64,000 nt of DNA from contig NZ_CP060394.1 in the NCBI RefSeq assembly GCF_014274465.1, forward strand, positions 3,162,001 to 3,226,000, written 5' to 3'. A program made the translations under genes and the position numbers. Positions 1-64,000 of the stretch are shown in pieces; within the stretch, counting starts at the first letter, position 1; every line of letters starts with the position of its first letter. This DNA is from Alloacidobacterium dinghuense (lineage in GTDB: Bacteria > Acidobacteriota > Terriglobia > Terriglobales > Acidobacteriaceae). Below the pieces are notes generated by a model, which was not told the origin of the DNA, did not search any database, and worked only from the letters and a program-made list of their open reading frames with translations.

Positions 1-564
1 ACCATGCGGCCTCGATTGCTTGAACTCATCCATCGCGAGATTCAAAACAAGCGCGAGGGTCGTCACGCGCGCATCATCGCCAAAATGAATCAATTGGAAG
101 ACCCGGAGATGATTGAAGCGCTATGTGATGCGTCACAGGCAGGAGTCGCGATTGACCTCATCATTCGAGGATTTTGCTGCCTTCGCCCCGGAGTGCACGG
201 CCGCACTGAGAACATCCGCGTCCGCTCTATTATCGGGCGTTTCCTCGAACATTCGCGTATCTTCTATTTCGCCAATGGAAGTGAGGATCCTGCGGAAGGC
301 GAATATTTCATCGGATCGGCTGACTGGATGTTCCGCAATCTCTCGAAGCGGATTGAAGTGGTCACGCCCGTATTTGCCGCAGAACCAAAACAGCGCCTCT
401 GGGATATCCTCGATATCTTGCTGCGAGATCAGCGGCAGGCTTGGGTTTTGGGATCTGACGCGACATACACGCAACAGCGTCCGGCGAAAGGAGCCGATGG
501 CCCGGAGGCCATGGGCACGCACCAAACCCTGATGGACCTGGCCCTCACCCGGGCTGAGATTTAA
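1..564 (+). CDS. ppk: Polyphosphate kinase 1, C-terminal part (cut by window edge)
   Basis: The reading frame is open from base 1 and ends at a TAA at 564, so only the last ~187 residues of the gene are present. They match the C-terminal catalytic domains of PPK1, which reversibly makes inorganic polyphosphate from ATP. Diagnostic stretches are RGFCCLRPGV (phosphate-binding region), NIRVRSIIGRFLEHSRI (conserved Arg and His of the second HKD-like catalytic half) and GSADWMFRNL near the end. An ATG at position 4 is only an internal methionine. The last ~40 residues form a variable tail. Family assignment is secure; the N-terminal domains and start lie outside the window. Confidence 0.93.
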   Translation, partial: TMRPRLLELIHREIQNKREGRHARIIAKMNQLEDPEMIEALCDASQAGVAIDLIIRGFCCLRPGVHGRTENIRVRSIIGRFLEHSRIFYFANGSEDPAEGEYFIGSADWMFRNLSKRIEVVTPVFAAEPKQRLWDILDILLRDQRQAWVLGSDATYTQQRPAKGADGPEAMGTHQTLMDLALTRAEI

Positions 565-828
565 GGAGAGTCGACGGGCCTCTGGCAAGCGCCTTCGCAA
601 CGACTTGCTGCACTTCATCCACACAACGCTTCAAATCCCAGTAGCGCAAACTATTCCCAGCTCATTGCAGCACGGGAAGCAACAGCCGCTGAAAGCATAT
701 GAAACATACAGTTAAATGAAAATCGAGGGTACTACACGAGAGCCGTGCTGAGCTTCCTGAGAATTGTGATCGGATTGCCATTTGCGACGAGTGATGCCAC
801 GTAACATGGATCCGGAAGCGATAATAGA

Positions 829-1236
829 GTGATGATGAGAACGGACTTGTTTCGACTGAACGGTACTGTCGAACGCGATCCCGCTATCGATGCATGGATG
901 AAAGAGCATAGAGGCGAACTGGGAGCCATCGCGCACGAGTGGTTTGAGGTGATGCGAAAATGCGGGGACGAAGTCCGGGAGACCTTGCATGACGGCTGTC
1001 CGGTTGCATGTCTGGGCGATGCGCCCTTCGGCTACGTCAATGTATTCACTTCGCACGTAAACGTGGGGTTCTTTCACGGCGCAGCGCTGCCGGATCCAGC
1101 CCGCTTGTTGCAAGGCAACGGCAAGTTCATGCGCCATGTGAAGTTGAAACCGGGAACGGCCACAGACACGGCAGCGCTCGACAGGCTCATCGAGACGGCG
1201 TACTCGGACATAAAGGCGCGGGTTGAAAACGGTTAG
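829..1236 (+). CDS. DUF1801 domain protein
   Basis: A 135-residue protein of the DUF1801 (YdhG/frataxin-like fold) family. Its hallmark is the central block LGDAPFGYVNVFTSHVNVGF, followed by a conserved PDPARLLQGNGKFMRHVK segment. Members are small soluble proteins; some (YdhG/Fra) have been called iron chaperones, but this clade is uncharacterised. The start is one of three adjacent codons (GTG 829, ATG 832, ATG 835) with no strong ribosome-binding site. It stands alone, 264 bp downstream of ppk and in the same direction. The family is confident, the function unknown. Confidence 0.8.
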   Translation: MMMRTDLFRLNGTVERDPAIDAWMKEHRGELGAIAHEWFEVMRKCGDEVRETLHDGCPVACLGDAPFGYVNVFTSHVNVGFFHGAALPDPARLLQGNGKFMRHVKLKPGTATDTAALDRLIETAYSDIKARVENG

Positions 1237-1472
1237 CCCAGAGAAACGCCGTAAGCGGTCGACGACGGATGTGAACCTAGATTAGTAACGAAATCTCGGC
1301 ATAGCGACCGTAATCCGTATCGCGATCGGCGAAGTGCGTTTTCCAGGACCTATGCTGGTGCTCCAGCTCAAGGCCGCCCTCAATCAACGCATTGGCCTCT
1401 TATAGAAATTGTGGATAAACAGCGATCCGGGCGCAGTTGTATGGAGTACGTTCGTTTGTTAGTTTGACCTGC

Positions 1473-2705
1473 ATGCCGCCGAATGTTCCCGAAGATCTCA
1501 GCAGAGCCATAGAGACGCTTTACCGATCCGAATCGGGCAGGATTCTTGCTACGCTGGTGCGGCTGCTCGGAGATCTGGATCTCGCCGAAGAGGCCATGCA
1601 TGAGGCCTTCGCCGCTGCCTTGGACACGTGGCCTCACACCGGCGTACCGGACAACCCGCGCCCCTGGCTCATTTCTACGGCACGTTTCAAGGCCATCGAT
1701 GGGATCCGCCGGCGCGTGCGATTCGACGGAGCACAGAGAGATCTGGCTGCCTACATCGAGCGCGTCAACGAAGCGCCCCGCGATGAAGAGGAGATTGAGG
1801 ACGATCGCCTCCGCCTGATCTTCACCTGCTGCCATCCCGCTCTGCCTTCGGAAGGGCAGGTTGCACTCACCCTGCGCGAAATCTGTGGCCTGACGACGGA
1901 GGAGATTGCCCGGGCATTTCTCGTTACACCGGCAACGCTCGCCCAACGCATTGTGCGCGCGAAGGCTGTTATCCGCGATAAGGCAATTCCTTACCAAGTG
2001 CCAGTCTCCGCGGAATTGCCGGCCCGGTTGGGAGCCGTCCTCCTGGTCGTATATCTGATCTTCAACGAGGGATACTCGGCTGAAACGACAGGCGCCGCAC
2101 TCAGCCGCGAAGCGATCCGTCTGGGCAGGCTCCTGCTCGACCTGCTTCCGGAACCTGAGGTGATGGGCCTCGTGGGGCTCATGCTGCTGCAGGAGTCGCG
2201 CCGCGCCGCCCGCACCTCGCCTGACGGAGACTTGATCCTGCTGGACGATCAGAATCGGTCATTGTGGAACAGGGAGCAGATCGCGCAAGGCATTTCGCTC
2301 ACCGAAAGCGCTCTTCAATCGCGGCGCTTCGGCGCCTACACTCTGCAGGCGGCCATAGCAGCCGTTCACGCCGAGAGTTCCTCCCCGGCATCCACGGACT
2401 GGCGTCAGATCACGCTGCTCTACGACCGGTTGCTTCGGATCCAGCCATCCCCGGTTGTTGAACTGAACCGAGCAGTGGCCATTGCCATGTGCGAAGGTCC
2501 GGAGCAGGGTCTTTGTCTGATCGATGACTTGCTGGCGCGCGAGCACCTCTCTCACTATCACCTCGCGCACTCTGCCCGTGCGGACCTGTGCCGAAGATTA
2601 GGGCGGATTCCGGAGGCCCGTGCTTCGTATGAGAAGGCACTCGCCCTGGCGCGGCAGGAACCGGAGCGCCGTTTTCTCGCCCGCCGGCTCGAGGATTTGA
2701 AATAA
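1473..2705 (+). CDS. ECF42-type RNA polymerase sigma factor with C-terminal DUF6596/TPR-like extension
   Basis: This sigma factor of about 410 residues has sigma region 2 (first ~100 residues, LGDLDLAEEAMHEAF and NPRPWLISTARFKAIDGIRR), region 4 (about residues 115-175, LTLREICGLTTEEIARAFLV) and a ~230-residue helical C-terminal extension containing LIFNEGYSA and VVELNRAVAIAMCEGPEQGL. That architecture is typical of ECF42 sigma factors, which lack a classical anti-sigma and are usually linked to DGPF/YCII-domain proteins. Three such proteins lie 1.6-4.8 kb downstream here. The ATG at 1473 (MPPNVPEDLS) is chosen because homologues begin close to the region 2 helix. An in-frame TTG at 1437 would add 12 poorly conserved residues. 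Confidence 0.88.
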   Translation: MPPNVPEDLSRAIETLYRSESGRILATLVRLLGDLDLAEEAMHEAFAAALDTWPHTGVPDNPRPWLISTARFKAIDGIRRRVRFDGAQRDLAAYIERVNEAPRDEEEIEDDRLRLIFTCCHPALPSEGQVALTLREICGLTTEEIARAFLVTPATLAQRIVRAKAVIRDKAIPYQVPVSAELPARLGAVLLVVYLIFNEGYSAETTGAALSREAIRLGRLLLDLLPEPEVMGLVGLMLLQESRRAARTSPDGDLILLDDQNRSLWNREQIAQGISLTESALQSRRFGAYTLQAAIAAVHAESSSPASTDWRQITLLYDRLLRIQPSPVVELNRAVAIAMCEGPEQGLCLIDDLLAREHLSHYHLAHSARADLCRRLGRIPEARASYEKALALARQEPERRFLARRLEDLK

Positions 2706-2955
2706 AAACTTCAACCCATCTCATAAATGCCTCTGGTAGGCGAAGCCGTGGCAGAGTTACTTCCGGATAGCCGACAAACAAACCAACTACAACTCTGTCA
2801 ATGAGCGCTAAGGCCTGAAGTCAACAGTTGAGCCAAGGGTCACTTATCGGGAAAGGCGACTATTCGGCCGAGCGGCGAGAAGCCTGTTCTAACCAAGCCT
2901 TCGCCGCTAGCCTCAGCTGTATCTCGCGCATGACGATCGTCAAAGCATCAACTTC

Positions 2956-3465
2956 TTATTTCGCCTGCACCAGCCCCGCAACGACTGCGGCAACCTTATC
3001 GAGTATCTCGATCCAGCCGTCCATTTGACCGCTATTTTTCGCGCTCTCCATGGGTTCATTTCCAATGAAGGTGAGTTTCGTCTGGCCGTTTCCGAGATCC
3101 TCAAAGGTGGTCACGTCGTACGCACCGTCGATAGCCTCATGCTCGATTCCTAATTGTGCAGGGTCAACCTTGTTCCCCTTCGAGTCGGAAAAGTACATCA
3201 AGGAAACGATCTTCTCGTACGGAACAATCTCGTGGTATTCAACCGCATTCCAGAACTCCTGCCCATCCGGCGTCTTCGTGCGGCAGAGAAGTTTTCCTCC
3301 AACGCGAAAATCCATCTCACAAACCGGCACAGTAAAGCCCTTCGGTCCCCACCACTGCATGATGTACTTCGGGTCTGTCCACGCCTTCCAAACCAACTCG
3401 CGTGGGGCATCAAAAACTCTTGTAACGACCATCCGCTCAATTTCGCTAACCGTGTTTTCTGCCAT
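2956..3465 (-). CDS. SRPBCC (AHSA1/START-like) domain protein
   Basis: This 169-residue protein has the AHSA1-type SRPBCC fold: VTRVFDAPRELVWKAWTDP at the N-terminus, then QWWGPKGFT and a C-terminal helix with MDGWIEILDKVAAVV. These hydrophobic-cavity proteins are common in soil bacteria and are typically paired with an ArsR-like repressor, as here: the repressor gene overlaps this start by 20 bp on the same strand, so translation is probably coupled. The ligand is unknown. Confidence 0.88.
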   Translation of the reverse strand: MAENTVSEIERMVVTRVFDAPRELVWKAWTDPKYIMQWWGPKGFTVPVCEMDFRVGGKLLCRTKTPDGQEFWNAVEYHEIVPYEKIVSLMYFSDSKGNKVDPAQLGIEHEAIDGAYDVTTFEDLGNGQTKLTFIGNEPMESAKNSGQMDGWIEILDKVAAVVAGLVQAK

Positions 3466-3793
3466 CTCTGGCCTCCTCTTTCTTCATTTGATTTACAACT
3501 ACTTCCAGTTTGTCGAAACTCTCTTCCCAGAATCGTCGATAGCTAATCGCCCAGTCGCTGACTGTCTTGATCGCCTCTGGCCTAAGCGTGCACACACTCT
3601 CTCGTCCACGCTTCGTCTTGATCACAATCCGCGCCCGCACCAGGTAGGCAATATGTTTTGAAATCATCTGCTGCGAGAGTGCAAACGGTTCCGTCAATCC
3701 ATGCACAGAGGCTGGCCCATGGGAGAGTCGTTCGATCATTGCCCGGCGGGTTGGATCAGACAAAGCCGCAAATGTTGTACCCAGATTATCCAC
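3446..3793 (-). CDS. ArsR-family winged-helix regulator
   Basis: A 115-residue ArsR/SmtB-type repressor starting VDNLGTTFAALSDPTRRAMI, with the recognition helix in LSQQMISKHIAYLVRARIV and a wing containing KRGRES. No cysteine metal-binding pair is present, so it is the non-metal type that partners SRPBCC proteins. It is the first gene of a two-gene operon with the downstream SRPBCC gene (20 bp overlap). The start codon is GTG at 3793 and sits inside a 7-bp inverted repeat. No usable Shine-Dalgarno is seen, so the message may be leaderless or the start lies elsewhere. Confidence 0.87.
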   Translation of the reverse strand: MDNLGTTFAALSDPTRRAMIERLSHGPASVHGLTEPFALSQQMISKHIAYLVRARIVIKTKRGRESVCTLRPEAIKTVSDWAISYRRFWEESFDKLEVVVNQMKKEEARDGRKHG

Positions 3794-3808
3794 AACCCTA
3801 TGGTTGTG
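3791..3808. promoter_or_regulatory. Inverted repeat over the arsR-like start codon (putative operator)
   Basis: CACAACC-CTAT-GGTTGTG is a perfect 7-bp inverted repeat with a 4-nt spacer. It covers the GTG start of the ArsR-like gene. On the minus strand a TTGACA lies 21 bp further upstream (3824-3829), but I see no good -10 element at the expected spacing. A repressor binding here would block initiation of its own operon. The symmetry is directly visible; the role is inferred. Confidence 0.5.
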
Positions 3809-4323
3809 TATTGTCTGGTCAATGTCAAGTGTGAATTTTGCGATTCTTGATTTCTGTTCCCTGATCTCTGAACCCTGACACCTGTGCTGATTGATACTCT
3901 GCGCAGGAGGGGCGAGCCGGCAAGGGCTATGGCGCTGGCATCAGGGGCAGGAGGAATGCGGATTGTCTCTGGAACCTTCTCGGTGTCTCACCGCCCTGTT
4001 GGGCAAGTGATCTTTGCCAGACGACTGTTTACGAGAGTAATCACATCGTCATCGACTGAGATCCTGTTGATGCATTCGCCAAAGAGCCACTTGATTTCAC
4101 CCAGTTGGCGTATCACCGGCAATACGGAAGTTATCTGCGAATCACGTGCCAAAAAACCGGCTTGAGTGCATTTATGAGATGGGTTGCAATTTTAGATAAA
4201 AAATAATTCGTTGCTGCTGTCGATTTTCTCTATGAGCGACGACTATAGGATGAACCGTCGCCAGCGCGAGGCGGTGCTGCTGTCCCCTACCCAGCGGAAA
4301 TGAACGTTACAGGAGAAAAAGTC
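3794..4323. other. 530 bp intergenic region, possible gene remnant
   Basis: This stretch separates the divergent ArsR-like and first YCII genes. Its first 20 bases hold part of the operator described above. A ~58-codon open stretch on the minus strand (about 3990-4164) reads like protein (QAGFLARDSQITSVLPVIRQ at its start) but I cannot assign it, and it has no start codon or ribosome-binding site; it may be a gene fragment. A plus-strand frame over 3884-4165 has poor protein character. No tRNA or clear terminator is seen. Confidence 0.4.
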
Positions 4324-4701
4324 ATGCCACAATATCTGGTTTGTAATTACATCCCCGACAACTTCGACCCGTCCACCGTAACCGAAGCGATGATGGAAGA
4401 GATCCACGCGCTCAACCGCGAATTGATTGCTGCCGGCGCCAGGAAGTTCGCCTGCGGCATTTCCCCGGCCGCCAACGCGAAGACGGTGCGGAAGCAGCCC
4501 GACGGCAGGGTGCTCGTCACCGACGGACCGTACACCGAGACCAAGGAGCACATGGGCGGTTTCTGGATACTGGAAGCCGCCAATCTGGATGAGGCACTTG
4601 CATGGGCGAAGAAGGCTGCCATCGCTTGCGATATACCCGGCGAGGTGCGCGAACTTCTTTTCTTCCCGGCTCCGGAACAAGGACCCGGCGAAAGCAAGTA
4701 A
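4324..4701 (+). CDS. YCII/DGPF-domain protein (first of three)
   Basis: About 125 residues with the YCII-related fold. The signature DGPYTETKEHMGGFWILEA carries the DGP(Y/F) core that names the DGPF family. Such proteins are usually found with ECF42 sigma factors, and one lies 1.6 kb upstream. The start at 4324 (MPQYLVCNYIP) is supported by AGGAG 8 nt upstream; an in-frame ATG at 4300 lacks one. Compared with the next two YCII genes this copy is more divergent (HALNRELIAAGARKFA). Biochemical role is not known. Confidence 0.87.
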   Translation: MPQYLVCNYIPDNFDPSTVTEAMMEEIHALNRELIAAGARKFACGISPAANAKTVRKQPDGRVLVTDGPYTETKEHMGGFWILEAANLDEALAWAKKAAIACDIPGEVRELLFFPAPEQGPGESK

Positions 4702-4786
4702 CAGTCCGAACCGCCGCGATTTTCGGAACATTCGACGAAAGGAGACGAAAAAATGAGGAAGCTCAAGGGAAGGTCAGGGCAATCAA

Positions 4787-5347
4787 ATGAGAAATGTAAT
4801 TTTCGCGATCAATATCACTCTGGATGGCTGCGTTGACCACACCAAGCAGGTTGCTGATGAAGCGATGCTTGAATATTTTATTAACCTCTTGCGAGAGGTT
4901 GACCTGCAGGTCTTTGGGCGTAAAACCTATCAATTGATGGTTCCCTATTGGCCTGACGTCCTCAAAAACCAGTCGTCTGAGACAAAAGCAGATATCGAAT
5001 TTGCCCGGGCATTCGACTCCACCCGCAAAGTTGTTTTTTCGCGATCATTGAATAGCGCCGAAGATGGAAATACGCGAATTGTTCGCGGAAACCTTCGCGA
5101 CGAAATACTTAAATTGAAACAGGAACAAGGCAAAAATATTTTAGTCGGTGGCGTGGATATTCCTTCACAACTGATCGAGCTTGGTCTAGTGGATGAATAT
5201 CGGTTTGTCGTTAGGCCAAACATCGTAGGAGAAGGAAGACGGTTGTTGGAAGGTGTTAGCCTGCCGGAGAAACTGCACTTAAAACTTGTCGAGTCAACGA
5301 CTTTTTTAAAATCAGGATCTGTTGCGCTTCGTTACTTGAAACAGTGA
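4787..5347 (+). CDS. Dihydrofolate reductase-like (RibD C-terminal domain) protein
   Basis: A 186-residue protein of the RibD_C/DHFR-like family. It has INITLDGCVDHTK at the N-terminus, FGRKTYQLMVPYWP as the nucleotide-binding loop, KNILVGGVDIPSQLIELGLV in the middle, and the conserved PNIVGEGRRLLEGV before the C-terminal strand. These small NAD(P)H-dependent reductases occur often with YCII and sigma-factor genes and have no settled substrate. The gene is visibly more AT-rich (many AAA, ATT, TTT codons) than its neighbours, which suggests separate origin. It sits between the first and second YCII genes on the same strand. Confidence 0.88.
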   Translation: MRNVIFAINITLDGCVDHTKQVADEAMLEYFINLLREVDLQVFGRKTYQLMVPYWPDVLKNQSSETKADIEFARAFDSTRKVVFSRSLNSAEDGNTRIVRGNLRDEILKLKQEQGKNILVGGVDIPSQLIELGLVDEYRFVVRPNIVGEGRRLLEGVSLPEKLHLKLVESTTFLKSGSVALRYLKQ

Positions 5348-5413
5348 CAGAAAAATCTGCGACCGCTGTGACGCTGGCTTCCACCCCGGAAGAGATGAAG
5401 AAGGAGAAGAACC

Positions 5414-5815
5414 ATGAAATACATCTGTCTCGGCTACTACGACAAAGAAAAATTCGATGGCATGCCTGAGAGCGAGCGAAACGCCATGTTCGATGCATGC
5501 TTTGAATACGACGACCATCTTCGCGCCAACGGGCATTCGACCGGAGGAACGGCTCTTCAGCCTGCGGAAACCGCCTTGACCCTGTCTTGGAAGGACGGCA
5601 AAGTCGCGACGACCGACGGTCCCTACGCGGAAACCAAGGAGCAGCTCGGCGGCCTTGGCGTGCTTGAGGCGCGGGACATGAATCATGCTGTACAACTCAT
5701 GTCGCAGCATCCGGCCCTGAAGTACGGAACGTTGTGGGAGATACGACCAGTGGGAGACATGAGCGAAATCATGAAAGCAAGTGAGCAGCGACGGCGACAG
5801 AACACCGCACGCTGA
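5414..5815 (+). CDS. YCII/DGPF-domain protein (second of three)
   Basis: A 133-residue YCII-family protein starting MKYICLGYYDKEKFDGMPE, with the DGPYAETKEQLGGLGVLEAR signature near residue 75 and the C-terminal WEIRPVGDMSEIMKAS. A strong ribosome-binding site (AAGGAGAAG) precedes the ATG. It is a close tandem paralogue of the gene 36 bp downstream, and both start with the same upstream arrangement (GAAGGAGAAG then the start), so this pair arose by local duplication. Likely a target or partner of the ECF42 sigma factor by genomic association only. Confidence 0.88.
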   Translation: MKYICLGYYDKEKFDGMPESERNAMFDACFEYDDHLRANGHSTGGTALQPAETALTLSWKDGKVATTDGPYAETKEQLGGLGVLEARDMNHAVQLMSQHPALKYGTLWEIRPVGDMSEIMKASEQRRRQNTAR

Positions 5816-5851
5816 GACTGACGAAGGAGAAGGACAACGAAATACATCTGT

Positions 5852-6241
5852 TTGGGATACATCGAGCCAGGAAAATTCGAAGGGACGACCGAGGACGAGC
5901 GACACGCAGTGCTCGACGAATGCTTTGAGCACAATGACCATCTGCGCGCCAAAGGACATCTTGTTGCCGAACTAGCTCTTCAGCCTCCGGAGACCGCGTC
6001 CACCCTGTACTGGAAGAACGGCAAAGTCGCGGTGACCGACGGCCCCTATGCGGAAACCAAAGAACAACTCGGCGGCACTCAAATCCTTGAGGCGCGAGAC
6101 CTCAATCACGCCATTCAGCTTGTCTCAGAGCTCCCGGGCTTTAAGTATGGACTTGGACCGATTGAGATACGGCCGGTTGCGGATTTGAACGAAATGATGA
6201 AGGAGAGCGAGCAGCGGCGGCGAAGGGATGCCTCGAGGTGA
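5852..6241 (+). CDS. YCII/DGPF-domain protein (third copy), start codon altered
   Basis: This tandem paralogue of the preceding gene keeps DGPYAETKEQLGGTQILEAR and the C-terminal IEIRPVADLNEMMKES. Alignment of the two 5' ends shows that the codon matching the ATG of the second copy is ACG here (5837-5839), directly behind an intact AAGGAGAAGG and followed by the same KYICLGY residues. The first conventional in-frame start is a TTG at 5852, which removes five conserved residues of the first beta strand and lies further from the ribosome-binding site. Translation may begin at ACG, weakly at TTG, or the gene may be losing expression. Confidence 0.8.
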   Translation: MGYIEPGKFEGTTEDERHAVLDECFEHNDHLRAKGHLVAELALQPPETASTLYWKNGKVAVTDGPYAETKEQLGGTQILEARDLNHAIQLVSELPGFKYGLGPIEIRPVADLNEMMKESEQRRRRDASR

Positions 6242-6332
6242 GAGCCGCCACAAAGGACTCATTCCCGAGAGCCTATACAGCCTACCGGGAACGGGTCCCT
6301 CCGATTCGCTCCGCGACTACGGAGTTTCGTGG

Positions 6333-7064
6333 TTAGATCTGAGCGGTGCCGCCATCTACAAAGAGCTCGACTCCGTTGACGAAACTGGAATCGCTGGAGG
6401 CCAAAAAGAGGGCCACAGTCGCAATCTCTTCTGGTCGTCCCATCTCGCCGCGTGGTATCTGTGACTTGAAGAACTCCTTGGCTTCGGTGCCGAGAGGATC
6501 GAGGATCGGCGTGTCGATTGTGCCAGGACTGAGAATGTTCACCCGAATTCTACGTTCTTTTAGTTCCAGCAGCCAGGTACGAGCGAAAGAGCGCACAGCC
6601 GCCTTGCTGGCGCTGTAGACGCCGAAGGCCGGAAACCCTTTGATGCTAGCGATCGATCCGTTCATGAAAATCGAGCCGTTGTCGTTGAACAGCGGCAGCG
6701 CTTTCTGTACGGTGAAAAGGGTGCCGCGCACGTTCAAATCGAAGGTCTTGTCGAAGTGCTCTTCCGTGACCTCTTCGAGCTTAGCGAGCTCGCCCTGACC
6801 TGCACTGGCGAAAAGAATATCGATTTTACCCTTCTCGCGTTTGACAGTCTCATACAGCCGGTCGAGATCGGCCAGATTCGCCGCATCGCCCTGCACACCG
6901 GTCACGTTCCTTCCGATGAGCTTTACGGCTTCATCCAGCTTATCCTTGCGACGCCCCGTGATAAACACGTACGCGCCCTCTTCAACAAAGAGTTTCGCCG
7001 TTGCGAGCGCCATCCCAGAAGTTGCCGCAGTGATAACGGCTACTTTTCCTTCGAGCTTTCCCAT
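6333..7064 (-). CDS. SDR-family oxidoreductase
   Basis: A classical short-chain dehydrogenase/reductase of about 243 residues. The Rossmann motif is degenerate (TAATSGMALATAKLF instead of TGxxxGxG), followed by an NADP-type ITGRRKD. The catalytic Ser-Tyr-Lys are in NGSIASIKG and YSASKAAV, and the C-terminus has FVNGVELFVDGG. The start at 7064 (MGKLEGKVAV) follows AAGGAGAGAATC, which decides it over a longer in-frame extension. It is the second gene after another SDR on the same strand with an 83 bp gap. Substrate unknown; both could respond to the divergent HTH regulator at 8064. Confidence 0.9.
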   Translation of the reverse strand: MGKLEGKVAVITAATSGMALATAKLFVEEGAYVFITGRRKDKLDEAVKLIGRNVTGVQGDAANLADLDRLYETVKREKGKIDILFASAGQGELAKLEEVTEEHFDKTFDLNVRGTLFTVQKALPLFNDNGSIFMNGSIASIKGFPAFGVYSASKAAVRSFARTWLLELKERRIRVNILSPGTIDTPILDPLGTEAKEFFKSQIPRGEMGRPEEIATVALFLASSDSSFVNGVELFVDGGTAQI

Positions 7065-7147
7065 GATTCTCTCCTTCGAATGTTGTTGGGGTCGATGCGA
7101 AGGCCCGCTGCCGCATCGCACTTAGCAGCGGACCGTGTGCCAGGGGA

Positions 7148-7894
7148 TTAGCGGAGGCCGCCGCTGGCAATGATAACTTCGCCGGTAAGCCACTTCGCAT
7201 CCTCGGAGGCGAGGAAAGTGACAACTCTAGCGATATCATCGGGCTGGCCAGCGCGACCGAGCGGCGTCTGCTGGATGAGCGCCTTTTCGAAGTCTGAGCC
7301 GATAACGCCGGCACTGTGTGTGCCTTCGGTTTCGACGACGCCGGGATTTACAGAGTTGACGCGGATCTTTTTCGCGCCAAGCTCCCTGGCAAGCACACCG
7401 GTAATGGCATCGAGCGCACCCTTCGTCGCCGTGTAGACCGCGCTGTTCGGTGGAGTGATGCGGCTGACGCCGGAGCCGATGTTGATGATGCTGGAGCCTT
7501 CACGAAGGTGCTTGGTGGCGGCCTGCGTGGTAAGCAATACACCGAGCACGTTGATGTTAAAGATCTTGTGGAACTGCTCTTCAGTGACCGCTTCGATGGG
7601 TGAGAATTCATACACACCCGAGTTGTTGACCAGGATATCGAGGCGGCCGAAGTTCTTGATGGCTGCGTCGATCAGGCCCTGTGCCTCTGCGGCTTTCGAG
7701 ACATCTCCGCCAACGGCCACGGCCTTGCCACCGGCAGCGGCGATGGCGCCAACGACCGCGTCGGCGCCCGCCTTGCTGGAGGCATAATTGACGATGATGG
7801 AAGCGCCTTCAGCGGCGAGTGATTTGGCGATGGCGGCTCCGATACCTTTGGAGGCACCCGTAACAACTGCAACTTTACCTGTGAGCTTACTCAT
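7148..7894 (-). CDS. SDR-family oxidoreductase (3-oxoacyl-ACP reductase-like)
   Basis: A 248-residue SDR with a complete NADP-binding motif TGASKGIG, the NNSG strand, Ser in IINIGSGVS, and Tyr/Lys in VYTATKGALD. The C-terminus WLTGEVIIASGG is typical. It is a close paralogue of the SDR at 9309 (shared EGTHxxGVI, GRLDILVNNSG and YEF blocks). The ATG at 7894 follows an AAGAGAT purine tract. It is transcribed away from the winged-helix regulator at 8064, and an inverted repeat lies in the shared intergenic region, so repression by that regulator is likely. Confidence 0.9.
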   Translation of the reverse strand: MSKLTGKVAVVTGASKGIGAAIAKSLAAEGASIIVNYASSKAGADAVVGAIAAAGGKAVAVGGDVSKAAEAQGLIDAAIKNFGRLDILVNNSGVYEFSPIEAVTEEQFHKIFNINVLGVLLTTQAATKHLREGSSIINIGSGVSRITPPNSAVYTATKGALDAITGVLARELGAKKIRVNSVNPGVVETEGTHSAGVIGSDFEKALIQQTPLGRAGQPDDIARVVTFLASEDAKWLTGEVIIASGGLR

Positions 7895-8006
7895 ATCTTT
7901 ATCTCTTTTCCGGAACCAGACTGATTCCAAGCCTTCATGGCTGCCTCACTCGGCCGCCCCTTGCGTATTCTGAAGAGTAGATGAGGTCGTCTGAAGAAGG
8001 ATTCAT

Positions 8007-8027
8007 TAGTTCCGTATTTTTGAACTA
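8007..8027. promoter_or_regulatory. Inverted repeat in SDR / HTH divergent promoter region (putative operator)
   Basis: TAGTTC-N9-GAACTA is a perfect 6-bp inverted repeat spanning two helical turns. A third partial half-site (GAAC) follows at 8030-8033. It lies between the divergent SDR gene (start 7894) and the winged-helix regulator (start 8064), the expected place for an autoregulated operator. Symmetry is seen directly; binding is inferred. Confidence 0.5.
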
Positions 8028-8063
8028 TTGAACCGTTTTTATTCCCTGACTACTCTTATAGTC

Positions 8064-8447
8064 ATGCGGCCCCTGTACCATCCCGCGGTCGAAGACGTGA
8101 CGGTTGAGGGAATCCTTCACGCCTTGTCCGACCCGATACGCGTGGCTATCTACGCAGATATCGTGTCGCAGGAGTGCTCGCAAAACTGCTCGACATTCTT
8201 GACTGTCAGCGACAAGACGATCCCTAAGTCCACGCTCTCGCAGCACTTCAGAGCGCTGAGAGAGGCAGGGCTGATCCGCGGAGAACGGCGCGGCGTCGAA
8301 GTGCATAACACCTCGCGCTGCGCGGAGATCGAGCAACGCTTTCCGGGACTGATTCGCGCGATCGTCAACGCACATACCATTCAATTAAAGGACGAAGCTG
8401 CGAAAAAGCCTTCCGGACGGGCAACGAAGAAAACGAAAAATAAGTAA
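8064..8447 (+). CDS. Winged-helix (ArsR-like) transcriptional regulator
   Basis: About 127 residues with an N-terminal winged helix: ILHALSDPIRVAIYADIV, then SKTL-type recognition segment PKSTLSQHFRALREAGLI and the wing GERRGVEVHNTSR. The C-terminus is a lysine-rich tail (KKTKNK). The spacing resembles ArsR-like regulators of SDR/quinone-reductase genes. The ATG at 8064 (MRPLYHPAVED) is preferred over an in-frame upstream start because homologues begin just before the first helix. It is divergent from two SDR genes and probably regulates them. It has Cys residues at ECSQNCS which could act as a redox or metal switch, but this is speculative. Confidence 0.83.
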   Translation: MRPLYHPAVEDVTVEGILHALSDPIRVAIYADIVSQECSQNCSTFLTVSDKTIPKSTLSQHFRALREAGLIRGERRGVEVHNTSRCAEIEQRFPGLIRAIVNAHTIQLKDEAAKKPSGRATKKTKNK

Positions 8448-8581
8448 CGAAGATGCAGAGTTCAGGGCGCAACGAAACTCTTATGGCACGTGCTGCCTCG
8501 CAGGTGTCTGCTGAACCAATCGCTGGCGAGGGATCCGTTCAGTAAAGCCAGCTTGTCGGAAGTGACCTCCTGTCTGCTACG

Positions 8582-9046
8582 ATGCCAGCCATGAACAAAG
8601 TTGCGCCATTCCTCTGGTTCAATGACAACGCTGAAGAGGCTGCCGAGTTTTACCTGAGCGTCTTCCCGCATGCGCGCAAGCTCGATGAGGTGCGTTCCAA
8701 AGGCGTAGGTCCTTGGCCCGTGGGCAAGATTGCCACGATTACGATCGAGCTTGAGGGTCAGGAGATGGTCTTTCTCAACGGCGGCCCCTCGTATCAGCTC
8801 AACCCCGCCTTCTCGTTCTTCGTCCGCTGCGACTCCCAGGAAGAGATCGACAGCTACTGGGGCAAGTTGCTCGAAGGCGGCAAACCCATGGCCTGCGGCT
8901 GGCTCACAGACCGCTTCGGCCTATGCTGGCAGATCGTGCCACGCAATATCGGCGAGTTGATCAGTCACCCCAAAGCGATGGAAGCCATGATGGGGATGAT
9001 CAAGATGGACCTACCCGCGTTGGAAGCCGCCGCGCGCGAGGACTGA
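8582..9046 (+). CDS. VOC-family protein, PhnB / 3-demethylubiquinone methyltransferase-like
   Basis: A ~154-residue protein with the PhnB-type glyoxalase/bleomycin-resistance (VOC) fold. Blocks are APFLWFNDNAEEAAEFYLSV at the start, ELEGQEMVFLNGGP and FVRCDSQEEIDSYWGKL in the middle, and the hallmark CGWLTDRFGLCWQIVP near the end. Annotated members are called 3-demethylubiquinone-9 3-methyltransferase-like, but most lack shown activity. A second ATG at 8591 is an equally plausible start; neither has a good ribosome-binding site. Confidence 0.87.
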   Translation: MPAMNKVAPFLWFNDNAEEAAEFYLSVFPHARKLDEVRSKGVGPWPVGKIATITIELEGQEMVFLNGGPSYQLNPAFSFFVRCDSQEEIDSYWGKLLEGGKPMACGWLTDRFGLCWQIVPRNIGELISHPKAMEAMMGMIKMDLPALEAAARED

Positions 9047-9308
9047 GAGCCTTCTCTAGCCATTTCCAGTCAGAACATTTGTATGGAGAAGTCGTCTGTT
9101 CACCAACCGAGTCACTACCCACATGCGCGTTTAACAGGACTAATGATCCAAAAGCGAAACGGGCCGTGGTCGATGAGTGCATTGGTGATTGCACTCATCG
9201 AGATTCGCCTTTAGGTCGACAATTCGAAATATGCCTATTTATGCGAAACGCCTGTTTCTCGTTCGTTGTGAACGTAAGCAGCTTACTGAATCTCTCTCAG
9301 TGTATCGA

Positions 9309-10052
9309 TCAGAGACCGCCACCGACAGGAAGCACCTCGCCGGTAACCCAGTTGGAGTCGTCCGAAGCCAGGAAGACGGCGACCGCAGCTATATCCCCGG
9401 GTTGGCCGATGCGACCAAGCGGCGTTTGGGAGACGAGCGCCCTCTCGAAGTCTGAGTTGATGACGCCAACGGCATGAGTGCCTTCAGTTTCGACAAGGCC
9501 AGGATTGAGGGAGTTGACACGAATCTTCCTCGAACCAAGTTCCTTGGCGAGCACTGAGGTTATTACGTCGACCGCACCTTTGGTCCCGGTATACACCGCG
9601 GTGGTTGCAGGCTTGAGGCGCGTAATGTTGGAGCCGACGTTGATGATGCTGGCTCCCTCACCCATGTGCTTCACGGCTGCCTGCGTCGTGAGCAGCAGGG
9701 CGAGTACATTGAGGTTGAAATGCTTGTGAAAGTGCTCCTCGGTGATCTGCTCAATGGGAAGGAACTCGTAGATACCGGAGTTGTTGACGAGGATGTCGAG
9801 CCGTCCATAGTTCTTGATTGCGGCATCAATGACGCCTTGAGCTTCAGCAGCCTTCGTGATGTCACCGCCCACAGCGATAGCTTTGCCGCCCGCAGCGGTG
9901 ATCGCAGCGACAACCTTCTCCGCTCCGGCCTTGCTGGACGCGTAGTTCACGACGACGGATGCGCCCTCTGCGGCGAATGATTTGGCGATTGCGGCCCCGA
10001 TTCCTTTTGACCCGCCCGTAATGACTGCTACCTTGCCGTTTAGCTTGCTCAT
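9309..10052 (-). CDS. SDR-family oxidoreductase (paralogue of 7148 gene)
   Basis: A 247-residue SDR with TGGSKGIG cofactor motif, NNSGIYEF, catalytic Ser in NVGSNIT and YTGTKGAV. It is so similar to the SDR at 7148-7894 (same EGTH motif, same spacing) that recent duplication within this 3 kb is likely. The ATG at 10052 is set by AAAGGAG 6-7 nt upstream. It follows the Old Yellow Enzyme gene on the same strand with an 81 bp gap, so the two may share the TetR-controlled promoter. Confidence 0.9.
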   Translation of the reverse strand: MSKLNGKVAVITGGSKGIGAAIAKSFAAEGASVVVNYASSKAGAEKVVAAITAAGGKAIAVGGDITKAAEAQGVIDAAIKNYGRLDILVNNSGIYEFLPIEQITEEHFHKHFNLNVLALLLTTQAAVKHMGEGASIINVGSNITRLKPATTAVYTGTKGAVDVITSVLAKELGSRKIRVNSLNPGLVETEGTHAVGVINSDFERALVSQTPLGRIGQPGDIAAVAVFLASDDSNWVTGEVLPVGGGL

Positions 10053-10133
10053 TTGAAACTCCTTTCGATTGCCTGTGGATCGTCGATCCACCGACCTGGT
10101 TCGTCCAGTAGTGGTACCGGGCTTCTTTGGCGC

Positions 10134-11264
10134 TTAGGCTGATGCGCGGTCTTCGTAGAACGGGTAGTCGATATAGCCGTGGGCGTCGAAGGTGTAGAAG
10201 GTATTGCGGTCGTACTGGTTGAGCGGTACTCCGAGCTCGATCCGCTTTGGCAGATCGGGGTTGGAGACAAAGTGACGGCCGAAGGCTACGGCGTCGGCAT
10301 CACCCTTTTCGATGACCTCCTCCGCGGTGTCTGGTTCGAAGCCGCCAGCAGCGATGATTTTACCTTTGAAGATCGTTCGCAGTAGCTGCGCTGCGACGGG
10401 CGCCTGGCCTTCGGCGATGACGACGTTGCCTTTTACGCGAGGCTCGATGATGTGGAGGTACGCGAGGCCGAACCGGTTCAGCTGCTCGGCGACGTATGAG
10501 AAGAAGGCCTTCGGGTTGCTGTCGGACATTCCGTTCCAGGTTCCACTTGGAGCGATTCGTACGGCCACGCGGTCGCCGCCCCAAACCGACACCATTGCAT
10601 CGACGACTTCGAGGAGGAAGCGCGAGCGGTTCTCGATGGAGCCTCCGTAGGCGTCGGCTCGTTTGTTGCTGCCGTCCTGCAAAAACTGATCGGGCAGATA
10701 GCCGTTTCCGGAGTGCAGTTCCACACCGTCAAACCCTGCGGCCTTAGCGCGTTCGGCAGCCTTGCGGTAGTCCTCGACAATGCCAGCGATTTCAGCGGTT
10801 TCGAGCGCGCGATGAGGTGAGGGTTGGACCCAGCCGTTGGGAGCGGAGACAAGGTGCGATGTGTCGTTCCAATAAGCGGGGTTGACGGAGGCGGAGACAG
10901 GCTGCGTACCGCCGGTTGTCTCGATGTTGGAGGAGCGGCCGGTGTGCCATAGTTGCGAAAACATAGAGCCACCCTTTGCGTGGACGGCGTCGACGATGCG
11001 CTTCCAACCGCGCACTTGCTCGTCGGTATAGAGGCCGGGAGCACCGTACCAGCCGCGGCCGGTGGTGGAGATGCTTGTGGCTTCCGAGATGATGAGACCG
11101 CCGTCGGAGGCACGCTGTGTGTAGTACTTGAGCATCAGATCGCTGGGAATATCGCCAGGTTGTGTTGATCGTGAACGCGTGAGCGGCGCCATGATGACGC
11201 GATGCTTCAACTCAAGGGGGCCAAGCTGAACCGGAGTGAAGAGTTTCTTTGCTGTATTTGACAT
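10134..11264 (-). CDS. Old Yellow Enzyme-type alkene reductase (NemA-like)
   Basis: A 376-residue FMN-dependent TIM-barrel ene-reductase. It shows LFTPVQLGPLELKHRVIMAP and LTRSRS at the N-terminus, a SQLWHTGR loop, the substrate-binding pair in ELHSGNGYLPDQFLQD (His and Asn; the usual HGAN is HSGN here), RADAYGGSIENRSRF, and C-terminal FGRHFVSNPDLP (phosphate-binding). Such enzymes reduce activated C=C bonds or nitro compounds with NAD(P)H. AAAGGAACTCC precedes the ATG. It is divergent from a TetR gene with an operator-like palindrome between them, the standard nemR-nemA arrangement of electrophile detoxification. Confidence 0.93.
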   Translation of the reverse strand: MSNTAKKLFTPVQLGPLELKHRVIMAPLTRSRSTQPGDIPSDLMLKYYTQRASDGGLIISEATSISTTGRGWYGAPGLYTDEQVRGWKRIVDAVHAKGGSMFSQLWHTGRSSNIETTGGTQPVSASVNPAYWNDTSHLVSAPNGWVQPSPHRALETAEIAGIVEDYRKAAERAKAAGFDGVELHSGNGYLPDQFLQDGSNKRADAYGGSIENRSRFLLEVVDAMVSVWGGDRVAVRIAPSGTWNGMSDSNPKAFFSYVAEQLNRFGLAYLHIIEPRVKGNVVIAEGQAPVAAQLLRTIFKGKIIAAGGFEPDTAEEVIEKGDADAVAFGRHFVSNPDLPKRIELGVPLNQYDRNTFYTFDAHGYIDYPFYEDRASA

Positions 11265-11356
11265 GGAGTTCCTTTCGCCGGGCTCTACTTTGATTCTTAG
11301 AAGTGGCGCCTGGTAGCAGTCTGCACATCAACTTTCCTGCCGCTGCCGGTGTATAA

Positions 11357-11376
11357 GATACGGTACGCATCGTATC
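11357..11376. promoter_or_regulatory. TetR-type operator-like palindrome
   Basis: GATACGGTACGCATCGTATC: perfect 6-bp outer arms (GATACG/CGTATC), with 16 of 20 positions symmetric overall. It lies between the divergent ene-reductase (start 11264) and TetR gene (start 11427). Length and placement fit a TetR operator controlling both. It also shows that the in-frame start at 11349 for the TetR gene is unlikely, since the operator would then lie inside the coding sequence. Confidence 0.6.
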
Positions 11377-11426
11377 GATTCATGTTTTTTACTGGATTCT
11401 TTGAATTCCCGTATATGCTTGCTTCT

Positions 11427-12035
11427 ATGCGATCTGCTCCGGGCGGACGGCCGCGAGACGAGAAACTTCATCGGGCCATCCTGCAAACTACCTACGATCT
11501 TGTACTTCAGGTTGGATTTCGCGCGGTGAGCGTTGAATCGATTGCCGCCACCGCGGGCGTGAGCAAGGCCACCATCTACCGTCGCTGGCCTAACAAGGCA
11601 GCCGTTGTGATGGACGCCTTCACGGACAGGGTCGGGTCGGGGTCTCTGTTTCCGAAGGCCCAGAGTGCGACGGAGAGCATCCGCTTGCAGATGCGTGCGA
11701 TGGCGAGGTCTTTCCGGGGGGACGATGGTGCGCTGGTCAGGGCGCTGCTGGCGGAGGCACAGTTCGATCCGGAGTTAGCCAGGGCGTTTCGCGAGCGATG
11801 GACGATGCCTCGGCGCAAACTGGGGATCGCTGTTGTCGAGGAAGCGATTCGACAGGGAGAGATGTCTGCGGATATTGATCCGGCCGATGTTATCGACATT
11901 CTGTACGGACCGATCTACTACCGTTTGCAGATGGGGACAGGTGCGCTTTCGAACGCATATGTTGATAGGATTTTTCGGCGAGCGATGAAGGGGCTTGGCG
12001 GGAAGGATCGCGCTTCGCGCGACTGTCCACCTTAA
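11427..12035 (+). CDS. TetR/AcrR-family regulator
   Basis: A ~202-residue TetR regulator. The N-terminal HTH has GRPRDEKLHRAILQTTYDLV, VESIAATAGVSKATIYRRWP and NKAAVVMDAF; the C-terminal ligand domain has ALLAEAQFDPELARAFRERW and DIDPADVIDILYGPIYYRL, typical of the TetR_C_16-like group. The ATG at 11427 (MRSAPGGRPRDE) gives the usual short lead before the HTH. It is divergent from the Old Yellow Enzyme gene and probably represses it and itself through the palindrome at 11357. The effector is likely an electrophile, by analogy with NemR. Confidence 0.9.
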   Translation: MRSAPGGRPRDEKLHRAILQTTYDLVLQVGFRAVSVESIAATAGVSKATIYRRWPNKAAVVMDAFTDRVGSGSLFPKAQSATESIRLQMRAMARSFRGDDGALVRALLAEAQFDPELARAFRERWTMPRRKLGIAVVEEAIRQGEMSADIDPADVIDILYGPIYYRLQMGTGALSNAYVDRIFRRAMKGLGGKDRASRDCPP

Positions 12036-12121
12036 CTTGTGGGAAGCAATCGTGACCGGCGAATCTCGTTTGTTGCCAACAAATCGCCAAATCGCCGACG
12101 ACAGATTGGTCCTCGGAAGTC

Positions 12122-12696
12122 AGCTTGTGGGAAGTGATGGCGCCCGCTCCCCGATGACCCTTTCCCGGCGAGAGAGGTCTGCCGACAACAGAACTCTTCC
12201 CATTATGGAATGAGCGGGCTCGATAATAATATTCGTTGCAACGAGCAGTGGCGTAGAATTACGGTCGATTTTGCTAAAATTGAAATAGAGACATCAAAAG
12301 GCCGCCATTGAAAGCGGGCTTCTTAGTTTTCAAAACTGCTTCAGCCGATTCGCAGTCTAAATTCCTGATTCTGGCTAATTTACAAATATAGGGGGAGGGT
12401 TCCAGACCGTTCTGACCTCCGTGCAGGCCCTGGAAGATCGAAGAGAGAATCCGCTCAGGACAGCCTTCTGATGCTTCGATGGGACCCTGCAAAATGGATG
12501 CGGGCTAAATTCCTGATTCTGGCGAATTTACAAAATATAGGGGTGAACCAGGCCGTTTACCTTCCAAGAAGACCCCTGGAAGATCGAAGAGAAGCGGCTC
12601 CAGGACGGTCCACTGATTTTTAGATCGGACCCTGCAAATGCGTGCGGGCTAAATTCCTGATTCTGGCTAATTTACAAAATATGGGGGCCCCTGCAT
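12122..12696 (+). repeat. Dispersed non-coding repeat, copy 1 (expanded)
   Basis: The first ~265 bp (to about 12388) match 14693-14957 at high identity, including CCCGCTCC, the CTTCCCATTATGG segment, AATATTCGTTGCAACGAGCA, the hairpin region AAAGCGGGCTTCTTAG, and the ending GGGGGCCCCTGCAT, which here is reached only at 12683-12696 after a tandem expansion. Both copies flank the hydrolase/LysR gene pair in the same orientation. No open reading frame is conserved, so this is a non-coding element of unknown class. In this copy the terminator-like stem has one mismatch (AAGGCCGC) and the -10-like box is GATAAT. Confidence 0.75.
12357..12687 (+). repeat. Tandem repeat, ~146 bp period, about 2.3 units
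   Basis: The 35-40 bp core CTAAATTCCTGATTCTGGC followed by a T/GAATTTACAAA-ATAKGGG stretch starts at 12357, 12505 and 12649, giving periods of 148 and 144 bp. Inter-core segments also match (CCTGGAAGATCGAAGAGA, then GGACCCTGCAAA and TGCGGGCTAAAT). A single core without expansion lies at 14930 in the other repeat copy, so unit number varies between copies. Confidence 0.8.
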
Positions 12697-12851
12697 ACCC
12701 ACATGCGCGTTTGTCGTTACTTATTGTCAGTCACTAACTATTGACGAATATCCAGCAGCAAGAGGGAGCTAGAGCTTGGCTCATCTTTCGGAGCCGACCA
12801 AAATCCGCTGTGGCCATCGAACTGGCCAAGCTCTAGCAACTGATTTGATTC

Positions 12852-13634
12852 TTACCTGGCGGCAGTCCCATCCGCAGCCAGCTCAATGATGGACGCAACC
12901 GCATCGGGCCGAGAGATATAGATCGCATGGCTTCCCTTGATCTCAACCACCTTGGAACCGGCTCGCTTCGACATGAATCGCTGAAGTTCCGGGGCGATCA
13001 TATGATCTTCTGTAGTAAGCAAATACCAACTCGGCTTCGTCTTCCAGGCAGCCGCTGTGGCCCCGGCACTTGCCGCCGCTAATCCCCACGGCACCTGAGA
13101 ATTGGCCATGAAATCTGCATTCTCGGGCTTTACGTCAGCAGCGAAGGATGCTGCAAACTTCTGGCGGTCAAGAAACAGGAAGCCGTCCTGTGGTGGCAAA
13201 ATTGGGGGAGCTGGTGCGTTCGCCGGAGCCGTCTTGATGAGAGAGAGGACGGAATCGCCGGTTTCCGCTGCGAAAGCACAGATGTAAACAAGCCCGATTA
13301 CTTTCGGATCGTCTCCCGCCGAGCTGATCACCACACCTCCATACGAATGGCCGACGAGGATCACAGGGCCGTCCTGCGCGTCGATGGCTCGCTTTGTCAC
13401 TGCAACATCATCCGCAAGAGAGATTGTGGGGTTTTGCACGACCGTGACGTGGTAGCCCTTCTTTGTGAGTATCTCGTACACGCTTTCCCATCCGGAGCCA
13501 TCGACGAAGCCACCGTGAACGAGCACTATGTTCTTGATGGCGGTCTCACTAGTCGTTTGAGCGCGGGCGATTAAGCCGGTGAACACAAGGGCAACAGCGG
13601 GGAGCAGTCGCCACAGATATTTTTGAAACCTCAT
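12852..13634 (-). CDS. Exported alpha/beta hydrolase
   Basis: A 260-residue protein with a Sec signal peptide (MRFQKYLWRLLPAVALVFTG to about residue 25, ending ARAQ) and an alpha/beta hydrolase domain: oxyanion strand NIVLVHGGFVDGSGWE, nucleophile elbow VILVGHSYGGVVIS, acid near STYLLTTEDHMI-like WYLLTTEDHMIAPELQ, and catalytic His in EIKGSHAIYISRP. The group is close to HNL-like/salicylate esterase hydrolases, but the substrate cannot be told. It is divergent from a LysR regulator 115 bp away, which very probably controls it. Confidence 0.9.
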   Translation of the reverse strand: MRFQKYLWRLLPAVALVFTGLIARAQTTSETAIKNIVLVHGGFVDGSGWESVYEILTKKGYHVTVVQNPTISLADDVAVTKRAIDAQDGPVILVGHSYGGVVISSAGDDPKVIGLVYICAFAAETGDSVLSLIKTAPANAPAPPILPPQDGFLFLDRQKFAASFAADVKPENADFMANSQVPWGLAAASAGATAAAWKTKPSWYLLTTEDHMIAPELQRFMSKRAGSKVVEIKGSHAIYISRPDAVASIIELAADGTAAR

Positions 13635-13730
13635 TCTTCCTCCAAGGGTCCGGCCTTCCTCGGCCAGGATCTCCTTGTGCTGGTTTTAAGCTCCTGGAAC
13701 GTTAATAACAAGTTCCTAATAGTTATCATG

Positions 13731-13749
13731 TGTTGAGGAATATTCAACA
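13731..13749. promoter_or_regulatory. Inverted repeat abutting the lysR start codon
   Basis: TGTTGA-N7-TCAACA is a perfect 6-bp inverted repeat that ends at the base before the LysR ATG (13750). A second, weaker pair ATAAC-N12-GTTAT lies at 13705-13726, about one turn upstream. Both fit the T-N11-A-like pattern of LysR regulators and lie in the 115 bp shared intergenic region. Binding is inferred. Confidence 0.5.
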
Positions 13750-14661
13750 ATGGAATTCTCTTCAAGACAGCTCAGAGCTTTCCACCTGGTCGCGCGTTAT
13801 CGTAGTTTTGCCCGGGCGGCTGAAGAACTGCTCATTACCGCATCGGGGTTGAGCGTTCTGATCCGCGAGTTGGAGCGACAACTTGGATTCCGTTTATTCG
13901 ATCGCACAACAAGACAGGTCACCCTGACGACCTTCGGAAATGAACTGATTATGGTAACGGAACCCGGTTTAGGTGTGCTCGATGCTGCCATGTCTCGCAT
14001 TGAAGACTCCGCCAAAGGCCGGGAACGATGGATCTCAGTCGGAACTACTCCCTGGCTTGCGGCAAATGTACTACCGCCGGCGATCAAGCAATTCCGTGAG
14101 CGGCGTCCAGATCTGCGTATTCGCTTGTTGGACGGCTGGCTAGACGAGATTCAGCAGCGCGTTCAAGCTGGAAAGCTTGATATGGGAGTTGGAATTTTTA
14201 AGATCTCCTCTGGAGTGAGGAGAAGTCCACTCTTTCGCTTTGCGCTGATGGCAGTGCTCCCCGATCAAGGGGCTGCGATCAACAGTGTGGCGATGCGATG
14301 GTCATCTCTCCGCGGGCAGAGGTTAATCTCTCTGACAAAGGACTATCCCCATCAGTTGGTTATCGACAAACAGCTTGCAAAAGTCGGTGCAGTTTCTAAA
14401 CGTGGACAGGTAGTGAAATTACTCGAAACACAGATTGCGCTTGTCGAGGCCAACGAGGGAATTGCCGTCATCCCTTCGTTTGGTATGCTCGCTTGCCGCA
14501 ACCGCAAAGTCACAATGAGCGCGCTCATTGACCCTGTAGTGAATCTTGACTTTTATCAAATTAGCAACCGAGGCAGCCATTTGTCAGCGGACGCTAAAGA
14601 ATTCAGCCGGTTTTTGGAGACTTACATTGCCAACTGGGCAGGTAGTTCTAGCGTTCAGTAG
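13750..14661 (+). CDS. LysR-family transcriptional regulator
   Basis: A 303-residue LysR regulator. Its N-terminal HTH begins MEFSSRQLRAFHLVARYRSF and continues with FARAAEELLITASGLSVLI and LGFRLFDRTTRQVTLT. The C-terminal periplasmic-binding-like effector domain runs from about residue 95 (WISVGTTPWLAANVLP). It is divergent from the alpha/beta hydrolase gene, and an inverted repeat lies directly before its start, so autoregulation plus activation of the hydrolase is the simplest reading. A GAGG at 13735 is a moderately spaced ribosome-binding site. Confidence 0.92.
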   Translation: MEFSSRQLRAFHLVARYRSFARAAEELLITASGLSVLIRELERQLGFRLFDRTTRQVTLTTFGNELIMVTEPGLGVLDAAMSRIEDSAKGRERWISVGTTPWLAANVLPPAIKQFRERRPDLRIRLLDGWLDEIQQRVQAGKLDMGVGIFKISSGVRRSPLFRFALMAVLPDQGAAINSVAMRWSSLRGQRLISLTKDYPHQLVIDKQLAKVGAVSKRGQVVKLLETQIALVEANEGIAVIPSFGMLACRNRKVTMSALIDPVVNLDFYQISNRGSHLSADAKEFSRFLETYIANWAGSSSVQ

Positions 14662-14794
14662 CGCTGATTTGAACGGTTAGTCCTGATAAGTCCTGCTTGT
14701 CGGAAGTGATCGCGCCCGCTCCCCCGATGAACCCTTTCCCGCCGGGAAAGATCTGCCGACAACAGAAGTCTTCCCATTATGGGATGAGCGGCTC

Positions 14795-14900
14795 TATAAT
14801 AATATTCGTTGCAACGAGCACTGGCGTAGAATTACGACCGATTTTGCTAAAATTGAAATAGAGACATCAAAAGCCCGCCATTGAAAGCGGGCTTCTTAGT
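14795..14900 (+). ncRNA. Possible small RNA unit within repeat copy 2
   Basis: A perfect -10 box TATAAT (14795-14800) with a weak -35 (TTCCCA, 14771-14776, 18-bp spacer) is followed by the 12-bp palindrome TCGTTGCAACGA and then a terminator-like hairpin AAGCCCGC-N8-GCGGGCTT (14871-14894) with a T-rich tail CTTAGTTTT. Together they outline a ~90-nt transcript. In copy 1 the -10 box is GATAAT and the stem has a mismatch, so only this copy looks intact. Existence of the RNA is inferred, not shown. Confidence 0.35.
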
Positions 14901-14903
14901 TTT
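14871..14903 (+). terminator. Rho-independent terminator-like hairpin in repeat copy 2
   Basis: An 8-bp perfect GC-rich stem (AAGCCCGC/GCGGGCTT) with an 8-nt loop is followed by CTTAGTTTT. It could also end the LysR transcript, whose stop codon is 210 bp upstream. Confidence 0.6.
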
Positions 14904-14981
14904 CAAAACTGCTTCAGCCGATTCGCAGTCTAAATTCCTGATTCTGGCTAATTTACAAAATATGGGGGCCCCTGCATGGAT

Positions 14982-15851
14982 TTATGGAGGCCCGGCCGCA
15001 CGCTGCTGATACGGTTCAACTGTAAGCAGATTCCCCAGCACCGTCCGCTCCTGCGGCGAGAACTGCTGCTGGAAGCGGGCAGAGTTCAGAATCGACTGCC
15101 GCTGCGCCGGCGGAACGCCGCGCAAATCTTGAAATGCGCGGCGCATCTCGGTCTGGCGGTCTGCCGGCATCTGGTGGAAGGCCTGAGAAGCGCCCCGCAC
15201 CCCAGCCTTCTGCTCGGGGCTCAGGTGCTCGAACATCTCGTTCCGCTGCAGTATCCGTTGCCGCTGCTCCGGGGTCGCGTTATTGAGCGCATGCATCCGG
15301 TTAACAAGCCGTTGCTGCTGGTCCTGTGGCAGGCGATTGAAGCCCGGCTCCTTCCGCAATGCGTCTTCCCGCTGCTGCGGAGTCATATTCTGATGATTAT
15401 TGAACCATTCGGGTAAGTGCCCTGCCTGCCCGGGCCGATTGTTGAACTGCTGCACATTCCGGTTGTTGAATTGCTGCGCGTTCCCGTTGTTGAATTGCTC
15501 GTTATAGTGCGGCTGTGTTCCCGGCGCTGGCTTAGGCTGCATCTGCTGCTTGGGCATCGACTGCGGCCGCGCTGGCGGCGCAGAATGCGGCGCCTGCATA
15601 TGCGGAGCCGGAGCCGGCGGATGCCCTCCGTTATGCTGTCCGGCAAAAGCTGTGAAAGGAGAAAGTGTCGTTGCCAGCGCGCACGCTACAGACAGCAGAG
15701 TGTTCGCATTCCGCCGCTTGCGGTCTGCCTTCCTGTGCTGTTTTTGTGCTCGCATCGTATATGTTTCCAAGGCTCGTTCTTCGATTCGTGCGCACCAGGG
15801 CCATCGGTTGAAAATCTCGTGGTCTCTGCGCAATTCTTCATACACTCTCAC
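14982..15851 (-). CDS. DUF3106 domain protein, exported, Asn/Gln/Pro-rich
   Basis: Third gene of a sigma/anti-sigma operon. It encodes a signal peptide (core ANTLLSVACALATTLSPFTA, cleaved after AFA), a low-complexity linker rich in H, P, Q and repeated FNN motifs, and a C-terminal helical DUF3106 domain with three related blocks: LPEWFNNHQNMTPQQRE, ATPEQRQRILQRNEMFEHL and VPPAQRQSILNSARF. Such proteins resemble the periplasmic LTxxQ/Spy-like helical type and may act in envelope stress. The GTG at 15851 lies 6 bp after the anti-sigma stop; an ATG at 15755 would give a compact signal peptide and is a serious alternative start. Confidence 0.82.
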   Translation of the reverse strand: MRVYEELRRDHEIFNRWPWCARIEERALETYTMRAQKQHRKADRKRRNANTLLSVACALATTLSPFTAFAGQHNGGHPPAPAPHMQAPHSAPPARPQSMPKQQMQPKPAPGTQPHYNEQFNNGNAQQFNNRNVQQFNNRPGQAGHLPEWFNNHQNMTPQQREDALRKEPGFNRLPQDQQQRLVNRMHALNNATPEQRQRILQRNEMFEHLSPEQKAGVRGASQAFHQMPADRQTEMRRAFQDLRGVPPAQRQSILNSARFQQQFSPQERTVLGNLLTVEPYQQRAAGPP

Positions 15852-15857
15852 CCGCCC

Positions 15858-16358
15858 CTAGAGATCGTTCGACGAACCGCCGTTATCGTCCTGATCGTTC
15901 TGGTCCAGAGAGTTCAGCTGCTGAAATACCTGCGCGTTGTCATCCAGAGACTTGAGATCTTCGACTGCGGCCGAGGTCTTTACCGGAGCCGCCGAGTTCG
16001 ACGACATCAATCCCGCATACGTGCCCCCACCAATAATAATCAAAAGCGCCAGCGCGCCTACCGCGATTGGACGCAGATGCACATTGCTGCCAAAGAGCAG
16101 CCGCGCTCGCATGCGCTCCAGCAATCCGGCAGGCTCCGCCCGCTGTTCTTCGCGCATGCGCACGGCCAGTTTCGAATCAAAATACGGTGACGGCTCCGGC
16201 GCCTGCCACTCGTCCATCAGATTCATCGTCGCTTCCATCGACGCCAGTTCCATGCTGCAATCTGCGCAATCTTCCAGGTGGTTGCGCACATCAGCCGGGA
16301 CCGACTCTGGCTCGAAGAGCAGGTTTGCAAGATGCGCTTTTACTTTCCGGCAGATCAT
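15858..16358 (-). CDS. Anti-sigma factor, membrane-bound, zinc-finger type
   Basis: A 166-residue protein with an N-terminal zinc-finger-like anti-sigma domain (CRKVKAHL then HLEDCADCSMEL, giving the His-x3-Cys-x2-Cys pattern), one transmembrane helix at about residues 99-118 (IAVGALALLIIIGGGTYAGL) and an Asp/Asn-rich C-terminal tail outside the membrane. It lies 14 bp behind the ECF sigma factor it should hold inactive, and 6 bp before the DUF3106 gene. The signal that releases the sigma factor is unknown. Confidence 0.87.
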   Translation of the reverse strand: MICRKVKAHLANLLFEPESVPADVRNHLEDCADCSMELASMEATMNLMDEWQAPEPSPYFDSKLAVRMREEQRAEPAGLLERMRARLLFGSNVHLRPIAVGALALLIIIGGGTYAGLMSSNSAAPVKTSAAVEDLKSLDDNAQVFQQLNSLDQNDQDDNGGSSNDL

Positions 16359-16372
16359 AATTCCCTCACTGC

Positions 16373-17212
16373 TTAAACAAATTCCTTCAGCCTCTCGCGC
16401 AGTGTCTGATACGCGCGAAAAAGGAGTGACTTCGTGGCGGACTCGCTCAGCTTCAGAACTTCGCCGATTTGCTTATAGTCCATCCCTTGATACTTATGCA
16501 TCAGCACCGCCATCCGCTGCCGCTCCGGCAATGCCATCACATGCTGGCGGATCGCCCGCATTCGCTCACCACGGACAAGATCATGCTCGACCGACGGTGT
16601 AGCATCCGCCACGTCAGGCGTTGTACCCGTCTCCGGATCAGGCTGGTCCAGATACACATTCTGCGCGGCGCGCTCATGCTTCGTATCTCTGGCATAGTTA
16701 ACGCCAAGATTCGTAGCGATGCGATAGAGCCAGGTCGTAAACCGAGCCTCAGCCCTGTAGGTCTGGCGCGAACGGTACACCCGCAGAAAGACCTCCTGGG
16801 CCAGCTCTTCCGCCACTGCCTGGTTGTGCACCATGCGGAACATGAAGTGGATAATGGGCTTACGGTATTTCTCAATCAGATAATTGAAGCCCTGATCGTC
16901 CCCTTCGCTGACCCGCAGCATGATCTCCGCATCGCTCAGGGCGCTCCAGTCGGACACTCGCGCACTGGCTACTGCCTCATTGCGAGCACCCTTCAACAGT
17001 GGTTGATCCAGAACTCGGTCAAGGGCAATGGTTGCCATATCTCTAGGAACACCGGAACTGTCCCCAGGTTGCGGATAAGATGCGTTTTCCTCGAGGTCCT
17101 CACCGGCTTCATCCGACCAATCAGTGGACGTGGGATCATCATCGCCTCCGCCGCTCCTTCCCGTGGAACTTGCGAAATGCTCGGAAGGCGCGTCTGGATT
17201 GCCGGGAAGCAT
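16373..17212 (-). CDS. ECF (RpoE-type) RNA polymerase sigma factor
   Basis: A sigma-70 family ECF factor. Region 2 has GDDQGFNYLIEKYRKPIIHF and AEELAQEVFLRVYRSRQTY with FTTWLYRIATNLGVNYARD; region 4 has LPERQRMAVLMHKYQGMDYK and SESATKSLLFRAYQTLRERL. The ATG at 17212 gives an unusual acidic, Gly/Ser-rich 58-residue lead; an internal ATG at 17038 (MATIALDRVL) would remove it. Neither start has a strong ribosome-binding site. First gene of the sigma/anti-sigma/DUF3106 operon, which it probably autoregulates. Confidence 0.88.
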   Translation of the reverse strand: MLPGNPDAPSEHFASSTGRSGGGDDDPTSTDWSDEAGEDLEENASYPQPGDSSGVPRDMATIALDRVLDQPLLKGARNEAVASARVSDWSALSDAEIMLRVSEGDDQGFNYLIEKYRKPIIHFMFRMVHNQAVAEELAQEVFLRVYRSRQTYRAEARFTTWLYRIATNLGVNYARDTKHERAAQNVYLDQPDPETGTTPDVADATPSVEHDLVRGERMRAIRQHVMALPERQRMAVLMHKYQGMDYKQIGEVLKLSESATKSLLFRAYQTLRERLKEFV

Positions 17213-17359
17213 GATCGTCTATCCATTTGATTGTAAACAGATGCCGAAAGGACGTCCCACAGAAGATCTATTTCAGGAGACAAAGATGCCTGGTTGACAC
17301 ACGCGTTGGCAGTTAATCGCCTAAATGATAATCTAGAAATCGCCATATTCTCTCCTATC

Positions 17360-17434
17360 GGGCGCATAACTCAGCGGTAGAGTGCCACCTTCACACGGTG
17401 GAAGTCGTAGGTTCGAATCCTGCTGCGCCCACCA
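17360..17434 (+). tRNA. tRNA-Val (anticodon CAC)
   Basis: A full cloverleaf can be drawn: acceptor GGGCGCA pairing with TGCGCCC, an anticodon stem CCACC/GGTGG around the loop TTCACAC (anticodon CAC, valine), and a T-arm with GTTCGAATCC. The CCA end is encoded (17432-17434). The 3' end borders the OLD-nuclease region, a common integration point, but I could not find a second copy of the tRNA 3' end downstream. Confidence 0.93.
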
Positions 17435-17771
17435 TAAATCCTTTAAATTTAATAGATTGCAATTGCCCGTCCGACAGCTCTTAGAAAATGTCGAATTACA
17501 CGTCGAATAAGCATGCTGCGAGGCAGGCGATCCGCGTCTGAGACATTTGCGCAGTTCCGCGAGCTTTCAGCATTCCGACCTCTGCCCCCCACCCCCTGTA
17601 TAGATCGCGCAGCGAGCACGGGATGTGGCGCCGAATATCCGCACTCAATGCAGAACTTCGGTGATGATCCAATAACGTAGTCCATATGAAGTTTCGATCT
17701 CCGATCTAGTTGTTGTCCTTTATTATTGAATCACTTATCGACCCTATTGAACCTTGTTGGAGGCGATGTAG
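17435..17771. other. Non-coding stretch between tRNA-Val and OLD-type gene
   Basis: 337 bp without a convincing gene. It is more AT-rich than the sequence before the tRNA. A GGAGG at 17758-17762 gives the next gene a good ribosome-binding site. No direct repeat of the tRNA end and no integrase is seen. Confidence 0.5.
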
Positions 17772-19829
17772 ATGAAGCTTGAGTCGGTCCATATTACGAA
17801 CTTTAAGTCGGTCAAAGATTCAGGCACGTTCCATATAGGGGATGTAACTTGCCTCGTTGGACGAAATGAGTCAGGAAAAACGGCTATCTTGCAGGCTCTA
17901 TATCGCCTAAACCCCATCATTCAAAATCAAGGTAACTTCGACGTGACCGAAGATTTTCCTCGTGCCGACAAAGAAGACTATTAACAGGCCGTCGAACGAA
18001 AACAGCGCGGGCCAGCTCGTGTAGTGGATGCTAGGTTTGCTCTTGATGCGACCGAGGTTGCCTCGATTGAGGCTGAATTTGGGGCTGGAGTTCTATCACT
18101 TCCTACCTTGTGTCTGATGAAGGGATATGACAACGTTCTTGCTTCTTGGCTGTGGGTTAAAGAAGAGATCGCCGGCCAATTCTTGCTATCCAAGGCAGGA
18201 CTGTCGGAAGTCTTCGAGAAAGAAAATATCACCTGGAAGACACTCAAGGAGCTTCATGCGGCTTTAGTGAAGCGTTCACAGAACCAGGCTCAAGCATTTA
18301 CTGCTGCTCAGACTGCAGCGAACGCTCTCCCAGACGCTGACGCTAAAGCTAAAGCGCTGGATGACGCGCAACTCTTACAAGAAACGGCGGCGGCCAAGAC
18401 CCTGCGGGAGCATCTCGCTTCAGTCAACAACACTGGGATCACTAAATACATTTATGACAAATATCTAGTTGGCAGCGTACCAAAGTTTCTCTATTTCGAT
18501 GAGTACTACCAAATGGAAGGCCAACTTAATATCGAGCAGCTGAAACAGCGTCAGGCTTCAAACACACTATATGACTCAGATCGGCCGATGATCGGTTTGA
18601 TCGATCTCGCACGATTGAATTTGGATCAGCTTATATCAACAAACCGTACGGAGGCCCTGCTGAACAAGCTCGAAGGAACCTCGAATCATCTTACGAAGCA
18701 AGTTCTCAAATACTGGTCGCAGAATCGGCATTTGTCTGTTCGTTTTGATGTGCGTCCAGCGAAGCCGAACGACCCACCTGGGATGCAACAGGGAACAAAT
18801 CTGTGGGGATTGGTTTATGACTCTGTTCATTCTGCGACCACTCGGCTGGGCACCCGATCAAAAGGCTTCGTATGGTTTTTCTCTTTTCTCGCGTGGTTTT
18901 CTCAACAGCGCAAGACGGGAGGTAAGATCATTTTGCTTTTGGATGAGCCTGGATTGGCATTGCATGGTACAGCCCAAGGGGACTTGCTTCGTTACATAGA
19001 GAAGGAATTAAAGCCTCATCATCAGGTAGTTTATACAACCCATTCGCCATTTATGGTGGACTCCAAACACTTCGATCGAGTGCGAGTTGTCGAGGACAAA
19101 AGCACGGAGATCGAGGATATTCATGAGGAGGAGATTCCCGGAACGAAGGTGTACACAGACGTCTTAGAAGTTTCTGAAGGTAGTCTTTTTCCTCTTCAAG
19201 GTGCGCTCGGAGACACCCTTTCACAAACGTTGTTTGTCGGGCCCAACATACTCATCGTTGAGGGCGTGTCCGACTTACTTTTTCTTCAAACTGTCTCCCC
19301 GTTACTAGAGTCTCTCGGGCGAGAAGGCCTCAGTCTAGCGTGGACTATTACGCCTGTGGGTGGGTCTGACAAGGTTCCAACGTTTGCCGCACTTTTGGGT
19401 TCCCAGCAAGACCTTAATGTTGCCACGCTTATCGACATCCAACAAAAGGACAAGCAAAGCATCGACAATCTATACAAGAAAAAGCTCTTGCAACAAAAGA
19501 ACGTCCTCACCTTTGCGGATTTTATCGGCAAGAAGGAAGCAGACATCGAAGACATGTTTGAAGCTGATTTCTACTTAAAGCTAGTTAATGCAGAATACAA
19601 AGCAACTCTTCAGAAGCCCATCACTCTCTCCGATCTTCCTAAACGTGAGAGAGTTCTGGCTTCACTCGATAGCTATTTGCAAACCTCGCCGCTTAAAGAC
19701 GCGGCATTCAATCACTATAGGCCTTCACGATATTTTGCGGAACACATCGGCACATTGGCGACGAAGCTGTCTCCCGAAACGCTTGATCGGTTTGAAGCTG
19801 CATTCAAAAGATTAAATGCGCTACTGTGA
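17772..19829 (+). pseudogene. OLD-family ATPase/TOPRIM nuclease, split by in-frame TAA
   Basis: Two open stretches (17772-17984 and the frame through 19829) are in the same frame and together form one OLD-like protein of ~685 codons. The first has the start and Walker A (VGRNESGKTAILQAL). The second has the ABC-type Walker B ILLLDEPGLALHG, the switch VYTTHSPFMVD, and a C-terminal TOPRIM-like part beginning ILIVEGVSDLLFL. The TAA (17982-17984) falls between EDY and QAVERK where the protein should run on. A GTG at 18024 could start a product lacking Walker A. Either a broken defence gene, a split system, or readthrough. The region is AT-rich and lies behind a tRNA, suggesting transfer. Confidence 0.75.
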
Positions 19830-20273
19830 ATACAACCAATGACAGCTGGTTTCTCCTCTTGTCGAGTGTTTTCAGCCTTCCAGAATTAGGTGCTGGTACA
19901 TGGGTTCTTCCAGCCGAATTTTCTCGCGGCAATCGAAGTCGCGGTTCACAGTGATCTATCACTCATTATATATGAGTGATATTGACATTTTTAATCGTAT
20001 TTTGCGATCATATTTCAGAGCAAACTCAGGATAACGTTCGAAGGATTTTGGTACATCTCCATAAATGGAAAATACACTTATGCCGAGTCATTTCTGGCAC
20101 GGCGGCGAACAACAATGGGACAGAAGCACGATTGCATGACGCGGCGCTTTTGATCATCTTGCGTGATCTTACACGCGGATTCAGGACAAAGAGAACAATA
20201 AAGCGATACTGGCTTTCATCGTAGGCGTTTGCGATCGAATATGCGGCACAGACATTGAACGAGGCGAGGACAG
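19830..20273. other. Intergenic region upstream of ManA, with a palindrome
   Basis: 444 bp with no supported gene. It contains the 23-bp palindrome at 19958-19980, with a TTGACA directly after it (19982-19987) but no -10 box at correct spacing. Short open frames on both strands have no family resemblance. Confidence 0.5.
19958..19980. promoter_or_regulatory. Perfect 9-bp-arm palindrome (operator or terminator stem)
   Basis: ATCACTCAT-TATAT-ATGAGTGAT has perfect 9-bp arms around a TATAT centre. It is 128 bp after the OLD gene stop and 293 bp before manA. It lacks a clear T-tract, so a regulator binding site is at least as likely as a terminator. Confidence 0.45.
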
Positions 20274-22067
20274 ATGCGGCGAAAATCGAATTACGATAAA
20301 TTCCCAATCATTTCTGTCTCCACGTCCGGATCGGATTGTTGGGAGAGTTGGCCCCTAATTCTTGATCGCTTGAGGGCTTACACGACCGAAACCAATTCTG
20401 TGATCTGCATCGAATGCTATCCAGGCGTTCAGGAACTCGCGCTCAGGAGGACTCTCGAAGAAGGCCTGCAGTCCGCAGCCGTGATAATGACAACCGATCT
20501 TCTGAAGCGTTCGTCAGCGATCGAGCGAATGGTCGGCGACGTGTTAGGCGATGACCCTGTATTCGGCAGGATGAACAAGATTCAAATCCGGGACTTTTTC
20601 GATGAGTGGAAACTCGGCAACGCTCGCGATCTGGCAAAGAATTGGAACCAAGGCCTGCTGATCATCGTCGGCACTGGTGCCACTCTTGTAGTCCCGGAAC
20701 CGAATCTCCTTATCTATGCTGATATGGCGCGATGGGAGATCCAGCAGCGTCAGCGCCGCAATGCGATCGGGAATTTCGGAGCCGACAACCTCGGAGAGAG
20801 CGCAGGCCTGAAGTACAAACGGGCGTTCTTTGTGGATTGGCGCGCGGCCGACCGACTAAAGGCTTCGTTGTTCTCGCGTATAGATTTTTGGCTCGACACG
20901 AACGATGATATCCCCAAGCTAGTTACCGGACAATCCATGCGGGAAGGATTGCGCCAACTGGTACAGCGTCCCTTTCGCGTAGTTCCTTACTTCGACCCCG
21001 GCCCATGGGGTGGGCATTGGATGGAGGAGGTATGCGATCTGCCGAACAACGTGCCGAATCATGCATGGTGTTTCGACTGCGTTCCGGAAGAGAACAGTTT
21101 ACTGCTCAAATTCGGATCGACCTGCGTCGAGATTCCAGCAATGAACCTCACCCTACTTCATCCCCGCGAGTTGCTGGGCCAGAGTGTTTACTCTCAGTTC
21201 GGAGCTGAATTTCCCATTCGTTTCGATTTCCTCGATACCATGGGCGGCGGAAACCTCTCGCTGCAGGTTCACCCGAAAAGGAAATACATTTGGGAAAAAT
21301 TCAGGATGAAGTATACCCAGGACGAAAGCTATTACCTTCTGGATGCCGCCGAAGATGGAAGTGTCTATCTTGGCGTTAAGAATCAGGTAAATCGAGACGC
21401 CATGATAACGGAATTGCAGGCGGCTCAGTCAAATGGCCGTTCTTTCAGGGCAGAAGTGTATGTGAACAAGTTTCCGGCCAAGAAACACGACCATTTCTTG
21501 ATCCCGGCGGGCACTGTCCACTGCTCAGGCAAGAACAGTATGATTCTTGAAATCAGTGCTACTCCATACATCTTCACGTTTAAGTTGTGGGATTGGGACC
21601 GGCTCGGGTTGGATGGTTTGCCAAGGCCGATTCATATTGACCACGGGTTGAGGAACATCGCCTGGGATCGCGACACCAATTGGGTCCGAAAGAACCTCAT
21701 CAATCAGATAGAACTGGTTGCGGAAGGCCCAGGATGGCGAGAAGAGCGCACCGGACTTCACCAGTTGGAGTTTATCGAGACTCGCAGACACTGGTTTACA
21801 GGTACGACGCCTCACGAAACCCGTGACACTGTCAATGTTCTCAACCTTGTTGAGGGCGAGGAGGCGATTGTCGAGAGTCCTACCAACGCGTTCGAACCGT
21901 TCGTTGTTCACTATGCCGAAACGTTCATTGTCCCGGCAGAGATTGGCGCCTATAGAATCTCGCCAACCAGTCAATCGATCGGAAAGAGCTGCGCGACGAT
22001 CAAAGCGTCGGTTCGCAACGGGTGGTCTCACTCAGAACAACTGGCTGAAAGATCATCAGCCGGGTGA
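20274..22067 (+). CDS. manA: Class I mannose-6-phosphate isomerase with long N-terminal domain
   Basis: A 597-residue protein. The C-terminal ~370 residues are a type I phosphomannose isomerase: the zinc/active-site segments are LSLQVHPKRKY (Gln-x-His) and HFLIPAGTVHCSG, with GGGNLSLQVHP and FKLWDWDRLGLDGLPRPIH around them. The N-terminal ~220 residues resemble a kinase-like (uridine kinase fold) domain but show no Walker A, as known for this long ManA type in some bacteria. It interconverts mannose-6-P and fructose-6-P, feeding mannose into glycolysis. AGGA lies 3-6 nt before the ATG. It converges with the ROK kinase gene (5 bp gap) and heads the sugar locus. Confidence 0.86.
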   Translation: MRRKSNYDKFPIISVSTSGSDCWESWPLILDRLRAYTTETNSVICIECYPGVQELALRRTLEEGLQSAAVIMTTDLLKRSSAIERMVGDVLGDDPVFGRMNKIQIRDFFDEWKLGNARDLAKNWNQGLLIIVGTGATLVVPEPNLLIYADMARWEIQQRQRRNAIGNFGADNLGESAGLKYKRAFFVDWRAADRLKASLFSRIDFWLDTNDDIPKLVTGQSMREGLRQLVQRPFRVVPYFDPGPWGGHWMEEVCDLPNNVPNHAWCFDCVPEENSLLLKFGSTCVEIPAMNLTLLHPRELLGQSVYSQFGAEFPIRFDFLDTMGGGNLSLQVHPKRKYIWEKFRMKYTQDESYYLLDAAEDGSVYLGVKNQVNRDAMITELQAAQSNGRSFRAEVYVNKFPAKKHDHFLIPAGTVHCSGKNSMILEISATPYIFTFKLWDWDRLGLDGLPRPIHIDHGLRNIAWDRDTNWVRKNLINQIELVAEGPGWREERTGLHQLEFIETRRHWFTGTTPHETRDTVNVLNLVEGEEAIVESPTNAFEPFVVHYAETFIVPAEIGAYRISPTSQSIGKSCATIKASVRNGWSHSEQLAERSSAG

Positions 22068-22072
22068 GTTTA

Positions 22073-23020
22073 CTACGTGTGCCGGAGGTCTTCCGATAGT
22101 AGCGGAACTGCCCCCAGCAACGCAGCGTTTCCACCTAGGACTGCCGCGCGCACGCGAGGTGTTCCCCAACTTGTCCATGCGTGCTCTTCCACGTATTTCT
22201 GCACGAATGTCAGGATGACATCAGGGCTTTGCATAACGCCTCCGCCGAATACGACTACCTCGGGGTCGTAGGCGTGAATGAGCGCGACCGCGTTAGCCGC
22301 CCATACGTATAAACAATGTTGCTGAACTGCGCACGCGACAGCATCTTCGTTTCGCGCTGCGGCGAAGAGCGTCTGAAAGTCGATGTGCGCGACACCGGCC
22401 AGGCTGGATTCATGAAACCCCGGTGTTTCTCGTACTATCTGTGGCAGAGACCAGCCCGCCGCTTCTGCTTCGGCGCACCCAACATTGCCGCATGCGCATT
22501 TGCGGCCCCGATAGTTCACCGGCAAATGACCTCCGAGACATGCAGCCTGAGAATGGGCACCGCGTACTAATTTTCCCAGCATCATTGCCGCGCCGCCGAT
22601 TCCGGTGCCGAGCGTGATCATAACGACATCCTGCGCGCCTTGAGCCGCTCCGGCGTATTGTTCGCCAAGCAGGGCCATCCGTGCATCATTCTCTATCCGA
22701 AGACGGAGACCGAATTGCTCAATTGCCCATTGCTCGAGATCGAGGCGAATTGCATCTTCGTATTTCTTCAGCGTCGAGAGAATGCGGCTCTTGCGCACAT
22801 CCACTATCCCCGGGAACCCAACTGCAACGCCGTGACACTCCCCAGCAGTTACACCGCTTTCGCGCAAGATCTTCTTGAGCGCCGCCGTGACGCAAGGCAA
22901 AAGTGATTCGAGCGATTCCGCTCGCTCCGAATCGAGCGATGATGAGCCCAGCAACTCATTGTCCCGAACGACGCCACACCCAATGTGCGTGCCGCCCATG
23001 TCAATCGACAAAGCCAACAT
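22073..23020 (-). CDS. ROK-family sugar kinase (glucokinase-like)
   Basis: A 315-residue ROK protein: phosphate-1 loop LSIDMGGTHIGCGVV, catalytic Asp in IENDARMALLGE, TLGTGIGGA, the zinc site CACGNVGC and adenosine motif VVVFGGGVMQ. No N-terminal DNA-binding domain, so it is a kinase rather than a repressor. It probably phosphorylates a hexose released or imported by this locus; the RhaT-type transporter gene lies 24 bp upstream on the same strand, so the two are one operon. Exact sugar (glucose, mannose or allose) is not decidable from sequence. Confidence 0.9.
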   Translation of the reverse strand: MLALSIDMGGTHIGCGVVRDNELLGSSSLDSERAESLESLLPCVTAALKKILRESGVTAGECHGVAVGFPGIVDVRKSRILSTLKKYEDAIRLDLEQWAIEQFGLRLRIENDARMALLGEQYAGAAQGAQDVVMITLGTGIGGAAMMLGKLVRGAHSQAACLGGHLPVNYRGRKCACGNVGCAEAEAAGWSLPQIVRETPGFHESSLAGVAHIDFQTLFAAARNEDAVACAVQQHCLYVWAANAVALIHAYDPEVVVFGGGVMQSPDVILTFVQKYVEEHAWTSWGTPRVRAAVLGGNAALLGAVPLLSEDLRHT

Positions 23021-23044
23021 CTGTTCGAACTCCCGGGTTTGGAA

Positions 23045-24058
23045 TTAGTGCAAATAGCGGGTTGAGCCTGCCAGAATAAAAATCGCCAGCACGAGCACGG
23101 TCACGCCTGTCCACTGGATGCGGATAGGAAGTGGTCCACAGTCCTTCCATTCGCCCGTAAGCATACCCAACATGGTCGCGGTGATCACAATCAGTGACAT
23201 GAATAACGGCCATCCGAGAATCGGACCCCAAGCCCCCAGTTGACCCGCTGCCAGTCCATAAAGCAGCGTGCTCCCGAACCAGAAGATCGCCATGATCGCT
23301 GCCAGCGCCCAATGCGAACCTCCCACTCGGAATCTATGTCCCGAATGATTCCTTTTCATCAACCAAGCACAATACAGGAGATTTGGAACTGCACCGGCAA
23401 GCATCAGCGGCAACCAAATTACATTGATAGCGTTGAGCCCGTTTGCACCAAAGGAGCGAGCTACTTGGACCAGCGGCGTTCCGAAAGCGACTCCGAAATT
23501 CATCGAGGATGCGCCAAGACCGCACAGAATAGAAAGCAGCAGCCCCTGCGAGGTCCGTTTTTGCGCAGAAATAGACTGTGCATTTGGTCCCTCACGTATC
23601 CTTCCGGCGGAGGCACAGAGCATCACACCCAATAGAACGAAACCGATTGCGCCGAGGACTGCATACCCTGCCGCGCTGTTGAGGTGTTCTCTGTGCAGAG
23701 ACACCATCGGAATTAGGCTGCCTACGGCCGCAGAGGTTCCTAAGACGATAGAGAATGCGAGTGTAATCCCGATCATATCCACCGCAAGGCCGAAAAAGAC
23801 CTGCGCTACTCCCCAGGCCGCGCCAAATCCACAGACTTCGAGAATGATGTCCGGCGTGGCTGAGCGGTACACCATCGATAGATTTGGGATGGTCAGCAGG
23901 GCGGCCACGAAAGGCAGAACTACGAGCGCAAAAACTGTCCAGGCGAGCCACGTGTTCTCCCAGGCCCATTTCCGGGCGTATTTCATGGGCATTGTGAAGC
24001 TAGCATTCGTAATGCCGGCAATAATGAGGATTGCGATTCCGCTCGAGGTGTTGCTCAT
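23045..24058 (-). CDS. RhaT-type sugar/proton symporter
   Basis: A 337-residue polytopic membrane protein with about ten hydrophobic helices, matching the L-rhamnose-proton symporter RhaT family: IAILIIAGITNASFTMPMKY near the start, ENTWLAW, WGVAQVFFGLAVDMIGI and FGVAFGTPLVQVA. It should import a monosaccharide into the cytoplasm for the ROK kinase encoded next. It is divergent from the DeoR regulator gene, with a putative operator in the 295 bp between them. Confidence 0.88.
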   Translation of the reverse strand: MSNTSSGIAILIIAGITNASFTMPMKYARKWAWENTWLAWTVFALVVLPFVAALLTIPNLSMVYRSATPDIILEVCGFGAAWGVAQVFFGLAVDMIGITLAFSIVLGTSAAVGSLIPMVSLHREHLNSAAGYAVLGAIGFVLLGVMLCASAGRIREGPNAQSISAQKRTSQGLLLSILCGLGASSMNFGVAFGTPLVQVARSFGANGLNAINVIWLPLMLAGAVPNLLYCAWLMKRNHSGHRFRVGGSHWALAAIMAIFWFGSTLLYGLAAGQLGAWGPILGWPLFMSLIVITATMLGMLTGEWKDCGPLPIRIQWTGVTVLVLAIFILAGSTRYLH

Positions 24059-24234
24059 GATTGGCTGCCCTCCCCAAAGACTATGCTGCTACCGGAGTGA
24101 AACCGGTGTTGCGTGACTCCGTTTCTACGGAGGGAGTCTACGAGTTCGCCCCAAAATGGTATGGAGCAGATATTGGGGCTTTGATATTCAGGATCGAATT
24201 TATATCATTAAATGCGAACTAAACTCAAATTTCA

Positions 24235-24249
24235 ATCATTTAATATGAT
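24235..24249. promoter_or_regulatory. ATCAT-N5-ATGAT site upstream of deoR/rhaT (putative DeoR operator)
   Basis: ATCAT-TTAAT-ATGAT is a perfect 5-bp inverted repeat in the AT-rich divergent region between the RhaT-type and DeoR genes. The same half-sites with the same 5-bp spacing occur at 28930-28944 over the promoter of the TonB receptor gene. A shared regulator, most simply the DeoR protein, is inferred. Confidence 0.45.
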
Positions 24250-24353
24250 CTTCTTATCCTGTAACGCTCGAATTATCGATCCGTACAATCACTTGTAGAC
24301 TTACTATTTTGGAGAGCGCGGCCACACGAACCGCCTCGTTAGGCGAAAGCATT

Positions 24354-25145
24354 ATGCCCGCAAAGAGTGACAACCTGGTTGCACGCCACGAATACATCCT
24401 TCAGCGGTTACAGGAGACCGGCTCCGTCGCCATTGACGAGCTTTGCTCGACGCTCGGCGCATCCATCGCCACCATTCGCCGAGATTTAGAAGACCTTGAA
24501 AGCCGGTCTTTGCTCAGGCGCACCCGCGGCGGCGCCGTACCAATCGGACCACTGTTCTACGAACCGTTTCGGCATGATACCTCGTTTCAGGACAAGGTGA
24601 GCAGCTTTGCCGAAGAAAAGCGTAGGATCGGCCTCGCAGCAGCGAAACTAGTCGGCACGGGCCAGACTATCTCGTTGACCGGCGGAACTACGACCATCGA
24701 AGTGGTTCGAAGCCTTAAGGTGCTCAGCGACATTTCCATTATCACGAATACGGTGAATGTTGCGATGGAATTGAGTAACAGGAAAGATATCGAAGTGATC
24801 GTGACCGGAGGGCACCTCCGCGGAAATTGGTTTACGCTCGTAGGTCCCCTCGCGACGGCTGCAGCCGAGATGCTGTTTTCCGACATCATGTTCATCGGCG
24901 TCGATGGCATCGATGCAAGAAAAGGCCTGACGTGCACAAATTCTTCCGAGGCTGAAGTTCTGCGCAAATTCGCGCAACATGCCAAGATGAAGGTCGTGGT
25001 AGCTGATCACAGCAAACTCGGTTCCGTCAGCAAGTACCTCCTCTGTCCAACAAAGGGTATAGACAGATTAATTACTGATACCGGGGCACCCGCTTCAGCC
25101 ATTGCGCCCTTCGAAAAACTCGGTATTGAAGTAACCCGGGTGTAG
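24354..25145 (+). CDS. DeoR/GlpR-family sugar-responsive regulator
   Basis: A ~263-residue DeoR-type repressor. HTH: ARHEYILQRLQETGSVAIDE and SIATIRRDLEDLESRSLLRR followed by TRGGAVPIG. The C-terminal sugar-phosphate sensor domain has SLTGGTTTIEVVRSL and FIGVDGIDARKGLTCTNSSE. These regulators sense phosphorylated sugars and fit the mannose-6-P chemistry of this locus. The ATG at 24354 is preferred over an in-frame TTG at 24309. It lies between the divergent RhaT/ROK operon and the convergent TonB receptor gene. Confidence 0.92.
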   Translation: MPAKSDNLVARHEYILQRLQETGSVAIDELCSTLGASIATIRRDLEDLESRSLLRRTRGGAVPIGPLFYEPFRHDTSFQDKVSSFAEEKRRIGLAAAKLVGTGQTISLTGGTTTIEVVRSLKVLSDISIITNTVNVAMELSNRKDIEVIVTGGHLRGNWFTLVGPLATAAAEMLFSDIMFIGVDGIDARKGLTCTNSSEAEVLRKFAQHAKMKVVVADHSKLGSVSKYLLCPTKGIDRLITDTGAPASAIAPFEKLGIEVTRV

Positions 25146-25313
25146 CCGAAATTAAGAGCGCAGCACATAACCATCGGTGCGAAACCCGAGAGCAGTTGTT
25201 CTTGCCATCCCGCGAATTGCTCGAAGATGACGGAAGGCCCCCTCGCCTCGCAACGCGTTGTTATCGGTTTCTCGGCGCGAGAAGAGCACTCGTGCTCCCC
25301 GCCATTGACAGTC

Positions 25314-28300
25314 TTAAAAGATAAACTTCAATGCGAGCTGAATCTGTCGCGCGGTGTTTGCGGTGCTGTTGATCGTACCGAAGGCTGGTCCGCTATCGAT
25401 GTCGTTCTGGGGCTGACCCAAGTCTACGTTATTGAACAAATTGAATGCCTCGGCTCGAAACTCGAACCGTCGCCCTTCTCCCACAGGGAATTGGCGAAAG
25501 AGCGACGAGTCCAACTCCCAATAGGACGGGCCCCGGATGGAATTGCGTCCTGCGTTGCCGTAGGTGTAAAGCGCCGGCGTGGCATACGCCGCGGTATTGA
25601 ACCACTCCGCTGCGGTCCTCTTCGCAAGCCCAGGATTTCCCACAAGGTTCAAATGTTCATAACCAAGTGCTTGCCCAGTATTCGCGATATCGCTACTGCT
25701 GAGGGGAGTAAAAGCAATGCCCGAATGGGCTTGGAACAGGTTGTTAAACTGCCAGCCCCCCAGGATGTAATCAAGCGCACCGTGCCCAGTGGAAAATCTC
25801 TTTCCCTTCCCAACAGGAATGTCGTAAAGCGTGTTCACAGATAAAATGTGCGTTAAATCAAGTCCTGACACAGACCGATCATAGCGAGCTGGGTTATAGG
25901 CGTCCTGCGGAACGCCGCCTTCAACGCCGTAATATCCATCGCCTCCGACATTAATGGACTTTGACCAGGTGTAGGCCACTCCGTACGAGAGACCATTGGT
26001 GTACCTCTTATCCAGCGAGACCTGCAACCCGTTGTAATTACCATTGCCCTGGCTACGGTCATAAAACGTCGGGGCAATGTAGGGATACTTAGCGCGTGAC
26101 TGGGGGTCGCCTGGTCCTGGCGTAAGCGCGCTATTGTAAATGCCGCCAACATCAAGCCGGTGCGAACTCGAGCCAACATAATTCGCCGTCAGTGTAGTCG
26201 ATGAGGTAAGGAGTTGCTGCACGCCAAAGTTCCATTGTTCTGAATAGGGATTCTTTAGATTCGGATCGTATTCAAAGCCGACCTGAGTAAATGGGGTAGG
26301 CGCCGGAAAGAAGTTATTATTGGCGGCGATTGCGAATGGATTCTGAGCTGTAACCGTCGGTGTTGGTGAACTTGTAGTCGGCGTGTTCAAGTTAGCGGCT
26401 TCCTGTTGACCAATGTCGGGCCATAGTCCGCTGATATTCTGTGACGTTTGCAATACGCCGGCCCAATTGTCATACACGATGCCGAAAGCTGCATGAACGA
26501 CTAAGCGATCCGTCGCCCTATAGGCAAATCCGAGGTGGGGGCCGACATTCGTGTCTGTGTTATGAAGTATTTTATCGTTTGGAGACACGACGACGTTCGC
26601 CGGGAGCGTGCCGTTTCCGGGAATACAAGGCGCATAGCCGCGCACACTGCAGGGAGGAGGAAGCTTCTGAATAATATAGGTGCCGTTGTTGAAATCAACG
26701 TCACCTGTCTCTGGCCCACCATTCACACCAATTTGCTTGTCGGTACCCATAGGTGGATTAAATGTGAGGTCGTAGCGAAGGCCCACATTGATCGTTAACT
26801 TACTTGTGGCTCTCCAGGAATCCTGTACAAATTCGCTCATTACACCGCCAGGACGCGTTTCGGTAACGACATTGCGCCGGTCCGCTCCCACTGGAACGTT
26901 GAGGATAAAGGAGGAAAATGGGTCGCCGGTATTGACCGTATCTTGAGGATTTGTGTCTGCGGTTGGCAACGCGCCGAATGTGAGACCATCGACCGTAATC
27001 GGACTGTAAAATTTGTTGCTGATGAACCCCCCACCTACGCGAATCTCGTGGTTTCCCCATGTCTTCGTCAATACGCCACTGTATTGGTTGGCATTCGGAA
27101 CTTTAGGATGCAGCGCCACGCCTTCGCCTGGGCCGGCATATCCGCCGGCGATTCCAGGTGAAGGAAGAAAGCTTTTCCCTGGTGCTGCCGTGAAATTGCC
27201 CACAAATGCCGGCGAGAACCCAATCTGGCTGATGATGCCTGCCGATCCCGTTGTAAAGATACTTACCGCGTTGTCTCCGACAGTAGTTCGGCCAAATTCA
27301 ACCTGAAGAATGAGACTGGGATTGAAGACATGTACGTAACTGCCGCCATAGTTCCTGTTCGGAACAGTGACGACGTTTGGTATTCCGGGAGCGCCATCGG
27401 AAGCACTCTGTACGCTGGTGTCGTAGCTATACCGAAACCATACTGAGTCGTTCCGGCCAATCTTTTGGTCAATTCGGGCAGTCCACTGGTTGATGGTCTG
27501 GGTGACGGGAGTTGGATCAATCGCATTATCTCCGCTTGCATTAAGTACAGGCCCAGCTGCAGGGAAGATGAACTTCGCGTAAGCTACCATGTTGGGATCT
27601 GGAGTAAGCTGGTTCCCTGGAAACGGGTCACGAATGAACTGGCCAGGGTGGGCTGGATCCGGTCGAGTAGAAAACGGGTTGTATATCTGTGTCGGCCAAG
27701 CGCTCTCATCCCCCGCAAGCTGCGCGGCAGTCGGAACTTTAATAGGGTTATCGGAGGTTTCCGAATAACGGAATCCCTGGTATGCCCCGAAGAAGAAGGT
27801 CTTGTTCCTGCCGTTGTACAGTTTCGGAAGCCAAACCGGACCTCCGACAACTCCACCGAATTCGTTTTGGCTAAAAGACGGCTTGGGCGAATCAACTGGA
27901 AGGAAGTAGGTCCGAGCATCGAAGATTGCATTGCGGGCATACTCGAACGCTGAGCCGTGAAGGTCGTTTGTGCCGGACTTGGTGACTACATTGACGACCC
28001 CACCGGTTACAGACCCGTATTCCGCGCTGTCTGTATGAGACACGACCTTGAATTCCTGCATTTCATCGATGATGGGTGGGACCGCATACACACTGTGGAA
28101 GGCGCCGAAATTGCTCAGACCATCCGTAAAAAAATAATTGCTTCGGTTACCCTGCCCATTAACGGAAGGAATCACAGATGCCTGATTAATAGGCTCCGGT
28201 GTTGCATATTGGCCTCCTGAGGGACCGGACTGCCCATTGTTGACCGGAGATATACCCGGGGTCAGAGTAAGAAGCTGGGTAAAGTCACGCCCGTTAAGGG

Positions 28301-28808
28301 GAAGATCGTTCACCTGTTTCGTCCCGATGACAGTGCCGAGATTGGCGCTTGTCGTTTCCAGTTGCGGTGTGGCGCCCTGCACCGTCACTACGGTGCTTTG
28401 TGAACCAACGGTCAGAGCAAAGTCAATCGTCGCGGCTTGTCCGACCGCAAGTATGAACTCAGGAACCCGCTGCTCCGCGAAGCCTGAAGCCGATGCTTGA
28501 ACCGTATATCTACCCGGGGTGATATCCAGGAAGAGATAGGCGCCCGCACCATTGGATGTGGTTGAGTGCTCGACAGCCGTAGCCACATTCCTCAGCACGA
28601 TATTGGCGCCTGGAACCACCGCGCCGCTGGGATCTCGGACAGCTCCGCTCAGCGAGGCCGTCGATAGCTGTGCAAACCCCGTGCCGGATAGCAATAGAAT
28701 GCCACTCAGAAGACACGCTTGCCACAGGGCAAATACTCTGCAGGTCTTCCACCGCTCAACTGAAAACTTCAGGTCATGCACCTTGGTATTCCGAGCAGCT
28801 TTGTTCAT
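25314..28808 (-). CDS. Oar-like TonB-dependent outer-membrane receptor (mannose locus)
   Basis: About 1164 residues after setting the ATG at 28808, which follows GGAGGTCAAAGCA. Order: signal peptide (ALWQACLLSGILLLSGTGFA), carboxypeptidase-regulatory-like repeat (LSGAVRDPSGAVVPGANIVL), plug domain with VNDLPLNGRDFTQLLTLTPG and SVNGQGNRSNYFFTDG, then a long barrel ending in an aromatic strand (IQLALKFIF). This is the SusC/Oar type abundant in Acidobacteriota; it should import oligosaccharides across the outer membrane. No SusD-like gene is adjacent. Its promoter (28901-28930) overlaps a putative DeoR site. Confidence 0.9.
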   Translation of the reverse strand: MNKAARNTKVHDLKFSVERWKTCRVFALWQACLLSGILLLSGTGFAQLSTASLSGAVRDPSGAVVPGANIVLRNVATAVEHSTTSNGAGAYLFLDITPGRYTVQASASGFAEQRVPEFILAVGQAATIDFALTVGSQSTVVTVQGATPQLETTSANLGTVIGTKQVNDLPLNGRDFTQLLTLTPGISPVNNGQSGPSGGQYATPEPINQASVIPSVNGQGNRSNYFFTDGLSNFGAFHSVYAVPPIIDEMQEFKVVSHTDSAEYGSVTGGVVNVVTKSGTNDLHGSAFEYARNAIFDARTYFLPVDSPKPSFSQNEFGGVVGGPVWLPKLYNGRNKTFFFGAYQGFRYSETSDNPIKVPTAAQLAGDESAWPTQIYNPFSTRPDPAHPGQFIRDPFPGNQLTPDPNMVAYAKFIFPAAGPVLNASGDNAIDPTPVTQTINQWTARIDQKIGRNDSVWFRYSYDTSVQSASDGAPGIPNVVTVPNRNYGGSYVHVFNPSLILQVEFGRTTVGDNAVSIFTTGSAGIISQIGFSPAFVGNFTAAPGKSFLPSPGIAGGYAGPGEGVALHPKVPNANQYSGVLTKTWGNHEIRVGGGFISNKFYSPITVDGLTFGALPTADTNPQDTVNTGDPFSSFILNVPVGADRRNVVTETRPGGVMSEFVQDSWRATSKLTINVGLRYDLTFNPPMGTDKQIGVNGGPETGDVDFNNGTYIIQKLPPPCSVRGYAPCIPGNGTLPANVVVSPNDKILHNTDTNVGPHLGFAYRATDRLVVHAAFGIVYDNWAGVLQTSQNISGLWPDIGQQEAANLNTPTTSSPTPTVTAQNPFAIAANNNFFPAPTPFTQVGFEYDPNLKNPYSEQWNFGVQQLLTSSTTLTANYVGSSSHRLDVGGIYNSALTPGPGDPQSRAKYPYIAPTFYDRSQGNGNYNGLQVSLDKRYTNGLSYGVAYTWSKSINVGGDGYYGVEGGVPQDAYNPARYDRSVSGLDLTHILSVNTLYDIPVGKGKRFSTGHGALDYILGGWQFNNLFQAHSGIAFTPLSSSDIANTGQALGYEHLNLVGNPGLAKRTAAEWFNTAAYATPALYTYGNAGRNSIRGPSYWELDSSLFRQFPVGEGRRFEFRAEAFNLFNNVDLGQPQNDIDSGPAFGTINSTANTARQIQLALKFIF

Positions 28809-28900
28809 TGCTTTGACCTCCAAAAAGACTTTGATCCGGGCTTGCATGATTCATTGCCGCCACCCATCGGATTGCGGCCTTGATTCTTAAGTTGGCGGGG

Positions 28901-28930
28901 ATCATAGGAGAGCGAATGGTGCGTTGTCAA
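28901..28930 (-). promoter_or_regulatory. Sigma70-type promoter for the TonB receptor
   Basis: Reading the minus strand, TTGACA (28925-28930), an 18-bp spacer and TATGAT (28901-28906) form a near-consensus promoter. The start would be near 28894, giving an ~85-nt leader before the ATG at 28808. Confidence 0.65.
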
Positions 28931-28944
28931 TCATAAACAATGAT
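28930..28944. promoter_or_regulatory. ATCAT-N5-ATGAT operator-like site over the -35 box
   Basis: ATCAT-AAACA-ATGAT is a perfect inverted repeat of the same form as 24235-24249. It touches the -35 element of the receptor promoter, a position that fits repression by the DeoR-type regulator encoded next to the receptor. Confidence 0.45.
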
Positions 28945-29296
28945 CGTATTGCACATTTTCACTCTAAATAATCGAGGTTTGGGCTTTCCCAAGATGTCGC
29001 GATTTGAGAGGGGTCCACGGCATTTATATAGCGGTCAAATCTGAGCACATCGATTTGATTTGATGAAATTCATGCAGGTAATTGCATGTATTGATCTCTT
29101 AATACGCGCGTTTCATTTTGATATTCGACCATAGACCAGGCAGTAAGGTGCCTATGTTTTGAGGGCAAGAACGCATCGAAGGTGGGCATGAGCCGCCTGC
29201 GCCCATCGTAATCGAGGATCATCCCCGTCCCTTGGATCGGCGACTAATTTCCCGACGAGAGACGTCTCAATGGAGGGCGCTTAACTAGATGCGAAA

Positions 29297-31927
29297 CTAT
29301 CCCAATTCGAACGAAGCTGGAGCAAAGCCATTGAGAAAGAACTCGAAGGATCCGCCTTCGATGGCAATTGATGGACCGAGTGAATCGCCGCGGAGATCCA
29401 CAGGTTTGGCTAAGCGTGCGAGTAATCCGGAAGGGAGTCGCACGGTTACTTTGCCAGATTCTCCCGCAAGTTCCCATAGCCGCAAGGTGGTCACCTTACT
29501 TTCGGACTTTTGCTTAAGCGCAGTGATCACCACGCCCGGACGCGACACGCTGATTCCGGACTGACTTGAGGGAAGTATCCCGCGAGCCCCAGAACCGGCA
29601 CAAGCCAACAGTGGCAACATAGTTTCCAGTGCGGGCACGGCGAGTTGGTTGCCAAACCAGATGCGTACTCGTGAACTCCAAGTGCCTGAATACCAATAAC
29701 GGTAATTCGTATTCCACTGGTTGTTGTACAGATTGAGAAAGACCACCGGCCTCTTCGGAACAAAATCCAGCGAAAACTTCCAGATGCCCGGCGTGTCGAG
29801 ACTGACCAATGGGTGGTCTATTGGACAGAGTGAGATGCTCGCTCCATCGCTGCCCGTGACTATCAATCCAGCTCCAACCGCATATATGTGGCGATTTGAG
29901 CCGGGCATGATATCGCGTGCCGGGTCCATGACTCCCAGTGTCCGGGCTACGCGAAACTGCGGCGAACTTAGTCTGAATGGTAGGCAAAGCCAATCGGCTT
30001 CTGGCCAGTTGTCTTTCGCCTTATCCTTGATCGTCAACTCGACATCAAGATAGGCAACGTCAGCACAAAGGGTCACCCGCAAAGACGTTGCAGGGAGATG
30101 GTTATTCAAATCACCCGGCATCTCTAGAGTGCCGGTCAGCGTTTCACCTCGCTTGACCAGATGCATAGAGCCGTTCGAGCCTGAAGCGCGACGGTAGGGC
30201 ACTCCAGCAGGAAGACCAGGCTTGTACATTCCAGGATGAAGATGTGTGCCCCATCTGCCTTGTTGATACGCGCGACAGTAGTCCTCTGTTTGCGAACTTT
30301 CAAATCGCTCGTTGAGATATTGTCCCAGACCATATTCAATAGACCCGTCAACCCACTCGCGGCCCGTACGTTTATCGACAAGCGAAGCAATCACGCCACG
30401 GGCAGGATCGAGCCTTACCCTCATAAACTCGTTTTCCAGAATGTCACCGGGCAGTGTCTTCGACCCTGGAGAGGGCGGAGGCGGAAATGTCCTGTAGCCG
30501 AGTGCCGGAATATCCTTGGCATGAAAAGATGAGCCATTGATATCAACTATTCCCGAACGTTTCCAAGGCAAGGGATTGTAGACCACAACCCGAGGTCCTT
30601 CGGTGTCAACTGCCTGCGTGAGCGCTGCGAGTTCGGCGTCCAAGAGCGATGAGGAGATGCTTGCTGCATTTCGGATGTAGTTGGTCTTATCGTCCCAAGA
30701 GGCTTCAAGTTCTTGATACTTGTCCGCAGGGAGTTCGTTAAAGGCTTTTCCGTAAACGTCAACGGACTGTCCAAGGCCCCAGGTATGCTCGCTGTACAGT
30801 AAGCTTTGTTCAAACGCCTTCGAGACTTCTTCGTCGTGTGCTTTAGCTTGCACACCCCACTGGCACAATTGAGCACCCAAAACCTCAACTGCTGGGATCA
30901 GTGGATGTACATTTCTGGCATGTCGCATTCCTCCTGGATCCGACATGCATCCATGAATCCAAGTGTCAGGTGTTTCAGCGCGGACGACAGCTAGTTCCGG
31001 CTTCTCTGCCAGGATTGCGTCCGCGATGTCGTCCAACGTGCCCATTCGGACTTTTACGTCCGGGAGCTTTTCTAATACTTCAGCAATTAAGGACCGGACG
31101 GCCTCCAAAGTTGGTGGTCCCGAATTATCCGAAGTAACTATGATGGCGGGCCAGGTTTTATATGGCCAGTCAGATGGAGGAATCAGGTTATGTCCAATGT
31201 AGGGATCTCCTTCGCCACCCCACGGCCACAGTGCTGTGCAAGTGCCATAAATAGTTGAATACATCGTCAACACACGAGACCCGTCCGGACCCTCCCACCA
31301 AAAGAGTGGTGGAAGGTCGTGAACATACCCTGATGGCCAGTTGCACCCAATGTGCATAAATCGTATGCCGCCGTGCGCAAGGCCCGTCGCGAGCGCTCTC
31401 GATTGCGACGGTACGTCTGAAGTTTTCGCTCCTCGCCGTAGCGGTAGGCCATAGCGCCGACCTGAATCGTCAGCAAATGCGTAACCACGCGCAAATTCTT
31501 CCGGCCACATCAACTCACTCTCTATACTGAACGGCAGCGCGTGAGCGACCAGTCGGCCAGCCTTTACAGCGCGATCCAGTCGCTGGCGACGTTCGGTGGT
31601 CTGTCCGGGCCAGTCCTCAACAACTCGATCAAATACCCAACCGGGACAGGTCCAAATGAATTGTTCTTCCGGAGGCAACACTGTCGATTTATCGATCAGA
31701 TCCAGCGCACTATCAATCATCGTCGTGCGGTAAAAGGTCAGCACATCGGCTACTCTGTCCGAATATCCGATATCGAAATGAGTCTTGCACACCACGATGA
31801 TTTGGTTTATGCGACTCTCCTGAGATGGAGGTGAGCCAACCAGCGAATGAGCGATCTTAGGCCCAAGAACCAGCGCAGGTACTCCAGCAAGTATTCGCAT
31901 CGCGCTACGTCGAGTGAGAGTTGTCAC
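29297..31927 (-). CDS. Tat-exported GH38-like glycosidase (DUF5054-type)
   Basis: About 876 residues. A twin-arginine signal (TTLTRRSAMRILAGVPALVL) starts from a GTG at 31927; a longer ATG start at 31981 would put residues before the Tat motif. The N-terminal GH38-type domain has IIVVCKTHFDIGYSDRV (the His-x-Asp metal pair) and WTCPGWVFDRVVEDW; the middle has ALSIESELMW-like FSIESELMWPEEFARGYAF, and the C-terminus is beta-rich. GH38 enzymes remove alpha-mannose; this remote branch is uncharacterised. It lies upstream of the TonB receptor on the same strand and next to ManA, ROK and DeoR genes, which supports a mannoside role. Confidence 0.8.
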   Translation of the reverse strand: MTTLTRRSAMRILAGVPALVLGPKIAHSLVGSPPSQESRINQIIVVCKTHFDIGYSDRVADVLTFYRTTMIDSALDLIDKSTVLPPEEQFIWTCPGWVFDRVVEDWPGQTTERRQRLDRAVKAGRLVAHALPFSIESELMWPEEFARGYAFADDSGRRYGLPLRRGAKTSDVPSQSRALATGLAHGGIRFMHIGCNWPSGYVHDLPPLFWWEGPDGSRVLTMYSTIYGTCTALWPWGGEGDPYIGHNLIPPSDWPYKTWPAIIVTSDNSGPPTLEAVRSLIAEVLEKLPDVKVRMGTLDDIADAILAEKPELAVVRAETPDTWIHGCMSDPGGMRHARNVHPLIPAVEVLGAQLCQWGVQAKAHDEEVSKAFEQSLLYSEHTWGLGQSVDVYGKAFNELPADKYQELEASWDDKTNYIRNAASISSSLLDAELAALTQAVDTEGPRVVVYNPLPWKRSGIVDINGSSFHAKDIPALGYRTFPPPPSPGSKTLPGDILENEFMRVRLDPARGVIASLVDKRTGREWVDGSIEYGLGQYLNERFESSQTEDYCRAYQQGRWGTHLHPGMYKPGLPAGVPYRRASGSNGSMHLVKRGETLTGTLEMPGDLNNHLPATSLRVTLCADVAYLDVELTIKDKAKDNWPEADWLCLPFRLSSPQFRVARTLGVMDPARDIMPGSNRHIYAVGAGLIVTGSDGASISLCPIDHPLVSLDTPGIWKFSLDFVPKRPVVFLNLYNNQWNTNYRYWYSGTWSSRVRIWFGNQLAVPALETMLPLLACAGSGARGILPSSQSGISVSRPGVVITALKQKSESKVTTLRLWELAGESGKVTVRLPSGLLARLAKPVDLRGDSLGPSIAIEGGSFEFFLNGFAPASFELG

Positions 31928-32159
31928 GATTCGCTCAAGAGGAATAAAGAATAGGAATAAAGAATTCGTGCTCGGGAACAAGGATCACACATAATGATTG
32001 TTATATCAATAACGATCATGCTACGTGAATGAAACATGTATTTTATTGCAATGAGTGGCTGCCGTATCTTCGATAGCTTCAGGATAGCCGCACCGAGGAT
32101 ACGTTAGTTTTAACCACTGACCGCCTTGGAACCGCAAAAGACCGACGGAGGAGTGAGCA

Positions 32160-33971
32160 GTGAACCGGGTTGAAAAGCAATCGCATAAGGACCTTTCGGT
32201 ACCACTCTCAAGGGAACGAAGAAACGTATTGACTGGGATTGCGGCATCCTGTGCGGGAATTGTGAGCACGGCGATCGGATTATCCAGCGCATCGGCAGCT
32301 CCGGAAGCTGCATCGCAGGTGGGGCAATGTGAATCGCAGGCACCCTGCGAGCGACGCAAGATCGTTGCCTCAGATCAAGTGACAGTAGTCGAGACCAGCG
32401 CGGGGAAGGTTCGGGGATTCGAAAGAAGCGGTGTTTTCATCTTCAAAGGCGTCCCCTACGGCGCGTCCACTTCTGGAGCAAACCGCTTTATGCCGCCGAT
32501 GAAACCGGAGTCCTGGGGGGGCATTCGCAATGCGTTGGCATACGGGCGGATCTGTCCGCAGGAAGATTCCGCACACTTTAATACAGACGGCAAAAACCTC
32601 GCGAACGCGGACGAAGATGCTTTCCTGCTTCATCGCGGGTACGCCATCCGCGTACCTGGAGAAGACTGCTTGCGTGTCAACGTTTGGACGCCGGAGATCA
32701 ATGGATCTGGTAAACGCCCAGTGATGGTCTACATGCACGGGGGTGGATTCTCTGGTGGTTGCGGCCACGACCTCCTTTCATACGAAGGCGAGAGTCTAGC
32801 GCGCAATCACGACGTCGTACTCGTGAACCACAATCATCGTTTGAATGTGTACGGGTATCTGAACTTGGAGGCTCTAGGCGGCGATGACTTCGCTGCGTCC
32901 GCCAACGTGGGAATGCTGGACCTGGTGGCTGTGCTCGAGTGGGTGCGCACTCATATTTCGATGTTTGGCGGCGATCCGAATAACGTCACGATCTTTGGCC
33001 AGTCGGGTGGTGGCGGAAAAGTTGCGGCCCTGCTGGCCATGCCGGCGGCGAAGGGCCTTTTCCATCGCGCGATTATCCAAAGCGGACCATTTCTCAGAGC
33101 CTTATCGCCAGATTACTCACATCGCGTGACCGAAACGTTGCTCGCCGAACTCGGATTGCGAAAATCGGAGGTGAGGAAATTGCAAACGATTCCGGTGGAC
33201 CAGCTATCGGGGGCTGCCGCGGAAGCCATTCGCAAGACGCCGCAGCCACAGCCTTCCTACCGCGATTCCTTTGGCGAGAGCGGCTGGGGTCCGACCGTCG
33301 ACGGCCACTCTCTTCCGATTCATCCCTTTGACCCGGGTGCGCCGGTGATCTCCGCCGACATTCCATTGATCACTGGCACCAATCTCCACGAGAGCGTGAG
33401 CGGGCTCGACCATCCTGGCGCAGATACTATGACGGCCGAGGAGATGAACCGGCGAGTTCACGAGATGTACGGGATCGACGCCGATGCCATCATCGCAGCG
33501 TATAAGCAGGATTATCCGAATGCGAGGCCGTTCGACCTCTACGCGACCATTGCGACTGCAAAATGGCGCATTCCGGCATTCACGCAGGCGTCGAGGAAGG
33601 CCGCGTTGGGCGGTGCGCCTGCCTACTCCTACATCTATTCCTGGCGCACGCCGGTGCTGGACAGTCGCCCAGGCACTTTCCACGCGTGTGAGATTTCTTT
33701 TGCTTTTGACAATGCAGAGCTTTGCGACCACTACAGTGCAGGCGATCCAGCGGCATTTGCACTGTCGAAGCAAATGAGCACATCGTGGGTCAGCTTCGCG
33801 CGCACCGGAAATCCGAATCACAGCGGGCTTCCTCATTGGCCGCGCTATACGCAGGAGTCTAGAGCGGTCATGTGCTTCGACGCGCCCTGTGCGACGCGCA
33901 ACAACCCGGAAGGCAAGGGGCTCGAGATCATCATGCGGTCGCAGCCTTCGGAATCTGCGCGATTGGATTAA
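32160..33971 (+). CDS. Exported type-B carboxylesterase
   Basis: A 603-residue carboxylesterase. A Tat-like signal (SRERRNVLTGIAASCAGIV) leads into the alpha/beta fold: SAGKVRGFERSGVFIFKGVP, oxyanion VMVYMHGGGFSGG, GGDPNNVTIFGQSGGGGKVA with the nucleophile Ser (GQSGG here, versus the usual GESAG), ITGTNLHESVSG, and His in PGTFHACEISFAF. It would hydrolyse esters in the periplasm, perhaps acetyl or feruloyl groups of plant polysaccharide. GGAGGAGTGAGCA precedes the GTG start. It is divergent from the GH38-like gene (232 bp apart). Confidence 0.9.
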   Translation: MNRVEKQSHKDLSVPLSRERRNVLTGIAASCAGIVSTAIGLSSASAAPEAASQVGQCESQAPCERRKIVASDQVTVVETSAGKVRGFERSGVFIFKGVPYGASTSGANRFMPPMKPESWGGIRNALAYGRICPQEDSAHFNTDGKNLANADEDAFLLHRGYAIRVPGEDCLRVNVWTPEINGSGKRPVMVYMHGGGFSGGCGHDLLSYEGESLARNHDVVLVNHNHRLNVYGYLNLEALGGDDFAASANVGMLDLVAVLEWVRTHISMFGGDPNNVTIFGQSGGGGKVAALLAMPAAKGLFHRAIIQSGPFLRALSPDYSHRVTETLLAELGLRKSEVRKLQTIPVDQLSGAAAEAIRKTPQPQPSYRDSFGESGWGPTVDGHSLPIHPFDPGAPVISADIPLITGTNLHESVSGLDHPGADTMTAEEMNRRVHEMYGIDADAIIAAYKQDYPNARPFDLYATIATAKWRIPAFTQASRKAALGGAPAYSYIYSWRTPVLDSRPGTFHACEISFAFDNAELCDHYSAGDPAAFALSKQMSTSWVSFARTGNPNHSGLPHWPRYTQESRAVMCFDAPCATRNNPEGKGLEIIMRSQPSESARLD

Positions 33972-34104
33972 CTTTCTGGCGACACAACGTGTGCATGATC
34001 AAGGACATTATCAAGCATCGTTTGCGATCAGATCTGACATGGACTTCTGTTGATGATCCATGGCGCACACTCGCTCGGAACGCGTAATAGCCCGTAACAA
34101 AAGC

Positions 34105-34338
34105 TCAATGAGGGCTAAGGCCGGCCTCCATCGCCACGCGTGCGTGAAGCACATCGGTAAACCACTTCTCAATAGCCTTCGGTGTGGTTCGGAAACGGCC
34201 TCTATCGGCCACTCGGCCATCTTCGTTGAGAGTACAGTAATGACTCCAGACATCTCCAAGGTCGATGCCAATGGTCATCTCAACCCTGAAACGTCTGCAT
34301 GGAACTTCCTCGGCAAGGTGATGCGTCGTCTTCTTCAT
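34105..34338 (-). pseudogene. IS110-family transposase, N-terminal fragment
   Basis: A reading frame from 34338 carries the start of an IS110 DEDD transposase: MTIGIDLGDVWSHYCTLNED, followed by FRTTPKAIEKWFTDV and ARVAMEAG. The frame breaks right after AMEAG and the remaining ~280 residues of a normal IS110 protein are absent. The following 100 bp do not continue it in any frame. This is a truncated relic at the edge of a decayed region. Confidence 0.8.
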
Positions 34339-34563
34339 GGGGAACAGTCTCTCCCTTCTGGAAGACCTGCTCATCCTATTTTCCCGGTACACATCCGCCT
34401 CCGATGCGCGGTTTGGCGATTTATTAAGAATTGACATGGAGGAATTGCGGGACCCCGAAAGCGAATTAGCAGAGCCGGCCGAAGATGCAATCGCTAGGGT
34501 GGCAGTCTCCTTGACGGGAAAGGGGAGAGAGCGTATTCTCCTTTCCCAGATAGGAGAGAGCCT

Positions 34564-34905
34564 TTGACGAAACCGGTCGAACTTCCGCAGGGCACACTCG
34601 AGATGCTCATCCTCAAGGCAGTCTCGCTCGGTCCCCTGCATGGTTACGGCATCCTGCTGCGCATCCAGCAGATCTCCGGGGAGCGCCTCGAAATCCTCCA
34701 GGGTTCCTTTTACACTGCTATCTATCGACTTGAGCGCCGTGGCTGGATCAAAGGCGAGTGGGGCGAGTCGGAGAACAATCGCCGCGCCCGCTTTTACTCG
34801 CTCACCGCTCCAGGCAGGCGTCAGCTCAAAGCCGAGACCGCCAAATGGGCCGACATGGCCGCTGTCGTCGCCAACATTCTCGACAAGAAGGCGGACGAGA
34901 TATGA
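34564..34905 (+). CDS. PadR-family transcriptional regulator
   Basis: A 113-residue PadR regulator starting at a TTG (34564), with AGGAGAGAG just upstream. Signature: LPQGTLEMLILKAVSLGPLH, HGYGILLRIQ, FYTAIYRLERRGWIKGEWGE and FYSLTAPGRRQLKAE. PadR genes with this N-terminus (PQGTLEMLIL) sit directly in front of ADOP/MacB-like permeases in Acidobacteriota, as here, where the stop overlaps the next start by 4 bp (ATGA). The permease is broken, so this regulator may now be orphan. Confidence 0.92.
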   Translation: MTKPVELPQGTLEMLILKAVSLGPLHGYGILLRIQQISGERLEILQGSFYTAIYRLERRGWIKGEWGESENNRRARFYSLTAPGRRQLKAETAKWADMAAVVANILDKKADEI

Positions 34906-35843
34906 GTCTCCTCGCCGCCATTCGCAAGCTCTGGCACACCGTTGTGTCACGCACCACAGCGACGTCGAAGAAGAGTTTCGTTCTACTCTCGACGCCTACA
35001 AGGAAGATTTAATCCGCCAGGGTCTGCCCGAAGAAGAAGCCCGCCGCAAAGCCCGTATCGACCTCGGCCAGCCCGTCGCCCAAAACGAAACTTACCGCGA
35101 CGCCATAGGCCTCCGCCCCTTCGATGAGTTAGGCGGAGACTTCCGCTACGGCCTCCGCGCCCTGCGCCGCAATCCTAGCTTCGCTGCCGTCGCCGTGCTC
35201 TCACTCGCGCTTGGCATCGGCGCCACCACGGCGATGTTCTCGCTCATCTATGCCGTCCTGCTGCACCCGTATCCCTACGCCGGCGCCGACCGCATCATGA
35301 ACCCCGTCATCATTGACGAGCAACATCCTGACGAGCCTCTCTGGTTTCCCCTTAGCAAGGAGCAATTTGATGACCTGCGCCTTGCAGTCCCGGTTGATTC
35401 GCCGCTTGGCTTTAACAGCTCGCACATGGAGATCACCGGCGGCGCTCTGCCGGAAGACATCTCGGGCATTTACCTCACAGAGAATGCTGGGATTTTCTTT
35501 AGTGTGCACCCCCTTCTCGGTCGCAACATCGAGCAATCCGATGCAGAGAACGGCGGCCACTCCGTCGTTGTTCTCAACTATCGCTTCTGGCAACGTCACT
35601 TCAGCGGCGATCCGCACATCCTTGGGCGAACGCTGGAAATCAATTACACCCCTTACACCATTATCGGGGTCATGCCGCGCAGCTTCGCATTCAATGACAG
35701 CATGGGCGTCGGCGATGTCTACCTGCCGGGCAGTCTGATGCGGGATCTTGCCAACGTTCCCTACATGGCCTACATACCGTGGATCAAGTTCCGGCCTCAC
35801 GTCACACTTGCCGCCGCCAACGCTGCGCTCGAGCCCATCGATG
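34902..35843 (+). pseudogene. ADOP/MacB-like (FtsX) ABC permease, frameshifted and truncated
   Basis: It starts ATG at 34902 with MSLLAAIRKLWHT, overlapping the PadR stop. Between about 34940 and 34955 the frame shifts, then HHSDVEEEFRSTLDAYKEDL continues in another frame through FRYGLRALRRNPSFAAVAVL (first transmembrane segment) and a MacB-type periplasmic domain (LGRTLEINYTPYTIIGVMPR). The protein stops making sense near residue LEPI at ~35843, where an opposite-strand GH42 relic begins. Intact ADOPs are about 800-880 residues, so more than half is missing. Confidence 0.82.
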
Positions 35844-36520
35844 GCACCTGGATCTCTTCTGTTTGGTCGGTGATCCGGACATTAAAGACAATCACAAGCT
35901 GCCGTTCGCTGACTTCAATCAACCGTGGGCGAACCTTGTCAGACGAAATGACCCGTTGCACCGCCTGACTTACGATCTCGCGGACGAGATCCATGCCCTC
36001 CTGGGAGCCGTCTTCGATGCTCGCTCCCGTCGATTCACACGACGCGATTATCTTCGCTGATCAGACTTTGATCGGAGTGAGGAAAGTATGCGCTTTAACG
36101 GTGGGCTTTTATGGGTTCTGTAAAACGTGAGTTGACCTTCAATATAGACACGTTCAGACGGCGGTAAATCTTCAGACATCGTGTTGTCCTTTATATCGTT
36201 CTGCATCATGTACAGACTTTCCTGCTCGCGGTAGCCGAACACCTCGGCAAGCCCAAACGCGGGAACCACAGGGTTATATACCATGTGCTCATCGCAGGAT
36301 GCGAACCCGGTTTCCAGAAGAGAGTGCGCCTCCGCCCTCGACGAATCGCCGCAAGCGCTCACAGGTCTCCTGCTTTGCTATGGGGTGCTATGGAGCAACA
36401 ATGACTTTGTATTTGTCGCTGTTGGCCAGGCTCTGAGGTTCGATGAAATCCACAAGGACATCGCTATTCCACAAAGCCTGGTAGTAGCCGGCAAAAAGAC
36501 TTGGTCGATGGGTCCTCATT
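35844..36520 (-). pseudogene. GH42-like beta-galactosidase, C-terminal fragments
   Basis: On the minus strand, joined across frames, one reads LFAGYYQALWNSDVLVDFIE and YKVIVAP followed by a stop, then GETCERLRRFVEGGGAL-like sequence, a frameshift, LLETGFASCDEHMVYNPVVP, FGLAEVFGYREQESLYMM, another shift, KAHTFLTPIKV, a stop, and finally GSQEGMDLVREIVSQAV. These match the trimerisation and C-terminal domains of GH42-type enzymes in order. At least two stops and two frameshifts are needed. The catalytic barrel is missing. Its 3' end abuts the truncated permease. Confidence 0.72.
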
Positions 36521-36689
36521 GCCACTCATGGCTTAGGATCGTAGCGCTGACCTGCGAGGCGAGAGTCTGAAGAGTAGCCGCAATGCCGTAGCGGTTAATG
36601 GTCATGGCGTTGCAACCTCCATGTACGCCGACATCAACGCCGGCTCGGATTATATCCGTGACTCCCGTCAGCATCCTGCCGAGCCCTCC

Positions 36690-37790
36690 CGCAACAATGC
36701 TGTTCCCTGGACGGCCCTCGAGTTCGACTCAGACTATGACCATCGATGATGTCTCCCTCTTCTACAATCCGGAATTTGTCGAGACGCTGAACGCGGCAGA
36801 ACTTGCAGGCGTTCTGGTCCATGAATCATGCACCGGCACTTCAGCACCACACACGTCGCGGTGACCGTAATCGAAAGCGCTGGAATATGGCATGCGACTA
36901 TGCCATTAACCCTTACTCCTGGATGCTGGGCTGACGCTGCCGAAGGACGTTCTCATCGACCATCGCTTTCGCGGCATGAGAGCAGAGCGCATCTACAACC
37001 TGACCGACGAACAGCAAGGTCAGGACAGCTCAAACGGGGAAGGAGAAAATGCGGATGCTGTTGCTCCGACGAGAGAGCGGGAAACAACCCGACAAAAAGA
37101 GTGCGGACGGCGAGCCCACTGCGCCGCAACACCGGGCGCCTTTGGTCAGGTGCTTGACGCTCCTGAGCCCAAAGGAGACGACACGGTAGCTGAACAGGCG
37201 GGAATGGAAGATAGCCGTCGAGCAGGCAGAGAACGTCGCAAAACCTGACTTCCCGCCGGTGTCACTCGGAGCCTCGAAGAATCCCAAGCTTCAGGCCTGG
37301 ATTGGCGTGAGTTGCTGCGCGCGGTCAGAAACCATTCCGTCTGACTACAGCTGGATGCCGCCAAACTGGCGGTACATCTGGGCTGGGCTCTATCTTCCAG
37401 GTGTCAGATGTGAAGACGCGGGGGATCGCCATCGCCGTGGACTGCTCGGGATCGATTCACGCTCGCCGACTGGGTCTCTTCGAGGCAGAAATTCGCTCGA
37501 TTCTCGAAGGAAAATGCCCGAGCCGGGTGCACGTGCTCTTTCAAATACTGAGGTCCATAAGACCGTGGTCTATCAAGCAGGGCAGCCTATCGTCCTTTAG
37601 CCCGATTGGCGGAGGAGGAACGAACTTCGCGCCCGTCTTCAGGTAGTTGGACGAGCGCGAAGTTGTGCCTCAGGCGCTCGTCCTCCTTAACGATCTATGC
37701 GGCTCATTCCCGAGAGAAGCTCCTACCTACCCCCGTATTGTGGGCGCGCCGGGCACCATTCGGGCAAGTGATTCCCATGAAAGCGGCTTA
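36690..37790 (+). pseudogene. VWA-like metallopeptidase (DUF2201-type), multiply frameshifted
   Basis: Pieces occur in correct order across frames: SLFYNPEFVETLNAAELAGV with VLVHE (zinc-site helix), then HHTRRGDRNRKRWNMACDYA, a stop, GLTLPKDVLIDHRFRGM, RAERIYNLTDEQQ, later ETIPSDYSWMPPN, WAGLYLPGV, AIAVDCSGSIHARRLGLFEA (VWA domain with its DxSxS metal site), IGGGGTNFAPVFR and finally FGQVIPM. These genes usually pair with a MoxR-type ATPase gene, which is absent here. At least four inactivating changes, so clearly dead. Confidence 0.75.
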
Positions 37791-38143
37791 GCATCCGCTT
37801 CCATAGGTAAGATCTTCACTTAGCTCTACCTACAGAACGACTTAGTGTCCGGATATAAATGGTCCGCCACTGGGCTTTGAGAGGATATTCCCCGGAATCT
37901 GCTGGATGCGACTGCAACCGGCATCGGTATCAGCGATGCGTTCCAGTTCATGACTGAGTACCCCGATCTGTTGCTCGCTGGTTCATCAAACGGCGGACCA
38001 TTTCTCATTAACCGTTAACCGTCCAAGTGAGGCACTTCCGATTAGCCACGTGGTCGGGCCGGCGCCTCTACTCATGTCATAACGATCCACTTTGGTTCAA
38101 AATATCTGCATGCTCCCTGAACCTTGCAGTTGAGACAGGCAAT
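37791..38143. other. Decayed intergenic stretch after the VWA relic
   Basis: 353 bp. One plus-strand stretch (about 37882-38015) reads ATATGIGISDAFQFMTEYPD and ends INR before a stop, and looks like the tail of a lost gene that I cannot name. Nothing else is supported. Confidence 0.4.
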
Positions 38144-39454
38144 TTAGGCGGGTCCTGTGCGTGGCGGTCTTATCAGTAGAAACAGACATGCGGTCGCGAC
38201 CAGCGGAAGTAACCCCGCGGCTAAAAACGCTGGCCCGTACGAGAATCGATCGACAGTCTTGCCGACAGCATAGGTAAACCCGGCGCCCGCCAGACCCGCA
38301 GCGAAGCCGCTCAAACCGGTAACCGTTGCTACCACGTCCTGAGGCAGCAGATCCGCTGGCAATGTCAAGCCCATAGTCGACCAGCTGGCGAATCCCCACA
38401 GCGCGACACAGACCAACGTAATGGCCAAAAGAGCATTGCCCACTCGTGCTGCGGGAATGCCGGCGAGCATTGGCGCGCAGCTCGCCACACACACCCACAA
38501 TCGAGCTCGAGTGACGGAGATTCCGTGCTTGACGCAGTAGCCTGAAAGGAAGCCACCGGTGAAGTTGCCGATATCAGCGGCGACAAAGGGAATCCACGCG
38601 AACAGAGCGATTCTCTTCAAGTCGAACCCGCGGTTATCCGCCAGGTATTGCGGCAGCCAGAAGACGTAAAACCACCAGATAGGATCTGTGAGTGCACGGC
38701 CGAGGACAATCGCCCAAACGTTGGGATCGCGCACCAATGTCAACCACCGCTCCGCGCCCCTTTTCTCCGATTTCGATGCTGTCTGCCGCCCTGCTCGAAT
38801 CAGCGCAACCTCTTCGGGGAGCACACGGTGATGACGATCGAGAGGCTGGTAGATGCGCAACCATGCCACCAACCATATAAATCCCAATGCGCCTGAGAAG
38901 ACGAACGACCATCGCCACCCGAAGGCAAGCGCAATCCAGGGAATAATCAGCGCGGCAAGTGAGCCTCCGACGCTCGACCCGCTATCGAAAATCGCAACGG
39001 CAACGCTCCGCTCCTCGCTGGGAAACCACTCAGCCACAGTCTTGCTCGCGCCCGGCCAATTGAGACCTTCGCCGATACCGAGCATGAAGCGAAATAGGAT
39101 GAAGGCAGAGACTGATCGGGCGAACACCATCATAATATTGACCAGCGACCACCACACTACAGCAATGGCCAATCCGATGCGTGTTCCTATGGCGTCGAGG
39201 AAAATGCCTCCGATCAGCCAGGTAAGCGCATAAGAAATCTGAAAAGCTCCAATGATCTTTGCCAGATCGGTGTGTGTAAGGTGAAATTGAGCGGCGATGA
39301 CCGGGGACAGCACAGAGAACGTCTGACGGCTGATGTAGTTGATCGTCGTCGAAAAGAAGAGTGTCCATACGATCCACCAGCGCGTTCTTCCCACGCGCCG
39401 TCGAGTTCTGGCAGGCAGCGCTTCCGGCTGCTCAACATCAGCTGATGAGCTCAT
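38144..39454 (-). CDS. MFS transporter, anion:cation symporter (hexuronate/galactonate-like), cluster A
   Basis: A 436-residue, 12-helix MFS protein of the ACS/ExuT type. Diagnostic: RWWIVWTLFFSTTINYISRQ in helix 1, LGIGEGLNWPGASKTVAEWF and FDSGSSVGGSLAALIIPWI between helices 4 and 6, and FASWSTMGLTLPADLLP late. Homologues carry sugar acids such as galactonate or glucarate into the cytoplasm. It is the last gene of the five-gene operon running from the TonB receptor at 46446, and its start lies 43 bp after the oxidoreductase stop. It is related to the MFS gene at 55438 in cluster B. Confidence 0.9.
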   Translation of the reverse strand: MSSSADVEQPEALPARTRRRVGRTRWWIVWTLFFSTTINYISRQTFSVLSPVIAAQFHLTHTDLAKIIGAFQISYALTWLIGGIFLDAIGTRIGLAIAVVWWSLVNIMMVFARSVSAFILFRFMLGIGEGLNWPGASKTVAEWFPSEERSVAVAIFDSGSSVGGSLAALIIPWIALAFGWRWSFVFSGALGFIWLVAWLRIYQPLDRHHRVLPEEVALIRAGRQTASKSEKRGAERWLTLVRDPNVWAIVLGRALTDPIWWFYVFWLPQYLADNRGFDLKRIALFAWIPFVAADIGNFTGGFLSGYCVKHGISVTRARLWVCVASCAPMLAGIPAARVGNALLAITLVCVALWGFASWSTMGLTLPADLLPQDVVATVTGLSGFAAGLAGAGFTYAVGKTVDRFSYGPAFLAAGLLPLVATACLFLLIRPPRTGPA

Positions 39455-39497
39455 ATGGTTTCGGCTTCGGCTCTTTTCTTTTGCAGCGATGGTTCGG

Positions 39498-40922
39498 CTA
39501 CCCAGCTACCGGATGATCAACGATCTCTTCCTTGTGTGGATCCCAGTAGAGTTTTTTGCCACTCCAGTAAGACTGTGCAGCCATGATGATCACAATGGAG
39601 TGCGAAAATCCGTGATCCACATTTGCATTCGGCTGTACACGCGATTGCATGGACTTGAGCCAGTTCGTTACATGAATGACGCTGTCATCACCGGGACCAT
39701 CTGAGTTCGGCGCTTCTGCTCCTTCCACCTTGACGATCTCCTCATGATCTCCCGCCGGCACGCTTACTGGTAGTGAGGTTTCCAGTGGCGATCCGGAGTA
39801 TTCATCTCTGCCCCCTTCACCGCTGATGGTAAAGAGCGATGCTCCTTCGCCACCATAATTCGCGATCGTGCCGTCGCGGCCCTGAATGCGCGAAAAACTG
39901 CGATAGCTGTTGCCAAAAACCGTTTTGTACGTGTAAAGAAATCCTTTGGGATAGGTGACAGCCGCGACGCAAGTATCAGGATTTTCGCGCCCATCCTTCC
40001 ACGCAAATACTCCACCATTCGCTACCACACTTTCAGGATATGTTTCGTCCGTCCACAGATGCACCAAGTCGCTGCCATGACTCATCCACTGATCAAAAAT
40101 CCCGGAGGAGAAGTTCTTGTAGAGTCTGAACTCAAGGTAAACGTGAGGATCGAATGGCTGATAGGGCTTGCCGAGCAGCCAACGTTGCCAATCCGTATCT
40201 TCTTCTCGGAGTTGCGAATTCCTACCGAGCAGCCATTCCTTCCATTCCACGTTGCGGTCCTGCAGCATTTCGCGGGAGATCCCGGTATCGGCGCCCACAA
40301 ACCGCCAGCGCTCTTCATTAACATTCCACTCCTGTTCGATGTGAACGATCTTGCCGATGCGGCCAGCGCGGATCAGATCCCGTACCGCAAGTTGATACGG
40401 CTCGCTGCGATGTTGCGAACCAACCTGAACCATTTGCCTGGAGGCATTCACCGTGTCGCGCGTCTCCTTCGCCTCTGACAACACATTGGCAAAGGGCTTC
40501 TCCACATAGCAGTCCTTGCCTGCGCGCACAACCTCCGCGCAGAGCTTCGCGTGTTGAAAATCGCCGGTCGCTATCATCACTCCATCGATATCCTTACGCG
40601 CCAACATCTCTTCGGAGTATTTGTATGTTTGCGGAGTGAGGTTGAATGCCTCTTTCACCTGGGCAGCCCGCCGTTCGCGGGCAAGGCTCCAGATATCGCA
40701 TACGGCGACAGTTTCGACAGGAATCTGTTTCGATGCCAGCTGCACCATGTGCACGTGTCCATGGCTACGTCCGCCACATCCCAATTGCGCCAGGCGTATG
40801 CGATCGTTCGCACCCAGGACACGCGCATAAGAACGCGCATCCATCCCGGCCACTAGTGCCGCTCCGACTGCCTGCTTGATGAAGGTTCTGCGGTCTGTAC
40901 CGCCATTCAACTCATCACTCAT
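39498..40922 (-). CDS. Tat-exported Gfo/Idh/MocA oxidoreductase, cluster A
   Basis: About 474 residues with a Tat signal (DRRTFIKQAVGAALVAG) and an NAD(P)-binding GFO_IDH_MocA domain: LAQLGCGGRSHGHVHM, then GVMIATGDFQHAKLCAEVV and the Glu-Lys-Pro motif YVEKPFANVLSEA. The C-terminal half is a long beta-sheet domain (HVYLEFRLYKNFSSGIFDQW). Exported members probably keep a tightly bound cofactor and modify sugars in the periplasm. GGAGAGAGAG precedes the ATG at 40922. It lies between NagB-like and MFS genes of cluster A. Confidence 0.9.
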   Translation of the reverse strand: MSDELNGGTDRRTFIKQAVGAALVAGMDARSYARVLGANDRIRLAQLGCGGRSHGHVHMVQLASKQIPVETVAVCDIWSLARERRAAQVKEAFNLTPQTYKYSEEMLARKDIDGVMIATGDFQHAKLCAEVVRAGKDCYVEKPFANVLSEAKETRDTVNASRQMVQVGSQHRSEPYQLAVRDLIRAGRIGKIVHIEQEWNVNEERWRFVGADTGISREMLQDRNVEWKEWLLGRNSQLREEDTDWQRWLLGKPYQPFDPHVYLEFRLYKNFSSGIFDQWMSHGSDLVHLWTDETYPESVVANGGVFAWKDGRENPDTCVAAVTYPKGFLYTYKTVFGNSYRSFSRIQGRDGTIANYGGEGASLFTISGEGGRDEYSGSPLETSLPVSVPAGDHEEIVKVEGAEAPNSDGPGDDSVIHVTNWLKSMQSRVQPNANVDHGFSHSIVIIMAAQSYWSGKKLYWDPHKEEIVDHPVAG

Positions 40923-40982
40923 CTCTCTCTCCGTCTGTTGCGGCCAAGTCATAGGTGGCGGTCGTGCTGCAAACCATACGAG

Positions 40983-41783
40983 TCACGGTCTGGGAAACAG
41001 GTCGTCCAACTCAGCAGCCGAAGCCTCATCCAGATAGATTGTGGCGTTGGGATGTGCACGTAGGATGGTAGCAGGGCAATTGGTAGAAATCGATTCAGTC
41101 AGGCTGCGGCGAACAATCCTTGCCTTACGGCTTCCTGGAACCGACACGATGAGTCGCGGCACGCGCAGAAGTGCCGGAATTGTGATCGTGATGGCAGATT
41201 CAGGAACCTCATCAGTGCTGGCAAACCATCCCTCGGCAGCCTGTTGCTCTTTGCAGACAAGGTCAAGGTGAACAACCTTCACGTCCAAGGGATCATTGAA
41301 ATCGGCTACTCCTGGATCGTTGAACGCGAGATGTCCATTTTCTCCGATTCCCAAGAGACAGATCTGAGGCTCGGCGGCACGTAGCTTCGCGGCATAGTCA
41401 TGGCTGAATGCCTCGGCATCAGGCGCAGTACCATCTACTTCATTGAATTCTTTCAGACTCACCTTCTCCGTCAGTTTCTCTCGCAGGTATCCGCGAAACG
41501 ACGCCGGATGGCTGATCGGAAGGCCGATATATTCATCCATGTGAAAACCGCGCACCTTGTTCCAAGGAAGGTTGTTGATCTTCGTAAGCGCGTCAAGCAT
41601 ATCAAGCTGCGAAGCACCTGTAGCGAAAATCACATTGATTGTTGTGTGACGTTTTTCAATTTCCTTGATGGCCTCCGCTACTGCCTGTGCCGCCGCCCTT
41701 CCCATAGAAACAGCATCCGGATAAATCTCGACTTTTGCGGCCTCAACCTGGAAGCTTCGCATCCTATCCTTCTCTACCAGCAT
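40983..41783 (-). CDS. NagB-like glucosamine-6-phosphate deaminase/isomerase, cluster A
   Basis: A 266-residue protein of the NagB/6-phosphogluconolactonase fold: NVIFATGASQLDMLDALTKI (phosphate loop), FHMDEYIGLPISHPASFRGY and LLGIGENGHLAFNDP. Classical E. coli NagB has NDGHIAFNEP; here the acidic lid residue Glu is Asp and the Asp is Asn, though the Asn also occurs in other NagB. The active-site variation and context suggest a related amino-sugar or sugar phosphate rather than certain GlcN6P. It follows the amidohydrolase gene and precedes the oxidoreductase in one operon. A second NagB-like gene is at 56745. Confidence 0.85.
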   Translation of the reverse strand: MLVEKDRMRSFQVEAAKVEIYPDAVSMGRAAAQAVAEAIKEIEKRHTTINVIFATGASQLDMLDALTKINNLPWNKVRGFHMDEYIGLPISHPASFRGYLREKLTEKVSLKEFNEVDGTAPDAEAFSHDYAAKLRAAEPQICLLGIGENGHLAFNDPGVADFNDPLDVKVVHLDLVCKEQQAAEGWFASTDEVPESAITITIPALLRVPRLIVSVPGSRKARIVRRSLTESISTNCPATILRAHPNATIYLDEASAAELDDLFPRP

Positions 41784-41914
41784 TCCTAATGCTCCATATA
41801 CTCGTGAATTTATTCGGTTATCGTAACTTCTCAGCGTTGCACCTTTGCACGCTTCAAGCGATCGCTATGTATCGTTCATTCCTTGTTGGCTGAAACCTGC
41901 GAATAATGAACCGC

Positions 41915-43069
41915 TCATCGTTGAGCGGTTATGACTCCTGGGATCCAGTGCAGAGCATTGTCATGGTAAAGCTTGTGCAGTACTGCAGGGGGAAGAGCTA
42001 ACCCCTGGACCTGATGATCTCTGTATTGAAGGAGATCGGATGTCGCCAGGAAGCGCCAATCGAAGGCGTAGGAACTCTCCCACTGCTTCACCGCATCCTG
42101 AGCTTTTGCTTCTGCGGCAAGGCTGTGATCCGTCGCATAAATCAACCGATCCTGGTACTTCTCGATGAAGGCAATCGCATCTGCCCGCGGCAGCATGACA
42201 ACGTAAGGCATGCGAGCTGCTATATCGACTGCGAAGTTCGGATAACGGTCAAGATGATCCGCCAATTGTTTGAAATCGGCTTCCATACTACCCAGGTGCG
42301 CACCCACAACTCGAAGCTTCGGATTCATCTCGAGGACATGATCGCGAGCTACCAGAATTGCCGCTTTCGATGGCGCATTCGCTTTCTTATACATGTACCA
42401 CTCTGGGTGATGCATGTAATACTCATAATCTGCTGCTTTAGGAGTCGGCGGCTCCCAGATAGTATTTGGATCAGCCACATGAGCGATGAGTGTTTTATCG
42501 CGATCTGAAATTTCCTTATAAATAGGTTCAAAAACAGGATCGTCCGGCATCAGATAGTTTCCCTTGGGATCTTTAACCTGTTCGCCAATGTTCTTCCAGA
42601 TCTTCACTGCTGCTGCTCCGTGATTGAAATCGCCATCAATCTCAGCAATGGCAGTCTTCTTGAAAGAAGGCTCGCGGTACAGAAACGGATCAAATGTGGT
42701 GCACATGGTTGCATGGCCGTGGCTGTTATTCACAAAGTCCGAAACCTGGCGCCTCTCTACATCCAGCGACTTCTGATCGGGATCGCGCGCCACAACAATG
42801 TCGAGAATATGGAGATTCAGCCGTTCAAGCAACGCAATCAATTCAGGCGCGTTTTGATAGACATGGGTATGTGTATCGATGGGATCGAGCGCAGTGAATT
42901 GCTGAAGCTCTTGGACAGCGAACGGCCCGGTTACTGGAGCCTCGATGGCTGAAGAGGATGTACCTTGCGCCGGCAGCGTGGCCCTGCATCCGCACACTGC
43001 CGCTGCGGCATATATGAGCAAGAATGTCCATGCCAATTGCCATTTCATTCCAAGATGTGCTCGTCGCAT
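41915..43069 (-). CDS. Amidohydrolase, lipoprotein-type, cluster A
   Basis: About 384 residues. The N-terminal signal ends in a lipobox-like AAAVCGC, so it is probably a lipoprotein at the outer or inner membrane face. The catalytic TIM barrel of the amidohydrolase_2 type has PIDTHTHVYQN (HxH), Lys in AAVKIWKNIGE, His in LIAHVADPNTIWE and VVGAHLGSMEADF, and the acid in ATDHSLAAEA. Substrate unknown; enzymes of this type hydrolyse lactones or decarboxylate. The ATG at 43069 has GAGG nearby and is preferred over 43108 and 43048. It follows the TonB receptor at 56 bp. Confidence 0.86.
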   Translation of the reverse strand: MRRAHLGMKWQLAWTFLLIYAAAAVCGCRATLPAQGTSSSAIEAPVTGPFAVQELQQFTALDPIDTHTHVYQNAPELIALLERLNLHILDIVVARDPDQKSLDVERRQVSDFVNNSHGHATMCTTFDPFLYREPSFKKTAIAEIDGDFNHGAAAVKIWKNIGEQVKDPKGNYLMPDDPVFEPIYKEISDRDKTLIAHVADPNTIWEPPTPKAADYEYYMHHPEWYMYKKANAPSKAAILVARDHVLEMNPKLRVVGAHLGSMEADFKQLADHLDRYPNFAVDIAARMPYVVMLPRADAIAFIEKYQDRLIYATDHSLAAEAKAQDAVKQWESSYAFDWRFLATSDLLQYRDHQVQGLALPPAVLHKLYHDNALHWIPGVITAQR

Positions 43070-43125
43070 ATGGTGCCTCACTTTATTCGGTCCGAAGAGT
43101 CGGTGCATTTTGAACTGGTACTCAG

Positions 43126-46100
43126 CTAGAAATTGATCTTGGCTGAGAGTTGCGCGATGCGAGGCGTGTTGGCGCCCGTAATGCTGCCGAATCCTCCCGA
43201 ACCCACTGCCGTGACTGGACTGTTTAGATTGGTGTGGTTCAGCAGATTGAAGTATTCCGCTCTGAACTCAAAGTTGCCATCCCCTTTGAGCGGGAAGGAA
43301 CGCACCAGGCCGGCATCCCAATCAAAGTAGCCAGGTCCCCGGAACGCGCCTTTGGTTACGTTGCCGAAGTTACCTGTCGCAGGCAACGCGAACACTGAGG
43401 GATCGAAATAGTTCTTGCAGACAGCACTCGCTTTGCAGGCTCCTGCACCATAGGGCTGGCGGCCATTCCATTGGGCGCGATCCTGAAGTAATCCGGTTTG
43501 CGAGATATCCGAGCCAGCGGTGATGGTAAGGGGCGCTCCGCTCTGGATTTGGAAGATGCCTGTGCTGCGCCAACCATTCACGATGGCGCGCATGATCGAG
43601 TTCCCTTCTGAAAGCCGGGGGAACTGCCATACATACGACGCTGAGAAGACGTTTTGCCGGTCGAAATCGGAAGGTCCTATATCAAGCGCTTTATAGTTGG
43701 GCATGTAAATGGAATATGCATATGGATTCCCCGGTCCATTGGAAGGCGTAGTGTTACCTGTCAGATAAGGCAGTGTGTCCATCGACTTCGAGAAGGTGTA
43801 GTTCGCCAGGATGCTGAAGCCTGCCGCCACTTTTTCCTGAATCGATGCCTGCAGAGAGTTATATGCGGAATTACCGCTCATGCTGGCTTCGCCGATGTTC
43901 GTATATCCGGCGAAATACCGACGCTGGTCCGTACTTAACTTGCTGCCTGGAATGTAGGTTGCCGGGTTCAATTGGTCGTCGACGAATAAGTGGCTCGCGT
44001 GTGCTCCTACATAGGCGAGTCTTGTTGTCATGTTATTGGTCACCTGCTGCTCGAGAGTGACGTTCCAGGCATACGTCACAGGAACCTGAAAGTCTCCAGA
44101 AGGGTCGAAGGTGTTCGCTTGAACGGGAGTTGGAAACACGACATTCTTAGGCGGCGGCACTGGCGCCGGAAATGGATTGTTGATTCCTTCATATGGGTTG
44201 CTGAATGGCCCTACAGGGTTTGTTAGAGATACCGACAACGAAAACGGACTGATCTCAGAAGGAATGCTGTTCATGATAGCGGGCTGACGCGTGTCATAAA
44301 ACATGCCCGCACCGCCGCGAAGACTCAGCTTGCCATTGCCCATTACGTCCCACGCAAATCCTACGCGGGGCATGAAGTTTTTGAACGATGATCGGACGCC
44401 TTGTTCCGGAACGCCCGTGTCGCCGGGAAACAGTAGGCCTGGAGGCGCGTTGGTGTAAACAGTCGAGGTGCGGCCTGCGGCGTAAGCGTCGGGATTGAAC
44501 TGCTCTACCCGATGAAACAACTCACTCCACGGCAGGAAAGGCTCATACCGGATACCGTAATTCAGGGTGAACCGCCGCGTCAGGTGCCAGCTGTCCTGAG
44601 CATAAAATCCATAGAACTGATTACGCGCGTTGTAATACTGACCCGCCCCTTGATTAAAGGTATAGAGGTATCCAAGCAGGAAGCTGGCGAGGGCATAGTT
44701 CGTGTTATTGGAATTGAATGCGAAGGTGCCAGGCTCGTTGAACTCGTTGTTGAGATCGACCTTGCTGATTTCCGCATGTACGCCAAAGGCCAGGTTGTGA
44801 TTTCCCTTCACCCAATGGAAGTCGTCGGCGAGTATGTAGTTATTGCGCTGAAACTCGGCAAAGGCGCTGTCGCCGAAGGTGAAGAATCCTGTGGCTGCAA
44901 TGCCAACGATCGCTTTCTGTGCAGGCTGATAGATATTTACGCCGAAGTCTGCCACGCTCGGTGAATTGGACAACGGACCGCGCTCCGACACCTCGCGTGA
45001 GTAATTGACGATAAGTGAATTGAGTATGTTGGGGGTGAAGACATGCGTTTCTGACGCTAGTGCGCTTTGCACCCTGATGTTGGAATGGCTCGCATATGTG
45101 AGCAGATTGGAGGAATTCAGAACGCCTGCGTTTGAGAAGTCATTCTGGTAGTAGTGAAGCGTGATATGATCCTTCGATCTAAAGTCCTGGTCTCCGCGGA
45201 CAAGGATCTCGTCAAAGTTCTGTGCAAGAGGATTCTGATAAAAGACGGAACCGCTTCCGCCGATACTCGGAAGATCCTTCATGAGCGCCACCGAAGCGGG
45301 ATCAAATGTGGACGGATCGATGAAGTTGTTTGGGTAAGGCGCTCCGGTGTGCGGATTCGTAATCTGCACGGCTTTGCCGAGTGGGTTGTCCGGATTCGAA
45401 GCACTGAGCATCGCGGAAAAGTCGCCAGCGAGGTTTGCCTGTGTCGGGATAAACGCATTCACGCCACCCTGCTGGTCACGGATGATCGTCTTCTGGTACC
45501 CCACAAAAAAGAAAGTGTGCTTGCTGTGAAACAGTGGAGGGATCGAAACCGGGCCACCGAAGGTGCCGCCAAACTGGTTGCGCTTCAAAGGGTCAACTGT
45601 TGAAGCGAAATAGTTCCGGGCATTAAAAACGCCGTTGCGAACGTATTCAAACAGATTTCCGTGATAGGCCTCGGTGCCCGACCTCGAGACGATGTTGACG
45701 ACGCCTCCCGCATTTTGGCCGTACTCGGCGTTGTAGTTGCTCGTCTGAACGCTGAATTCCTGTAGAGCATCGGGGAATGGGAACGGCTGATTGACATTGG
45801 TGTATTCGTCGATATTGTTGCCGCCATCGAACATATAGCTTGTATCTGCTGTTCGCGCGCCGTTTACAGATACAGTTACGGCGGCCGGAAACGTCTTGGT
45901 CACACCTTGATCAGCATTGTCGACAGGCCCGAGGACGACGCCTGCCACCAACTCAGTCAACTGTGCCGCATTTCGTCCGTTTAACGGCAGGTCGTTCACG
46001 CGGGTCCGATCAATCACTTGAGACAGTGTCCCGGTAGTCGTATCTACCTGAACGGCGTTCGCTGAGACTGTGACCGTCTGCGAAGCTTGCCCTACCTGCA

Positions 46101-46446
46101 GGACAACGTTCACCGTTAACGATTGATCCGCCTGAAGGACGATGCCCTTCTGCTGATAATCCTTGAAACCAGTGGCGACGACTCCGAGCGAATAGCCGGC
46201 AGGCGGCAGAGACGGAAAGAGATACACTCCGCTGTCGTTCGTTTTGACTACCGTTGTTGTGCCGGTGCCGATCTGGGATACGGTGATCGCGGCGGATCCA
46301 ATGACCGCCCCGGTGCTATCGGTCACAGTTCCTGACAAAGTAGCCAGTCCCTGACCGAAGCAGGCACCCGGAAGTCCTGCCAAAGCCAGAAAAACCACAA
46401 ACAGACAACTGTATCTTGCCACTTGCCGTTTCTGTGTACGTTCCAA
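43126..46446 (-). CDS. Oar-like TonB-dependent receptor, cluster A
   Basis: About 1106 residues from a TTG at 46446, which is preceded by GGGAGG at good spacing; an in-frame ATG at 46551 lies upstream of the promoter elements and cannot be the start of the mRNA-encoded protein if that promoter is real. Signal peptide YSCLFVVFLALAGLPGACFG, carboxypeptidase-regulatory repeat LSGTVTDSTGAVIGSAAITV, plug VNDLPLNGRNAAQLTELVAG and NGARTADTSYMFDGG, then a long barrel ending QLSAKINF. First gene of the cluster A operon; it should take up a large or scarce substrate for the exported amidohydrolase and oxidoreductase. Confidence 0.9.
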   Translation of the reverse strand: MERTQKRQVARYSCLFVVFLALAGLPGACFGQGLATLSGTVTDSTGAVIGSAAITVSQIGTGTTTVVKTNDSGVYLFPSLPPAGYSLGVVATGFKDYQQKGIVLQADQSLTVNVVLQVGQASQTVTVSANAVQVDTTTGTLSQVIDRTRVNDLPLNGRNAAQLTELVAGVVLGPVDNADQGVTKTFPAAVTVSVNGARTADTSYMFDGGNNIDEYTNVNQPFPFPDALQEFSVQTSNYNAEYGQNAGGVVNIVSRSGTEAYHGNLFEYVRNGVFNARNYFASTVDPLKRNQFGGTFGGPVSIPPLFHSKHTFFFVGYQKTIIRDQQGGVNAFIPTQANLAGDFSAMLSASNPDNPLGKAVQITNPHTGAPYPNNFIDPSTFDPASVALMKDLPSIGGSGSVFYQNPLAQNFDEILVRGDQDFRSKDHITLHYYQNDFSNAGVLNSSNLLTYASHSNIRVQSALASETHVFTPNILNSLIVNYSREVSERGPLSNSPSVADFGVNIYQPAQKAIVGIAATGFFTFGDSAFAEFQRNNYILADDFHWVKGNHNLAFGVHAEISKVDLNNEFNEPGTFAFNSNNTNYALASFLLGYLYTFNQGAGQYYNARNQFYGFYAQDSWHLTRRFTLNYGIRYEPFLPWSELFHRVEQFNPDAYAAGRTSTVYTNAPPGLLFPGDTGVPEQGVRSSFKNFMPRVGFAWDVMGNGKLSLRGGAGMFYDTRQPAIMNSIPSEISPFSLSVSLTNPVGPFSNPYEGINNPFPAPVPPPKNVVFPTPVQANTFDPSGDFQVPVTYAWNVTLEQQVTNNMTTRLAYVGAHASHLFVDDQLNPATYIPGSKLSTDQRRYFAGYTNIGEASMSGNSAYNSLQASIQEKVAAGFSILANYTFSKSMDTLPYLTGNTTPSNGPGNPYAYSIYMPNYKALDIGPSDFDRQNVFSASYVWQFPRLSEGNSIMRAIVNGWRSTGIFQIQSGAPLTITAGSDISQTGLLQDRAQWNGRQPYGAGACKASAVCKNYFDPSVFALPATGNFGNVTKGAFRGPGYFDWDAGLVRSFPLKGDGNFEFRAEYFNLLNHTNLNSPVTAVGSGGFGSITGANTPRIAQLSAKINF

Positions 46447-46511
46447 CTGGAGCCTCCCAGAGTTTTTCTTCCACCATCGCAACGAGTGGTCCGTTTTGGG
46501 GATGTACGTTT

Positions 46512-46539
46512 GATATACCTCACGGCCTATCGTGGTCAA
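46512..46539 (-). promoter_or_regulatory. Promoter of the cluster A operon
   Basis: On the minus strand TTGACC (46534-46539), a 16-bp spacer and TATATC (46512-46517) make a plausible sigma70-type promoter preceded by the motif ATTC. The start near 46505 gives a ~60-nt leader to the TTG at 46446. The same -35 context (ATTCTTGAC) is found at 51515 upstream of the second operon. Confidence 0.55.
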
Positions 46540-46544
46540 GAATA

Positions 46545-46588
46545 TTTTCACAACTTATGTGAAAATTTTCTTAATTAATAGTGAAAAT
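46545..46588. promoter_or_regulatory. TTTTCACA/TGTGAAAA regulator site, cluster A
   Basis: TTTTCACA-ACTTA-TGTGAAAA (46545-46565) is a perfect 8-bp inverted repeat, followed by GTGAAAAT again at 46581-46588, 22 bp after the first. The right arm is part of TGTGAAAATTTTCT, a 14-mer repeated exactly at 51539-51552. It lies between the divergent LacI gene and the cluster A operon. Confidence 0.6.
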
Positions 46589-46882
46589 AACATTCCCTTA
46601 TGGAGGATTCTGCGATCAGGCTTCAAAATGGATTCTCAAAGAGGGATCTGAAGAATAACGGAAAGGGAGAAATCATTGGCCTCATAAATGATGAAAAGGC
46701 CCTGGAATATACTGACCACGGAGCAGAATCGAGCCCCTGAATTGAAGCGTCTTGCAGTCAGTTCAGAAATGCCTGGGACTTTGTCAGGTGCCTCGTTTGG
46801 AAAATGTCGCCATCAGAGATATAGTCTTGGGTGGAATCCAGCGTATGCGAAACGTTTCTCAAAGACTTCTTCACCACTCTTC

Positions 46883-47926
46883 ATGAAAAGCGCAAAGAGC
46901 AAAAAGTCGAAAGTCGGTCTACGGGAAATCGCGGCTGCTGCTGAGGTGAGTGTAGCTACCGTCTCCCGGGTTTTGAACGGAAACAGTCGCGTTGATCCGG
47001 CGATCCAGAAAGCCGTGCTCGGCTCAGCGGCTAAGCTGAAGATCGATCTCTCGCAAAGAAACCGGACAAAGGCGCTTGCTTTCCTGCTTAGCAACCGCGC
47101 CATGCTTCATCCCTTCCACTCACGTGTTTTAAGCGGCGCAGAATCATACTGTGCAGCACACGGATGGGACATGGTCTTCTTGTCTTTCCACTATTCTCGG
47201 AACGCCACTCGCGACGAATTGCATCTGCCTCGCGTGATCCAGCGGCGTGACATTATCCGTGCAGTCATCCTCGCCGGGACGAATTTCGCCAATCTTCTGG
47301 AACTGCTGGACTACAAGGGAATCCCCTACGTGGCGCTTGGCAACAATATCGTTGGAGAATCACAGGATTCAAAGAACGATCTGATCTTTTCTGATGATGG
47401 ACAGGGTGGCTACGATATGACCCGCTATCTCCTCACGCTGGGCCATCGCGACATCTGGTTTGTCGGTAATATTCGTTTGCCCTGGTTCGCCCGCTGCTTC
47501 TCTGGCTACAAGGGCGCAATGGAGGAGAGCGATCTGCAGGCGCGCCACAGCAGCATCGATTCGGAAGACGATGCGGAAGCGGGATATCTCGGAACAAAAT
47601 CCGTGCTGGCTCGCGGAGAACCTGTGACCGCCATCTTCGCTGGCAACGACTCGACTGCACATGGCGTTTATAAAGCGATCAGAGATAGCGGCCTGAGCAT
47701 CCCGGACAACATCAGCGTCGTGGGATGTGATGATACGGTGGGTGCCTGGCTTTTTCCCGGCCTGACCACCATTCGAGAATTCCCTGAGCAATTGGGCAAG
47801 CAGATGGTAGAGCTAATGCTCAACCGCATTGCCCGACCGAACCTTGAGCCGCAACGAATCAAAATTCCTACGGAGCTGATAAAACGGGAGTCCTGCCGCG
47901 CCATTGCCGGCGCCATCCAATCCTGA
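46883..47926 (+). CDS. LacI-family transcriptional regulator
   Basis: A ~347-residue LacI regulator: HTH and hinge in VGLREIAAAAEVSVATVSRV and LNGNSRVDP, then a periplasmic-binding-like sugar domain with AVILAGTNFANLLELLDY, VIFAGNDSTAHGVYKAI-like TAIFAGNDSTAHGVYKAI and ISVVGCDDTVGAWLFPGLTT. The ATG at 46883 (MKSAKSKKSK) starts just before the HTH, so the 65-residue in-frame extension from 46688 is rejected. It sits between the two catabolic clusters and is divergent from cluster A; the shared 14-mer box makes it the prime candidate regulator of both operons. Confidence 0.9.
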   Translation: MKSAKSKKSKVGLREIAAAAEVSVATVSRVLNGNSRVDPAIQKAVLGSAAKLKIDLSQRNRTKALAFLLSNRAMLHPFHSRVLSGAESYCAAHGWDMVFLSFHYSRNATRDELHLPRVIQRRDIIRAVILAGTNFANLLELLDYKGIPYVALGNNIVGESQDSKNDLIFSDDGQGGYDMTRYLLTLGHRDIWFVGNIRLPWFARCFSGYKGAMEESDLQARHSSIDSEDDAEAGYLGTKSVLARGEPVTAIFAGNDSTAHGVYKAIRDSGLSIPDNISVVGCDDTVGAWLFPGLTTIREFPEQLGKQMVELMLNRIARPNLEPQRIKIPTELIKRESCRAIAGAIQS

Positions 47927-47967
47927 TCTGGGGATAGCAACCGGCCTTTGAGGTTCGTAACAATCCT

Positions 47968-49374
47968 CTAGACCTTTTCCGGAACGGCAAATGGCGCACG
48001 GTATCCCCGATCTCCGTCGCGAAGCATCTGGTTGGCCGCATCATCGCCCTTAACGAGTTGTGTTTCGGGATCGAAATTGAGAGTGCGTCCAAGCCTATAG
48101 GATGTGTTCGCCAAGTGCGCCAGTCCTGAGGAAAAGTGCCCTTCCTCGATCGGGGCACGCAGGTCCTCTTTCTTGCGGCTTATGACACATTCAATGAAAT
48201 TCGCGAAGTGATTCTCTTTCGCCTCTGGAGCCGATGGGCCGGGCTGCTGTTCCTGTCCCAACCAGCTTTTGTATCCGGCAACGTTGTCGATCGCCAGATA
48301 GCCTTTCGAGCCATAAAAGATATTTCCCACGCTGTTGTAAGACCCTTCCTTTGGCCCCAGTCCTCCATGGGCTGTCTCGGCGGATGCCGCCGACGCATCG
48401 CGTCGCTGTCCTATGCCAGCCTCATGGTTTGATATCCAATGGCGCACCTCAAATTCAAGCAGGGCGCGCTTTCCATTGGGCAGGTTGTATTCGAAGGCGC
48501 AGTTCAGAGTGTTCGGCGTCTGCTGGTCATCATCGAACATAAAATGGCCGCCGATCGCTGAAATCTTGTTCGGAAATCCCAGTCCCAATCCCCATCGCGC
48601 GATGTCTATCTGGTGAATCCCCTGATTGCCCAAATCTCCGTTTCCGTAATCCCAGAACCAATGCCAGTTGTAGTGAAAGTGATTCTTCGTAAAAGGCTGA
48701 AGCGGAGCAGGCCCGGTCCATAAATCGTAGTCGACGCCTGCTGGCACAGGCGACGCGGGAGTGTGACCGATCGTGTCTCTCCATTTGAAACACAATCCGC
48801 GTGAGAGATAGACATCTCCAATCAACGCTTCCTTCTGGATCTTCTGCACTGCTTCTATTACTGCAGGGTTTGATCTGCTTTGAGTCCCATGCTGGACGAT
48901 GCGGTTGTATTTCGCGGCAGCGCGTACGATCTGGCCCCCCTCCCACAGATTATGCGAGCAGGGCTTTTCGACATACACATCCTTTCCTGCCTGGCACGCC
49001 CATATGGCCATCGAGGCATGCCAATGATGGGGCGTGGCGATGGAAACGGCATCAATCGACTTGTCATCGAGGAGTTTACGAATATCTTTATATGTCTTAG
49101 GCTGACAACCCAGCTTTCGCACTCCGGCGAGACGCTCACTCATCACGTTGTCATCGATGTCGCAAAGTGCTGCGATTTCCACATTCGGGAGTGCCCCATA
49201 GGATTGAATATGATTTTCACCCCTGCCGCGCAAGCCAACAACTGCGACCCGCACCCGACTGTTGGCGCCAAGAATTTTTGGTTGATCGCCCCACGTGCGA
49301 AGGCTGGTGCCGGCTGCCGCGACAGCAATCGATTTCGCTCCCGTCTTTAGAAAATCCCGCCTGCTTTCATCCAT
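47968..49374 (-). CDS. Tat-exported Gfo/Idh/MocA oxidoreductase, cluster B
   Basis: A 468-residue protein with Tat motif (ESRRDFLKTGAKSIAVAAA), the Rossmann part VAVVGLRGRGENHIQSYGAL, a HHWHASMAIWACQAGKDVYV block and VEKPCSHNLWEGGQIVRAAA with the catalytic Glu-Lys-Pro. The C-terminal domain contains PTGPAPLQPF-like WTGPAPLQPFTKNHFHYNWHW. It is distinct from the cluster A oxidoreductase, so the two are not a recent duplication. Last gene of the operon AH2-PmoA-Gfo2, with 41 bp between PmoA-like and its start. It converges with LacI (41 bp gap). Confidence 0.9.
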   Translation of the reverse strand: MDESRRDFLKTGAKSIAVAAAGTSLRTWGDQPKILGANSRVRVAVVGLRGRGENHIQSYGALPNVEIAALCDIDDNVMSERLAGVRKLGCQPKTYKDIRKLLDDKSIDAVSIATPHHWHASMAIWACQAGKDVYVEKPCSHNLWEGGQIVRAAAKYNRIVQHGTQSRSNPAVIEAVQKIQKEALIGDVYLSRGLCFKWRDTIGHTPASPVPAGVDYDLWTGPAPLQPFTKNHFHYNWHWFWDYGNGDLGNQGIHQIDIARWGLGLGFPNKISAIGGHFMFDDDQQTPNTLNCAFEYNLPNGKRALLEFEVRHWISNHEAGIGQRRDASAASAETAHGGLGPKEGSYNSVGNIFYGSKGYLAIDNVAGYKSWLGQEQQPGPSAPEAKENHFANFIECVISRKKEDLRAPIEEGHFSSGLAHLANTSYRLGRTLNFDPETQLVKGDDAANQMLRDGDRGYRAPFAVPEKV

Positions 49375-49415
49375 TTATTCACCCCGTTTCTCCATGAATA
49401 GTTATGCAGCTTTCG

Positions 49416-50417
49416 TTATGGGTGCGCAGCATAGTCATCGTACTGCTTTGCCACTTGCGCCTCTTTGTAATTGCCTTTGTGGACCAGGAGCCGGTAACGA
49501 AAGTGAATCGACTCTCCGGCTGGGATGGTATAGCTGCCGTCCTGCTTTGTATCACGGAGAAAATAAGAGAGCCCGAATGGATTTGCTGCCAACAGTCCGT
49601 ATCCGCGAGCGTGCCAATATGTGGGGTGGCGAAAGCTCTTCGGATGATCAAAGATCGCGACACCAAGTTCGTGGCCGTCGATCGTTCCATCGACATTCAC
49701 CCAATTGGCACGTTTACCCCATATCTGAGGCTCTCCTTCTCCGCCCTCAGAACTAACCATGGTTCCCTGCGGTGCGTCGAGTTCGGGAGCAAGACGGATA
49801 GCGAACGTTCCCTCTTTGGTGTCACCAAACTTCACCAGTTGCTTCCCGGCGCGAATTGTGATTTCACAATCGATGATGCGCGTGCTCTTGTCTCCGCTGA
49901 ATGTATAGTCCTGGATTTCCTGCGCGAATGCCTTCTGATCTGGGCCCTCAAGGTCGAATGTCGCCCGCAGTTTGCCAGAATTTGGCCCGCCATGCATCTC
50001 ATCTATCTTGCGGAAGACCATCCGGCCATAATTGGACGACACATCATGTCCGTAGTATTTCTTAAACGTCTCTTCCGCCCAGAAGTTATAGCCATTGATA
50101 TCACCGTGGCCAAAGTACATCCCGCGCTGATGCGGTTCCAGGCTGCGGTCATGTTCGTGTTCCGGCGGGACAACGTCCATGTCAGGAAAGCTGCGTGTTA
50201 CCACGGCTCCATCGGCATCTCGCACTGGCTGCAGATAGGCTTTCGCGATCTTCGGATCGAAATTGAAGGTTGTGAAGGGCTTTGCCCCAACTGTCACCTC
50301 GACTGTGTAGCCCGTGCGGGTAATCTTGATGGGTTCCATCTGCGCCGAAGCTGGTAGAGTCAGAAATCTTGCCGCCAATGTAAAAAGAGACAATCGATAA
50401 AGCCACTTACACGCCAC
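49416..50417 (-). CDS. PmoA-like (DUF6807) protein, exported
   Basis: About 333 residues. The GTG start at 50417 has AGGGA eight bases upstream and gives a clean signal peptide (WLYRLSLFTLAARFLTLPAS); a GTG at 50453 would add 12 residues without a ribosome-binding site. The body matches DUF6807/PmoA-like proteins: FNFDPKIAKAYLQPVRDADG, PEHEHDRSLEPHQRGMYFGH and GVAIFDHPKSFRHPTYWHAR. Function is unknown; they occur in sugar-degradation loci next to Gfo/Idh/MocA genes. Middle gene of the cluster B operon. Confidence 0.85.
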   Translation of the reverse strand: MACKWLYRLSLFTLAARFLTLPASAQMEPIKITRTGYTVEVTVGAKPFTTFNFDPKIAKAYLQPVRDADGAVVTRSFPDMDVVPPEHEHDRSLEPHQRGMYFGHGDINGYNFWAEETFKKYYGHDVSSNYGRMVFRKIDEMHGGPNSGKLRATFDLEGPDQKAFAQEIQDYTFSGDKSTRIIDCEITIRAGKQLVKFGDTKEGTFAIRLAPELDAPQGTMVSSEGGEGEPQIWGKRANWVNVDGTIDGHELGVAIFDHPKSFRHPTYWHARGYGLLAANPFGLSYFLRDTKQDGSYTIPAGESIHFRYRLLVHKGNYKEAQVAKQYDDYAAHP

Positions 50418-50492
50418 GGAGTATTCCCTCGCAATCTTTAAATTCAATTCCACTGAGACGATCGAAGCATGATCACTGAAGCATCTCTGGTG

Positions 50493-51404
50493 CTACTGCT
50501 TATCTGCCGCCATTTCTCTTTCCTGCTGTTGAAGAATGCTCCACATCGTCCCAGAGAAAATCATCTCCTGTGACTTCTGCGGAACCGCACAGGCATCCAG
50601 CATGGCGTGATAACGTGACAGCGCACCATCAAACTCATCGAGTTCCCCATTGAAGACATCCGAACCGAAGACAAGCTTCTCAAAAGCGTTCGCTCCGCTC
50701 TTCGGGGTGTGAGGACTGACGAGACCGCTCCACCAGAAAATCGATTGGAAGAAGCGGTAGTCGTTCTTCTTCTTGAGAAGAGTCGTTCCCGAAACATCGA
50801 AGTAAAGATTTGGATCCCATCGACCAATTTCGGCTGCTTCGGCGTAATCGGGATTTCCAAGATGAGCGGCAATAATCGTCAACTTCGGCCAGTGCCGGGC
50901 AATCAGATCAAGACGAGTCACGCGACTTCGGTCGAAACTGATGTCAGCTGGCTGCTCTGGGTGTAGTCGGTTGACAATACCCGTATGGAAGAGAAGAAGC
51001 ATGTGGTATCTGTCGGCACGATCATAAATAGGCCAGTAAGAACGGTCATCGTAGTTTTTCAGTGTAGAGGTAATCTCGCCTAAGCCACGAAAGCCTGCCT
51101 GATGAAATCGGTCGATCTCATCCATGACGTTCGAGTCGTCCAATTTCACATCTCCGAACCCGACGAATCGATCCGGATGTTCTCGGATAAATCTGGTGGC
51201 CTCAGGCAGTCCTTGAGGCGTTGTGAGCAATATTGCGATTCCGTCGACGGCGTTCAACTTAACGAGAAGCTTCTCTAAAACACCTGGTTCGCCGTTGTAA
51301 TGCACATGAACGTCGATCAGCCTTGGAGTACCAGCTTGCGCCAACGCTGAAATTGCAACCGAAAATGTAAAGAACAGTAACCCCCATCGATGAAACGGCC
51401 TCAT
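50493..51404 (-). CDS. Amidohydrolase, exported, cluster B
   Basis: About 303 residues. The ATG at 51404 starts a signal peptide (MRPFHRWGLLFFTFSVAISA, ending ALAQA); the longer in-frame start at 51581 would place the phased repeats and promoter inside the gene. Amidohydrolase_2-type motifs: LIDVHVHYNG (HxH), LLLFHTGIVNRLHPEQ, TIIAAHLGNPDYAEAA and VFGSDVFNGE (metal-binding Asp). First gene of the operon with PmoA-like and Gfo2 genes. It is homologous in role but not closely alike to the cluster A amidohydrolase. Confidence 0.87.
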   Translation of the reverse strand: MRPFHRWGLLFFTFSVAISALAQAGTPRLIDVHVHYNGEPGVLEKLLVKLNAVDGIAILLTTPQGLPEATRFIREHPDRFVGFGDVKLDDSNVMDEIDRFHQAGFRGLGEITSTLKNYDDRSYWPIYDRADRYHMLLLFHTGIVNRLHPEQPADISFDRSRVTRLDLIARHWPKLTIIAAHLGNPDYAEAAEIGRWDPNLYFDVSGTTLLKKKNDYRFFQSIFWWSGLVSPHTPKSGANAFEKLVFGSDVFNGELDEFDGALSRYHAMLDACAVPQKSQEMIFSGTMWSILQQQEREMAADKQ

Positions 51405-51491
51405 CAATTTCTCATTTCGCTTTTCAGATTTCCTGCGGTGGAGTATCTCCGACAGGCTCACTTCGTAAACCCTTGCCTGATCATTTCGGAT

Positions 51492-51520
51492 AGCGTAATA
51501 ACATCTTCTCGATAAGTCAA
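51492..51520 (-). promoter_or_regulatory. Promoter of the cluster B amidohydrolase operon
   Basis: On the minus strand TTGACT (51515-51520), a 17-bp spacer and TACGCT (51492-51497; a weak -10) form a promoter. A start near 51485 gives an ~80-nt leader to the ATG at 51404. The poor -10 fits an activator-dependent promoter. Confidence 0.5.
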
Positions 51521-51575
51521 GAATTGTTTCTCGTTTATTGTGAAAATTTTCTCGATCTGCCAGCACCTTTTCTCG
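51506..51575. repeat. Four helically phased TTCTCG repeats plus the 14-mer box
   Basis: TTCTCG occurs at 51506, 51528, 51549 and 51570, spaced 22, 21 and 21 bp, i.e. on one face of the helix. The first lies in the promoter spacer, and the other three extend upstream to about -90. The third overlaps TGTGAAAATTTTCT (51539-51552), which starts 19 bp upstream of the -35 just as in cluster A. Such phasing is typical of cooperatively bound regulator sites. Confidence 0.65.
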
Positions 51576-51697
51576 ATTCATTGTTTACTTCTGGTGGGCG
51601 TTAAGATTCGGAGGTAAGTACATGGTCCGCCGCGCGACTGCGCGGGTAAACAGGAGAAGAGGTAAGATACGCCAGATACTGACTCACCAAAACTTCC

Positions 51698-54600
51698 TTA
51701 GAAAGTAAATTTGGCAGCCAACTGAATGCCTCTCGGGCCACCTCCACCGAGGAAGGGATTGCCCAAACCTACATCTCCGGTTGCGGTGATGGGGTAAAAT
51801 CCAGCGCTCACTTCACGCGAACCGCTCTGGGAGAAGCCGTTCGGTGCGGCGTCTGCAATAAATGCTGGCAGCAATGGGCTCGCGAAGTTTGGGTGATTCA
51901 CGATGTTGAAGAACTCCGCTCGCAACTGAAGCGAAAAACGCTCGGAGAAGTTGGTGTTCTTATAAACCGCAAAGTCCCAGTTCTTATAGGAAAGTCCCCG
52001 CAAAGAATCGCGACCCAGATTGCCGAAATGCCGCGTGCCGGGAACGCAGTCCTGCGCCTTGCCGGTGATGCCGTTGGTTAATGCATATTGTGTCAGCGAA
52101 CACGGGACTGCGAACGAAGAGAGGTCAAGGAATACAGCAGGGTTGGTCTTGTATTGCGGCCGCGCCACGATGTCGGGGCGATCGAACCCTTCGCCACTTC
52201 CGCTGTAGTCGTCTTCGTAGTTGTAGTTCAGGTTGAAGGGCTGGCCGTCCTGCAGCGTGACTGTGCTGTCAAGCCCCCAGCCATTGCGGAGTAGCTGCAT
52301 GCTTCCCTGCATCTTTGGCAACTCATAACCGAAGACCAAAGTAAAACGGTTGCGGACGTCGAAATTCGAGTCGGCATATTCGAGGTCCGGGCGCGTGCTG
52401 TTGTTTGGCTGGGAAGCATTCGGCACAAAGTCTTCACTGTCGCTCGCATTATCGAAGGAGTGGGACCAGTTGTAGTTGAGAATGGTGCTGATTCCGTGCC
52501 AGTCCGGGACGCGCAGATTGACCTGGAAGGAGTTGTAGTTGGAGTGAGAAGTGGACTCCTCCTGATTGATGTAGAACGCGCCGTAGGGGTTATTGAGGTA
52601 AACGCGGCTCGCGCTATTGAAGATGGGAATGCAGCCAGGCCCACCACCGGGATAGCAAGGAACACGGTTTCCGGTTATGGGGTTGGGATAGGTGTTCCCT
52701 TGTGCAAACGCAATATCGGTCGCGGTGATGGCAGCCTGACCAGGCTGATTGATATCGCGGAAGCGCAACAAACGGCGTCCCACAGAACCCACGTAGCCAA
52801 CCTGCACAAGAGCATAACTTCCAATCTTCTGCTGCACATTCAGGTTGTAGTTCATCATGTACGGCGTGCGAATATTACGATCCACCGAAAAGATGTCGCC
52901 GGAGGGAGTTGCTCCGGGTGCAGAGAACACGGGCGCACCGGAGACGATGGTACCTCCATTGGCAGCCACAGAGAAAATCGGCGCCGGGCCGAGCGGATTA
53001 TAGGCGGGGCCGGGATCGAAGGAACTGTTATACGGCAGGTGCGCGAGAAAGACATCTTGAGAATAGGCATCGAAGAAGACGCCGAATCCACTGCGAATAA
53101 CGGTCTGTCCCTTGCCGCGCGGATCGTACGAAAAGCTGACGCGAGGAGCAAAGTTTAGATAATCGGGCTTATAGAGGCTGCCCAATCCCGGTTGGCCCAC
53201 CTGGGTAAGGGTCAGAGTGCCTCCAGGGGGGTCGAATGCCGTGACGTTGCTCAGCAGGTCGTTCTTCTCGTGGAAGACACCGAAGTAGTCCCAGCGCATT
53301 CCGTAGTTCAAAGTCAGGGTCGGCATCACGCGGTAGCTGTCCTGGAAGTACAGACCGTGATTGTTCTGGTAGCTGTGGCGCTGCGAGTAGCCGAGCGATT
53401 GTGTGCCATTGGTTACGGTTCCAGCGAGAAAGTCAGCAAGCGTGTCAAATACAAGGCGTCCGCGAAAGTTCGTGCCCAGGAACTGCGTAATGCTGGTGCG
53501 CCGGAATTCGTAGCCGAATTTCAATGAGTGTTTTCCCGTGGTCCAGGAGAAGTTGTCGAAGCCCTGCCAGTTGGAGTCAAAGCGCTGACGCGGATCGGAC
53601 TTGCTGGCGCCAATCACCGAATAGCTGCCAACAGCGATCACAGGCAGTCCCTCGTCCGCTGAGCCGGTGCCAACATTCAGTCCGATGGAACTCGGATTAA
53701 AGCTACGATCCTCAGGAAAGAATCCTTCGGCAAATCGGTTCCATCCCATGCGGGCCTCGTTCACCTTGTTCGGCCCGAGGATCGAAACCAGCGAGATCGA
53801 GACTAGCTGTACGCGTGTGGGAGTGAATGTGTTGAATCCGGGGAGAATGCCACCGCCTGACAACGCCAGCGGAAAACTCTGCGTACTGTCGCCGTAAAAA
53901 TAGCGCCCGCTGAGCATGTTGCTCTGGTTGAAATTGTGATCGACCTTTGCGATGAGGCTGGTAATCAGATTGCTGGAGGGCGCAATCACCGCTGCATTGG
54001 GCGCGCTGCAGCCGGTTGGACCTGTGGTTACTCCGCTTAGGTTCGGAGTGGGCCATGGATTGCGGGCGAGGATCGCCGCAGTGACTGCATTGGTGACGCC
54101 GCCCAGACTGGCAATGTACGCGGGATCCGGAACACACGCCTGGCTCACCGTTCCGACGCTCTCGCGTTGACCTTCATAGTCGAAGAAGAAGAAGGTACGG
54201 TTGCGAATGATGGGGCCGCCGATTGACCCTCCGAACTGATTGTTGTGGAACGGCGCCTGCGTTTGTCCCCTGGGATTGAAGTAATTCCGCGCATCGAGAG
54301 CGTTGTTGCGGAAGTACTCCGCAGCCGTCCCGTGAAAATCATTTGTGCCGCTCTTGGTGACAATGTTGATGATGCCACCGGCGCTGCGTCCGTACTCGGG
54401 CTCGTAGTTCGAAAGCACCCGCAGTTCCGAGACGGCATCGATGGGCAGGATGGTCGCCGGCGCGCCGAAAACGCCGGGCTCATTGACGGCCGGGTCGTTG
54501 CGGTAGCCGTCGTTCATGTCGGTGCCGTCGAGCAGGAAATTGTTGGAACGCCCGCGAGCGCCATTTACGGAAAATGCGCCAAAAGAGCCAGGGGAATCAC

Positions 54601-55117
54601 TGATCTGATCGGGTGAGCCGGTGACTCCGGGCGAGAGATAGATGAGCTTAGTGTAGTCACGCCCATTTACGGGAAGATTCTTCACGTCCTGGGTGGTCAA
54701 AGTTGCGCCCAGCGTATTCGATGTGGTCTCAACCTGGAGAGCATTGGCTGATACGACGACTTCTTCCTTCAGGCCGCCAGTCTGCAGCGTGACGTTAAGA
54801 TTTACCTGACTTCCTACGGTCACTTCCAGTCCGTCAGCCTGGTACGGGTTGAATCCCGTCATGCTTACGGTGATGCTGTAGCGTCCAACGGGAAGTTCCG
54901 GTACTGTAAACGCGCCGTCGCTATTGCTCTGCGTCGTTCGTTCGATGCCGGTATCCATGTTCTTCACTGAGATGGGAGCACCGGGAATCACCGCTCCGGA
55001 CGCATCAGTCACAGTGCCAAGCAGAGTGCCCCGAAATGTTTGAGCAATGAGGACAGATGTGCAGGATAGAGTTGCGAGAGGCAACAGGAGGATGAGAAGC
55101 CGCAAGACCGAACGCAT
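51698..55117 (-). CDS. Oar-like TonB-dependent receptor, cluster B
   Basis: A 1139-residue receptor: signal peptide MRSVLRLLILLLPLATLSCT with a Cys at position 19, carboxypeptidase-regulatory repeat LLGTVTDASGAVIPGAPISV, plug VKNLPVNGRDYTKLIYLSPG, SFGAFSVNGARGRSNNFLLD and LLDGTDMNDG, then a long barrel ending GIQLAAKFTF. AAAGGGGACGCC precedes the ATG. It is longer than and separate from the cluster A receptor, so the two clusters likely differ in substrate. It lies 293 bp upstream of the amidohydrolase gene. Confidence 0.9.
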   Translation of the reverse strand: MRSVLRLLILLLPLATLSCTSVLIAQTFRGTLLGTVTDASGAVIPGAPISVKNMDTGIERTTQSNSDGAFTVPELPVGRYSITVSMTGFNPYQADGLEVTVGSQVNLNVTLQTGGLKEEVVVSANALQVETTSNTLGATLTTQDVKNLPVNGRDYTKLIYLSPGVTGSPDQISDSPGSFGAFSVNGARGRSNNFLLDGTDMNDGYRNDPAVNEPGVFGAPATILPIDAVSELRVLSNYEPEYGRSAGGIINIVTKSGTNDFHGTAAEYFRNNALDARNYFNPRGQTQAPFHNNQFGGSIGGPIIRNRTFFFFDYEGQRESVGTVSQACVPDPAYIASLGGVTNAVTAAILARNPWPTPNLSGVTTGPTGCSAPNAAVIAPSSNLITSLIAKVDHNFNQSNMLSGRYFYGDSTQSFPLALSGGGILPGFNTFTPTRVQLVSISLVSILGPNKVNEARMGWNRFAEGFFPEDRSFNPSSIGLNVGTGSADEGLPVIAVGSYSVIGASKSDPRQRFDSNWQGFDNFSWTTGKHSLKFGYEFRRTSITQFLGTNFRGRLVFDTLADFLAGTVTNGTQSLGYSQRHSYQNNHGLYFQDSYRVMPTLTLNYGMRWDYFGVFHEKNDLLSNVTAFDPPGGTLTLTQVGQPGLGSLYKPDYLNFAPRVSFSYDPRGKGQTVIRSGFGVFFDAYSQDVFLAHLPYNSSFDPGPAYNPLGPAPIFSVAANGGTIVSGAPVFSAPGATPSGDIFSVDRNIRTPYMMNYNLNVQQKIGSYALVQVGYVGSVGRRLLRFRDINQPGQAAITATDIAFAQGNTYPNPITGNRVPCYPGGGPGCIPIFNSASRVYLNNPYGAFYINQEESTSHSNYNSFQVNLRVPDWHGISTILNYNWSHSFDNASDSEDFVPNASQPNNSTRPDLEYADSNFDVRNRFTLVFGYELPKMQGSMQLLRNGWGLDSTVTLQDGQPFNLNYNYEDDYSGSGEGFDRPDIVARPQYKTNPAVFLDLSSFAVPCSLTQYALTNGITGKAQDCVPGTRHFGNLGRDSLRGLSYKNWDFAVYKNTNFSERFSLQLRAEFFNIVNHPNFASPLLPAFIADAAPNGFSQSGSREVSAGFYPITATGDVGLGNPFLGGGGPRGIQLAAKFTF

Positions 55118-55437
55118 GGCGTCCCCTTTTTCGGGAGAGTTTTTGCTGGCCCGTCAAACAACACAGTACTTTACATCACTTTCGATTACAGTTCTCTGAA
55201 TAGCCTTACACTCACTGCGACCTAGGATCGCGATTACTTTTCTGAAGGCTTAGCCTGGTGAATTGCTTATACCGTTTTGCGGGAATCGCGACATTAGACC
55301 GAGTGCCGCGACAATGGGTTAAAGCCATCCAGCCGGTCGGCAGTGAACCCCTCGCGAAAATTGTCATCGATCCTCCGCTGGCCGAACCGCTCGGCTCCCA
55401 GGAACTAACGAATCGCGGTGGCCGATACAGACGAAAG
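55118..55437. other. Intergenic region between MFS and TonB receptor genes, cluster B
   Basis: 320 bp. A plus-strand frame at 55258-55455 runs antisense into the MFS gene end and has no family match or ribosome-binding site. I see no strong promoter for the receptor; its leader must start in this stretch. Confidence 0.4.
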
Positions 55438-56748
55438 CTAGATCCTCTTAATTAATCCTTCATCCGTCGCTCTGGTATTGCGCACAAGCAACAGCACTAA
55501 GAGCATTCCTGCGAAAGGAACTAACCCTGCAACAACAATGATGGGGTCGAAAGAGTTGCTCCCCATTGATTGACGCGCGTCGCTGAGGTGTCCCACGAAA
55601 TAGAATGCCACGATCGTTCCGACGCCAGCTGCACTTCCACTTAGTCCGCTAATCGAAGCTACCGAGCCTCCATGAAACACATCCGACGGAAACACATTCG
55701 CCATCGTTGAGAAAGCAGAATAAGCCAAAGAAGCCAGACCAAATAGGCCTGCGATGAGATACAGGTTGTTCGTAAAAATGGTGGGGATCAGCATTGTCAC
55801 GCCAATGCCACCAAAGATAACCACCGCTTTGCGAGCGACGCCGACCTGCCATCCACGTTGAATCAAGTAACCGGAAAGAGCGCCGCCGAAGAAGTTGCCC
55901 AGATCTGCGCTAATGAACGGTATCCAAATAGCAATCAAGCCACTCTTGAGTGCGATCCCTTTCGCCACCAGGTAAATCGGAAACCAATCGGTGACAAAAA
56001 ACCAGACGGGATCTGTAAACAGCCTGGAGATGATGATTCCCCAGGTTTGAGGAAACTTCAGAAGGTCGATCCAGTGCGGAGACAACGCGCTTTTCGACAC
56101 GTCGTCTTCACTCTTATCTGCCACGATGTATTGCAATTCGGCAGCGCTGATGCGGCTATGCCTCTCTGGAGGCTGATAAAGCCAGCGCCAGACGATTAGC
56201 CAGAGAAAACCAAGCAGTCCAGGAATCATAAATGCTGGACGCCAGCCCCAACGAAAGTAGATCGGAAGAATCAAGAAGGGTGCAATAGCGCCTCCGATCG
56301 ATGAGCCGCTATCGAACAAGGCTGTGGCTAGTGCGCGCTCTTCTTTCGGAAACCACTCCGAGACTGCCTTGGTCGCAGCTGGCCAATTCGCCGATTCACC
56401 TGCTCCCAACAGAAAGCGAAACATCGTGAAACTGAAGAAACCTCGAGATAACGACGTCAGGATTGAAATGACCGAATACCAAACCACTGTGATCGTCAGG
56501 CCTCGTCGAACCCCAATGCGATCCAGCAGGCGACCGGATAAGGCCTGCCCCAAGGTATAGGCAACACGAAACCCGATCACAATGGTGGCATAATCACTGT
56601 TCGTCCAACGATACTGCACCTTCAGATAGGGAGCCAGCAGTGACAGGGTCTGGCGGTCGATGTAGTTGATAACGGTCGAAGCAAAAAGAATGCCGCCAAT
56701 CCACCAGCGCAACGACAGTATTGGCCGCGCTCTGTTCGATAGGCTCAT
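55438..56748 (-). CDS. MFS transporter, anion:cation symporter family, cluster B
   Basis: A 436-residue MFS transporter related to the one at 38144: LRWWIGGILFASTVINYIDR in helix 1, FLLGAGESANWPAATKAVSE and FDSGSSIGGAIAPFLIL, and TDWFPIYLVAKGIALKSGL. The hexuronate/galactonate-type signature suggests an acidic sugar or derivative. It overlaps the end of the NagB-like gene by 4 bp and is co-transcribed with it. Confidence 0.9.
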   Translation of the reverse strand: MSLSNRARPILSLRWWIGGILFASTVINYIDRQTLSLLAPYLKVQYRWTNSDYATIVIGFRVAYTLGQALSGRLLDRIGVRRGLTITVVWYSVISILTSLSRGFFSFTMFRFLLGAGESANWPAATKAVSEWFPKEERALATALFDSGSSIGGAIAPFLILPIYFRWGWRPAFMIPGLLGFLWLIVWRWLYQPPERHSRISAAELQYIVADKSEDDVSKSALSPHWIDLLKFPQTWGIIISRLFTDPVWFFVTDWFPIYLVAKGIALKSGLIAIWIPFISADLGNFFGGALSGYLIQRGWQVGVARKAVVIFGGIGVTMLIPTIFTNNLYLIAGLFGLASLAYSAFSTMANVFPSDVFHGGSVASISGLSGSAAGVGTIVAFYFVGHLSDARQSMGSNSFDPIIVVAGLVPFAGMLLVLLLVRNTRATDEGLIKRI

Positions 56749-57518
56749 TTCGAAGGGGCTGAGCTGATTGAGCCAGAATATAACTTCCGATCCAGGAGGG
56801 CTGCGGAGTCTTCGTCAAGATATACAGTGACGTTTGCATGCGTTCTTAGGATTGAAGCCGGCGCCATGGGGCTGATCTCTCCATTGAAACAAGCTTTGAT
56901 GGCTGGCGCCTTTTGCGGACCCGGTACAACTGCAAGAAGTTCTCTCACCTTTAGAATCTGCTTGACTGACATTGATATCGCTTGCAGCGGAACCGCGGTG
57001 ATATCAGCAAACCAAGCTTCACCTACTTGCTGGCGACGGCAGGCTTCGTCGAGCGTCACAACCAGATAGGGTTCTTCTTCCTCGAAATCCGCTGGTGGAT
57101 CGTTGAAAGCCAGATGCCCATTCTCGCCGATTCCAAGAAACGCAATGTCGATCGGGGCCGAAGCTATCGCCTGACTGGCACTCTGCACAACCGATGCAAC
57201 ATCACCATCACCGTCAAGCAAGTGATAGTTGAGGATTCCGGTTTTGTAAATGAGCTGGTCCAAAAGCATTTTGCGAAAGCTACCGGGATGAGTAATATCC
57301 AGACCGATGTATTCATCCAGATGGAAGACCTCAACCAGTCGCCAATCAATTCCAGGGGAATTGGTTAGCTCCTCGAGAAATTCCTTCTGTGATGCCGCAG
57401 TCGCGACTACGATACGCGCAGAGCCACGGTCGCGAATTGCCGCCCGAATCGCCGCAGCAGCCTGCTCTGCAGCAGCCCTGCCCATGGAGCGCCTATCATG
57501 GAAAATTCTGAAATTCAT
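56745..57518 (-). CDS. NagB-like glucosamine-6-phosphate deaminase/isomerase, cluster B
   Basis: A 257-residue NagB-family enzyme: RIVVATAASQKEFLEELTNS, VFHLDEYIGLDITHPGSFRK and FLGIGENGHLAFNDPPADF. It shows the same ENGHLAFNDP variant as the cluster A copy, so both belong to one subfamily distinct from E. coli NagB. Its stop overlaps the MFS start by 4 bp (translational coupling). Role: probably isomerises or deaminates a sugar phosphate released by this cluster; the exact substrate is open. Confidence 0.84.
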   Translation of the reverse strand: MNFRIFHDRRSMGRAAAEQAAAAIRAAIRDRGSARIVVATAASQKEFLEELTNSPGIDWRLVEVFHLDEYIGLDITHPGSFRKMLLDQLIYKTGILNYHLLDGDGDVASVVQSASQAIASAPIDIAFLGIGENGHLAFNDPPADFEEEEPYLVVTLDEACRRQQVGEAWFADITAVPLQAISMSVKQILKVRELLAVVPGPQKAPAIKACFNGEISPMAPASILRTHANVTVYLDEDSAALLDRKLYSGSISSAPSK

Positions 57519-58064
57519 CCGTGTATGTCCTCGCTGGTCAATGCAACTTTCCTGAGCTCGTCTTTATTGAGTTATTTTGCTGGCGTCGAGAGTCTTAACA
57601 TCGCTGCACAGTTCCTGGCGAGATAGATGATCTCATTGTTACTCAGCACATTGAATCGATTGAATACGAATGATTGTTGATATCACAGTCCGCCATGTCT
57701 ATAAAGAAAAAATTATCTGGCACTTCCCGCGTTAAAAGAACGCACACAACCGCTGTCATGGCCGACCTGGATTTGACATAATGTCGCGAGCCAGCGAGCT
57801 GAGCCGAAACATTTGCGAGAAGTTCAGCCGAGAGCCGATTATTGAAGATACGCTGGCTTGCGAGGGACCAATCCGGCTATCGTCCGCCTCAAGACGCGAG
57901 AAGGCAAGTTGCCGCCGGGAGGTCGTAATGGTTCTTATTTGCATCCCATCACAGGATGCTCTAATTGGAAGAGCCACCGCCAGAGGTTAGAAAATATTTA
58001 TGAACGCACATCGTACGACCTTGAAATACAAATTCATTCGCATCACAATTACAGGGGGTCGCGC
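57519..58064. other. Intergenic region between cluster B and the hydrogenase locus
   Basis: 546 bp with divergent flanking genes. A TTGAAA (58021-58026) with 17-bp spacing to CACAAT (58044-58049) may be a weak promoter for the small protein, leaving a leader of only ~10 nt. A short palindrome GACATAATGTC lies at 57775-57785. No protein family is visible in either strand. Confidence 0.4.
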
Positions 58065-58166
58065 ATGAAGAGAGCAATTTGGACTTTAGCTTCTTTGGGC
58101 ATGCTTACCCTTTTAGTTACGCTGGCACCGGATATTCGCCGCTATCTCCGCATTCGCTGTATGTAA
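58065..58166 (+). CDS. Tiny membrane protein (DUF6893-like) upstream of hydrogenase genes
   Basis: A 33-residue protein from ATG 58065, with a GGGGG stretch 5-10 bases upstream. It has a Lys/Arg start, one hydrophobic helix (TLASLGMLTLLVTLAP) and a basic C-terminus DIRRYLRIRCM. The RRYLRIRxM ending resembles what I recall of DUF6893 small proteins; this is a memory-based match. It sits 162 bp before the first hydrogenase small-subunit gene and could be a membrane anchor or assembly factor. It is too short to be sure it is translated. Confidence 0.55.
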   Translation: MKRAIWTLASLGMLTLLVTLAPDIRRYLRIRCM

Positions 58167-58328
58167 TCGGCGCGCAATCAGAGGCGTGGTTTCGTTCGAT
58201 ACGGCGCACAAGTTTTTCTTTTCTCCGTGCATCAGCTCTCTTGCCTAAATCAAGATTGAAGCTGAATATGGACGCGTGTATTTTCTCTGTGGTGTCACGC
58301 TCCGCAGGAAAAAGCAGGCATCCTCGTC

Positions 58329-59375
58329 ATGTGTTCTCAGGAAAAGGCAGACCGCCAGCCGCTGCCCATTTCGGAGATTGAAGTTCTCTGGATCACTGCG
58401 GGTCTGGGTTGCGATGGGGACACGATCGCCGCCACAGCCGCTACGCAGCCAAGCATTGAGGACATTGTTCTTGGAGCGCTTCCTTGGATTCCCAAGGTAC
58501 ACTTTCACAATCCATTTCTTGCTTCTGAAGTTGGAGACGACTTCATGGCGCATTTTCACGCCGCTGCTGAAGGCAAATCAAGGCCCTTCATTCTCGTGCT
58601 GGAAGGCTCTGTCCCCAACGAGAAGAATAAGAAGGTGGGATATTGGGCATCGTTCGGAACTGACCGTACAACGGGCCAGCCTATTACCACATGCGAATGG
58701 ATTGACCGACTTGCGCCGAAAGCATGGGCAATCATCGCGGCAGGCACTTGCGCAACGTATGGCGGAATCCATGCGATGGAAGGCAATCCAACCGGATGCA
58801 TGGGCCTGCCTGATTATCTTGGCTGGAAATGGCGCTCGATCGCGGGCATTCCCATTGTTTGCGTTCCAGGCTGCCCTGTTCAACCCGACAATTTCATGGA
58901 GACGCTGCTCTATCTGCTGACCATGGCCGCCGGTCGCGCTCCCATCATTCCGCTCGATGAATGTCTGCGACCCGCATGGCTCTTTGGCAGCACGTTGCAT
59001 GAAGGCTGCGATCGGGGCGGATACTATGAGCAGGCGCAGTTTGCGGAAGAGTACGGATCGCCGCTCTGCATCGTGAAGCTGGGCTGCTGGGGTCCGGTGG
59101 TGCAATGCAATGTGGGTAAGCGCGGCTGGATGGGTGGCATCGGCGGCTGCCCCAACGTTGGAGGCATATGCATCGGGTGCACGATGCCAGGGTTTCCGGA
59201 CAAGTTCATGCCGTTTATGAATCAGCCGCCCGGTTCCTTACTTTCGTCGGCCGCGGTGCAAACCTACGGACGCGCCATCCACGCCCTTCGGCGGTTCACC
59301 CAGGCGTCACTCAATAAAGAACCGATCTGGCGACAGAAGATGTCTTCGTCAGGCAACCAGAATGAAATGGCGTAA
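58329..59375 (+). CDS. Group 1h [NiFe]-hydrogenase small subunit, copy 1 (no adjacent large subunit)
   Basis: A 348-residue small subunit. The N-terminal part has TAGLGCDGDTIAATAATQP: in the Ralstonia group 1h enzyme the Cys and Asp of this GCDGD bind the proximal 4Fe-4S cluster (3Cys1Asp). All other cluster cysteines are in place: AAGTCATYGGIHAMEG, CVPGCPVQPDNFMETL, LHEGCDRGGYYE, LCIVKLGCWGPVVQCN, GGCPNVGGICIGCTMPGFPD. No Tat signal, as in this group. It is not followed by a large-subunit gene but by a kinase gene overlapping its last 14 bp. By eye about two-thirds identical to the copy at 61951. Confidence 0.9.
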   Translation: MCSQEKADRQPLPISEIEVLWITAGLGCDGDTIAATAATQPSIEDIVLGALPWIPKVHFHNPFLASEVGDDFMAHFHAAAEGKSRPFILVLEGSVPNEKNKKVGYWASFGTDRTTGQPITTCEWIDRLAPKAWAIIAAGTCATYGGIHAMEGNPTGCMGLPDYLGWKWRSIAGIPIVCVPGCPVQPDNFMETLLYLLTMAAGRAPIIPLDECLRPAWLFGSTLHEGCDRGGYYEQAQFAEEYGSPLCIVKLGCWGPVVQCNVGKRGWMGGIGGCPNVGGICIGCTMPGFPDKFMPFMNQPPGSLLSSAAVQTYGRAIHALRRFTQASLNKEPIWRQKMSSSGNQNEMA

Positions 59376-61020
59376 CTCTTCGATAGAGATGGAGGAAAAC
59401 GGCAAACGGTGCCGTCTAATCAACATGGCTTCTCCCGTCGAGAGGATCCGAGAGAAAGGCGCCCACTTATCGCAGTTTGCGGTTGCCGGAGACGAATTGA
59501 GAGAGATCGGTCAGGCGGAGGCCCTCCTCTTCGATCTAGCCAGTGTTTTTAATAATTCGTCCGCAGGTTCGGGGTCAATCGGAGAATATTGCGTTTCGGA
59601 TGCGCCGAGTGCGGATGCGCAAACGCCGGACCTCGAAGCTAAATACCGTGCCCTGCTGGAACAAATGCCGGCAGTCGTGTTCATGGTTTATCTCGATCGA
59701 GGAATCAGTGAGGCTTACGTTAGCCCGCAGATCGAAGCGGCCCTTGGCTATTCGCGGGAAGAATGGCTGGAAGATCCCATTCGCTGGTATCAGCATATCC
59801 ACCCGGACGACAAACAGCGGTGGAGTGTGGAAGCCGCGGAAATGTTCCTAACGGGCAAGCCGCTGCGATCCTCATATCGTGTCATTGCGCGAGACGGACG
59901 GGTGATCTGGTTCCATTGCGATGCCCGTATGGTGCGCCGCGATGATGGACGTCCGTGGTTTATTCACGGCGTGGCATTCGACATATCGGATCTCAAACGA
60001 GTTGAAGAAAAGCTCGAGGAAGAGCGTAACTTTGTAACCACGATTCTGGACACGGTGGGAGCGCTGGTCGTCGTCCTAGATGACGCGGGACGTATCCTGC
60101 GGTTTAATCCTGCGTGTGAACTCACCACCGGTTATTCGATTGAAGAGGTGCAGGGCAAATGCATATGGGACCTGTTTCTCCTTCCCGAAGAAGCAGCCCG
60201 TTTCAGGACCATGTTTGAAGTGCTGCGCGCTGATCTGCTCACTCAGGATTACCAGAGCACTTGGATGACAAAGCATGGGGAGCAGCGATTGATCGCGTGG
60301 ACGAGCACATTGCTGCACGGAAACGGCGGCACCTCAAACTATGTCATCGCTACGGGAATCGATATCACGGAACGGAAGCAATTGGAAAAAGCGATTCTCG
60401 ACATCAGCGCGCGCGAACAGCGCCGCATTGGCCAGGACTTGCATGATGGTTTGGGGCAGCATCTCACCGGAATCGCTTTTATGGCCAAGGTTCATGAGGC
60501 GAGACTGGCGGAGCACAAGCGGTCGGAAACAGAAGATGCCACAAAGATTGTGAAGCTTGTTAATGAAGCCATACACAAAACACGCGAACTCGCCCGCGGT
60601 TTGCTTCCGGTAGTCTCCGATTCACACGGGCTCATGTCTGCTTTGCAAGTTTGGACGGCAGAAGTAGAGGATTTATTTGGAGTATCATGCCGCTTTCAGT
60701 GCGAATCGCCCGTCCTGATTCACGACGTGACGACAGCTACGCACCTATATCACATTGCGCAGGAGGCCGTGAACAACGCAATGAAGCACGGAGAGGCTCA
60801 GAATATCGTGATTGAATTGACGGCTGACCAGGAACGAGGCAGACTCGCCGTTCGCGACGACGGCAAAGGCATTGCGGATGTATCTGAACGAGCCCAGGGA
60901 ATGGGACGACATATTATGCGCTACAGAGCTGGAATGGTCGGAGGAGCGCTTGAGATACAACGAGTCCCACCGCGCGGGACCGTGGTGATCTGTAGTTTTC
61001 CGATGAAAGATTGCGGATAG
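59362..61020 (+). CDS. Soluble PAS-domain sensor histidine kinase (HisKA_3 type)
   Basis: About 552 residues, with no transmembrane helix. Two PAS domains (about 90-210, with YVSPQIEAALGYSREEWLED, and 215-340, with FNPACELTTGYSIEEVQGK), then HisKA_3 dimerisation domain (EQRRIGQDLHDGLGQHLTGI, phospho-His in DLHDG) and HATPase (YHIAQEAVNNAMKHGEA, VRDDGKGIAD). It overlaps the small-subunit stop by 14 bp (ATG 59362; alternatives 59389, 59426), so the two are translationally coupled. No heme or FeS motif is visible. It likely senses H2 or redox state and signals to the next gene's regulator. Confidence 0.9.
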   Translation: MKWRNSSIEMEENGKRCRLINMASPVERIREKGAHLSQFAVAGDELREIGQAEALLFDLASVFNNSSAGSGSIGEYCVSDAPSADAQTPDLEAKYRALLEQMPAVVFMVYLDRGISEAYVSPQIEAALGYSREEWLEDPIRWYQHIHPDDKQRWSVEAAEMFLTGKPLRSSYRVIARDGRVIWFHCDARMVRRDDGRPWFIHGVAFDISDLKRVEEKLEEERNFVTTILDTVGALVVVLDDAGRILRFNPACELTTGYSIEEVQGKCIWDLFLLPEEAARFRTMFEVLRADLLTQDYQSTWMTKHGEQRLIAWTSTLLHGNGGTSNYVIATGIDITERKQLEKAILDISAREQRRIGQDLHDGLGQHLTGIAFMAKVHEARLAEHKRSETEDATKIVKLVNEAIHKTRELARGLLPVVSDSHGLMSALQVWTAEVEDLFGVSCRFQCESPVLIHDVTTATHLYHIAQEAVNNAMKHGEAQNIVIELTADQERGRLAVRDDGKGIADVSERAQGMGRHIMRYRAGMVGGALEIQRVPPRGTVVICSFPMKDCG

Positions 61021-61027
61021 CGTTCGC

Positions 61028-61699
61028 ATGACAGAGATCGCCAAATCAAAACGCTCTGCGCGGAAGAAAGTCTTCATCGTGGACGACCATCCCCTGCTGC
61101 GCCAGGGCTTGGCGCTCATGATCAATCGCGAAAACGATCTGATGGTTTGCGCAGAGGCCGAAGAAGCGCAGGCAGTGATGAAAGCAATCGCCGCAGACAA
61201 GCCGGATATCTTGATTGTTGATATCTCGCTCAATGGTCCAGATGGATTGGATCTTCTGAAAAATATCCGTGCGCTCTATCCAGATCTCCCCGTACTCATC
61301 CTCTCGATGCATGATGAGTCCATCTACGCGGAGCGCGCACTACGGGCTCGCGCGAACGGCTACATTATGAAGCAAGAAGCTACGGAGAAGGTTCTCGTGG
61401 CTGTAAGGCGCATTCTCGGGGGAGAAATCTATCTGAGTGATCGAATGGCCAGCAAGCTGCTCCATCAGTACATCAGTGGAGCTTCAACAGATTTGGATTC
61501 ACAACTCTCCGCTCTCTCCGATCGCGAATTAGAAGTATTCCGCCTTATTGGTGAGGGTCGCGGGACTCGCCAGATTGCAGAAAAGCTGCACCTCAGCATA
61601 AAAACGGTTGAAACCTATCAGGCACATATCAAGGACAAGCTTTCGCTTCGCAGCGGACGCGAACTTGTACAGCATGCCATTCAATCGAAGCTCCGATAG
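61028..61699 (+). CDS. NarL/FixJ-type response regulator
   Basis: A 223-residue response regulator: receiver domain KVFIVDDHPLLRQGLALMIN with acceptor Asp in DILIVDISLNGPDGLDLL, Lys in GYIMKQEATEK, and a LuxR-type HTH LSDRELEVFRLIGEGRGTRQ with LHLSIKTVETYQAHI. It starts 7 bp after the PAS kinase stop and is its natural partner. Probable target: the downstream hydrogenase genes, whose promoter would lie in the 251-bp gap before 61951. Confidence 0.93.
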   Translation: MTEIAKSKRSARKKVFIVDDHPLLRQGLALMINRENDLMVCAEAEEAQAVMKAIAADKPDILIVDISLNGPDGLDLLKNIRALYPDLPVLILSMHDESIYAERALRARANGYIMKQEATEKVLVAVRRILGGEIYLSDRMASKLLHQYISGASTDLDSQLSALSDRELEVFRLIGEGRGTRQIAEKLHLSIKTVETYQAHIKDKLSLRSGRELVQHAIQSKLR

Positions 61700-61950
61700 C
61701 GACCTGGAAACTTCTACATTTGCATTGCTCGACTTATCCGAAGCTATTCAGTCGAGCTTTGTGCCAACTCCCTCAGGGAATCCCTTATGCCAAAACGAGT
61801 ATTCGGGACGAAGACAAAATAGGATCAGTCCCGCTTGTAAATCGAATCCTGCCTCTGTTCCGATGACATGTTCGCCCGTGACGGCGGCGTTCACTCACTC
61901 CTCCGCCATCCTCGTAATAGCAAGCACTTGCAAAAAAGGAGAAGCAGATC

Positions 61951-63015
61951 ATGACAGCGAAACAAGCACCTCATGGCCGCGTTACTCAGAAAGCGCCGGC
62001 CGTGGCAGAAGTGCACATTGTCTGGATGACTGCCGGCTTGGGCTGCGATGGAGATTCGGTCTCAATCACGGCGGCTACGCAGCCCAGTATAGAAGATGTT
62101 TTGCTCGGCGCCATTCCCGGTCTGCCGAAGGTGCATCTGCACAATCCTGTTCTCGCCTATGAGGTTGGCGATGACTTCCTGAAGTACTGGTACCTGGCGG
62201 AGGAAGGCAAACTCGATCCGTTTGTGCTTGTCGTCGAGGGGTCTATTCCAAACGAAAAGATAAAAAAAGAAGGCTATTGGGCCGCGTTAGGAACCAACCC
62301 AGACACAGGGCAGCCAATTACAACGAATGAGTGGATCAATCGTCTTGCTCCGAAAGCACTGGCCGTAATTGGCTGTGGAACGTGCGCAACATATGGCGGC
62401 ATTCATGCAATGGAAGGTAATCCAACGGGCTGCATGGGGCTGGCGGACTATCTGGGATGGGACTGGAAATCGAAGGCGGGTTTGCCGATTGTGAATGTTC
62501 CCGGCTGCCCTGTTCAGCCGGATAATTTCATGGAGACGGTTCTGTACTTGCTATATCAGGTGGCCGGCTTGGCTCCTATGATCCCGCTCGATGATCAACT
62601 CAGGCCTACGTGGCTGTTCGGCAGGACCGTACACGAAGGCTGCGACCGTGCCGGATATTACGAAGGCGGAGACTTTGCGACTTCATACGGCTCACCCAAA
62701 TGCATCGTGAAGTTGGGATGCTGGGGCCCCGTCGTGAACTGCAACGTGCCCAAGCGCGGCTGGATGGCAGGGCTCGGAGGCTGTCCTAACGTGGGCGGAA
62801 TTTGTATCGGCTGCACAATGCCCGGATTCCCTGATAAATTCATGCCCTTCATGGATGAGCCTCCAGGCGCAAAGCTATCGAGCACGGCCATTGGCGCTTA
62901 TGGCAAAGGAATTCGGGCTCTGCGAGCCCTTACCAACGAAACCGTGAACAAAGAGCCGAAGTGGCGACATCCACGTGCTCAGCTGACAACCGGATATCAT
63001 CCGAGATCCTATTAA
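61951..63015 (+). CDS. Group 1h [NiFe]-hydrogenase small subunit, copy 2 (partner of the large subunit)
   Basis: A 354-residue small subunit with the same cluster ligands as copy 1: MTAGLGCDGDSVSITAATQP, GCGTCATYGGIHAMEGNPTG, NVPGCPVQPDNFMETV, VHEGCDRAGYYEGGDF, IVKLGCWGPVVNCNVP, GGCPNVGGICIGCTMPG. AAAAGGAGAAG precedes the ATG. It is 38 bp before the large-subunit gene, so it forms the catalytic dimer. Group 1h enzymes are oxygen-tolerant, high-affinity H2 oxidisers used to scavenge atmospheric H2 during starvation. Confidence 0.93.
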   Translation: MTAKQAPHGRVTQKAPAVAEVHIVWMTAGLGCDGDSVSITAATQPSIEDVLLGAIPGLPKVHLHNPVLAYEVGDDFLKYWYLAEEGKLDPFVLVVEGSIPNEKIKKEGYWAALGTNPDTGQPITTNEWINRLAPKALAVIGCGTCATYGGIHAMEGNPTGCMGLADYLGWDWKSKAGLPIVNVPGCPVQPDNFMETVLYLLYQVAGLAPMIPLDDQLRPTWLFGRTVHEGCDRAGYYEGGDFATSYGSPKCIVKLGCWGPVVNCNVPKRGWMAGLGGCPNVGGICIGCTMPGFPDKFMPFMDEPPGAKLSSTAIGAYGKGIRALRALTNETVNKEPKWRHPRAQLTTGYHPRSY

Positions 63016-63053
63016 CTTACCAACCCGGCTAACTCAATTTAGGAGTTACTAAG

Positions 63054-64000
63054 ATGGGCACAATTACAGTCGAGCGCAAAGAAGAAGCCAACCCGCCAAG
63101 CCAGTTAGTAGAGATGAATTGGGATCCGATTACACGGATCGTCGGCAGCCTGGGAATCTTCACAAAGATTGACTTCGGCAAGCGCAAAGTGGCGGAGTGT
63201 CACAGCACCTCCTCGATCTTTCGTGGCTACAGCATCTTTATGAAGGGAAAAGATCCGCGGGATTCGCACTTTATCACAAGCCGCATTTGTGGTATCTGCG
63301 GCGACAACCATGCGACCTGCGCCACTTACGCGCAGAACATGGCGTTCGGTGTGAAGCCTCCAGCAATGGCGGAGTGGATTGTGAACCTTGGCGAGGCCGC
63401 CGAATACATGTTCGACCACAACATCTTCCAGGACAACCTGGTCGGTGTGGACTTCTGCGAGCAGATGGTGAAAGAAACGAATCCCGGTGTGTTTGAGAAA
63501 GCGGAAAAGACCGAATCTCCGCATGCCAACCTGCATGGATATAAAAACATCGCCGATATCATGCGCGCTCTCAATCCCTTTACCGGTGCCTTCTACCGCG
63601 AGGCTCTGCAGATGAGCCGCATGACCCGCGAAATGTTCTGCTTAATGGAAGGGCGTCACGTCCATCCGTCAACGCTCTATCCGGGCGGTGTTGGGACCGT
63701 CCCGACCGTTCAGCTCTTCACCGATTACATCGTCCGGCTGATGAAGTATGTCGAGTTCATGAAGAAAGTTGTGCCGCTGCATGACGACCTCTTCGATTTC
63801 TTCTATCAAGCCCTCCCCGGTTACGAAGAGGTCGGCAGGCGGCGGATTCTTCTCGGTTGTTGGGGCTCATTCAACAATCCCGATGTCTGCGACTATACGT
63901 ACGAGAAAATGACCGACTGGGGTAGGAATATGTTCGTCACCCCGGGTGTCGTGGTCGACGGCGAGCTCGTCACCACAGACCTGGTGGACATCAATCTCAA
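63054..64000 (+). CDS. Group 1h [NiFe]-hydrogenase large subunit (N-terminal part, runs off window)
   Basis: From ATG 63054, with AGGAG at 63041, ~315 residues are in the window without a stop. The start has WDPITRIVGSLGIFTKIDF and then the first nickel motif SRICGICGDNHATCA (R-x-C-G-x-C-x3-H); the second, C-terminal nickel-site DPCxxC lies outside. FDHNIFQDNLVGVDFCEQMV and NPFTGAFYREALQMSRM match group 1h large subunits. With the small subunit before it, it oxidises H2 to protons and electrons. The maturation genes are presumably further downstream. Confidence 0.95.
   Translation, partial: MGTITVERKEEANPPSQLVEMNWDPITRIVGSLGIFTKIDFGKRKVAECHSTSSIFRGYSIFMKGKDPRDSHFITSRICGICGDNHATCATYAQNMAFGVKPPAMAEWIVNLGEAAEYMFDHNIFQDNLVGVDFCEQMVKETNPGVFEKAEKTESPHANLHGYKNIADIMRALNPFTGAFYREALQMSRMTREMFCLMEGRHVHPSTLYPGGVGTVPTVQLFTDYIVRLMKYVEFMKKVVPLHDDLFDFFYQALPGYEEVGRRRILLGCWGSFNNPDVCDYTYEKMTDWGRNMFVTPGVVVDGELVTTDLVDINL

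Follow-up and report, generated by a model that had tools for sequence, protein, structure and literature searches.

A kinase-linked orphan group 1h hydrogenase small subunit as a candidate sensory subunit in Alloacidobacterium dinghuense

Described hydrogen sensors and additional hhyS genes

Group 1h [NiFe]-hydrogenases are scavengers of atmospheric H2 in soil. The closest described sensory system is HoxBC of Cupriavidus necator, a group 2b regulatory [NiFe]-hydrogenase that works with the kinase HoxJ and the regulator HoxA (PMC5665086). HydDB group C1 comprises histidine kinase-linked [FeFe]-hydrogenases, for which H2 sensing through the kinase has been proposed (PMC5037454). In Acidobacteria, expression of the group 1h hydrogenase depends on carbon limitation, with the transcription factors unnamed in the main text of the report, and an additional hhyS copy lies ~3,600 bp upstream in strain KBS 83, Edaphobacter aggregans and Pyrinomonas methylaliphatogenes, where its expression was examined (PMC8027828). 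The terms “histidine kinase” and “two-component” are absent from that main text, which assigns the extra gene neither a kinase or regulator nor a DNA site or sensory function, and we found no published description that links it to a kinase. A sequence-only reading of the locus considered here knew of no description of its arrangement; the extra hhyS copy had in fact been published, and it is the kinase link that is absent from the main text of PMC8027828.

Organization of the locus

The window analysed is a 64,000-nucleotide stretch of the A. dinghuense genome. Its open reading frames give the gene order S1, HK, RR, S2, hhyL, with the following features:

58329..59375, + strand: S1, kinase-linked orphan group 1h hydrogenase small subunit (hhyS homolog); ORF of 348 aa, Pfam, structure match, trees
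58860..58862, + strand: codon of S1 Cys178, from the alignment of kinase-linked and L-linked subunits
59214..59339, + strand: C-terminal 42 aligned residues of S1 (296-337), from the conservation comparison of S1 with S2
59362..61020, + strand: HK, soluble two-PAS HisKA_3-type histidine kinase; ORF of 552 aa, Pfam; start uncertain (59362, 59389 or 59425)
59611..60015, + strand: first PAS module of HK (residues 84-218), the part common to all S1-linked kinases
61028..61699, + strand: RR, NarL-type response regulator; ORF of 223 aa, receiver and GerE
61773..61788, + strand: palindrome TCAGGGAATCCCTTAT, candidate RR binding site, 178 bp upstream of S2
61951..63015, + strand: S2 (hhyS), small subunit of the scavenging group 1h hydrogenase; ORF of 354 aa, Pfam, tree
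63054..64000, + strand: hhyL (L), large subunit, which continues beyond the window end; complete (600 aa) at L004:11054-12856

Much of the sequence-only reading holds at this level. S1 has no adjoining large-subunit gene and is followed by the kinase, whereas an HhyS gene typically lies directly before hhyL, a position held here by S2; a NarL-type regulator (Response_reg and GerE by Pfam) follows the kinase. HK comprises two PAS domains, HisKA_3 and HATPase_c (Pfam) with no transmembrane segment, and the HK/RR pair fits a NarL-type two-component system. The same reading had the end of S1 overlapping a soluble PAS kinase by 14 bp: the soluble PAS kinase stands, and the overlap is less certain. 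It hinges on which of three in-frame ATGs (59362, 59389, 59425) is picked as the HK start, and it is not conserved, because the kinase frame in relatives, among them L036, L048 and L041, begins only past the S1 stop. The order of S1, PAS kinase, NarL-type regulator, S2 and L recurs across many independent assemblies, isolates included, which excludes an assembly artefact. The extra hhyS of PMC8027828 is by position the same gene as S1: two of the strains’ loci (L052, L037) read S1-HK-RR-S2-L, with small-subunit starts ~3.6-3.7 kb apart. It was handled there, in the main text, as a homolog with expression data, and is treated here as a kinase-linked sensory candidate. An apparent natural S1-kinase fusion (a 1128-aa frame in genome G211) was rejected, as translation of the locus gives separate S1 and HK frames, and sigma-70 promoter and terminator scans returned matches no more often than chance.

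The orphan status of S1 extends to the whole genome, because this 6.27-Mb single contig has one [NiFe] large subunit. A second, weak PF00374 match at 1.7259 Mb was read by eye as NuoD of complex I, which leaves no second large subunit as a partner for S1. The large subunit is of group 1h and, like its relatives, carries a C-terminal extension, MYLGNGKVLETHHSPMFGLQQKP, after DPCLPCGVH.

A separate small-subunit lineage

Both S1 and S2 contain Oxidored_q6 and NiFe_hyd_SSU_C (Pfam) and are 71% identical over residues 13-337. The nearest solved structure to S1 is 5aa5_A, a group 1h-type small subunit (563 bits over residues 13-337; next 159 bits), with which it shares fold family, ligand set and the lack of a Tat leader (no Tat motif was seen in S1), although in trees 5aa5_A clusters with the L-linked enzymatic lineage and S1 with the kinase-linked one. 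That S1 keeps every cluster ligand is borne out by 12 ligand-type residues (C28, D31, C141, C182, H224, C227, C247, C253, C260, C274, C281 and C284), the CxxD proximal motif among them; D31 is replaced by Glu in 5/45 S1-type sequences. Among kinase-linked subunits, residue 178, four residues before the proximal-cluster ligand Cys182, is Cys in 39 of 45; L-linked subunits have Asn there in 46 of 51 cases.

Small-subunit trees that place both proteins among group 1h sequences resolve S1 as a separate kinase-linked lineage within group 1h, found in several phyla; rooting with HoxB and HoxK, whose outgroup branches are saturated, gave no order of age for the S1 and S2 lineages. Purifying selection on S1 is strong (dN 0.02-0.08 vs dS 0.5-2.9). 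Segments flanking the clusters are conserved as they are in S2, and residues 38-87 are more variable than in S2, a possible sign that certain contacts with the large subunit are gone. Residues 296-337 are more conserved than in S2, though the remainder of S1 is less so, and they are a candidate kinase-docking surface. A mirror-tree comparison with the PAS module gave partial correlations of 0.34 (S1) and 0.40 (S2), with no S1-specific coevolution signal.

Coupling to one PAS module and to a DNA element

Kinases linked to S1 in Acidobacteriota have one PAS module in common (59-88% identity), even in cases where the catalytic cores are only 20-31% identical or unmatched, and their output types differ. 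Of 396 acidobacterial genomes, exactly the 11 that carry S1 have the module (>190 bits; next best 115 bits), and all 11 also carry hhyL. In KBS 96, S1 and HK remain paired though unlinked from S2-L. At loci L059 and L063 the sole small subunit found has 11/14 S1-type residues and lies in an S-kinase-L operon, and at L072 an S1-clade subunit adjoins L without the kinase module. Solved homologues of the PAS module gave only generic PAS matches for its cofactor.

A second coupling joins the regulator to a DNA element. The palindrome GGGAATCCC is present in 25/28 S2 promoters that stand behind an orthologous NarL-type RR; it is found in 0/42 S1 promoters, 0/3 cases behind a divergent RR and 0/19 S2-L loci without an RR. 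Behind a divergent RR lineage, the S2 promoter carries another repeat, TACGTAG, at the equivalent place. In the 6.27-Mb genome the perfect palindrome, with no mismatch, occurs once; a similar one at 47313, with three mismatches and within a LacI-type gene, was taken as chance. The palindrome upstream of S2 is thus a probable RR target, which would place the regulator at the hydrogenase’s own promoter. Genomes of S1 type with HisKA or hybrid kinases are without the palindrome, and the output step is therefore not uniform.

Comparison with described sensors

The sequence-only reading likened the locus to HoxBC/HoxJ, a resemblance that holds for the logic and fails for orthology of the parts. Both arrangements, as proposed, join a small subunit that is soluble and holds three Fe-S clusters to a PAS kinase and a response regulator, with energy-converting hydrogenase genes under their control. 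However, HoxB is 32% identical to S1 and 33% to S2, and S1 falls within group 1h; HoxJ scores about 0 bits with the profile of the HK PAS module, so that orthology was not detected by profile comparison; and HoxA is annotated as NtrC-type and sigma-54-dependent, whereas the RR of the S1 locus is NarL-type. HoxBC also has its own large subunit and S1 has none. Group 2b large subunits have no C-terminal extension beyond their last metal-binding motif, whereas the only large subunit of this genome is of group 1h and has one. HydDB group C1 is alike in joining a hydrogenase-family protein to a kinase for proposed H2 sensing, but it belongs to an unrelated metal-site family and is set apart by the HydDB table description.

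A possible sensory switch and its alternatives

The genes, the separate S1 lineage, the two couplings and the single large subunit are features of the sequences themselves, and they suggest that S1, HK and RR probably act together as a signalling unit dedicated to the control of hhyS2-hhyL, with S1 as the sensory small subunit. S1 would most likely dock onto the common HhyL, giving a soluble S1-L heterodimer that would react with H2; the redox or conformational state of the S1 Fe-S chain would pass by direct contact to the first PAS module of HK, which would set the phosphorylation of RR; and RR would bind the GGGAATCCC palindrome upstream of S2 and so control transcription of hhyS2-hhyL. The S-kinase-L operons at L059 and L063 speak indirectly for an S1-L pairing. 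The scheme presumes H2 to be the signal, and it also presumes the direction in which the system responds. We put forward more tentatively that H2 is sensed by subunit exchange, in which one large subunit serves both S2 (catalytic, for respiration) and S1 (sensory, for the kinase), and the enzyme’s active site measures H2 for its own switch. The earlier suggestion that S1 reports to the kinase gains partial support from the lineage-wide S1/PAS-module coupling and the regulator-linked element at the S2-L promoter. Against the sensory switch count the variable residues 38-87, the occasional Glu in place of D31, the mirror-tree result, the S1-type genomes that lack the palindrome, and the S1 transcript of E. 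aggregans, undetected under the conditions used (PMC8027828).

S1 might instead act without a large subunit, its Fe-S clusters by themselves sensing redox state, O2 or electron pressure for the kinase in the same RR-promoter circuit. The lack of an own large-subunit gene beside S1-type copies in most loci, the relaxed residues 38-87 and the carbon-limitation-dependent induction of hhyL (PMC8027828, main text), which could be a redox cue, are consistent with this; we think it unlikely, as S1 never occurs without hhyL in 396 genomes, the cluster-flanking segments are conserved as in S2, and an S1-type protein is the only small subunit beside L at L059 and L063. More doubtful still is a role for S1 as an alternative subunit for electron transfer, in which L would pair with S1 or S2 for different acceptors and kinase and regulator would be no more than co-regulated neighbours. 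The complete set of Fe-S ligands, two small subunits for one large subunit and the L072 arrangement, free of the kinase module, fit this second proposal of the sequence-only reading, but it leaves the kinase coupling unexplained: that coupling outlasts relocation and kinase-core swaps and is exclusive over 396 genomes, and mere co-regulation would not select one PAS module. A decoy or assembly gauge, in which S1 would capture free HhyL, or else maturation factors, and signal assembly state rather than H2 to the kinase, predicts the same co-occurrence of S1, module and hhyL, with L itself encoded in the regulated operon; it is very improbable, since such a gauge would have no need of three intact and so strongly constrained Fe-S clusters. 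The orphan position of S1 beside the operon could also recall a recent functionless duplicate of S2. This is hardly credible given its separate lineage in several phyla, dN/dS far below 1 and fixed ligands, and trees and selection data exclude recent S2 duplication as its origin.

Implications

For the control of atmospheric-H2 scavenging, the sensory-switch reading now names concrete candidates: a sensor, a kinase, a regulator and a DNA site. On that reading, where hhyS is counted or measured by qPCR, the sensor copy can be lumped together with the enzyme copy. The locus suggests that scavengers may gauge H2 or redox state with a spare copy of one of the enzyme’s own subunits. Subunit exchange, if true, would add a second kind of [NiFe] H2 sensor, built on group 1h, that Acidobacteriota possess and that some Planctomycetota and Verrucomicrobiota have as a variant.

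Gene order and products

ORFs and profile matches bear out the two group 1h small subunits (hhyS homologs), PAS kinase and NarL-type regulator of the sequence-only reading:

58329-59375, + strand: S1, ORF with a hydrogenase small subunit profile match
59362-61020, + strand: HK, ORF with two PAS domains and a HisKA_3 kinase by profile
61028-61699, + strand: RR, ORF for a receiver-GerE regulator by profile
61773-61788: palindrome TCRGGGAATCCCYKAT, candidate RR site in the RR-S2 intergenic region
61951-63015, + strand: S2, ORF with a hydrogenase small subunit profile match
from 63054, + strand: L (hhyL), large-subunit ORF

Genes for a NifU-like protein, DUF5947, DUF6084, a 373-aa protein and a HycI-type protease follow L in that order, and more ORFs beyond them resemble hyp maturation genes by eye. 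Across residues 13-337, S1 and S2 share 71% identity; the best solved relative of S1 is 5aa5_A. A scan of HK for a membrane helix found no sufficiently hydrophobic stretch. The 14-bp S1/HK overlap reported earlier hinges on the start chosen for HK among three in-frame ATGs, and relatives do not keep it. A second large-subunit gene, which would have counted against that reading, is not present: the 6.27-Mb genome carries a single [NiFe] large subunit, and the other, weak match reads as NuoD. Elsewhere in the window, two large minus-strand genes (51698-55117 and 43126-46551) by eye resemble TonB-dependent receptors whose N-terminus is carboxypeptidase-like.

The additional hhyS is itself known. 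The text of PMC8027828 places it ~3,600 bp upstream in KBS 83 and Edaphobacter aggregans, as in P. methylaliphatogenes, with its transcript detected in KBS 83 and not in E. aggregans; the main text does not mention the kinase. Both genomes (L052, L037) have the same five-gene order as the window. Searches of the open-access literature returned no other description of the arrangement. The earlier statement that none was known fails for the gene copy, which was already published, and seems to hold for the signalling unit, which appears to be undescribed in that literature.

Small-subunit lineages

Judged by its phylogeny, S1 is a lineage of its own. A tree of 102 small subunits keeps genes followed by a kinase almost entirely apart from those followed by L, with 8 label changes in total against a shuffled mean of 37. 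Once outgroups are included, SH-aLRT support is 94 for the S1 group (44 rows) and 98 for the enzymatic group (48 rows, among them actinobacterial, chloroflexal and proteobacterial enzymes); these outgroups are too distant to give a reliable root. Fourteen positions differ characteristically between the two types, among them Cys178, four residues before ligand Cys182, which is Cys in 39/45 S1-type and Asn in 46/51 S2-type sequences. S1 is strongly constrained (dN 0.02-0.08, dS 0.5-2.9, the higher dS values being near saturation). The final 42 aligned residues of S1 show stronger conservation than those of S2 (0.37 versus 0.80 bits), whereas the remainder is less conserved (0.50 versus 0.27 bits).

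Group 1h small-subunit genes are recurrently misannotated: in plasmid records of Methylocystis, Mycobacterium and Streptomyces (L186, L187, L189), genes labelled 'hydrogenase expression protein HypE' match the hydrogenase small subunit and precede a large subunit.

Coupling to a PAS module

By genomic association, S1 goes with a single PAS module. Kinases that follow S1 vary in build (HisKA_3, HisKA, or a hybrid carrying a receiver) and share the module at HK residues 84-218. At nine loci (L054, L062, L065, L066, L070, L074-L077) module identity to the window copy is 59-71%, against 20-31% or no match for the catalytic core. Module relatives in Planctomycetota, Verrucomicrobiota and Myxococcota assemblies reach 44-63%. 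In KBS 96, S1-HK lies 2.7 Mb from S2-L with the pairing retained. The module exceeds 190 bits in 11/396 acidobacterial genomes, and these are exactly the ones with S1; the runner-up PAS reaches 115 bits. The eleventh, G277, counts as S1-type since its sole small subunit, 70% identical, adjoins the module. In all 11, hhyL occurs, and group 1h hhyL without S1 in five more. These genomes are related and their counts not independent; the independent part of the evidence is the core swaps and relocations. One exception is L072, where an S1-clade subunit adjoins L and no kinase module is present.

One genome (G288) has two kinases with the S1-type module, at two loci (L195 on G288:C15, L062 on G288:C18): the one next to S1 is a hybrid kinase, and the other, accompanied by its regulator, adjoins S2-L without S1.

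The S2-L promoter

The S2-L promoter is very likely the target of RR, which would bind the palindrome. The palindrome (at most 2 mismatches) occurs in 25/28 S2 promoters whose preceding RR is at least 60% identical. Among the exceptions, L053 has a broken S2 frame and hence a mis-set start, and in L061 and L102 a degenerate palindrome lies at the usual distance. Three promoters behind a divergent RR, 19 small-subunit loci without a nearby RR and 42 S1 promoters lack it. Three loci classed as lacking RR carry it: L047 and L069 have an RR further upstream, the palindrome still being at S2, and L087 begins at a contig end. The only mismatch-free match in this genome is the 61773-61788 site; across 34 other genomes, close matches are mostly located shortly upstream of S2 where S1 is present, and a few lie elsewhere.

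Divergent-RR loci (L054, L074, L076, L194-L197) have TACGTAG repeats in the S2 promoter in place of the palindrome; 17/18 overlapping matches within these loci fall in that promoter, against 3 matches in 38 kb upstream of other small-subunit genes. A change of regulator type goes with a change of DNA element, as expected of a cognate pair. The TACGTAG repeats often sit inside AAATACGTAGGTYTRCG.

A possible hydrogen switch

S1 may pair with the large subunit. In favour, the two-subunit genomes checked have one intact L per two small subunits, and S1 keeps the cluster ligands. The sole small subunit found at L059:2414-7028 and L063:7630-12417 (Verrucomicrobiota- and Myxococcota-labelled assemblies) is S1-type, with 11/14 S1-type residues, and sits in an S-kinase-L operon; these operons are possibly dedicated group 1h sensors. 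At two Planctomycetota loci (L083:9950-15163, L078:9317-17482), S-L is followed by a module-carrying kinase, an order perhaps nearer the ancestral arrangement. Several such loci are metagenome assemblies, which makes a missing second copy weak evidence, and, against pairing, residues 38-87 vary more in S1 than in S2.

The proposed two-component switch would work like the regulatory hydrogenase HoxBC with its kinase HoxJ and regulator HoxA. The small-subunit C-terminus, conserved in S1, matters in HoxB too: replacing its 50-residue C-terminal extension abolished the double-dimer form (PMC5665086). Every part tested against HoxBC-HoxJ-HoxA is non-orthologous, so the window system is not a group 2b member.

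We regard this as a real, conserved system in which S1 probably has a sensory role. A circuit from S1 through HK and RR to the promoter, its signal left unspecified, is held with considerable confidence. The most economical model, which we favour more modestly, is the whole switch: a putative S1-HhyL unit would read H2, S1 would signal to the PAS module of HK, and RR would act at hhyS2-hhyL.
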